From positions 1 through 37,957 of the forward strand of contig VHDF01000042.1 in assembly GCA_016871495.1 (NCBI GenBank): 37,957 bases of DNA, read 5' to 3'. The notes beneath the pieces were generated by a model. The model did no database searches. It was not told the origin of the DNA and saw only the letters and a program-made list of their open reading frames with translations. Below, piece by piece: positions 1-37,957 of this stretch (position 1 is the first letter of the stretch; the number at the start of each line of letters is the position of its first letter). The stretch comes from Verrucomicrobiota bacterium. Lineage in GTDB: Bacteria; Verrucomicrobiota; Verrucomicrobiia; Limisphaerales; VHDF01. The position numbers and the translations under genes were made by a program.

Positions 1-124
1 CATCCCGATGTTGTTGGTAGGGCGGGCCTGTCCCAGCCCGCCGCCCACGGGATGCAAAACATCATGCTCCGGCGGCGCGCCGGGACGGACGCGCCCTACC
101 TGCATCACCGGCAACATCGGGATG
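1..124. repeat. Family A palindromic repeat, copy 1
   Basis: The ends are perfect 13-nt inverted repeats: CATCCCGATGTTG at 1-13 and CAACATCGGGATG at 112-124. Inside them the inversion continues imperfectly as TAGGGCGGGCCTGTCCC against GGGACGGACGCGCCCTA (14 of 17 positions pair). A second copy at 4321-4442 differs at only about three internal bases. The size, the terminal inverted repeats and the lack of coding capacity fit a MITE-like or REP/REPIN-like element that is moved in trans. The copy touches the window edge, so its left end may lie further out. Confidence 0.85.
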
Positions 125-133
125 CACCGGTGG

Positions 134-156
134 AGCCTGGTTTTCAGGCTTTCTTC
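134..156 (+). terminator. Weak hairpin, possible terminator of a gene to the left
   Basis: AGCCTG (134-139) pairs with CAGGCT (145-150) across a 5-nt loop and is followed by a short T-rich tail, TTCTT. The stem is only 6 bp and the tail is interrupted, so this is a tentative call. Confidence 0.25.
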
Positions 157-318
157 CGAGTTCTAAATTCCTCGAGAGTCAAGGAAGATCTCCTCGTCAA
201 CCGCGCCGAATCTGGTGCTCTCACCACGGACAACGTGGATGCCCTCCACTCCGCGAGCATGAGTGAACCGGCACTTTGGACCTTGTCCATCGCCCGGGCG
301 CACTCTTAGCGTTGCTCC
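151..318. other. Non-coding stretch upstream of galE
   Basis: No credible gene is visible between the repeat and galE. The short open frames here have no recognisable content. The promoter of galE must lie here if galE is not read through from the left, but no convincing -35/-10 pair or Shine-Dalgarno motif was seen before the ATG at 319. Confidence 0.4.
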
Positions 319-1290
319 ATGAACGTGCTCGTTGCCGGAGGCGCCGGCTACATCGGCTCGGCCTGCGTGGAATTCCTCTGTGATGCCGGCCATCGGGTGT
401 CAGTCCTCGACGACCTCTCCGAAGGACATCGCCAAGCCATCGATCCGCGCTCCCGGTTTTTCCACGCATGCCTGGCTGATCGCGAGGCGACGCGTGAAGC
501 CGTCCGCCAATCCGAGGCCGAGGCGATCCTCCACCTTGCGGCCTTCGCGCTGGTCGGCGAATCCATGACTCATCCGGGGAAGTATTTTTTTAACAACATC
601 TCGTGCGGTCTGAATTTGCTGGAAGCCGCCGTGGCCTGCCGGGTTCGTAAAATTGTTTTCTCTTCGACCTGCGCCACTTATGGCATCCCCGCCGCGCTCC
701 CGATGACCGAATCGACTCCGCAGAATCCCATCAATCCCTACGGCGAATCCAAACGATCCTTCGAGCGGATCCTGCACTGGTTTCGCGAGGCCCACGGGTT
801 GGATTTCGTCGCGTTTCGCTACTTCAATGCGGCTGGAGCCACTCCCCGCTTTGGCGAGCATCACCGCGTCGAAACCCACCTCATCCCCAACTTGCTCAAA
901 GTCGCCCTCGGCCAGGCCGCCGAGGCAATGATCTTCGGGACGGATTACCCCACACCCGACGGCACCTGTGTCCGTGACTACATCCATGTCCTGGATATCG
1001 CCAGGGCACACGCCTTGGCTCTGCAATCAGGCGCATCCGGATTCTACAACCTGGGGTCCGGATCGGGATGCTCGGTCCGCGAAGTGCTCCATGCATGCGA
1101 AGCGGCTTCGGGCAGGACCATCCCCGTGAAGGCAATGCCCCGGCGTCCGGGTGATCCGCCCGTCTTGATCGCTTCGCCCGAAAAAGTGCGCCTCGAACTC
1201 GGCTGGATCCCCACCCACACCTCGGTTCGGGAGATCGTCGCCAGTGCCTGGGCTTGGCACCAACGCCACCCCCACGGCTATCATTCGTAG
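319..1290 (+). CDS. galE: UDP-glucose 4-epimerase
   Basis: This cytoplasmic enzyme interconverts UDP-glucose and UDP-galactose with bound NAD+, feeding the Leloir pathway and exopolysaccharide or lipopolysaccharide precursors. The 323-residue protein has the extended-SDR layout: an NAD-binding GGAGYIGS loop at residues 7-14, LHLAAF at about 71-76, SST at 115-117, and the catalytic Tyr141-xxx-Lys145 pair in NPYGESK. RYFNAAGA (167-174) and the GTDYPTPDGT...RDYIHV segment (207-223) are characteristic of GalE rather than of other NDP-sugar epimerases. The length is close to that of bacterial GalE (about 330 residues). The ATG at 319 places the Rossmann loop immediately at the N terminus. It stands alone on its strand and converges on the next gene. 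A related UDP-hexose epimerase with different specificity cannot be excluded. Confidence 0.93.
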   Translation: MNVLVAGGAGYIGSACVEFLCDAGHRVSVLDDLSEGHRQAIDPRSRFFHACLADREATREAVRQSEAEAILHLAAFALVGESMTHPGKYFFNNISCGLNLLEAAVACRVRKIVFSSTCATYGIPAALPMTESTPQNPINPYGESKRSFERILHWFREAHGLDFVAFRYFNAAGATPRFGEHHRVETHLIPNLLKVALGQAAEAMIFGTDYPTPDGTCVRDYIHVLDIARAHALALQSGASGFYNLGSGSGCSVREVLHACEAASGRTIPVKAMPRRPGDPPVLIASPEKVRLELGWIPTHTSVREIVASAWAWHQRHPHGYHS

Positions 1291-1358
1291 CCAAGCCCTC
1301 GTGAAGGACTGAACCCCGCAGGCTCAAAACCCCGCGGCAAGCCGTTCCGTGGACCCGG

Positions 1359-2645
1359 TCAATTTCGATCAGGAACGCCAGGCCAAGTCTTCAAACCCAC
1401 CCAGGGCAAGGCGAATTCGAAGGCTTGCCGCCATTCCGGAGAATCGGCTTTCAAAAAACACTCGTAGATTGGCTTCTTGCGGCCCGGCTCGGATACGCTA
1501 TCCGTCCGCCGGGTCCACAAGCCCAAATCCAATCCGCCCTCATGGGCATGATCGACATGCCGATGCAGAATAAAGGCGTCGATGGCCTCCAGCGCCTCCA
1601 CTTTCCTGTAAGCGTAACAAAAGGCAGCGGCCTGGATCTTTTCGCCGTCAGTGCCTTTGGGCGTATGAAAGCCCTGCTCGCTCAAAATAATGCGCCGGGG
1701 TTTTCCCCGATAGTGGAAACGCGGTTGATCAAGAAACTTCGACAAGACCTCCAGATTCTTGAAGGTAATGCGGGGCGTGTTCTCCGCCTCAACCGCGCTG
1801 CGATCATTCCAAAAACGCGGCTCGAAGAGGTTTTCTGGATAGGGATGGTAAGCCAGATGCCAGTCCAAATCGCCCCCGGATCGTATTTGGTCCGCGAGCA
1901 ACTCGAGGAAATCCTTGCCCGGAAAGGCCTGCCGTTCGTCCGCCGGTGGATACCGGATGCTCCAATGATGCTCCAGCGACACATACAAGCGTGCCCAGGA
2001 CGAGTGTTCCCGAATGGCGCCATGCGCAAGCCTGAGGGCTCGAACATGCTCCCGGACGAATTCGTGCAGGGTGACTCGCCCCATGTTGGACCACCACCAA
2101 TGAGAATTCACCTCATTGCCCAGGATGTACCCAACCGCCCTTCCATACGTTCGATCCGCGCCGGACCATCGCTGGGACAGAAATCCGATGGAGGCTCGAA
2201 ACCATGCTCTGCCCTCTTCCGTCGCCGTATTGAACGCGCCCAAACGATTGGGCGCGGCCGGATCGTACCGGGGATGCAGCATGAACCCGTCGCGCACCGC
2301 GTCACCTGAAGCGTAACTCAACAGAATGAGATAGACGAGCACTCCTCGCTCGGAAAGCGGCTTGATTTGAGCATCCAGCGCCTCAACCCGTCCGCGGTGA
2401 AACTGAAACTCCCGACCCGACTGCCGCCAAACGATCGCTTCCGGCTCGCCGGACCGGGCAGAAGGCAGCGCGAGCGCGTTGAGATCGACGTTGATCGCGG
2501 CGTGTTTGATGCCCAGCGCCAGCGCGTCCTCCACCATCTGAACCTGCAACCCCTTCTTCGATCCCGCCGCGGGAAACTCGGCTTGGAGTGATGCCAGGAG
2601 CCCTCCACTCAACCCGAGGGCGGCCAGCCAGATTCCCGCTTTCAT
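1359..2645 (-). CDS. Secreted DUF5722-type glycoside-hydrolase-like protein
   Basis: This is an exported protein of 428 residues, predicted to adopt a TIM-barrel glycosidase fold. An upstream TTG at 2669 is also in frame. The ATG at 2645 is preferred because it places a signal peptide (MKAGIWLAALGLSGGLLASL..) at the very start and has a purine-rich GAGGAAGG about 12 nt upstream. Two glutamates sit where clan-A glycosidases keep theirs: Glu178 in ILGNEVN (acid/base position) and Glu323 in ILSEQGF (nucleophile position). HLAYHPYP at about 263-270 also fits the barrel. Overall similarity is to DUF5722 proteins, whose substrate is not established to my knowledge. It is followed on the same strand, from the other side, by a PQQ sugar dehydrogenase gene. 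A role in extracellular polysaccharide use is inference. Confidence 0.75.
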   Translation of the reverse strand: MKAGIWLAALGLSGGLLASLQAEFPAAGSKKGLQVQMVEDALALGIKHAAINVDLNALALPSARSGEPEAIVWRQSGREFQFHRGRVEALDAQIKPLSERGVLVYLILLSYASGDAVRDGFMLHPRYDPAAPNRLGAFNTATEEGRAWFRASIGFLSQRWSGADRTYGRAVGYILGNEVNSHWWWSNMGRVTLHEFVREHVRALRLAHGAIREHSSWARLYVSLEHHWSIRYPPADERQAFPGKDFLELLADQIRSGGDLDWHLAYHPYPENLFEPRFWNDRSAVEAENTPRITFKNLEVLSKFLDQPRFHYRGKPRRIILSEQGFHTPKGTDGEKIQAAAFCYAYRKVEALEAIDAFILHRHVDHAHEGGLDLGLWTRRTDSVSEPGRKKPIYECFLKADSPEWRQAFEFALPWVGLKTWPGVPDRN

Positions 2646-2903
2646 GTTCAAGTGAAGCCTTCCTCTCAAACTTCAATCGCTGCCATGGTCGACAAGCGGG
2701 AGGAGAAGAGTCCCATGCGAACCTAAGTTCATGACCCATGGGACCATGACAGAGCGAGCAACCAACCTGTCATGTTGGCATCTTCTCTTCGGACGCGGCG
2801 TCAACGTCGCGCTCCAGGAAATCGCCCAAACTCGCAACAAGCCAAAGGCGGCATCTCGAATCATTCCAAGCCTTGTGGCCGAGAAGTCGACGCGATGGAA
2901 CCC

Positions 2904-4244
2904 CTACTCAGCCTTGACGAGCTTCCAGACTTTGCCGGTCTTGCCCGTGACCTGGTTGCTGCCATTAGTCATCACATAAACCTCACCGTCCGCATCCTGA
3001 CCCAGGGCCACGACGAAGAGTTTGACTTTCCCCCCAGGATGGGAAGCCAGATCCAGAGGCTTCACATCCCACATGCCGGAGCCTGACTTGGGAGGCGTCG
3101 CCACCAGCACAATCCCGTCCGCCACCCCGAAGTTCGAAGACCAATCCGCGAAAATATAACGCCCCGCCAGGCTCGGAATCGATTTGCCGCGATACACAAA
3201 GCCGCCGGTGATGGAGGTGCCATAGGCGTCGTCGTCCTTGCGATAACCGTTCTTGTTCTTGTAGCCAAACGCCGGGTCGATGAAGGGCTTGCCGTCCGCC
3301 CCCATGGTAGGCGCGTCGGCGGGGGGCTGATTCGGTTTCTTGGGATCGAATCCCAGGAGGCCTTCGCGCACACGCCATCCGTAATTGCCGCCCTTCACGA
3401 TGATGTTGACCTCCTCATACATGGTTTGGCCCACATCGGCCGCGAACAGCGCCCGGCGGCCTCCCATGTCGAACGACATTCGCCAGGCGTTGCGAAGCCC
3501 GTGGGCGAAAATCTCGGGGCGTCCGCCGCCGGAGACAAACGGATTGTCCTTGGGAATGCCGTAAGGGTTCCCGCTGTTGATGTTGATGCGGAGAATTTTC
3601 CCAAGCAAAACTTGAGTGTCCTGGCCGTTGCCGTTCGGGCCGTGCCCCTTGCCCGTGTCGTGCGCATCGCCGCCATCGCCCACGGAGATGTAAAGATACC
3701 CGTCAGGTCCAAACGCCAGCGCCCCGCCGTTGTGATTAAACGCCGGCTTGTCGATTTGAAGGATCACCTTTTCCGAATTCTCCTCCACGCCGGTGGCGCG
3801 AGCGTCCAAGGCCTTGAACTCGCTGATGTGCATGGTGTGATCCCAGCCTTCCGGGCCGCCCTTCCGCAACGGAGCGCTATACGCCACGAAGAATCGGCGG
3901 TTCTGCTTGAAATCGGGGTGCAAGGCCATTCCCAGCGCGCCGCGTTCGTCGAAGCCCTGCTTCACGGCAACCATTTTGGGGCGGAGATCGAGAAAGGGTT
4001 TCGAGGATACCATGCCATCCTTGGCCACGCGGTAGATCACGCCGGCCTGATCGACCACCAGAGTGTCGGTCGTGCCCGGAATGGTCTTCAATTCCATGGG
4101 CGCCACAAAGCCCGATGCGAAGGCCTTCAGCGTCACTTTTTCCTCAGCCAGGGCTTGAGAAGAAAAAGCGGACGCGCCCGCAAGAACAGCAAGAATGGAA
4201 AAGGCCCAGGGGCCCATCAAACGATGTTTGGAAAGGGGTGTCAT
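2904..4244 (-). CDS. Exported PQQ-dependent sugar dehydrogenase (GSDH family)
   Basis: This is a periplasmic or extracellular six-bladed beta-propeller enzyme related to soluble aldose-sugar and glucose/sorbosone dehydrogenases, which oxidise sugars with PQQ and Ca2+. Numbered from the ATG at 4244 (446 residues), a signal peptide ending near ALA-EE (31-35) is followed by the family landmarks: GFDERGALGMALHPDF (97-112), NHNGGALAFGPDGYLY (170-185) with the likely catalytic His171, then VGDGGDA, LLGKILRI, FAHGLRNAW and ITGGFVYRG further on. The frame stays open to a TTG at 4277, but the ATG gives a normal-length signal peptide. No strong Shine-Dalgarno motif is visible for either. The substrate cannot be read from sequence. 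It lies 258 nt upstream of the DUF5722 gene on the same strand, which is too far to be sure of an operon. Confidence 0.88.
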   Translation of the reverse strand: MTPLSKHRLMGPWAFSILAVLAGASAFSSQALAEEKVTLKAFASGFVAPMELKTIPGTTDTLVVDQAGVIYRVAKDGMVSSKPFLDLRPKMVAVKQGFDERGALGMALHPDFKQNRRFFVAYSAPLRKGGPEGWDHTMHISEFKALDARATGVEENSEKVILQIDKPAFNHNGGALAFGPDGYLYISVGDGGDAHDTGKGHGPNGNGQDTQVLLGKILRININSGNPYGIPKDNPFVSGGGRPEIFAHGLRNAWRMSFDMGGRRALFAADVGQTMYEEVNIIVKGGNYGWRVREGLLGFDPKKPNQPPADAPTMGADGKPFIDPAFGYKNKNGYRKDDDAYGTSITGGFVYRGKSIPSLAGRYIFADWSSNFGVADGIVLVATPPKSGSGMWDVKPLDLASHPGGKVKLFVVALGQDADGEVYVMTNGSNQVTGKTGKVWKLVKAE

Positions 4245-4320
4245 AGGATGCACAGAGGCAGCATAACGGGAACTCAAGGTCTGGCAAGCGCGCCTTCATG
4301 CCCGGCAGCCGTTCCCGTGT

Positions 4321-4442
4321 ATCCCGATGTTGTTGGTAGGGCGGGCCTGTCCCAGCCCGCCGCCCACTGGATGCAAACCATCATGTTCCGGCGGCGCGCC
4401 GGGACGGACGCGCCCTACCTGCATCACCGGCAACATCGGGAT
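4321..4442. repeat. Family A palindromic repeat, copy 2
   Basis: This copy is nearly identical to the repeat at 1-124, with about three internal substitutions and loss of the outermost base pair of the inverted ends. The arms are ATCCCGATGTTG (4321-4332) and CAACATCGGGAT (4431-4442). It lies just beyond the 5' end of the sugar dehydrogenase gene and abuts family B copy 1, making a composite repeat block. Confidence 0.87.
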
Positions 4443-4456
4443 GCACCGCAGCCGTT

Positions 4457-4643
4457 CCGGCGCATCCGCAATTTGTCGGGGAGCGCCGTTCACGGCGCTT
4501 CCGCTCGCGCCCATCGACCGCGGCGATCTCCTCCCACTCCATGGCCCGCCCTGGGTGAATGCCTTCGCCCTGGCAGCACTCTGGCTCGTTGAACCTGCCA
4601 TGCCCCTTTGAAGACAAGCCCTGAGGCGGCGTGAACGCCGCGC
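4457..4643. repeat. Family B hairpin repeat, copy 1
   Basis: The element begins CCGGCGCATCCGCA and ends in GCGGCGTGAACGCCGCGC. It carries a perfect 7-bp hairpin near its left end (AGCGCCG 4482-4488, loop TTCA, CGGCGCT 4493-4499) and another at its right end (GCGGCGT 4626-4632 with ACGCCGC 4635-4641). The two hairpins are near-inverted copies of each other, so the element has terminal inverted repeats. The middle aligns well with copy 2 at 32343-32543 (shared TGCCTTCGCCC, GGCAGCAC, ATGCCCCTTT). It has no start-to-stop coding signal of its own. Confidence 0.8.
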
Positions 4644-4647
4644 CCCG

Positions 4648-5049
4648 GTGCTGCCGCGCGCAGCACGACTTCCCACCGCCTGAAGGCGGGATTCCAAACC
4701 CTGGACCATGCCTGCGACAGGCGCACGAGTCCCGGCTCTGACCCGCTCTTAGGAATCGCGCCACCATGAATTCCAACTTTCCCGCGCCGGGATTTTGACC
4801 TGGAGCGAGGCGCACTGAGGGAGCATGCCCTGGCCATGGGCCTGTGACCAAAGTGCAACGATGCTGCAGGTCAAAAGAACAAGCGAGAAAACCGGAACTC
4901 AATGCTGCACGGTTCCTGAGCGCAGCCTGCGGCCCAAACTCGAATCGCTGCATGCACCGCTTTGAAACCACGGAATTTCTCTGTTCAGCCAGGCCCTGAT
5001 TGGGGCATGGTTCAGACTATCCACGGCGAATCGAACCCACCTCGCTCCC
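4648..5049. other. Non-coding stretch with further hairpins before the CehA-like gene
   Basis: No credible gene was found. The first 75 nt continue the hairpin run of the repeat block: GTGCTG/CAGCAC (4648-4653 with 4661-4666), CCGCCT/AGGCGG (4676-4681 with 4684-4689) and GCCTG/CAGGC (4710-4714 with 4718-4722). The remainder, 4723-5049, must hold the promoter of the downstream pair if it is transcribed independently. No clear promoter or Shine-Dalgarno motif was seen. Confidence 0.45.
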
Positions 5050-7401
5050 ATGAAAACCCTCGTCCAAACCCTCATCGTCACCACGCTTGCCGGGTTGCTC
5101 GCCGGCTCCCCGCGACTCCACTCCGCTGACCTTGAAATCATTCAGAATGTCGAATGGCAGCCTCTCGCCGCCCAAACCAGACGCTTGATCGAGGCCACCG
5201 ACTTCCTCGGAGCACCCCTGGCCAAGGAAGATCTGGCGGAAATCCAAAAACTGCTCACCGCCGATCCCTCCCCGCTCTCGAGCGAAGCCCTCCAAGCCAG
5301 GCTCGACAAGTACTGCCTCGCCTTGATCCACATCAATCCGGAAATGCGGGTCAAAGTAGCTCCCGGACCCGCCCGGCGCCAGCTCGTGGAAAAGGGCTGG
5401 ACCCAATTCCTGGTCAAGGTCCACAACCAAGCGGGAACCACGGCTGAACTGGTGGCCATCAGCCCCAATGCCATCGCCGTCCACGAAGGCGGGGCAAGCA
5501 CCAGTCCATCCAGCCGCGCCCTCCGCAAGCGCAACGATCCTTCTCCTCTCCCGCCCCACGCCGAGCTCTGGCTTGATTTGCAAATGTTCAACGCCCAGCC
5601 GCTGACCAAGACTCTTTCCGGACTCGGGCTCGAGTACCGCATCCTCCAGCTCTACAGCCGGGATGCCGGACAACGCGAAGCCAGGCTCGCGTTCAACGTT
5701 GGCCAGGGCACGCAAGATCTCGGACACCGCAACGAAATCGACCTCTTGTTCACCGCCGCTGCCGCCCGGCCGGTCACGTTCAACGTCCTCGATGAACACG
5801 GCAAGGGCACCGTCGCGGGTTTCGTGATCCGCGACCGCCAGGGTCTGGTTTATCCCTCACCCGCGCGGCGCCTCGCGCCCGATTTCGGATTTCATCCCCA
5901 GATTTACCGCGCGCACGGCGAGAAGATCTCCCTCCCGGACGGCACCTACACGTTCGAAGTCACCCGCGGACCCGAGTATCTGCGGCAATCCCGGGTCGTA
6001 ACCGTGGCCGGCAAGTCAACCAAGGTCGATTTCAAGCTTCAGCGCTGGATCGATCCCTCCACGCGAGGCTATTGGTCCGGGGATCACCACATCCACGCCG
6101 CCGGCTGCGCCCATTACACGAAACCCACCGAGGGCGTGCATGCGCCGGACATGATGCGCCATTGCCTCGGGGAGGATCTCAAGATCGGCGTCAATCTGAC
6201 GTGGGGTCCGTGCTTCGATTATCAGAAGCAGTTTTTCACCGGCAAGATCGACGCCGTTTCCCAGCATCCTTATCTCCTTCGTTACGATATCGAGGTCTCC
6301 GGTTTTGGATCCCACCAGTCCGGACATCTCTGCCTGCTTCGGCTGAAGCAGCAAATATTCCCCGGAGGCGACAGTTACAAGCATTGGCCAACCCTGGGAC
6401 TCAACACCCTGCGCTGGGCCAAAAAACAGGGCGCGATCACGGGTCCGGCCCATTCCGGGTGGGGACTTGAAGTTGAAACTTCCGAACTTCCGAATTTTGC
6501 CCCCGCACCCTTCAATGGCATCGGCGCCAATGAATACATCGTCGATGTGACTCACGAGGTTCCCGGTCCAGAGGGTTTTCTGGTTCCCGCCGTGGATTTC
6601 ATTTCCACGGTCGATACCCCGTATGTCTGGGAATTGAACCTCTGGTACCACACGTTGAACGCGGGGTACCGAACCCGGATTGCCGGTGAAACCGATTTTC
6701 CCTGCATCTATGGAGAACGCGTCGGTCTCGGACGCTCCTATGTCCATCTGGAGGGTCAAGTGAACTATGACGATTGGTGCGAGGGAATCCGCCAGGGGCG
6801 CAACTATGTCGGCGACGGCAAGAGCCATTTGATGAACTTCTCCGCTGCCACCGCCGCTCAAGGGACCGGTGCTCGCACCGTCCAAATGGGACGGGGCAAA
6901 AGCGAATTGAGCTTACCCTCGCCCGGGACGGTAACATTCAAGGTCCTCGCTGCCGCCTACCTTCCCGAACAGGCGCGTCCGGACATCAAGCAAAGAAAAT
7001 ATGCGCAGCAACCCTATTGGGACATCGAGCGCGCCCGGATCGACGGAACGCGTGAGGTGCCGGTCGAGTTGCTCGTCAACGGCGTCCCCGTGGCCAAGAC
7101 CATGCTCAAAGCCGACGGACATGAAGAACCGCTTCAATTTGACGCCTCCATCACCCGCAGCAGTTGGGTCGCCGTGCGCATCCTGCCTTCCTCCCATACC
7201 AACCCGATCTGGGTGACGGTGGGCGACAAGCCCGTGCGCGCTTCCCGCCGCAGCGTTCAATGGTGCCTCGAGAGTGTGGATCGTTGCTGGAAAAATAAGG
7301 AACGATTCATTCACCCTGACGAAATGGCCGAAGCCAAAGAGGCCTACGAACACGCCCGCGTCACCTATCGCCAGCGGCTGGCCGAATGCGAAGTCGACTA
7401 G
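5050..7401 (+). CDS. Exported CehA/McbA-family metallohydrolase (PHP-like domain)
   Basis: This is a secreted metal-dependent hydrolase of 783 residues. A signal peptide (MKTLVQTLIVTTLAGLLAGS..) opens it, followed by about 300 residues containing beta-sandwich-like segments. The catalytic domain starts at about residue 340 with GYWSGDHHIHAAG (HHIH at 346-349), the first metal-binding signature of PHP-like hydrolases. Further His/Asp/Glu-rich segments follow, such as ITGPAHSGWG at about 463-472, GANEYIVDVTHE and GETDFPCIYGERVG. These match CehA/McbA proteins, some of which hydrolyse carbamate insecticides and some of which are phosphoesterases, so the substrate is open. The last 180 residues look like another beta domain. 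Its stop codon lies inside the next gene (16-nt overlap), implying co-translation with a phosphoesterase. Confidence 0.82.
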   Translation: MKTLVQTLIVTTLAGLLAGSPRLHSADLEIIQNVEWQPLAAQTRRLIEATDFLGAPLAKEDLAEIQKLLTADPSPLSSEALQARLDKYCLALIHINPEMRVKVAPGPARRQLVEKGWTQFLVKVHNQAGTTAELVAISPNAIAVHEGGASTSPSSRALRKRNDPSPLPPHAELWLDLQMFNAQPLTKTLSGLGLEYRILQLYSRDAGQREARLAFNVGQGTQDLGHRNEIDLLFTAAAARPVTFNVLDEHGKGTVAGFVIRDRQGLVYPSPARRLAPDFGFHPQIYRAHGEKISLPDGTYTFEVTRGPEYLRQSRVVTVAGKSTKVDFKLQRWIDPSTRGYWSGDHHIHAAGCAHYTKPTEGVHAPDMMRHCLGEDLKIGVNLTWGPCFDYQKQFFTGKIDAVSQHPYLLRYDIEVSGFGSHQSGHLCLLRLKQQIFPGGDSYKHWPTLGLNTLRWAKKQGAITGPAHSGWGLEVETSELPNFAPAPFNGIGANEYIVDVTHEVPGPEGFLVPAVDFISTVDTPYVWELNLWYHTLNAGYRTRIAGETDFPCIYGERVGLGRSYVHLEGQVNYDDWCEGIRQGRNYVGDGKSHLMNFSAATAAQGTGARTVQMGRGKSELSLPSPGTVTFKVLAAAYLPEQARPDIKQRKYAQQPYWDIERARIDGTREVPVELLVNGVPVAKTMLKADGHEEPLQFDASITRSSWVAVRILPSSHTNPIWVTVGDKPVRASRRSVQWCLESVDRCWKNKERFIHPDEMAEAKEAYEHARVTYRQRLAECEVD

Positions 7402-8969
7402 TTCTCAGCGGGTCCGTCCGACGCTCCATCGCGTCTCCGCCCTGGACGGATTGGGTCCGTGCCCTCAGGCGAGGGATGCCCTATGCCTTGTGCTTGGGGC
7501 TGGCGCTCGTCGTCCAAACTTCTCCCTCGGACCCCGTCATCCTGATCCAGCCCTACTTGCAGCCTGGCCATGAGGCGGCATTGCGGACGGAAGACTCCAA
7601 GACCCTTCGTTGGTACACCGACCTCAAACCCGCCGCATTTGCCGTCCGCTTCGGCGAGGAAGGCGCCACGCCCAGAATCGCTCTACCGGAAAGATCCCGG
7701 ATTCAGTGGCCTGGATTCGACGCCTTTCAATACACCGCCTCCCTGGAAGATCTTCCGCTCAACGCCGTCATCCGCTATCGAGTCGTGCAAGAACCGCGGG
7801 GCCCGTCCACCAACGTTCTCACGGTTCGTGAAGGATCATTCGCCACCCGCCGCAGTCCCGATCGAGCGGTTCGCTTCTTCGTCGCGGGGGACTTGGCCGA
7901 CGGAAAACCAACTTCGCGCCGCATCGCCGATCAGATCGCCCGGGTCAAACCCGAGTTCGGCCTGCTCACCGGCGACATCGTCTACTCCAATGGCACCTTG
8001 ACGGAATACCTCGATCATTTCTGGCCTGTCTACAATCAACCCGCCAGCACGGGCCCCCAGTACGGCGCCCCCCTGATGAAATCGGTGGTTTTCTATCCGG
8101 TGGTCGGCAACCACGACCTGAGCGGGTTCGATTTCCATCGATATCCGGATGGCATGGCGGCCTTTCTGTTTTTCGACGTGCCGCGGAATGGCCCCCGATT
8201 CCTTCCCCAGCATTTCTTGGCGGCGGATGCAGCCACCTGGAAGATCCACGTTGAAAAATCTGTCCTGCGCGGTTTTCCACCCATTCAAGGCCCCACCGGC
8301 CGTTTGGCCGATTTTCGAGAGTCGGTCGGAACCATGTTTCCCGGGCTTTGCAATTACAGCTTCGAGAACGGCCCGTTGCACGCGCTCTGCCTGGACATGA
8401 GCGGATATGTCAACGTGGATGATCCCACGTTGAATGATTGGATCCGGGCCGATCTGCTCTCCTCATCGGCTCCCTGGAAACTCGTTTTCTTCCATCAACC
8501 GGGCTTCAATCAATCCAAGTCCCATTGGGCGGAACAACGCGCCCGGCGACTGGCGCCCCTCTTCGAGTCCTGCGGCGTGGCCATGGTCTTCTCGGGACAC
8601 GTCCATAACTACCAGCGATCCCATCCCCTGCGATTCAAGCCAAGCCAGATCCAAACCAATGGGGAAGTGCCCGGCACTTTCCAGCTCGACAACCGTTTCG
8701 ACGGACGTCGGCGGACGCGCGCGGATGGAGTGATCTACATCGTATCCGGAGGCGCCGGCGCCAGCCTGTACGACAAAGACTTCACCGGTCACCCCAAAGC
8801 ATGGAAACGGGGAGCCTCTGAACCGGAAAATTATATGGCTCGTTTTGTGAGCGATCGCCACACCTTCTCGCTGCTCGATGTTGGGCCTGATCGCTTAACG
8901 CTGCGCCAAATCGACGATCGCGGGGCGGAAGTTGATCACCTCGAAGTCACCCGGGGAGCCTCCCCTTGA
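7386..8969 (+). CDS. Purple-acid-phosphatase-like exported phosphoesterase
   Basis: This is a dinuclear-metal phosphoesterase of the calcineurin superfamily, close to purple acid phosphatases. All five motif blocks are visible, numbered from the ATG at 7386 (527 residues): GDLAD (168-172), GDIVY (196-200, with the purple-acid-type Tyr), GNHD (241-244), FFHQPGF (368-374) and GHVHNYQR (404-411). A fibronectin-like N-terminal domain (about 50-155) precedes the catalytic domain, as in plant and bacterial purple acid phosphatases. The ATG at 7386 overlaps the end of the upstream gene by 16 nt. An internal ATG at 7476 (Met31) would place the hydrophobic MPYALCLGLALVVQ segment at the N terminus as a standard signal peptide and is an equally good start. 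It probably hydrolyses phosphate esters outside the cytoplasm. The substrate is unknown. Confidence 0.85.
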   Translation: MRSRLVLSGSVRRSIASPPWTDWVRALRRGMPYALCLGLALVVQTSPSDPVILIQPYLQPGHEAALRTEDSKTLRWYTDLKPAAFAVRFGEEGATPRIALPERSRIQWPGFDAFQYTASLEDLPLNAVIRYRVVQEPRGPSTNVLTVREGSFATRRSPDRAVRFFVAGDLADGKPTSRRIADQIARVKPEFGLLTGDIVYSNGTLTEYLDHFWPVYNQPASTGPQYGAPLMKSVVFYPVVGNHDLSGFDFHRYPDGMAAFLFFDVPRNGPRFLPQHFLAADAATWKIHVEKSVLRGFPPIQGPTGRLADFRESVGTMFPGLCNYSFENGPLHALCLDMSGYVNVDDPTLNDWIRADLLSSSAPWKLVFFHQPGFNQSKSHWAEQRARRLAPLFESCGVAMVFSGHVHNYQRSHPLRFKPSQIQTNGEVPGTFQLDNRFDGRRRTRADGVIYIVSGGAGASLYDKDFTGHPKAWKRGASEPENYMARFVSDRHTFSLLDVGPDRLTLRQIDDRGAEVDHLEVTRGASP

Positions 8970-9047
8970 ATTCCTCAGACGCTCTCAACGGGTCCACATC
9001 GAACCTCAAACCTCCCGACTAACTTCAGCATCCCGTTCGTGGGGAGG

Positions 9048-11174
9048 CTAGGCGAACTGAAGTTTCGACATCGGCGCTTCCGAATCCCATCCGCGCGGAG
9101 GTTTGCTTCCGATCGAGGAAACATCCTTGATCGAGATCTGGTTGCCGCGGGTTTTTGCCCCTTTCACCGCCACCTCCGATGGATGGCACGTCTGCTGGTG
9201 GATCTTCTGATACGGAGCGGGTTTGTACTTGATGTAAAGAGTTTCCGGCGTGCCGGCGTCGAAGAACAGAATTTTCGATTTGGGCGGAATGCACTCGTAT
9301 TCCTTGTTCAAAATGGTGCCTCCAAAAGTAAAACGCTTCAGATACGTCGCCTCCCGGTTGGTGTAGGCCAGCGTCATCACTTGATCCCGGTCCGGCACCG
9401 CCGCGTAAATTAAGTCGGGCCCGACAAACAGTTTCTCCGGCAGTTCGACCACGCGGTAATGACCGTCCTTGAACACGAGAAGCAGCTTGTCAAATTTCGT
9501 GCAGTCCACCCGATACTCCTCGCCCGAAACCTTGTAACCCAAATAGCCGGACTCGCGGTCATACGCTACCTTGAACGCCTTGAACGCGACCTCCTTGGCG
9601 TCCACCTCGTCATACCGGCTCGACCGGGTCTGCCGGGGATAAAGCGGGCCGAAGGCATCGAGCAGGCCTTGCAACCTCTGCAGGGCATAGGCGCTGATGT
9701 TCTTGAGATGCTTGCGTGTCGAAGCCAGTTCGCCCTCGATCTTTTCGATCTCCTCCTTGTGCTTCGCGATGTCAAAAAGGGAAATCCGGCGAATTCTGAC
9801 GCCCAGCAGCATCTCCAAATCCTCGCCGCTCAGGTCGCGCCTCATCTCCTTTCGATGCGGCTTGAACCCCTCGACGATGGCCGCGTTCACAGACTCCTGC
9901 GTCTGGCAGGTCTCGATCCGCTTGTAGAGACGATTCTCGATAAAAATCCGCACCAGGGTCTTGGCGTGCAACTCATCGCCCAGTTGCTTTTCCTTCAGCT
10001 CCAACTCCCGCCGGAGCAAGCCGAGCAATTGAGACGTATTCTCCCGCAAAACCTCGGACACCGTCATCTCCACCGGCCGCTTGTCCTTGATCACCGCGAT
10101 CCGGCTCGAGATGGAGACTTCGCAGTCGGTGAACGCGTAAAGGGCATCCATCAACTTTTCGGTGCTCACGCCCTGCGGAGCACGCACCTCGATCTCCACT
10201 TTCTCCGAAGTGAAATCCTGAATGCTGCGAATCTTGATCTTGCCCTTGCGCGCGGCGTCCTCGATGGACCCAATCAGTGAATCGGTCGTGGTGGTCGGAG
10301 GGATCTCGGTGATCACCACCGATTCACCATCCCGCTCTTTGATCCGGGCCCGCACCTTGATGCTCCCCTGGCCGTCGGCATACTCCCTCGCGTCCATCAG
10401 GCCGCCCGTCTGAAAGTCCGGAAGCAGTTTGAACGGCTGATTTCTCAGAATCGCCATCTGAGCCTGCAATAACTCCGGAAAATTGTGAGGCAGAATGCGC
10501 ACCGAGAGCCCCACCGCAATGCCCTCCGCCCCCAGCATCAGCAGCAAGGGCAGTTTGCACGGTAGAACGATGGGCTCCTTGGCGCGGCCGTCGTAACTCG
10601 ATACGAAGTCCGTGATTTCATCGTGGAAGAGTTCCCGTCGCGCCAGCTCGGTGAGACGGCATTCGATATAACGAGGCGCCGCGGCGGCGTCCCCGGTATA
10701 AATGTTGCCGAAGTTCCCCTGACCCTCGATCAAGTAACGCTTGTTGGCCAGAACCACCAGCGCGTCCCCGATCGACGCTTCCCCATGCGGATGATACTGC
10801 ATGCAGTGCCCGGCGATGTTCGCCACCTTGATAAACCGTCCGTCATCCTTCTCGTGCAGGCCCCACATGATGCGCCGCTGAACCGGTTTCAATCCGTCCG
10901 CGAGATGGGGAATGGCGCGGTCGCGAATCACATAGGACGCGTACTCCAGAAAGTTCGTGTTCACCCGTTTGTGCAGCGCCAATTCGGTCTTGGCGGGCTC
11001 GAAGGGACGATGCGTGGCAAGCCCCACCGCTCCAGCCTCCGCCACCACGTGGCTCTCACCCCCGGAAAGATGGGCGGGGGCGGGAGACTCGGTTTCACGC
11101 TTGCCCGCCCCCGTGGCGGCCCCGCTCGGGATGAGTTCCGGTTGATTCGGATCGTGCTTTTTCTTGTCGGCCAT
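9048..11174 (-). CDS. Type IIA DNA topoisomerase A subunit (ParC/GyrA-like)
   Basis: This is the breakage-reunion subunit of a gyrase or topoisomerase IV, 708 residues long. After a roughly 65-residue charged, low-complexity N-terminal extension come the family blocks: YASYVIRDRAIPHLADGLKPVQRRI (78-102), AGHCMQYHPHGEASIGDALV (121-140), and GNFGNIYTGDAAAAPRYIE with the catalytic Tyr169. A coiled-coil tower region follows at about 430-500. The C-terminal domain is short and I see no GyrA-box (QRRGGKG-like) motif, which favours a decatenase-type enzyme over a supercoiling gyrase. The length is below the roughly 800-870 residues of classical GyrA. No ATPase-subunit (parE/gyrB) gene is in the window. 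ATG start at 11174. Whether this is the only A subunit in the genome cannot be judged here. Confidence 0.88.
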   Translation of the reverse strand: MADKKKHDPNQPELIPSGAATGAGKRETESPAPAHLSGGESHVVAEAGAVGLATHRPFEPAKTELALHKRVNTNFLEYASYVIRDRAIPHLADGLKPVQRRIMWGLHEKDDGRFIKVANIAGHCMQYHPHGEASIGDALVVLANKRYLIEGQGNFGNIYTGDAAAAPRYIECRLTELARRELFHDEITDFVSSYDGRAKEPIVLPCKLPLLLMLGAEGIAVGLSVRILPHNFPELLQAQMAILRNQPFKLLPDFQTGGLMDAREYADGQGSIKVRARIKERDGESVVITEIPPTTTTDSLIGSIEDAARKGKIKIRSIQDFTSEKVEIEVRAPQGVSTEKLMDALYAFTDCEVSISSRIAVIKDKRPVEMTVSEVLRENTSQLLGLLRRELELKEKQLGDELHAKTLVRIFIENRLYKRIETCQTQESVNAAIVEGFKPHRKEMRRDLSGEDLEMLLGVRIRRISLFDIAKHKEEIEKIEGELASTRKHLKNISAYALQRLQGLLDAFGPLYPRQTRSSRYDEVDAKEVAFKAFKVAYDRESGYLGYKVSGEEYRVDCTKFDKLLLVFKDGHYRVVELPEKLFVGPDLIYAAVPDRDQVMTLAYTNREATYLKRFTFGGTILNKEYECIPPKSKILFFDAGTPETLYIKYKPAPYQKIHQQTCHPSEVAVKGAKTRGNQISIKDVSSIGSKPPRGWDSEAPMSKLQFA

Positions 11175-11782
11175 GGTTAAAAACCTGCGGAACGTAAGGT
11201 TTCAAACCTCGCGGGAAAATCAAAAAATCACCGGAATTTTTTGAGGTCATTTGCCGCCAGACGCCGATGGAATGCGTTGCCGCCATGGATGAACCCGACC
11301 CAAGCTGGGACATTTCATACTCATTCCGCGCCCCCCCGGTTTCCCAGGCTGAGGAAAGCGCCCCTTGGTTGCACCAACCACCTGACTTGCCAAGACTCAA
11401 CCCCGGTCATGGTGGATGACCGGGAGCACTCCCGTCTCGCTCACGAGGTCACCGGATCAAGCATGCTTCCTTATCTCCATGCCTTCGTGCCTCCGTGAGA
11501 TTCCCTTCGTTTCCGTCTGACTGAACTCCCGAATCAAGAGTTGGGACAGGATGAACAGGATTCGGACTCTTCCATCCCGTCCATCCTGATCTTCATGCCC
11601 AAACTGCTGAAGGATTCGCTTCGCTGAATGATCCAACCGGGCTCCCGAAGCACTGGAACCGGCCTTCGGTGACCGACCGTCGGTATGAAAAGAAACCTGG
11701 GTGAGGGGCCCCGCAATCCATCCGTTTCACACCGCCTCCCATTGCTTCGGGATCACCGAACACTTCCGTCGTCCGCGGCACC
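11175..11782. other. 608-nt gene-free interval with repeat relics
   Basis: No gene is supported. It contains a perfect 9-bp hairpin (CCCGGTCAT 11402-11410, loop GGTGG, ATGACCGGG 11416-11424) without a T-run, and an imperfect inverted repeat at 11547-11588 annotated separately. The promoter of the topoisomerase gene should lie in the first part (11175-11300), which is locally AT-richer, but no clear -35/-10 pair was identified. The short open frames here have no recognisable content. Confidence 0.5.
11547..11588. repeat. Imperfect inverted repeat of the ACAGGATgaACAGGAT type
   Basis: CAGGATGAACAGGAT (11547-11561) faces ATCCCGTCCATCCTG (11574-11588) across 12 nt, with 13 of 15 positions complementary. 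Repeats with this wording recur between genes in several planctomycete and verrucomicrobial genomes (general recollection, not checked here). Only one copy is seen in this window. Confidence 0.5.
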
Positions 11783-12727
11783 CTAGAAAATCACCGATAC
11801 ATCCACAAACAACCCTTTGTTGCCGCCTTGGAATCGGCCTTCGATTTGCAGGAGGAAACTCCATTTCGAATTGGGACCGCTTAACACGAAATAGGGCACG
11901 TAAGCCGGCTCACGACCGGCATTGGTCAGGTGCTCAACTCTAAAACCCACGCCGGGACGGATCGCCTCGTACCAGATCGGCAAGTATTCAGCCTCCAAGC
12001 TGTAGCGAGTTCGAGAGCCGCGCCCGGTCGCGTCGTCCAAACCGACCCCGGCTGTCGCGTAAAAATCCTGGTAATTCACCCGTCCCACGCCAGTCATCAG
12101 CCACCGGTCTTCATCCATGAAAGCGTGCGCGCCGAGGGAATTGAGCCCGCAGCGATAAAACGTTTCCAGAAAGACACCCTTGGACGGCCCTTGGAGTTCA
12201 AAGCTCGCTTCGCGCCGCGCTTCGTCGCTCAGCGGAACCGACAACTCGCCCACCAATGACACCGTCACGCTGTGAAACAACCCGTCGCTGGCCGACGATC
12301 CCCCGATGGATTGCAGCGTGTAGGCGACTCCAGGGGAACGACCCGACAGCGAAAACGCCCGCAACGACTGAATCCGCGGATTGCTGGACGGATCGCCCGC
12401 GAGCGACGTGCTGAAGATCGCGGGTTCGCTCGCGGACAGCCGCATCGACACGTCGTATTGCTTCAATGACCGGAACTGGCCCACGGTCAGAGTATTTCGG
12501 TCATTGATTTGCCAATGGATGAACGCGTCCTCGAACCTTCCTCCGCGATCCCGCAGCGAACCGTCGTTCCGCAGGTCCAGACTCACCACCCGCCACTCGA
12601 TGAAATACGAGAATTGATCGCCCATTGGCCCGCCGCTAATCAACTCGACTTTGGGCACATAAGCCTTCGCCAAGTCCTGTGGTGACCGCTCCTCATAACG
12701 GCCGGTGATCCACACCGCCAGGGGCAC
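11783..12727 (-). pseudogene. 5'-truncated outer-membrane beta-barrel-like protein
   Basis: The 314-residue frame reads as alternating short amphipathic strands with aromatic girdles, for example DQFSYFIEWRVVSLDL, RYSLEAEYLPIWYEAIRP and KWSFLLQIEGRFQGG. It ends in ..FVDVSVIF, a terminal phenylalanine typical of outer-membrane barrels. An N-terminal export signal should be present but is not. The frame begins at a GTG (12727) just inside the protein, a stop closes it at 12785-12787, and no signal-peptide coding stretch is visible in any minus-strand frame up to 13030. It therefore looks like the 3' part of a longer gene that lost its 5' end. The alternative is a cytoplasmic start on an intact but unusual protein. 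The specific family is not recognised. Confidence 0.55.
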
Positions 12728-13030
12728 GGTCGGCGTTGGCTCCCGTTCAGCCGGCAGCCGTGGTTGAAAAGAGTTGGGCTGGGTTCAAACTCGAGGCTTC
12801 AGCTCAGAGATGTTATCATGGGATCACGAGGAAGCCCTTTCACCACGGATGGCACGGCTGATACGGAGAAGAAGGGGTTTCCGGGAACGCGGGAACCTCC
12901 CTCCGATCAGCGACTGTCCGTGGAAATCGACACCCCTCCCGCTTGCAGCACAGCTTCGCAACGCACTCGCTGGAGGTGGGGTGACGCGCGCTTCATCCCA
13001 TGACGCGCGGACCTCGCCCCTTCTGCCGGT
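12728..13030. other. Gene-free interval where the barrel gene's 5' end would be expected
   Basis: No gene is supported. A segment at about 12841-12872 (CACCACGGATGGCACGGCTG and following) resembles the ACCACGGATG-type intergenic repeats of related genomes, as a single copy. Short minus-strand frames here start with ATG but do not encode a hydrophobic leader. Confidence 0.4.
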
Positions 13031-14497
13031 TCATCGCGGAAGCCGCACCGGATGGTCCGCTACCCCAAACAACAAGATCGCCATCGCCGCCACACACTGG
13101 CGCATATCCGACGGACTCACCTTGTCCACCGTGTCCGCCTCCGTATGGTGAAACCAGAAATATCGATCCCGATCGCCCTTGAGGTCCAACACCGGCACGC
13201 CCTCGGGAATCATCTGCGCCGCGTCCGCCGGACGAGCCCCGACGTCGATCCGCGCGGCGGCTGCCGGTTGCACCAGGGGCAGCAACCCCCGCAACAACTT
13301 CATCCCTCGCTCACTGCCTGTGAAACGAAAACCGGTCGGAGCAAAAATTCCCTCGTCCGATTCGAACGCCAGCACGTGATGCGCCATTTCTTGCCGATGC
13401 GCCTCCACGTAGGCCTTGGCGCCTCCCAACCCGTTCTCCTCGTTCGTCCAGAGCACCAAACGCATCGTTCGCTTGGGGCGCAACCCCAACTCCTTCACCA
13501 ACCGCATGACTTCCCAGGCCGCCATGCATCCGCCGCCATCGTCTTGTGCCCCCTGCCCCACATCCCACGAATCAATATGACCTCCCATCACGACAATCTC
13601 CCCGGGAGACTCCGACCCAAGCAGGTCCGCCACGACATTGCGCGATCGGGCGGGATTGGGGTCGGTGCGCGCGGACATGTTCAATTCCAGCCGCAATCTT
13701 GTCCCCCGCTGTTGCTCCCGCATCAACCGGTCGGCGTCTTCCGCCGCGATGGCCGCGTGCGGAATCTTCGTCACCGCGGGATCGTAACTCATCATGCCCG
13801 TGTGGGGAGTGCGAAGGGAATACGGGGCCACCGACCGCACCAAGCTGGCCACCGCCCCGGCTTTTGCGGCGGCAATCGCTCCTTGCACCCGGTAACTCAC
13901 CGTTTCGCCATAGGAAGTGAAAGCAGCGTTGAAGAGCACGATGCGTCCTCGAACTTCCGATTCCCTGGCCCGCAGTTCGGCAAAATTGGTGACGACCAAG
14001 CAGTCTGCCACGAGTCCTTCTGGAGCGGTGCCCACCGAACCCCCCAAGCCCAGCATCGGGAGTTCCATCGCGTGGGGTGAGAGCATCCGCAACGATTCCT
14101 TGCCTCTCACCCACCGCGTCACTTCCACCGGCTCCCCCGTCACCCGGTCGAATCCATCCGCCTTCAATTCCCCCAAAATCCAGTCGATCGCCGCTTCCAG
14201 ATTGGTGGACCCGCTCAGGCGCGGCCCGAATCGATCGCAGAGATACGCCAACCGTTCCATGGCGCGATTCGAACGCCACGCGGATTCCCGCAACCGTTCC
14301 AAGCGTTGAGCCAAGTCCCCCGGCACGCGAAATTCCTCCGCACCACTCTCCCCGTTCGTGACCGGTGATCCCGCCGCCAGGGCGAACACCAGCACCCAGA
14401 CCCGGCTCCCCAGCCATGCGCCCCGGAGGAAGGTTCTGCCTCCCTGGCGTCCAAAGAATGACTCCACCCGAAATCGCATTGCGCGAACCGCTTTCAT
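13031..14497 (-). CDS. Exported M28-family zinc aminopeptidase/carboxypeptidase
   Basis: This is a co-catalytic di-zinc exopeptidase of 488 residues. Numbered from the ATG at 14497, it has a leader (hydrophobic VWVLVFALAAG at 33-43), a PA-like insert (about 145-270, including VRGRIVLFN at 182-190), and the M28 catalytic domain. The zinc ligands are all visible: His307 in GGHIDSWD, Asp319 in GAQDDGGG, Glu353/Glu354 in WTNEENGLGG (catalytic base plus ligand), Asp381 in FESDEG and His451 in FWFHHTEADTVDKV. An insert-bearing M28 of this type resembles plasma glutamate carboxypeptidase relatives. The frame is open far upstream (to 15682) only because it runs antisense to the glycosyltransferase. 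The ATG at 14497, or Met7 at 14479, gives the export signal and is chosen. Its start faces the glycosyltransferase start 15 nt away. Confidence 0.88.
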   Translation of the reverse strand: MKAVRAMRFRVESFFGRQGGRTFLRGAWLGSRVWVLVFALAAGSPVTNGESGAEEFRVPGDLAQRLERLRESAWRSNRAMERLAYLCDRFGPRLSGSTNLEAAIDWILGELKADGFDRVTGEPVEVTRWVRGKESLRMLSPHAMELPMLGLGGSVGTAPEGLVADCLVVTNFAELRARESEVRGRIVLFNAAFTSYGETVSYRVQGAIAAAKAGAVASLVRSVAPYSLRTPHTGMMSYDPAVTKIPHAAIAAEDADRLMREQQRGTRLRLELNMSARTDPNPARSRNVVADLLGSESPGEIVVMGGHIDSWDVGQGAQDDGGGCMAAWEVMRLVKELGLRPKRTMRLVLWTNEENGLGGAKAYVEAHRQEMAHHVLAFESDEGIFAPTGFRFTGSERGMKLLRGLLPLVQPAAAARIDVGARPADAAQMIPEGVPVLDLKGDRDRYFWFHHTEADTVDKVSPSDMRQCVAAMAILLFGVADHPVRLPR

Positions 14498-14512
14498 AAG
14501 CCAGTTTTTTCC

Positions 14513-15382
14513 ATGCCGAAACCGAAACTCCTCATCCTCATTCCCGCCTATAATGAGGAGTCTCGCATCGGCCCCACGCTGGAACGCTTCGGACGCTATT
14601 ATCAAGGTGATTTTCCCATGGAAACCCGGGTCGTCGTCGTCCTGAACGGTTGCCGCGACAACACTCTGGGAGTCGTGCAGTCCGTCGCCGCCCAATACCC
14701 TTGCATCGGATGGACCGTGTTCAACGCGGCCATCGGCAAAGGCGGCGCCATCATCGAGGGACTGAAGCTCAGCCACACGGCGGATCTCATCGGGTTCGTG
14801 GACGCGGATGGAGCGACCGGCCCGGAATCTTTTGGAAATCTGGCGCGGGGCTGCCTGGAACCCGGGGTGGATTGCGTGGTGGGCTCCCGCCGTGTCCCCG
14901 GCTCGATCATCCACCAAGCCCAGCCCAGCAATCGTCTTCTCGCCAGCAAAGTGTTTCATTTCATCGTCGAAGCGCTTTTTCACATGGGAATCAAAGACAC
15001 GCAATGCGGCGCCAAGGTCATGCGGCAGGCGGCCGTCATGCGCATCCACGAGTCCCTCCACATCGCCGACATGGCCTTTGACATCAACCTGCTCTACTGC
15101 TTGAAACGATCGGGCTATCGCCTCAAGGAGTCTCCGGTGGAATGGACCGATCACCTCGGATCGACCGTGCGCTATTTCCGAACGTCTCTGGTGATGTTTT
15201 TGTCCGTTTGCCGGCTCCGTTTGGTCCATTCTCCTTTCCGTTTCCTCCTGCGCTGGGCTCGTCCGCTGGTGGCGCGCATTTACATTTCCCTCCGGAATCC
15301 GCCACCGCTTGAAGCTCCCACTCCCGATGTCCCCACCATCTATCAAGTGGGGAAAGAACAAACCCCGACCTCGGGAACCTGA
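14513..15382 (+). CDS. Family 2 glycosyltransferase, ALG5/DPM1-like
   Basis: This is an inverting GT-A glycosyltransferase of 289 residues that probably transfers a sugar from an NDP-sugar or a polyprenyl-phosphate-linked substrate. LILIPAYNEE (7-16) is the nucleotide-binding start of the GT2 fold. VDADGA (96-101) contains the metal-binding DxD (Asp97-Ala-Asp99). IKDTQCGAKVMR and the downstream VEW segment match dolichyl-phosphate beta-glucosyltransferase-like enzymes. There are no multi-pass C-terminal membrane segments, only a basic, moderately hydrophobic C-terminal third that may associate with the inner face of the membrane. The ATG at 14513 directly precedes the fold's first strand. The acceptor is unknown. 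It diverges from the M28 peptidase gene and is followed by a propeller gene 95 nt downstream. Confidence 0.87.
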   Translation: MPKPKLLILIPAYNEESRIGPTLERFGRYYQGDFPMETRVVVVLNGCRDNTLGVVQSVAAQYPCIGWTVFNAAIGKGGAIIEGLKLSHTADLIGFVDADGATGPESFGNLARGCLEPGVDCVVGSRRVPGSIIHQAQPSNRLLASKVFHFIVEALFHMGIKDTQCGAKVMRQAAVMRIHESLHIADMAFDINLLYCLKRSGYRLKESPVEWTDHLGSTVRYFRTSLVMFLSVCRLRLVHSPFRFLLRWARPLVARIYISLRNPPPLEAPTPDVPTIYQVGKEQTPTSGT

Positions 15383-15477
15383 TCGGCGAAGCGCGGCCCA
15401 TTCGGGATGCACCAAGCATGGCGCTCGCCCCGAAGCGCCGGCTTGGCTTCCCGATAAACCTCCTCTAGGCTGAGCCC

Positions 15478-16818
15478 ATGATTCCCTTCGCGCTGCGCAC
15501 GCTTGCTCTCTCCTGTCTCCTCGCCGGTTCGGCTCTCGCCGCCGCCGGAGAAAAGCATTGGACACAATTCCGGGGAAATCGCGGGGATGGATCGACTCTC
15601 GCCAACGGCTTGCCCCTTCATTGGAGCGATACCAGGAATATCGCCTGGAAAACGCCGGTTCATGGACGCGCCTGGTCCTCACCCGTGATCTACGATCAAA
15701 CGATCTGGATCACCACCGCGAGTGAGGACGGTCGAGCCCTTTCCCTGTTGTCCGTGAACGGAAAAACAGGAGCGATCGTTTCCGATCGAAAGTTGTTCGA
15801 CGTCGTCCAGCCGCAGTTCGCCCACAAATTCAACACCTACGCCTCCCCCACGCCGGTGGTGGAAAAAGGCTTCGTCTATGTGAGTTTTGGATCGCCTGGC
15901 ATCGCCTGCGTGGACACGAAGTCCGGGCGCGTGGTTTGGGAAAGGCGTGATTTCATTTGCAATCACTTTCGTGGGGCGGGCTCTTCCCCCATCTTGCACG
16001 GAAACTTGCTGATCCATCATTTCGACGGCAGTGATCATCAATTTGTGGCGGCTTTGGACAAGCGCACCGGGAAGACGGTCTGGGAATCCCGGCGTTCCAT
16101 CGACTTTAAGGACTTGGGACCTGACGGGAAACCCGAAGCTGAAGGCGATTGGCGCAAAGCCTATTCCACCCCTCATATCGAGATGCTCAACGGCAAAGCA
16201 CAACTCATCAGTCAAGGCGCCAAAGCCGCTTACGGTTACGATCCGAAGACCGGCCGCGAACTTTGGCGGATCGAGGAACGCACCAGCCACTCCGCCAGCA
16301 GCCGTCCCGCCGTCGGACACGGTTTGATTTTCATCCCTTCTGGATGGTCCACCGGTCAGTTGCTTGCCGTGCGACCGGGCGCCAAGGGTGAAGTTCTCGA
16401 TGTCAACGCCGCGGACGCGGAGCAGCCCCGCGAGGGCTTGAACCTGGTCTGGCGCATCAAACGCAATGTGCCGCGCAAACCTTCCGTCACCCTGGATGGA
16501 GACTTTCTCTACTGGATCGACGACGGCGGCATTGCCGTTTGTGTGGATGCCAAGTCCGGCCAGGAACGCTGGCGCGAACGCATTGGCGGAAATTACTCGG
16601 CCTCGCCCCTTCTGGCGCCCGGCCGGCTCTATTTCTTCAGTGAAGAAGGCAAGGCCACGGTCATCGCCGCCCAACCCCGTTTCGAAAAACTTGCGGAGAA
16701 TTCGCTGCCGGACGGCTTCATGGCTTCCCCTGCCGTCCTCGGCCATGCTCTCATTCTGCGAACCAAGACGGCACTCTACCGCATCGAGGAAGGAGCCAGA
16801 CTCGTTTCAAGGCGCTAA
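15478..16818 (+). CDS. Exported PQQ-like beta-propeller repeat protein
   Basis: This is a secreted, all-beta protein of 446 residues. Its signal peptide (MIPFALRTLALSCLLAGSALA) is followed by HWTQFRGNRGDGS, the standard opening of PQQ-like propeller proteins abundant in planctomycetes and verrucomicrobia. Blade signatures recur: SSPVIYDQTIWI, GIACVDTKSGRVVWERR, VAALDKRTGKTVWESR, YGYDPKTGRELWRIEE, AVCVDAKSGQERWRER. The pattern (A/V)xDxxTGxxxW marks each blade, giving a likely seven- or eight-bladed propeller. No catalytic PQQ-dehydrogenase residues can be assigned, so the fold is more secure than the function. A scaffold, ligand-binding or oxidoreductase role is possible. It lies 95 nt after the glycosyltransferase and may share its transcript. 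Confidence 0.85.
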   Translation: MIPFALRTLALSCLLAGSALAAAGEKHWTQFRGNRGDGSTLANGLPLHWSDTRNIAWKTPVHGRAWSSPVIYDQTIWITTASEDGRALSLLSVNGKTGAIVSDRKLFDVVQPQFAHKFNTYASPTPVVEKGFVYVSFGSPGIACVDTKSGRVVWERRDFICNHFRGAGSSPILHGNLLIHHFDGSDHQFVAALDKRTGKTVWESRRSIDFKDLGPDGKPEAEGDWRKAYSTPHIEMLNGKAQLISQGAKAAYGYDPKTGRELWRIEERTSHSASSRPAVGHGLIFIPSGWSTGQLLAVRPGAKGEVLDVNAADAEQPREGLNLVWRIKRNVPRKPSVTLDGDFLYWIDDGGIAVCVDAKSGQERWRERIGGNYSASPLLAPGRLYFFSEEGKATVIAAQPRFEKLAENSLPDGFMASPAVLGHALILRTKTALYRIEEGARLVSRR

Positions 16819-17039
16819 GGGGATGAGGTCACGCTGCCTTGGTCGGGTTGGAAACCCGGCGCGCCGTTCTTTCCCCGTTGGGTGGAAAGCCGTGCCCCCC
16901 CACGGCTCACCCTGACCCCGGATCGGGCCCGCCTCGGTCTAAACGCGTCCAGGCCAGGGATTCCCAGGAAATTGAACTGCAACTTTAGGTGCAACTTTCT
17001 CCCCTGACGAGTGTTGAACCCGTCAGGCTCATTCCGATC
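16819..17039. other. Interval upstream of the secretion/pilus operon
   Basis: A 7-bp hairpin AGCCGTG/CACGGCT with a C-only loop lies at about 16879-16898, with no T-run. Further on, the direct repeat TGCAACTTT occurs twice, with starts 13 nt apart, near 16977-16998. The operon promoter may lie here. Nothing conclusive was seen. A GTG at 16989 would extend the gspE frame into this interval. Confidence 0.35.
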
Positions 17040-18770
17040 ATGGGATACCGTCCAATCCATCAAGTGTTGTGCGAAGCGGCTCAAGCGACTCCCGAAGAGT
17101 TGCGAGGATGGCAGCGTTCCTGGTCCGCCGCCACGCAAGCCGGCTCGCAGGAAACCCTGCTTGAGTTCATCAGCCGCGAACGCGGAATCTCCGACGAAGC
17201 CATGCTGCAAAAGCTGTCGGCGGTCTTGGGGTGGCCTTATATCGATTTGCCCAAGACCTCCGTGCCGAGCGAAGTACGCGGGAAGATTTCCACCAAAGTC
17301 GCGTTCCAATACGGCGTCCTCCCCACCAGTGCCGAACATGGAGTGCTCAGGGTCGCGGTCAGCCACCCCTTCGATCCGGCCATGATCAACGCGGTCCAAT
17401 TCGACGCCCAAGGTCCCGTCGATTTTGGCCTGGCACCGCGCGTGGAAATCGAAAAAGCCCTCAAGAAATACTACGGCGTCGGCGCCGAAACCCTCGACGA
17501 AATCGAAGAAGACGAACCGATCGAACTGATCGGGGTCTCCGACAAAGAAATCACCGAAGGCGACCAGGAAGCCAGCGTCATCAAGTTCGTCAACCAGATC
17601 ATTTGGGAAGCCTTCAAGGACCGCGCCACCGACATCCATTTCGAACCCGCCGAGGACGAACTCCGCATTCGCTACCGCATCGACGGCATCCTCCATCAAA
17701 CGCCGATGCCCCCCCAGCTCAAGCGCTACCAATCCGCCATCATCTCCCGCATCAAAGTCATGTCGGGCATGAACATCGCGGAGAAGCGCCTGCCTCAGGA
17801 CGGACGCATCAACGTCCGGATCAAAGGCGAAGAGATCGATATCCGCGTGTCCACGGTGCCCACCGTCTATGGCGAAAGCGTTTCCCTGCGGCTGCTGACG
17901 CGCGGCAAGATTTTCTTCGGTCTCGACAAACTTGGATTTTCGGGCGGCGAGGAAACTGCCATTCGCGACATCATCGTGAAACCGCATGGCATCATGCTGG
18001 TAACCGGGCCCACCGGATCCGGCAAATCCACCTCGCTCTACGCGTTCCTCAGCACGATCAACTCCGTGACCAAACGGATCATTACCATCGAGGAACCGGT
18101 TGAATACGAACTCAAAGGCATCAACCAGATCGCGGTCCGCTCGGACATCGGGCTCACCTTCGCCGTCGGGTTGCGGCATATTCTCCGCCAGGATCCCAAC
18201 GTCATCATGGTCGGCGAAATCCGCGATCTCGAAACCGCCGAGATCGCCATTCGCGCCGCGTTGACCGGCCATTTGGTCTTTTCCACGCTGCATACCAATG
18301 ACGCACCCAGCGCCTTCACCCGGTTGATCGACATGGGGATCGAACCGTTCCTCGTCGCGTCCTCTGTCGAAGCCGTCATGGCCCAACGCCTGGTCCGCAC
18401 GATCTGTCCCCACTGCAAAACCGAACAAAAAGTGGAACCGGACTATCTCATGCGCGTCGGCTTCCCCCCGGAAGAAATGCCGACCGCGAAGTTTTACCGG
18501 GGGACAGGCTGCGACGAATGCCGCCTGCTGGGCTATCAGGGCCGCACCGGCATCCACGAGCTTCTCGTGGTGACCGAGACCATCCGCCCGCTCATCATGA
18601 ACCGGGCGCCCGCCACCACCATCGCCAACCGCGCCATCGATCAAGGCATGCGCTCTCTCCGTCACGACGGATGGAGGAAGGTGCAACTGGGACAAACCAC
18701 CATCGAGGAAGTCATCCGCGTCACCCAAAGTGAGGAACACATGGCCTCGCTGGTGGACGACAAAAGCTGA
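17040..18770 (+). CDS. gspE: GspE/PilB-type secretion ATPase
   Basis: This is the cytoplasmic hexameric ATPase that powers pseudopilus or pilus assembly in type II secretion and type IV pilus machines. Numbered from the ATG at 17040 (576 residues), it has a GspE N-terminal domain (about 30-130), then the motor. Walker A GPTGSGKST is at 323-331, the Asp box is around TIEEPVEYEL, Walker B is VIMVGEIRDLETAE (about 387-400), and the His box is TGHLVFSTLHTND. A zinc-finger insert with two CxxC pairs (CPHC at about 455 and CDEC at about 491) is intact, which is typical of GspE/PilB and absent from PilT. An in-frame GTG at 16989 could add 17 residues. The ATG is preferred for codon choice only, since no strong Shine-Dalgarno motif supports either. 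It is first of four co-directional genes, with 5 nt to the next. Confidence 0.93.
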   Translation: MGYRPIHQVLCEAAQATPEELRGWQRSWSAATQAGSQETLLEFISRERGISDEAMLQKLSAVLGWPYIDLPKTSVPSEVRGKISTKVAFQYGVLPTSAEHGVLRVAVSHPFDPAMINAVQFDAQGPVDFGLAPRVEIEKALKKYYGVGAETLDEIEEDEPIELIGVSDKEITEGDQEASVIKFVNQIIWEAFKDRATDIHFEPAEDELRIRYRIDGILHQTPMPPQLKRYQSAIISRIKVMSGMNIAEKRLPQDGRINVRIKGEEIDIRVSTVPTVYGESVSLRLLTRGKIFFGLDKLGFSGGEETAIRDIIVKPHGIMLVTGPTGSGKSTSLYAFLSTINSVTKRIITIEEPVEYELKGINQIAVRSDIGLTFAVGLRHILRQDPNVIMVGEIRDLETAEIAIRAALTGHLVFSTLHTNDAPSAFTRLIDMGIEPFLVASSVEAVMAQRLVRTICPHCKTEQKVEPDYLMRVGFPPEEMPTAKFYRGTGCDECRLLGYQGRTGIHELLVVTETIRPLIMNRAPATTIANRAIDQGMRSLRHDGWRKVQLGQTTIEEVIRVTQSEEHMASLVDDKS

Positions 18771-18775
18771 CACGC

Positions 18776-20164
18776 ATGGCCTCTTCCCGCTGGAATTCCT
18801 GCAACGTTCTGCGCACCTCCGCGGAAGGACGCCATTTGTGGCGATTTCAGCCCCGCCAGGGGGGCTGGCGCGCCGTCGGCGAACACAAAGCACTCGCCTC
18901 CGAACCCCTCCCCGCGCGCGTGCTCGCCAAAGATTGGCGGGAACTCTGGCAGTCGAAACTGAACATCGCGTGGCTGCCCGCCGACCGGCTCTCGCTCCGC
19001 GTGTTGCACCTGCCCAAGTGCGACCCGTCCGAACTCCGATCCATGGTCGAATTGCAGGTCGAGAAGCTCTCGCCCATGCCGCTCAACCAGGCGGTTTGGA
19101 CCATGGAGTCGCTCCCCCATCCCGATCCCGCCACGCAAACCGTCCTCGTGGCCGTCGCGGAACGCAAAGCCGTCGAAGACTTTCTGGGAGGGCTCGAGCG
19201 CGATGGCTTCTACGCCGACCGCCTCGAATGGCCCCTGCTCCATCAACTGGCCAAACTCGAATTCAACGAGAATGGCGCCACGGTGATCATCGAGCCCCAA
19301 GGTCTGTCCACCGGGTGCCTCGTGGTCTGGACCGTGGACGGTGTCCTGCAGGACGTCAGTTGGGTGACCGTGCAGGGTGGACCCGACCGGGCTTCGGTCG
19401 TGGCGGCGCATCTGCTGCGCACGGCCTGGGCTGGAGAATTCCAAGGCTGGCTGACCGTCAAGCCGGCTTGGCGGCTGATCGCGCCGAAATCCGCGCTCGC
19501 GGCCTGGTCCGATGCCTTGTCGAAGGAGCTTCACGAAACCCTTTCGACCGAAACCTGGCCGGAAGCCCGCGAGATCGCCGCCTTGAATGCCACCCGCGCG
19601 GCATCGGGGGAGAGTCAATCCAACTTCCTGCCCCCGGAACACGCCTCGCGTTATCGGCAATTGTTCATCGACCGTCTTTGGATGCGCGCCCTCGGAGGCG
19701 CGCTTTCCCTGCTCATCATGGGCACCGTCGCTTATTTTGTCGCCCTCGAATATCGGAAGCTTCAATACCGGAAACTCGACCGCCAAGCCTCGTCCATGAG
19801 CCAGGGCTACACCAACGCACTCCAGCTCGCCGCCAAGATCAAAGTGTTGCAAGACCAGGCGGATCTTCGCTTCGCCGCGCTCGACTGCTGGCGGGCGGTC
19901 TCGGAACTGCTGCCCGCAGAGTTGACGCTCACTTCATTTGATTTCTCTCGCGGACGCGTCCTCACGCTCTACGGCACTGCCCCCACCGATCAGCAGGGCC
20001 GAATCACCGAGTTCAATGCCTCCCTCGCGAAGGCGGGTTATGAGGACACTCTTTTGTTCAGCCGGGTTAATCCCGCGCGCATTTCGCCTCTGAGCGGGGC
20101 GCAAAGCGGCACGGCGCAGTGGAGTTTCGACTGCGAAATTCGCCGTCCGGAGGGCATGGAATGA
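18776..20164 (+). CDS. GspL- or PilM-PilN-like fusion protein of the secretion/pilus inner-membrane platform
   Basis: The 462-residue protein starts 5 nt after gspE. The N-terminal ~290 residues are cytoplasmic and resemble the actin-like GspL/PilM fold: LPKCDPSELRSMVELQVEKL (about 79-98) is the usual 'squeeze' segment, and later segments (TVLVAVAERKAVEDFL) match it. A single membrane span follows at about 304-323 (ALGGALSLLIMGTVAYFVAL). A coiled, then ferredoxin-like periplasmic domain comes after it, resembling PilN or the GspL C-terminus (LLPAELTLTSFDFSRGRVLTLYGTA). The arrangement equals GspL, or PilM fused to PilN. It should bind GspE in the cytoplasm and the PilO/GspM-like neighbour in the periplasm. 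Its stop overlaps the next start as ATGA. Family assignment rests on architecture and position more than on strong motifs. Confidence 0.75.
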   Translation: MASSRWNSCNVLRTSAEGRHLWRFQPRQGGWRAVGEHKALASEPLPARVLAKDWRELWQSKLNIAWLPADRLSLRVLHLPKCDPSELRSMVELQVEKLSPMPLNQAVWTMESLPHPDPATQTVLVAVAERKAVEDFLGGLERDGFYADRLEWPLLHQLAKLEFNENGATVIIEPQGLSTGCLVVWTVDGVLQDVSWVTVQGGPDRASVVAAHLLRTAWAGEFQGWLTVKPAWRLIAPKSALAAWSDALSKELHETLSTETWPEAREIAALNATRAASGESQSNFLPPEHASRYRQLFIDRLWMRALGGALSLLIMGTVAYFVALEYRKLQYRKLDRQASSMSQGYTNALQLAAKIKVLQDQADLRFAALDCWRAVSELLPAELTLTSFDFSRGRVLTLYGTAPTDQQGRITEFNASLAKAGYEDTLLFSRVNPARISPLSGAQSGTAQWSFDCEIRRPEGME

Positions 20165-20820
20165 CAGGTTACCTCGAACGGCTTGGACTCACCCCGCAGG
20201 AGCGCCGCTTGGTGGTGGCGGTTTTCCTCGCCTTGTTCGGCGTGCTCTACTTCTGGCTCGTCTGGCCTCGCTTCGCCGACTGGAACAAGTTCGGCGCCGA
20301 CATGAAAAAGGCCGAGGCGCTCATCCAGCAATACAAGACCGAAATCGACCGCACGACCGAATACCAATCCAAGCTGTCGAAACTGGAAGGTGAAGGTGCC
20401 GCCGTCCTCCCCGAAGAGCAGGCGAACGAACTCCAGCGCATCATCCAAACCCAAGCCTCTGCCAGCCAGGTGTTCACGACTGGGATCACGCCGGTCGGAA
20501 CGGGTTCCGTGAAGCAGAACGCCGCGAGCCAGTTTTTCGAGGAACAAGCGATGCTCGTCCGATTCGCCACCGGCGACAGCGAGCTCATCAATTTTCTGGT
20601 CTCCTTGGGTTCAGGCAACTCCTTGATCCGCGTGCGGGATCTCTCCATGAAGCCTGACCCTTCCCAAACCAAATTGCAGGGTCAGTCCACGGTGGTGGCC
20701 AGTTACCAGAAAAAAGTCATGACCAAGCCGGCCCTCAAGCCCGCCGCCCAACTTCCGGGATCCAGTGCCCCCAAGGCCGCCCCGACCAACCGTCCCGCCT
20801 CGAAACCGGCGAGGCCATAA
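20161..20820 (+). CDS. PilO/GspM-like inner-membrane platform protein
   Basis: This is a bitopic inner-membrane protein of 219 residues, from the ATG at 20161 that overlaps the upstream stop (ATGA). It has a short cytoplasmic N-terminus, one membrane span at about 16-35 (RLVVAVFLALFGVLYFWLVW), a coiled-coil stretch (about 45-80, Lys/Glu/Gln-rich), a small alpha/beta periplasmic domain, and a Pro/Ala/Lys-rich tail (about 190-219). This is the layout of PilO and GspM, which dimerise with PilN/GspL to form the assembly platform. The frame is also open to an ATG at 20119, inside the upstream gene, but the ATGA overlap and membrane topology favour 20161. Sequence motifs in this family are weak, so position in the operon carries much of the call. 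Confidence 0.75.
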   Translation: MTGYLERLGLTPQERRLVVAVFLALFGVLYFWLVWPRFADWNKFGADMKKAEALIQQYKTEIDRTTEYQSKLSKLEGEGAAVLPEEQANELQRIIQTQASASQVFTTGITPVGTGSVKQNAASQFFEEQAMLVRFATGDSELINFLVSLGSGNSLIRVRDLSMKPDPSQTKLQGQSTVVASYQKKVMTKPALKPAAQLPGSSAPKAAPTNRPASKPARP

Positions 20821-20844
20821 TCCCGCCCACTCGCGCCATCTCCC

Positions 20845-23271
20845 ATGAACTCTCGATTGATCATCCCCACCCTTGGAATCCTGGCCTTTCTCGTCTGGGC
20901 CGCCACCGCACAGAACAATCCGCCGACCGCGGCGCCCGCCGCGGCCAACCCCTCCCCGGCCGCCACCGCGCCCACCACGCCTGCCCCCAATGCTCCCGCT
21001 CTGCCGGGCTTGCCCGAAAGGCCCGCCCGTGTCACCGCGCGCCCCGCTCCAGCCACGCCTTCCACCAACGCCCCTGCCGCCTCCCCACTTGGTACCGCCG
21101 CGGCTCCCGGAACCCGCCCCTCGCTCTTCCCCCCTGTGCCCGGCCAGACCACCGCGACTCCCGCCAACACCAACCAACCGGTGGTCATCCGTCCCGGCAC
21201 CGCGGTGGCCGGATCGGTTCCCGGCGCTGCCGGCGCCGACGACGGCACCGATCCCGCACTGGAGCCCGGCACGGTTCAGATCAGACCGCGTTCAGGCTCC
21301 CGCCTGAACATGGAGGATCTCATGAAGGGCTTCAGCTGGTCCGGCGCTCCCATCGATCAAGTTCTCGATTACTATGCCCAACTTACCGGCCGCACCGTTT
21401 TGCGCCCCTCCAGCCTGACCGGCACCGTCACCATCAAAACTCACAACGACCTCACCCGCCGCGAGGCGATCGAGGCCTTGGACAGCGTGCTGGCCTTGAA
21501 CGGCATCACCATGATCAACCGCGGCGAGCGCTTCGTCAAAGCGGTCCAGCAGCAGCAAGCCGGTCAGGAAGCCGCCGCCTTCTCCAACGTCAATGAGAAG
21601 GACCTGCCTGAAGCCGAGCAGTACACAACCCAAATCGTTCAACTCAAGAACGCCAAGCCCAGCGAAGTCGTCCAGGCCCTCACTCCCTTCGCCAAAAATC
21701 CCACCGGCATCGTCGGGATCGATTCCAGCCAGATCATCGTGCTGCGGGATTACGCCGCCAATGTCAAACGCATGCTGGAGGTGCTCAAGAGAATCGACGT
21801 GGTGCCCGAGATGGATTACCAACTCGAAGTCATCCCCATCAAATACGGGAAGGTCGAGGACATTTACAACACCATGAGCAGCCTCATCGGCGGCGGGGGC
21901 GGCGCTGTCGGTTCTTCCACCCGCAGCACACGATCCACCGCCACGACGGGAGGACGGGGTGGCGCGGCCTTCGGAACCGCCGCCCTGCAGCAACAGCGCA
22001 CCGCCTTGCAGCCCAACCAACCCGTCGCCCAACCCAATCAATCGAGCTTCCAAGACCGGCTCAATCGCCTGGTGAATCGGGCCTCCGGCGGAAACGAAGC
22101 TCAGTTGCTCACCGACGCCAAAATCATTCCTGACGAGCGATCCAATTCGCTGATCGTGTTCGCCAATAAACAAGATCTCAAAATGATCACCAACATCGTG
22201 GCCAAGGTCGATGTCGCCCTGGCCCAGGTCATGATCGAAGCCATCGTTCTCGAAGTCACGCTCGGCGACAACCGCAACATGGGCGTCAGCTATTTGCAGC
22301 GTCCGCAGTCGTCCGGACAGTTCAGCGGCGCCGGAGGCGTCAATAACGGCCAGACTTTCATCAATCCCAAAAGCTTCCTCACCGCGGCCACCTCCAACGC
22401 CCCCTCGGGGCCCGCCGGCATTGGAGCCCTGCCCTCGGGTTTCTCCTACTTCGGAGTCTTCGGCAACGAGTTCGATGTCGCCGTCACCGCCATTGCCGGC
22501 GACAGCACCGTCAACGTCATGTCCCGGCCCCGCATCGTCACCTCCCACGCCGTTCCCGGAAGCTTCTTCGTCGGGGACACCGTTCCCTACATCACCGGCA
22601 CGAGCTACGGCTACGGTGGCTTCGGCGACTCGTTTGGCGGCAACCGCTCCACCTACACCCAGCTCAGCGTCGGCATTCAACTCGATGTCACGCCGTTCAT
22701 CACGCCGGATGGACTCGTGGTCATGGAGCTGCAACAGAACATCGAGCAACTCGGCACCACCGTGAAAATTGACAACAACGACGTGCCCACCACGGTCCGC
22801 CGCACCGCCAATGCCACCATCTCCGTCCGCGATCGCGACACCATCATGCTCGGCGGTTTCATCAACTCCAACAAAACCAAAAGCTCATCCGGCGTGCCCG
22901 GCCTCATGAGAGTTCCGGTCCTCGGCAACCTCTTCAAAAGCAAATCCGACAACAACAAACGCGTCGAGTTGATCGTCCTCATGCGCCCTCTGGTGCTGCA
23001 ATCGCCCAAAGACGCCGCCGTCCTCGCCCGCGAAGAACTCGAGAAACTCCCCGGCGTGCGCCGCGCGCAAGTCGATTGGGAAAAGGAAGAACAGACCCGC
23101 ACGGACAAAGCGAACAAGGAAATCAAAGACAAACGGTCGAAGAACAAGCAATCCGGCAACGTGCCCAAGGATCTGCTGTTCGATCAACCCGCCCCGACAT
23201 CCCCGGCCGAACTTCCTCCACCTGCGCCCGAAACCAAACCGCCCGCCGCTCCCGAATCGACCAAGCCGTAA
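20845..23271 (+). CDS. gspD: Type II/IV secretin
   Basis: This is the outer-membrane secretin that forms the exit channel, 808 residues. A signal peptide (MNSRLIIPTLGILAFLVWAATA) precedes about 135 residues very rich in Pro, Ala and Thr. Next come ring-building N domains: a GFSWSGAPIDQVLDYYAQLT segment near 160, TQIVQLKNAKPSEVVQALTPF at about 258, and LEVIPIKYGKVEDIYNTMSS at about 330. A Gly/Ser/Thr- and Gln/Asn-rich insert is followed by AKIIPDERSNSLIVFAN. The secretin core has VMSRPRIVTSHAVPGSFFVG, a Gly/Tyr-rich gate region, and the signature GVPGLMRVPVLGNLFKS. After the core comes a Lys/Glu-rich then Pro-rich tail of about 80 residues. It is the last gene of the module, 24 nt after the PilO-like gene. 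Pseudopilin and GspF-like genes are not in the window. Confidence 0.93.
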   Translation: MNSRLIIPTLGILAFLVWAATAQNNPPTAAPAAANPSPAATAPTTPAPNAPALPGLPERPARVTARPAPATPSTNAPAASPLGTAAAPGTRPSLFPPVPGQTTATPANTNQPVVIRPGTAVAGSVPGAAGADDGTDPALEPGTVQIRPRSGSRLNMEDLMKGFSWSGAPIDQVLDYYAQLTGRTVLRPSSLTGTVTIKTHNDLTRREAIEALDSVLALNGITMINRGERFVKAVQQQQAGQEAAAFSNVNEKDLPEAEQYTTQIVQLKNAKPSEVVQALTPFAKNPTGIVGIDSSQIIVLRDYAANVKRMLEVLKRIDVVPEMDYQLEVIPIKYGKVEDIYNTMSSLIGGGGGAVGSSTRSTRSTATTGGRGGAAFGTAALQQQRTALQPNQPVAQPNQSSFQDRLNRLVNRASGGNEAQLLTDAKIIPDERSNSLIVFANKQDLKMITNIVAKVDVALAQVMIEAIVLEVTLGDNRNMGVSYLQRPQSSGQFSGAGGVNNGQTFINPKSFLTAATSNAPSGPAGIGALPSGFSYFGVFGNEFDVAVTAIAGDSTVNVMSRPRIVTSHAVPGSFFVGDTVPYITGTSYGYGGFGDSFGGNRSTYTQLSVGIQLDVTPFITPDGLVVMELQQNIEQLGTTVKIDNNDVPTTVRRTANATISVRDRDTIMLGGFINSNKTKSSSGVPGLMRVPVLGNLFKSKSDNNKRVELIVLMRPLVLQSPKDAAVLAREELEKLPGVRRAQVDWEKEEQTRTDKANKEIKDKRSKNKQSGNVPKDLLFDQPAPTSPAELPPPAPETKPPAAPESTKP

Positions 23272-23399
23272 CCCGTCCCGAGGCGGCCCTTGTCCCTGCA
23301 ACGGACCTTTGCTAGATTGTCGGCGCTCGACACGCTCCAGGGACGCGGAACGACTCCGCCCTCCCCGGGACGAGTCCGGGCTTGAACTGAAACTCGATT

Positions 23400-24017
23400 A
23401 TGCCACACGAACTCCCTGCCCTGCCCTACGCCCACGACGCTCTCGAACCCCATATCGACAAAGCCACCATGGAAATCCATCACGGAAAGCACCACAACGC
23501 TTACGTGACCAATCTCAACAAGGCTTTGACGGGCAACGCCGCCCTCGAAGCCATGCCGATCGAGGACTTGATCAAGAACCTGGGCTCCGTGCCTGATGCC
23601 ACTCGCGGACCGGTCCGCAACAACGGCGGCGGCCACTACAACCACGCCCTGTTCTGGAAACTGATGAGCCCTGGCGCGGGCGGCGCGCCGTCCGGACCGC
23701 TGGCCGCGGACCTCCAGGCCGCCTTTGGAAGTTTCGAGGCCTTCAAGGAGAAATTCGAAGCCGGCGGCGTCGGCCGCTTCGGAAGCGGCTGGGTCTGGTT
23801 GATCGTCAACAAGTCCGGAAAACTCGAAATCGTCTCCACCCCCAACCAGGATAATCCGGTCATGGACGGTACCGGACGGCCCATCCTTGGCTGCGATGTG
23901 TGGGAACACGCCTACTACTTGAAGTACCAGAATCGCCGGCCCGACTATCTCAAGGCGTTCTGGAATGTGGTGAATTGGAACGAAGTGGCCCGTCTCTACG
24001 CTCAAGCCAAAGGCTGA
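23400..24017 (+). CDS. sodA: Superoxide dismutase, Mn-type of the Fe/Mn family
   Basis: It converts superoxide to hydrogen peroxide and oxygen. The 205-residue protein has all four metal ligands: His27 (EIHHGKHH), His82 ([11 protein letters not shown]), Asp166 and His170 ([18 protein letters not shown]). Metal-type markers favour manganese: Gly at the position before the HYNH block where Fe enzymes carry Gln, and Gln150 in TPNQDNP, where Mn enzymes carry the second-sphere Gln. The CDVWEH segment has Cys where E. coli SodA has Leu. Cambialistic use of Fe cannot be excluded. There is no signal peptide, so it is cytoplasmic. It is probably monocistronic, with an interval of 128 nt upstream and a strong intrinsic terminator 30 nt downstream. 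Confidence 0.93.
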
Positions 24018-24047
24018 GAGAGGGCTTTACCCTGCGAAATCCCCACC

Positions 24048-24083
24048 ACGCCGTCCGAAGCACACGGACGGCGTTCTTTTTTT
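24048..24083 (+). terminator. Intrinsic terminator of the superoxide dismutase gene
   Basis: A perfect 10-bp stem, ACGCCGTCCG (24048-24057) with CGGACGGCGT (24065-24074), encloses a 7-nt loop and runs into TTCTTTTTTT. The tail exists only on the plus strand, so it serves the plus-strand gene and not the minus-strand locus on the right. Confidence 0.92.
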
Positions 24084-24166
24084 GGAGCCGGCCTTCCGGC
24101 CGAACGCCGAGTTCCAGCAGCGACGATTCACATCGGCTCACTCGGAGCCACCCTCCGGGCATCCGG

Positions 24167-25141
24167 CTATTGCACCGTCACCGCCCGGTAGAAGCGCGGA
24201 CCTGAACCTTGAGCGTTGGGATCGGAGATGCGAACGACTCCATTCACCGAATTGGTGGTCATGAGCGGCGTCCAAACGTCAAACGAAGTTGTCCACTCGA
24301 TGGTGTATTCCCCGCCGGGCAGTCCGCTGAGATCGAATTGCAGGGATCCATTGCTGAACCCTGGAGGTGCAAACCTTGCCGGGGCCTCCAATCGGTAGGT
24401 CAAGTTGGCCGTCCCCGTCGCTCCATTCACACCATCGACCGCAATGTAATAAACCGTCCCTCGAATGATGGGCACCACGACTTTGCTGTCCTTCCCGTCC
24501 GTTCCGCCATCGTTGTCGCAAGCGACAGGAGTCAACGTCGCAAAGTCCGCCGCGTTCCCCGTGTAAACCGCCAGCACGGTGTCGAAATCGCTGCCATCCG
24601 TGGTCAGCGTCAGGAACCCGTCGGCTTCCGGAGTGTAGGAAGTCCACTGACTGGACCCGCCGATCACACCGCAATGCTGAGGCTCCCCTTCCTCCGTATT
24701 CGACCCGAATGAGTTGAAGATCTGGCTGCCGGAATAACCGCGCGCCACAGCCGTTCCTGTCCGCCTCGTCCGGGGCAATCCGCCCAACGCCCTTTCCAAG
24801 GGCAGAGGCGACGGGGTCAATGCATCCGAGGAGAGTTCCAGAAAGAGAACGGCATCCGACAACTTGTCTTCGCTGGAGACGTTTGCATTGACCTTGTCTC
24901 CTTCGCTCAAGTTGACCTGTAACCTCGCCGATCGGCTGGTGATGCTGGCTGAGGGATTCGAGACCTCGACAACGTAATCGCCAAGATTGGTCAACTGCAC
25001 GGCCGTGATCGAAAGTGTTTCGGAGGTCGCCCCTGGGATGGCGGCTCCATTGAAAAACCATCGATACGTAATGGGATTGAGGGAGCCCACCGGATTCACC
25101 GCGGCCACTTTGAATTCCGCCGCGGCGCCCAACCGGGTCAC
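24167..25141 (-). pseudogene. Fragment 4: Ig-like domain and C-terminal domain
   Basis: The frame starts at a GTG that overlaps the stop of fragment 3 (GTGA). Its first residues are already inside an Ig-like domain: LGAAAEFKVAAVNPVGSLNP, then YRWFFNGAAIPGATSETL, then LGDYVVEVSNPSASI. Upstream the frame reads PQTVV, the expected Ig beginning. A frame change rather than a new gene therefore joins the two. After a linker, SQWTSYTPEADGFLTLTTDG and FDTVLAVYTGNAADF match a domain common in verrucomicrobial secreted proteins. The end, GGEYTIEWTTSFDVWTPL..FYRAVTVQ, is a typical C-terminal module. Confidence 0.75.
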
Positions 25142-28100
25142 GACCGTTTGCGGATGACTGTGTTCTTGGCGGAAAGCGCGACTTGAAACGTCCGGCTCGA
25201 CCGGGCGCCCTGCTCATCGATCACCGACACCGTCACCAGCGCCGATCCCGTGGCGTCGGCTGAAGGCGATATGCTTAATCCACGCCGGGCCCCCGTTCCT
25301 TCGATCTTCAAGGCGGCATCCGGCAGCACACTTTGATCGCTCGACCTCGCCACCACTTGCAGTTTCTCGACAGGTGTTTCAGCGTCCGTAACCACGATCG
25401 AGATGGGACCGATGACGCGCCCACCCACGCTCACCTGATCTTGAATCTCGTTCAGGGTCGGCGCCGTGTTCGCTCCTTGGTCGATCGAATGGGCGTTCAC
25501 GCTGAGCACGTAACGAACCGGTGTCTTGTTGCCGGGATCGCCGTGCAGAACCAGCACGTACTCGGCGGCACGCGGAGGCAGATATTCGAAATCGTTGTTC
25601 AACGCTGTCCCTCCCAGGGCCTCGTTGGCCGTGCCGTAGAGCGTCCAATAGGCGCCGGCATCCAGCCCCTGCCCGTTGAAATACAGCCGCTCCTTGCCCG
25701 TGACCGTGAGCCGAAGGATCCGCGCGCTGGTCGGGGGATCCAACACCCCGTCGAATGCGGTGTTGTAGCGAAGCACCGGCTGCGAGGCGACGTCAAAGAG
25801 CTGAAAAGCAAAAGCGCCCTTCGCATCGCCGCTTCCGTCAATCGACAGGGTAAAAACGCCCGATTCGCCAAGGGTCAACGGGCCAAAATCACCCCCCGCG
25901 GCAAACTCGCGCAAAACCCCGCCTGAAGGATTGATGAAGCGAGCGCGCAGGGACGCATGCTCCGCGAACAACGAATCGAAGTACAACTTTTGACCGGGAA
26001 AACCCTTGAACTTGAACATCGAAAAATCCCCGGCCCGTTCCAAGACGCCTTTCATCACCGCACCGAGCTCCAGTTCCAAATCGGGAATGGAAGCGACATT
26101 GACGCTGAATTTGAAGCTCGGCGGCTTCTCGGCATGACTCGTGAGGACCAGCAGGTGCACCCCTGTTTGGGTGGCGACGGATTCGAAATCGCGATTGATG
26201 GTGTTGCCACCCAGAGCCGCATTGCCTGGACCGTAAAGATTCCACGCCCCCGTAAATTCCGAACCCAAACCATCGAAGAAAAGTCGCTGGCCGGCCGTCG
26301 CCAGCACCTTGTAAATCACCGCGCCGAATCCCGGATCCACGACGCCAGCATACTCGCGATTGAGGACCAACTCAGGCTGGCTTCCCATTTCAAACACTCG
26401 AAATGCAAAGTCCCCGATGGCGCCGCCGTTGGCATCAATGACCACTCGATAATGGCCATTCCCCCCCAAAGTCACAGGACCCCGGTCATTGTCGATCGCC
26501 ACAGCGAACAAATCAGCGCCCGACTCCACATCCTGAACGCGGGCCACACCTCCGCCAAATCCCTTCATACCGTCGAAATACAGCCGCTGCCCCGCCACGC
26601 CTGCAAACTCGAATATTCTGCGATCCCCCGGCAGCGAAATGCTGCCGGACACCACCGAATTCAACGGCAGCTTCTCCGTGGTCACACGTGCCGGCAAAGC
26701 CCGGAACGCATAGCCCGCCGGAGCCGCCGTCCTTCCGTCCATCGTCAGAACATAAACGCCATCGGACGGAAGGATGACCTCCATATCAGCGCCCCAATGA
26801 ACCTGCGCCAGCACGGCGTTCTGGGGACTGTAAAGTCTCCAATCGCCTCCATTGGTGCCCAAGCTGTCGAAGTACCACCGCTGCCCAGCCCCCCCCAACA
26901 ATGCATAAGGGGTGATCCCCAACCCCAGGTCGTTGACTTTGCGAATCTCCACCCCTGCCTCAATCCTGGCTGCTTTCGCCAAATCAAGCATCCGGAATCG
27001 AAAATCCGCTCGCACTCGAGAACCATTGTCCACCAACAACGTGTAACGCCCGCCCATCTCGAGGCTGAATGGATTGGTATCCGAATCCGAATTGCCATTG
27101 ACGTGCTGCACTCGTCCCACCGGTCCGTAAAGACGCGAACTAACTCCATCGAAATCCGCGTCAAGAGCGTCGTAAAGCAGCCTCTGACCGACGGAACCGT
27201 CGAGAGTGAATTGGCGCGCTTCGCCGGGATCGAGATCTCCCGCGACGCTCTCGCCCAAGGACAGCGCGGGAGCCTGGGAAAAGTTGAGCAGGTGAAACTT
27301 GTCGGTTCCGGTTCCCCTGACTTGCAAGGTCAGCTTGCCATTCTTCGGGATGATGAAAGGACCGCTGTCTCCATTGGACCCCACGGTGAAAAGATTCGCC
27401 CCACCAGCCGGGGCCTCACGCAAATCCACCAAAACTCCCCCGGCCGGATCCTGCGCATCAAAGTAAACCAAATGCCCGGCCACACCATCGAATTCAAACC
27501 GGTTCGTTCCTCCGCCCGTCACGGATCCTTGAATCAGTTGCCCGAAACCCGCAAGCGTCCCCGTGGGCTCCTCCAAAACGGTCAGCAAGAATCCATAAGG
27601 CAGCGAAGCGGCCGGATTATTGTCTGACACGATCATGACATAATGCTCGCCTGACTCCACCAGAGCGAAATCCAAGTTCCTCGCCCTCAACCCGCCAAAA
27701 TCGGTCGTCACTCCCGAAGGATTCACCAACCGGGCCGAAATGCCCCCGTCCGTGGCACCCGCCCCGGCCAGTCGCATCCGTTGTCCCGCCTTGGCCGAAA
27801 ACCGATACAAATCCATGCGAGCCCCCGGAACCAGCGCCCCCACCACATTGCCTCCGATGCTGATCGGAGCCGAAGCCGCCAAATCAAGCGCGCGAAATTG
27901 AAAGTCACCCACCCAGGCCCTGGATGCGGTGAACGTAATGCGATGCTTCCCGGTTTCCTTGAAAACTTCCACCGCCCCATCCGCCGCGCCCCCTGACCCC
28001 AAATCCCCCGCCGGCGGACTCGAGAAAACATACCGAACCGGGGCGACGCCACCAAGAGGCGAAAGCCAGTCCAAGATGACCTTTTGCCCCGCCACGCCGT

Positions 28101-29553
28101 CGAAAAGGAATTGGATGGAATCGCCCGGATTCTGAATGGCACCCCGCGTCGTTTGACCCAAGAGCAGAGCCGACTGCGCGGCGACCATCGGAGTGACCCG
28201 CAGGCCATAAGGAACCGGATTCTCCGAATTGCCATCCAGCACTAAAAAATACTCGCCGTCACCCGGAAGGGTCACGGTGGAGTCGCCGGTCAAGTTGCTT
28301 CCCGTCAGCCAGCGTCCGGTCGGCTCATAGAATCCCCAACCGGCAGCGGTGGAAGGGCCCATAAAGTCCAGGTATAACCTTTCGTCAATCTTGCCTCGAA
28401 TGCGGAAGATAACGCTCTGATTTCCTCGCTCCATGGAGTCACCCTGATCCCAAAGCAGGTACATTGCATTGCCCCCAAAGCCCTCCTCGAACTGTGCGCG
28501 CATGCGATAAACACCCGGCGCAACGGGCACGGAGGCCGGGCCGACCCTGATGGCCTGGCCCTGGCCCCAGTTGTTGTCCGTGAGCTCCGGCGAAGCTTTT
28601 TCGAATTGCCCATTTCCATCCAGGTCGATCCAGAGGCGGCTGCCATCGTCGCTCGAGGTGAAAAACCGCGTGTTCGGGATCGTGACCAGAACGGTGCCAT
28701 CCCACTGAACCGAATAGTCTTCCCAATTGTCATCCGTCCCTTTGGTCAACCCGACTGCGGCACGAGAGCCCCAATTCGGATTGTCGAAGGCGATCTGAGA
28801 GTCGGCTCTTTTCCCCGCCACAGGTTGCGTAATCCGCCAATCATCCTGCTCTGGATGGCTCCTTAAACTGGAGTTGATATAGGTTCCCACGACATCCAAA
28901 GCTGGGGCCGGCACCACGGAGAAGCCGTACGCCTTGCCATACTCCAAATCGCGCACGGCGGAGGATCCGAGGTCGATCCACCGAAACGCGTAATCTCCCG
29001 TTGTCGCTCCGATGCCATCCAGCACGAGCGTGTACACGCCGGCCTGGCCGATCGTAAATGGACCGCGGTCCGTGACTCGATTGACCTCCCAAAGCGATTC
29101 CCCTCCGGGGCCGAGCAGCCGGGCGTGAACGGATCCGGGATGATTGCTTTGCGCATCGAAGTAAAATTGTTGCCCCACGCGGGCGGTGAACCGGAATTGG
29201 TGCTGGTCACCCGGGCGAAGAATCGAACCCTCCAAGCGCTGGTTCATGAGCAAGTCCTCCACCGCGTGTTCATACGCGTTCACCCGGAAAGCAAAAGGAA
29301 TCGGGTTCGGCGCTCCATGCCCGTAGATGAACAAGTGATACGCCCCGGCGCGCGGGAGGGTCAGCTCGAAGCTGCCCGATAATCCCACATTCCCCAACGT
29401 CTCGTTCGCGGGACCAAACAAAATCATGCCGCCGCCCGCTTGCCCCCACAGACCGTTGAAAAAGAGCCTCTCCCCCTGCCGGCCTTCATAACGGTAAGCC
29501 TGCAAAACCGTTCCGGGATCCAGGCTCTGTCCCGCTTCCCATTCCAGGAACAT
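25138..29553 (-). pseudogene. Fragment 3: twelve PPC-like units, PA14-like module 2 and a cadherin-like domain
   Basis: This is the largest open part (1,471 codons). Its ATG at 29553 lies just after the internal TAA in the same frame as the preceding module remnant, so it is not a natural start and has no signal peptide. It contains 12 PPC anchors and an intact PA14-like module (about 212-380) with DDWRITQPVAGKR, then TSSDDGSRLWIDLDGNGQFE and EEGFGGNAMYLLWD. A cadherin-like domain near the end (about 1365-1470) contains APTLNEIQDQVSVGG and ALVTVSVIDEQGARS. It leaves the coding frame at ..NTVIRKRS. Confidence 0.8.
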
Positions 29554-29737
29554 CGTGTTTGCTCCGAATTACTCCGCATACTGGACACGAAACGCGTAAG
29601 TGCCCGCCGGAATCCGCTCCATCGGCCCGCGCCGGGTCGTGCCTTGACCTTGGCCCCAATTATTATTGAGAAACTCCGGACCCGTTTCTTCAAACTTGCC
29701 ATCCGCATTCAAATCAACCCAGAGCCGACTGCCATCG

Positions 29738-31252
29738 TCACTGCTGGTATAGAGCCTCGCGCCTTCCCGCCACCTGCTGGGTGACACGCCAGTCATCCTG
29801 GGTTGCGTAGCTCCGCAGGCTTTCATTGATATAACTCCCCACGACTTTGATCAACGCCGAAGCGGGTACACTCTCAATGCCCACTCCATACGTCGTGTTC
29901 AACTGCAAAGCCCGCACGGGCGGGGACGCAAGGTCGAACAACCGAAACCGATAAGCCCCGATGTTCCCCGCCCCTCCCTCCACGATGAACTGATACTTGC
30001 CGAACTCCGTGAGAGTCAACGGCCCGAAGTCGGAATCCATTCCCCTGAAAAAAAGATCCGCCCCACCCGGCGAGCGCAAACGAACCGTCGCCCGGGTGAA
30101 CCCCTCGATGGCATCGTAAAAAAGACGCTGCCCGGGCGCCCCATCGAACTCGTAGACCGCATCCTCGCCCGCCGCGTTGATCTCCCTGGACACCAGAGCT
30201 CCCAGCCCCAGGACCTGCGTCCGGGTCCCGGCCCTCGATGGAACCAAGTCAAAAAAAGCCGGTTCACGACCTCCGCCCCCGATTCCCAACACGTAAATCG
30301 ATTCGAAGACCGTGGTAAACTCCAAATCCGCATTCCACGAATTCTGGCTCAGGATCTCATTCTTGGGACCATAGACCGCCCATCCCCCGCCATTGGTCCC
30401 ACGCCCGTCAAAAAACCAGCGTTCCCCGGCCTTCGCCGCGAATCGGCGGAAGATAGCCCCCGTTGGCGGATCCATCTTGCCTGTCAAAGGCGAACCCAAC
30501 TCCAGCATCGGCGCTTGATCCACATCGAAATAACGGAATCGGAAGTCCGTTTTCACGTTGCTCACGTTTTCCGTAATCCAATAGTAACGCCCTGCGGCTC
30601 CCAGCGTGAAAATGCCAACATCATGATCCGCGTTCCCGTTCACAAATTGGATGTTCCCCGCTGAATTGAGGAGTCGAATGAGCACCGGATCGAAATCCGC
30701 ATCCAATGCGTCATAGAAGATCCGTATCCCCGCGGTCCCCTCAAAAGCAAAAACCTCGGTCTGCGCGATTTCCAAATCTCCCTTCATTTCCACGCCCGGC
30801 GGCACGTGTTTCAGTCCTGTCAAATCCAGCAACCTCAACCGATAGGCTCCGGTCCCCCGCACCACCACATCGTAGGCAGCACTGGAAGCAACCAAATGCG
30901 GACCCGAGTCCCCACTGGCACCCACCGTGAACATGTTCCCCCCGGTTCCATCCGAACGCCGAAAATCCACCACCACGCCTCCGGCTCCCCGGTTCAAACT
31001 ATCCAGGTAAACCCACTGGCCCGCCACGGCTTGGACCGTAAATCGATTCGTCCCTCCCGTAACCGAACCTTCCAAGATCTGCCCAAATCCGATCGATTGC
31101 CCCTTGGCATCCGCCGCCGCAGTCACCTCGAACTGATAAGAGAAAGCGAGGCTCCCTGAACCCGTCCCGGCCACCAGCAAGACACAAATACCGTCGGTGG
31201 GGAGCACCACTTCGCCTAAATCGGTCCGAAATCCGCAGCCGGAAATTAACAC
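29738..31252 (-). pseudogene. Fragment 2: four PPC-like units and the start of PA14-like module 1
   Basis: This segment holds four PPC anchors (GQWVYLDS, GIRIFYDA, GERWFFDG, GQRLFYDA). It then enters the first PA14-like module (SYINESLRSYATQDDWRVTQQVAG) and runs out of frame into a stop at 29738. The frame is open upstream of the ATG at 31252 back to about 31289, so that ATG is an internal Met rather than a true start. The module resumes at about 29760 in another frame (ARLYTSSDDGSRLWVDLNAD) and runs to the TAA at 29569-29571. Confidence 0.75.
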
Positions 31253-31288
31253 TTGGTCCGCGGCACCATAAAACTCCCAGGAGGCCGC

Positions 31289-31781
31289 TGTCGAACTTGA
31301 GACGCTGGCCAGCCAGCCCTTTCCAAAAATACACCACCGACTGCCGTTGCGGAGCCAAAACTCCGTTCACCGTCTTGCCCGACACAAGCTCCGGCCCGGA
31401 GGCCACATCAAGAATGCGGAACTTGAATTCTCCGGTGGATTCGCGAATGCCATCGACCGTGACCAGATAGTTCCCGGTCTCCTCCAAAGTCTGCAATCCC
31501 CCGTCGCGTCCGGCGACCGAGTTGAGCACCTGTTTTCCCGAAGGTGCAGTGACCGTGATCGTCAGTCCGCCATTGTCCGGCTCCAATCCATCCAGAAATA
31601 CCCGCTGCCCGGCGGTGCCTTTGATCGAGTAGCCGACGAGGCCACCCGCCAAGGCAATCTTCCCCTCAACGGTCTCGCCATACCGAATCACCGAACTGGC
31701 GGGCAAGAGCTGAGCCCAAGCCGGGAACGACTTCAGGAGAAATCCCGTGAGGAATCCGAGGAGGATGAGGGGTCGTTTCAT
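31289..31781 (-). pseudogene. Fragment 1: signal peptide plus the first PPC-like units
   Basis: MKRPLILLGFLTGFLLKSFPAWA is a clear signal peptide with an AWA-Q cleavage site. It is followed by one complete PPC-like unit (AGQRVFLDGLEP) and the beginning of a second (AGQRLKFDS). After FDS, near 31289, the frame continues to 30999 with non-homologous, Arg-rich sequence, while the PPC sequence continues in a neighbouring frame (AASWEFYGAADQVLISG). The frame change therefore lies within a few bases of 31290. Confidence 0.75.
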
Positions 31782-31911
31782 AATTCACGCGTTCGCAATT
31801 CCAGGAATTGCATTGAGAATAGCTTCCAGCGGGAACTCCCCGCAGGGCTCCCATGCCAGGAGCATACCACAAGCCAATGCCCGGGCGCAGCTCAAAACCC
31901 GAGGCCGAGAT

Positions 31912-31953
31912 CACGGTAAAACAAAGCGGCGGATTCCAAGGAATCCGCCGCTT
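31912..31953 (-). terminator. Intrinsic terminator of rpmB
   Basis: AAGCGGCGGATTCC (31924-31937) is perfectly complementary to GGAATCCGCCGCTT (31940-31953), giving a 12-13 bp GC-rich stem with a small loop. On the minus strand it is followed by TTGTTTTACC. It starts 28 nt after the rpmB stop codon. It also insulates the giant locus that follows. Confidence 0.85.
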
Positions 31954-31981
31954 CAAATCGGGTGCTGAACAGGTCGGGATC

Positions 31982-32248
31982 TCAGGCCTTCTTCGACTCG
32001 CCTTTTTTCCAAGTGCGCTTGGGTGGCTTGGTCACCAAACCCTGCTTCAAGGCCTTGGCGCTGACTCGGATGTAGCGGACTTCGCCGTCCACCACCGCCT
32101 TAACCCGTTGCAGGTTGGGGAAAAACCTTCGCTTGGTAATGGCGGTGACGTGGGTGCCAATGCCGCCCTGTTTCTTGGCTTTTCCACTGCGCCAAATAAT
32201 ACTGCCCTTGACCGGGCCCTTGCCTGTTAATTCGCAAATTCTTGCCAT
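31982..32248 (-). CDS. rpmB: Ribosomal protein bL28
   Basis: This is a large-subunit ribosomal protein of 88 residues. The ATG at 32248 starts MARICELTGKGP, the standard bL28 beginning. The conserved core KRRFFPNLQRVKAVVDGEVR (39-58) and IRVSAKALK (60-68) follows, and then a Lys-rich tail. An open frame extends 20 codons upstream but is unrelated to bL28. Only one cysteine (Cys5) is present, so this is the zinc-free (C-minus) form. The frequent partner rpmG (bL33) is not adjacent. The gene has its own terminator downstream and a 350-nt non-coding interval upstream. Confidence 0.95.
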   Translation of the reverse strand: MARICELTGKGPVKGSIIWRSGKAKKQGGIGTHVTAITKRRFFPNLQRVKAVVDGEVRYIRVSAKALKQGLVTKPPKRTWKKGESKKA

Positions 32249-32342
32249 ATCTACATTTCCGCGAAGCTCGCGAGCGGGCGAAACTATCAACCTTCGCCGC
32301 CAATGCAAGGACGAATGTTTCCTAATTTCAGTTCCTCAGTTC
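32249..32342. other. Short interval upstream of rpmB
   Basis: Together with family B copy 2 this makes a 352-nt gene-free stretch. The part next to rpmB should carry its promoter and ribosome binding site. GCGGAAAT about 10 nt before the ATG is a weak Shine-Dalgarno candidate. Nothing else was recognised. Confidence 0.35.
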
Positions 32343-32543
32343 CCGGTGCTTCCGCAAGCTGACGGGGCGCGCCGTTCACAGCGCTTCCGCTCGCGCCAGC
32401 CTGCCTGACCGGCTCGGATGGAACCTCGCCCTCCCGCTCCAGGGCCCGCCATGGGTGGATGCCTTCGCCCCGGCAGCACCCTTGCCCCTCCAACCTGCGA
32501 TGCCCCTTTCAAGACATGCCCTGAAGCGGCGTGAACGCCGCGC
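32343..32543. repeat. Family B hairpin repeat, copy 2
   Basis: It begins CCGGTGCTTCCGCA and continues through GGGGCGCGCCGTTCAC and GCGCTTCCGCTCGCGCC, then GGGCCCGCC, GATGCCTTCGCC, GGCAGCAC, GATGCCCCTTT and GCGGCGTGAACGCCGCGC. The two ends align closely with copy 1, while the middle has diverged by substitutions and a small insertion. It separates rpmB from the end of the ABC operon. Confidence 0.78.
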
Positions 32544-32600
32544 GCATCACTGACAAACCTGTGAATGCGCGGAGATCCGCCCCAGGCGCGCTTGGCCCGC

Positions 32601-33830
32601 CTACTTCAACGGAATGGGAGGTGGGTTGATGTTGGGAATCGGAGCATCAATCTCACTGTCGGCTGCCCCACCGTCCTTCTTCTCGTCGCCCTTCTTGTCG
32701 GCCATGAAATCGGCGCGATTCTTGAGGATCGCATCGATGTTCCACTTCGACACCAAATAGGTCCAGTTTGCCAGGGCTTTCTCTTTCGCCAATTTCTCCT
32801 TCAGCTTGTCTTGCTTTTCCTTGAATTCCTTGTCGAGCTTTTCCTTGTCCTCCGGCTTCTCATCCTTGCCGGGGGTGCGTTCTCCAGCCAGCGAGGCACT
32901 CGTCGCCACTTGCAGATGGTAGTTCTCTTCCGGCGTCTTCGATCCGATTTTGATTTGATAAGTAAAACCCTCAAACGTTTCAACGGTCGCGGTCATCGGC
33001 TGATGAAGTCCGGTCGTTTCCGGCTTCGCCTCGGGCGAAACCACGTCGGTGAAACTTGGATAGGAGAACAAGTTCCCAGCCGCAGAAGCTTTCGTCGCGT
33101 CAAATTTCTCCTCCGGCTTGGCGTCCGCCAGCTTCAATTCCCCGCCCTCGGTCTCCCGATGGATTTTCCACGAGTTCGTGTCCTGGGTGTGAGTGACCGC
33201 GACGCTCTTCAGTTTTTCAACTTTGAAGAATTCTTTGTCGATCCACGTCTCGGCCTTGGGTTCCAGGTTGTTCAACGGATCAGAAATGACCGCCACGTCC
33301 TGCCCTGGTTCGCCCACGAGCAGGTAACGGCCGTCCGGCCATTCCCCGCCTCCGCCAAAAGGAGATGCCTCGCCGCCGGATTTCTTCACGTGCTTCTTGC
33401 CCAGCAACACGGACTTGATCGTTTTGCCGCTGGCATCCTTCAATTGGACCAGTGTCCCGGAATTGGTTCCCTGGTCAGGAGGAAGGAGGTCCAACCGCCC
33501 AAGCTGGGAGGCTCCCACTTTGACGGCTTGGACCGTCTTGAGTTCCCAGAGTTTTCTGAGGGTGTCGCCGATTTCACTGAAGTTGGCCGGATACTCGAAG
33601 CGCTCCTTCACGTGCCACGCCTCGCCCTTCTTGACGAGGTGAAGCGTGTTGGTTTGCTGTTGGATCACGATGGAGCTGACTTCGTTGATGGGGAACTCGC
33701 CCAAGGCTTTTTGGCCCATGCTTTGCCCCGACGACTTCCAGGCGGAGGTGTCGCGTCGATACAGGAGAGCTCCCAGGCCGACGACGACGGCCCCCACCAC
33801 CAGGATGAGGATGAGTTGCTTGCGGTTCAT
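32601..33830 (-). CDS. DUF4340 domain membrane-anchored protein
   Basis: This is a bitopic protein of 409 residues. An N-terminal membrane span (LILILVVGAVVVGLGALLY, 6-24) anchors a soluble domain. GEFPINEVSSIVIQQQTNTL, LVKKGEAWHVKERFEYPANF and WELKTVQAVKVGASQLGRLD are typical of DUF4340 proteins, which accompany Gld-type ABC transporters. A Lys/Glu-rich coiled-coil stretch lies at about 325-365, and the C terminus is Asp/Pro-rich. The ATG at 33830 overlaps the stop of the GldG-like gene as ATGA, which fixes the start. The longer frame beginning at 33917 lies inside the upstream gene. Function is unproven. Co-occurrence suggests an accessory subunit working on the outer face of the membrane. 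Confidence 0.85.
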   Translation of the reverse strand: MNRKQLILILVVGAVVVGLGALLYRRDTSAWKSSGQSMGQKALGEFPINEVSSIVIQQQTNTLHLVKKGEAWHVKERFEYPANFSEIGDTLRKLWELKTVQAVKVGASQLGRLDLLPPDQGTNSGTLVQLKDASGKTIKSVLLGKKHVKKSGGEASPFGGGGEWPDGRYLLVGEPGQDVAVISDPLNNLEPKAETWIDKEFFKVEKLKSVAVTHTQDTNSWKIHRETEGGELKLADAKPEEKFDATKASAAGNLFSYPSFTDVVSPEAKPETTGLHQPMTATVETFEGFTYQIKIGSKTPEENYHLQVATSASLAGERTPGKDEKPEDKEKLDKEFKEKQDKLKEKLAKEKALANWTYLVSKWNIDAILKNRADFMADKKGDEKKDGGAADSEIDAPIPNINPPPIPLK

Positions 33831-35728
33831 TTTGCGGCGGTCTTCTTGCGTTTCATCATCGCGAGCAGGATGCCCGCCACGGTCACTCCCAGGGGCATGC
33901 CTGCGATATTGACCCACTTCAAGGAATTCTCCAGGGAATCAATGTCCCGCCGGAGCTGTTTCCGAACGTCCTTCAGTTCCTTCTTCACCTCGGCCTCCTT
34001 CTTGCGGAAATTCGCCAATTCCTGTTGCTGCTCCGGAGACATGATAAAACGTTGATTCTTGTCCTGCTTCGTCCGCTGCAGCTCGTTCAAACGCTGCTGG
34101 GCATTGGCGAGGTCGCCCTCCAGTTGCTTGATCTTGGCCCGGTAGCTCTCCTCCGCCTGAGCCTGCATCTTCTTCACGACCGTAAAGGGCCGGCTAATGG
34201 TGGCCCGCGTGCGGACCTGGATCAGGCTGCTGTCCCCGGACATTTGCTCCACCAGGTTTTGGGCGAGGTTCAGATTCTGATTCAAAGGGGTGGCCAGTTG
34301 CTGCCCAAAGAAGTTTTGCACGCGCACCGTAAACTGGTCGTAAAGCATGTCCACGTCGCCGAACAAGACCACCACGGCCTCCTTCGTGCCTTCCTTCAAC
34401 CCCTCCCCTTTCTTTTCCTCTTTCTTTTCGCCGTCCGCGGGCGGCGCCGCCGCTGGCTTGCCTTCCGGAAAAGCAGTCTTGAACTTGCCGCTCAGCCGGA
34501 TGGCCAAACTTTGCTCCTTGCCCGAACGAACATAGTCCTTGTTGATATTGCCCCCGGCGAACTCGGCCATGAATTTTTCGATCTGAGCCGAGTCGGGGGT
34601 GGTCTTCAGCAAGGTCGTCTGGGTCAAACCCGAAACCGGCGTTCCCGAAAACACGCCGGAAAACGCCATCAGCAAATTGTCGATCTGGCTCGTCACCACA
34701 TCGCCCTCCAGCACGCCATCCTTGTTGATGCTGAGGACGGTGGGTAAAGCTTCCGGCCGCCCGCCCCGGCTGAGTTGCGTTACAAAATTCATGTCCGCCA
34801 CCACTTTCTCCGAGGAGAACTCAATCCCCCAGGCCTTGAACAATTTGTCGAGCGAAGAACCACTGGAAGCCGCGCGCTGAAGCGGATTCGAAGGGTTCGC
34901 GGTGCTGTCCACCACACACAGGGGATCGACAAACGCGATCAACGAACCGCCTTTCAGCACAAACTGATCGATCGCAAACTGCGCCGGCTCAGGGAGATTC
35001 TTCGGATGCAGCACCAGCAACACCTTGATGTCGTCCTCAATGTGATCCACCGACGTCTCGATTTGCTTGACGTTGAAATCACGCTTCAGCTCGTTGATGA
35101 ACACCCAGGCGGGCTGCTGACCGCCCCGGCCCATCTGCATCATCATCGGGTTCATGGCCGACCCGAACACAGGCAGGGAACTCATCACGCCCACGACCGG
35201 CTTGGTGGGGCTGATGACCTGCGAAATAGCCCGCGAAATATCGTACTCCAGCAGCTTTTCCCGGTCAGGAGAGAGGGTCACGGGAAATTTGGCGTCCAAA
35301 CAGCTCACCGCCAGACCGAGATAAATCTTGTCGGTCATGTTCACCATCATGCCCTCGACACCGTCCAAGTTGGCGGATTCCTCGGCATCCGAATCGGGTT
35401 GCGGATCGAGTTTTTCCAGCTCGATCAATCCCTTCGAGTGCTGCTGATACTCGTCCAGCAAATCCTCCACCCTGCGGGCGTGGTTCTGCCAGGGCACCGG
35501 CATGGCGTTCTCCCCTTGGGTGTAATAAAACCGGATTTTGACCGGCGTATCCAATTTCTTGAGGATGCTCTTGGTCCCTTCCGAAAGCGTGAAGATCTTA
35601 TCCTGCGTCAAATCCACCCGAACCTTCGCGCGGCTGGCGATCAAGTTCAGGAAGATCAGGATGAGGAACATCGCCCCCACCCCGATCGTGGAGTAGAGCA
35701 GGGCCTCGTTGGACTTGTTCTTGGACAT
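33827..35728 (-). CDS. GldG-like ABC-transporter-associated protein
   Basis: This is a 633-residue membrane protein of the GldG / ABC-2 auxiliary family. A membrane span near the N terminus (IGVGAMFLILIFLNLIAS, 15-32) is followed by the hallmark start VRVDLTQDKIFTLSEGTKSIL (36-56). A GATase/thioredoxin-like extracytoplasmic region comes next, including VGVMSSLPVFG, LVLHPKNLPEPAQFAIDQFV and GGSLIAFVDP. A Lys/Glu-rich linker at about 425-445, a long coiled coil (about 515-600) and a C-terminal span (WVNIAGMPLGVTVAGILLAM) complete it. In Flavobacterium, GldA, GldF and GldG form an ABC system needed for gliding. Homologues elsewhere have no proven gliding role, and none is claimed here. It lies 22 nt after the permease gene and couples to the DUF4340 gene by ATGA. 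Confidence 0.86.
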   Translation of the reverse strand: MSKNKSNEALLYSTIGVGAMFLILIFLNLIASRAKVRVDLTQDKIFTLSEGTKSILKKLDTPVKIRFYYTQGENAMPVPWQNHARRVEDLLDEYQQHSKGLIELEKLDPQPDSDAEESANLDGVEGMMVNMTDKIYLGLAVSCLDAKFPVTLSPDREKLLEYDISRAISQVISPTKPVVGVMSSLPVFGSAMNPMMMQMGRGGQQPAWVFINELKRDFNVKQIETSVDHIEDDIKVLLVLHPKNLPEPAQFAIDQFVLKGGSLIAFVDPLCVVDSTANPSNPLQRAASSGSSLDKLFKAWGIEFSSEKVVADMNFVTQLSRGGRPEALPTVLSINKDGVLEGDVVTSQIDNLLMAFSGVFSGTPVSGLTQTTLLKTTPDSAQIEKFMAEFAGGNINKDYVRSGKEQSLAIRLSGKFKTAFPEGKPAAAPPADGEKKEEKKGEGLKEGTKEAVVVLFGDVDMLYDQFTVRVQNFFGQQLATPLNQNLNLAQNLVEQMSGDSSLIQVRTRATISRPFTVVKKMQAQAEESYRAKIKQLEGDLANAQQRLNELQRTKQDKNQRFIMSPEQQQELANFRKKEAEVKKELKDVRKQLRRDIDSLENSLKWVNIAGMPLGVTVAGILLAMMKRKKTAAK

Positions 35729-35750
35729 AGGCGGTGTCGAAAGTGAAGGG

Positions 35751-36506
35751 TTATCCGGCGCGGTGGCTGCGAATGATCACGCTCGTGGTGAACAGGGAGA
35801 ATCCCATGACCGAGAGAAAGTAGAGCAAATCACGGGAATCCAGCACGCCGCGTTGGAAACCTTCGAAGTGCGGCATGACGCTGAAGGCCGCCACGCCCTT
35901 GACGAGCGCGTTCGGCGCCCATTTCACGAGCAGGTTCGTCACGGGCGGCCAGCCGGCCAAGATCAGGAAAAGACAGAAAACAACGGAGAGGATGAAGCTG
36001 ATCACTTGATTGCGAGTCATGGCCGAGGTCACACAACTGATGGCCAAATAGGCCCCGGCCAGCATCAGGCTTCCCGCGTAACCTCCGGCGATGACGCCGA
36101 GATCCGCCGGTCCCAGATACCGGACCGTCGCTACGAGCGGAAAAGTCAGCGCCAGCGCCAGGGCCAGGAAAAGCCAGGAGGCCAGGAACTTCCCGAGAAT
36201 CGCATGCCAGGGCGTAATGGGCATGGTCAAGAGCAACTCAATCGTCCCCAACCGGCGCTCCTCCGACCACAGCCTCATGCCGGCGGCCGGGACCAGAAAC
36301 AAATAGAGCCACGGATGCCAGAGAAAAAAGGAAGTCAGCGAAGCCTCTCCCCGTTCGAAAAACCCGCCCGCCATGAACGTGAAGAAGCCGACCAATAATA
36401 GAAAAATAACAATGAAAACGTAACCCACGGGCGAGGCGAAGTAGCCTCCAAACTCCCGCTTCGTGATCGTCCAAATATTGCCGAGGGGTGTCCCTTGAGC
36501 GCTCAT
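35751..36506 (-). CDS. ABC-2 type permease, GldF-like
   Basis: This is an integral membrane subunit of 251 residues with six predicted spans: about 27-49, 67-86, 110-135, 147-175, 182-203 and 228-246. It starts with IWTITKREFGGYFASPVGYVFI, an ABC-2/GldF hallmark. RLWSEERRLGTIELLLTMPITPW matches the cytoplasmic coupling segment of these permeases. Its ATG overlaps the ATPase gene's TGA as ATGA, so the two are translationally coupled. Together with the ATPase it should form an exporter-type complex. The substrate is unknown. Confidence 0.88.
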   Translation of the reverse strand: MSAQGTPLGNIWTITKREFGGYFASPVGYVFIVIFLLLVGFFTFMAGGFFERGEASLTSFFLWHPWLYLFLVPAAGMRLWSEERRLGTIELLLTMPITPWHAILGKFLASWLFLALALALTFPLVATVRYLGPADLGVIAGGYAGSLMLAGAYLAISCVTSAMTRNQVISFILSVVFCLFLILAGWPPVTNLLVKWAPNALVKGVAAFSVMPHFEGFQRGVLDSRDLLYFLSVMGFSLFTTSVIIRSHRAG

Positions 36507-37471
36507 GCTTGCCTGTCCTTTTGCATTTGTGTGTCGGGAAGAGTGATGCTGCGGAAAACCTCGTCCAATCGCCCTTCATCCTGATGAAGTTCGAGAATCT
36601 GCCAGCCCTCGCGATTGGCCAACTCGTGCAAAGCGCGAGTCATCTGGCCGTCCGCCAGGGAGGTCTGAGGATAAATGCGCACGCCGGCCTCCCCGTTGGC
36701 GCCGAACGGAACCACGCGCTTGGCGCCCGCCACGGAGCCGGCTTTCGCCAGCACGTCCGCAGGGGCGGGGCCCGCAACCTTGAACAAAACCGTGCCGGCG
36801 AATTCTGAACGCTTCTTCAATTCCGACGGAGTTCCGTTCGCCACCACTTCGCCGCGGTCGATAATCATGGCGCGTGAACAGACCGCTTCGACTTCCTCCA
36901 GGATATGTGTGGAAAAGATGATCGCCTTCTTTTCTCCCATGCGCCGGATCAACGTGCGCACTTCATGCTTTTGATTCGGATCCAGGCCGTCGGTCGGCTC
37001 GTCCAACACGAGCACCTCAGGATCATGAAGGATGGACTGGGCAAAACAGGTGCGATGACGGTATCCCTTGGAAAGCGTGTCCACACTCTGTTGCACCACG
37101 TTTTCGAGGAAACACGTTTCAATCACCCGGTGAACGGCCTGGGTGACGGAAGCCCCGCGCATGCCTCGCAGTTCCGCCGCAAATCTCAGGAAGCCCTCCA
37201 CCGTCATGTCGGTGTAAACGGGCGCGTTCTCGGGCAGGTAGCCCAGGAGACGCTTGGCCGGGATGGGATTCTCCCAAACATCGAACCCTCCAACCGACGC
37301 CGTGCCCGACGTGGGCGGGAGGAACCCCGTCAACATGCGCATGGTGGTGGATTTGCCCGCGCCGTTCGGTCCCAGAAATCCAAGCACTTCCCCCTTCTCC
37401 ACCGTGAAAGAGACGCCTTTGACGGCGTGCTTGGGGCCAAATTGTTTTCTCAGTTCGCTTACTTTGATCAT
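36503..37471 (-). CDS. ABC transporter ATP-binding protein, GldA-like
   Basis: This is the cytoplasmic ATPase of the operon, 322 residues. Walker A GPNGAGKST is at 34-42, GYLPENAPVY at 77-86 replaces the Q-loop glutamine with the LPEN wording usual in this subfamily, the signature is LSKGY at 133-137, Walker B LVLDEP at 154-159, and the H-loop is His189 in FSTHILEEVE. A C-terminal regulatory extension (about 215-322) follows the core. A good Shine-Dalgarno (GAGG, 7 nt before the ATG at 37471) supports the start. It is first of the four-gene operon. Confidence 0.92.
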   Translation of the reverse strand: MIKVSELRKQFGPKHAVKGVSFTVEKGEVLGFLGPNGAGKSTTMRMLTGFLPPTSGTASVGGFDVWENPIPAKRLLGYLPENAPVYTDMTVEGFLRFAAELRGMRGASVTQAVHRVIETCFLENVVQQSVDTLSKGYRHRTCFAQSILHDPEVLVLDEPTDGLDPNQKHEVRTLIRRMGEKKAIIFSTHILEEVEAVCSRAMIIDRGEVVANGTPSELKKRSEFAGTVLFKVAGPAPADVLAKAGSVAGAKRVVPFGANGEAGVRIYPQTSLADGQMTRALHELANREGWQILELHQDEGRLDEVFRSITLPDTQMQKDRQA

Positions 37472-37736
37472 TCGATCCTCATTCCAATATCATCGCACCG
37501 CAACCCGCGCCCGGATCAAGCCTCGCCGCACTGGGCAGCGAAATCCGACCCGATTACTACCTATACATATGATCGAGAGGCCTCTACCCATACAACGCTT
37601 GTCAAGAGGCGCAAGAGTAAGGCGATCCCCCGGGAGCTTCATTTCCGCGGGACGGATCCCTTTGACCCGTGCGAGCTCGAAAGGCTCAATCTTTCGAAGG
37701 GAGAAGTAAACAATATTCGGCAGGTTACCCCCTGAC
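37472..37736. other. AT-richer non-coding interval upstream of the ABC operon
   Basis: No credible gene was found. Its composition is lower in GC than the neighbours around 37540-37600. It contains a 7-bp inverted repeat TCGAAAG (37677-37683) with CTTTCGA (37691-37697). Short frames on either strand give no recognisable protein. The operon promoter should lie in the first 100 nt. TGATAT near 37488 is a possible -10 element, without a well-spaced -35. Confidence 0.35.
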
Positions 37737-37835
37737 CCGGTGCATCCACAGGTTGTCGGGGCGCGCCGTTCACGGCGCTTCCGTTCCCGCCAATCGGCCG
37801 CGGCGATCTCCTCCTGTTCCATGGCCTGCCCTAGC
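37737..37835. repeat. Family B hairpin repeat, copy 3 (left half only)
   Basis: It begins CCGGTGCATCCACA and continues TTGTCGGGGCGCGCCGTTCA, then CGGCGCTTCCG, GCCGCGGCGATCTCCTCC and CCATGGCCTGCCCT. Then similarity to copies 1 and 2 stops. The left hairpin GCGCCG-TTCA-CGGCGC is intact. The right terminal hairpin is missing, so this is a truncated copy. Confidence 0.7.
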
Positions 37836-37957
37836 CCGCATATTTCATGGCGCGATCGATTTTAGGAATTTGGAGGGCAAGATTTTCCTGAGACGCGGCG
37901 GAATGGGCGTTGGAGGGCTGGTGGTGGGGTGACGACAAGGGGGAACGGCGGTATCGC
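37836..37957. other. Window edge, nothing recognised
   Basis: The last ~120 nt hold no recognisable gene start, RNA or repeat. An open frame runs through it on the plus strand but has no identifiable content. Confidence 0.3.

Follow-up and report, generated by a model that had tools for sequence, protein, structure and literature searches.

The window, a 37,957-nucleotide stretch of contig VHDF01000042.1 from a Verrucomicrobiota bacterium, contains five successive open stretches on the minus strand that together tile positions 31781 to 24167. Piece 1 (31287-31781) begins with an ATG and a signal-peptide-like N-terminus, followed by a first PPC-like repeat (31679-31407) and the first third of a second. 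Piece 2 (29758-31300) carries the remainder of repeat 2, repeats 3-6 and the beginning of a first PA14/GEVED module, the remainder of which makes up piece 3 (29572-29757). Piece 4 (25159-29568) encodes 12 PPC-like repeats, a second PA14/GEVED module (~28971-28435) and a cadherin/Big_9-like domain, and piece 5 (24167-25156) encodes an Ig domain, a PPC domain and a C-terminal domain that ends at a natural stop. Chance does not account for stop-to-stop runs of 1476 and 542 codons: when the region was shuffled 200 times, the longest run averaged 167 codons and never exceeded 323.

Traced by alignment to homologous proteins, the coding frame is -1 to ~31287, -2 from ~31300 to 29759, -3 from ~29757, across a TAA at 29569-29571, to ~25156, and -2 again from 25159. 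Alignments to the pieces were obtained for nine proteins of other genomes, several of which cross a break collinearly. Homologues from the same order whose frames are open where compared span the breaks in alignment, and relative to these the reading frame of the window gene is disrupted. Judging from this collinearity, the five pieces are a single gene of ~2,500 codons, and the original prediction of one broken giant secreted-protein gene holds, with homologues running across the breaks in order.

The reconstructed protein has 18 main PPC-like repeats of ~97 amino acids each (one split by the first lesion, according to the repeat profile), two PA14/GEVED modules, a cadherin/Big_9-like domain, an Ig domain and a PPC/C-terminal part. 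The proposed PPC/PA14/cadherin/Ig composition fared unevenly across its parts. The Ig domain stands (Ig_3 in piece 5, E 1e-4, below the cut-off), and open-frame paralogues back the cadherin/Big_9-like end. For PA14/GEVED the signal is there but weak: piece 3 shares 52-54% identity with the second copy, and its GEVED match (E 0.0006) lies below Pfam’s cut-off. The PPC match in piece 5 is weak (E 0.009), and what makes the main repeat PPC-like is its profile and fold, with no direct Pfam hit. Single repeat units gave no useful Pfam match, and the window units tested fall short of the curated score for PPC (PF04151); when units were pooled, 11 of 47 matched this family, weakly, at E up to 0.1.

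Structural comparison points in the same direction as the profile. Searched against the PDB, the repeat profile returned PliG and a collagenase domain (E ~1e-3). The predicted repeat fold (pLDDT 95.8) matches collagenase collagen-binding domains (TM 0.63-0.69) and PliG (~0.70), at modest E-values of ~1e-3 and with only 16-24% sequence identity in the best fold matches, and a beta-sandwich is common to the predicted fold and the solved PPC and collagen-binding-domain structures. From profile and predicted fold, we conclude that the main repeat is a beta-sandwich like that of PPC (PF04151), the clostridial collagenase collagen-binding domain and PliG, despite the lack of a direct Pfam match. The architecture as a whole suggests a role outside the cell, in adhesion or in a matrix.

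Tandem ~97-amino-acid PPC-like repeats, in 9-16 copies each, also occur in large secreted proteins of the same order (e.g., L045, L046, L047, L048 and L050) and in one from a Richelia sp. MAG (L029). In some of these, cadherin- or Ig-like domains follow the repeats and the C-terminal end resembles that of the window gene. They differ in having open frames of 1043-3248 amino acids in the compared stretches, and they share 25-44% identity with the window gene. The window’s tested neighbours are absent beside these homologues, except for a weak (25%) ABC ATPase match in L047. A contig scan of other genomes for close relatives found only a distant homologue (30%), and a literature search returned general pseudogene work and nothing on this family. 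The repeat itself (e.g., 31407-31679) is not covered by Pfam at the level of the single unit; it occurs in large proteins across the order and could merit its own family model.

Homologues switch frame, or continue past a stop, at the four positions originally proposed (~31290, ~29760, the TAA at 29569-29571 and ~25150). The proposed frame changes are present at three of them, but measurement against repeat copies indicates that the first two are net deletions and not point frameshifts. Boundaries are approximate, as the homologues are only 25-44% identical. Lesion 1 (31287-31300) lies within PPC-like repeat 2; it shifts the frame and removes a net ~17-20 nt, the size being 20 nt in 7 and 17 nt in 4 of 11 homologue pairings of adjacent matches. 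The repeat profile, which was seeded from two piece-4 repeats away from this lesion, splits here, with model positions 2-31 ending at 31287 and positions 35-95 beginning at 31297, which by arithmetic gives a net loss of 20 nt. Lesion 2 (29750-29765, at ~29757) falls within the first PA14/GEVED module, where ~137-140 nt are lost and the frame changes. The external homologue L046 and the gene’s own second copy agree on its size, the former giving 140 nt and the latter, by arithmetic, ~137 nt, and nothing in the first copy corresponds to residues 256-299 of the second. Lesion 3 (29569-29571) is an in-frame TAA with homology on both sides in the same frame, and a 54% match runs straight through it. 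At lesion 4 (25146-25165) the frame changes in the linker, variable among relatives, that joins the cadherin-like domain to the Ig domain; the match to a cadherin-like paralogue stops at 25156, and Ig matches begin at 25159 in a different frame.

Around the broken gene, the window neighbours that have a family model are uninterrupted: an epimerase, DUF5722, GSDH, CehA/McbA, a phosphoesterase, topoisomerase IV A, an M28 peptidase, a secretin, a superoxide dismutase, L28 and ABC genes. GC3 does not discriminate the pieces (0.61-0.72) from their neighbours (0.68-0.79), since the ranges overlap. The secretin is GspD-like, of the type II secretion kind, and lies near the broken gene on the plus strand (20845-23271), adjoined by the superoxide dismutase (23400-24017).

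Elsewhere in the genome the picture changes. The closest sibling of the gene’s C-terminal part is a cadherin/Ig/PPC gene on contig 68 (L055 ~5935-1608, minus strand), 44% identical to piece 5 over ~329 amino acids. It apparently lacks its 5' end, shows no PPC-like repeat block, unlike the window gene, and its lesions are two in-frame stops (minus-strand TGA at L055 4254-4256 and TAA at L055 3735-3737), flanked on either side by domain homology. Other genes with the shared C-terminal module, on contigs 76, 80, 85, 151 and 26, have no stop inside the matches. The original assertions that all other genes nearby are intact and that decay is concentrated at this locus are thus sound for neighbours with a family model and for the window, but not for the genome: given the stops in the contig-68 gene, decay is not unique to the window locus, and a minimum of two related giant genes are affected. 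A search of the same genome found no paralogue of the PPC-repeat part, and the suggestion that an intact homologue had made the gene dispensable is not supported.

So, what is this locus? Most probably, a giant exported repeat-protein gene has become an ordinary and fairly young pseudogene. The ancestral gene would have encoded a signal peptide, 18 PPC-like repeats, two PA14/GEVED modules and cadherin-like, Ig and PPC/C-terminal domains, and two deletions, one nonsense change and another change of frame would then have built up in it. Translation begun at the native start would now depart from the frame after ~165 residues. The loss may have been neutral or near neutral and appears fairly recent. 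Random substitutions create a stop in these pieces 3.4-3.7% of the time, and a single nonsense change fits ~27-30 neutral substitutions, or ~0.4% of sites (95% range ~0.01-2%); the three length changes fit 0.4-1.3% divergence at assumed indel-to-substitution ratios of 0.1-0.03. With so few events, these estimates of age are rough.

The most serious competitor is an intact gene carrying assembly or consensus errors. The genome is a draft of 201 contigs, two repeat-built genes in it look broken and, according to one study, assembly artefacts account for many of the pseudogenes reported in bacteria (PMC11017572). We nevertheless regard this explanation as quite improbable here. Base-calling errors do not look like net losses of ~20 and ~140 nt, which were sized on independent templates. 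Homopolymers are no longer than 4 at every break, despite runs of 7-8 elsewhere in the gene, and the types of break (two multi-base deletions, a stop and a frame change), lying away from long homopolymers, fit decay better than homopolymer miscalling. The gene also has no near-identical internal nucleotide repeats able to confuse assembly, the longest direct repeat being 44 nt at 70%. Control genes of the same assembly are open. RpoB has an open frame of 1276 amino acids, and giant frames of 2003-3447 amino acids are open, as are most other giant genes, although this last control is biased, since a frame that is open is more readily found. The 71 ABC_tran matches in the genome, none with an internal stop, are the fairer control. 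With the conserved neighbours open, and likewise most of the other giant genes, random assembly error is unlikely, and we infer that the organism itself, not just its assembly, carries the lesions.

In other bacteria, repeat proteins exposed at the surface often vary, which lends some appeal to phase or antigenic variation, with breaks that toggle or are repaired from silent cassettes, and to the original suggestion that variation in this protein had been selected. Nothing at the locus points to such a mechanism, and we consider it highly improbable: no tandem or simple repeats and no long homopolymers were found at the breaks, the one inverted repeat is weak (19 nt, 84%), and no donor copies of the repeat part were found elsewhere in the genome. 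All four separate breaks would, moreover, need reversal. Recoding by frameshifting and readthrough, or retention of the pieces as separate functional genes, would accord with the long open frames that are kept (piece 4 alone has 1471 codons counted from its ATG) but is scarcely credible, given that two breaks remove coding sequence inside a folded domain, a slippery heptamer is absent from every break and, by inspection, piece 1 alone has a signal-peptide-like start. Codon reassignment, considered for the TAA in the window gene and the TGA and TAA in its contig-68 sibling, was rejected for want of any supporting signal.

For annotation, decay of a single giant gene means that the separately predicted genes here are the remains of one. 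The locus also shows clearly how, with repeat copies inside and outside the gene as a yardstick, genuine deletions can be distinguished from errors of assembly. Both of the members whose C-termini are most alike are broken, and it is conceivable, if rather doubtful at present, that giant exported repeat proteins with a shared C-terminal module are being lost as a whole class in this lineage, perhaps after a change in lifestyle. The finding would be of wider interest only if further genomes of the same family confirmed such class-wide loss.
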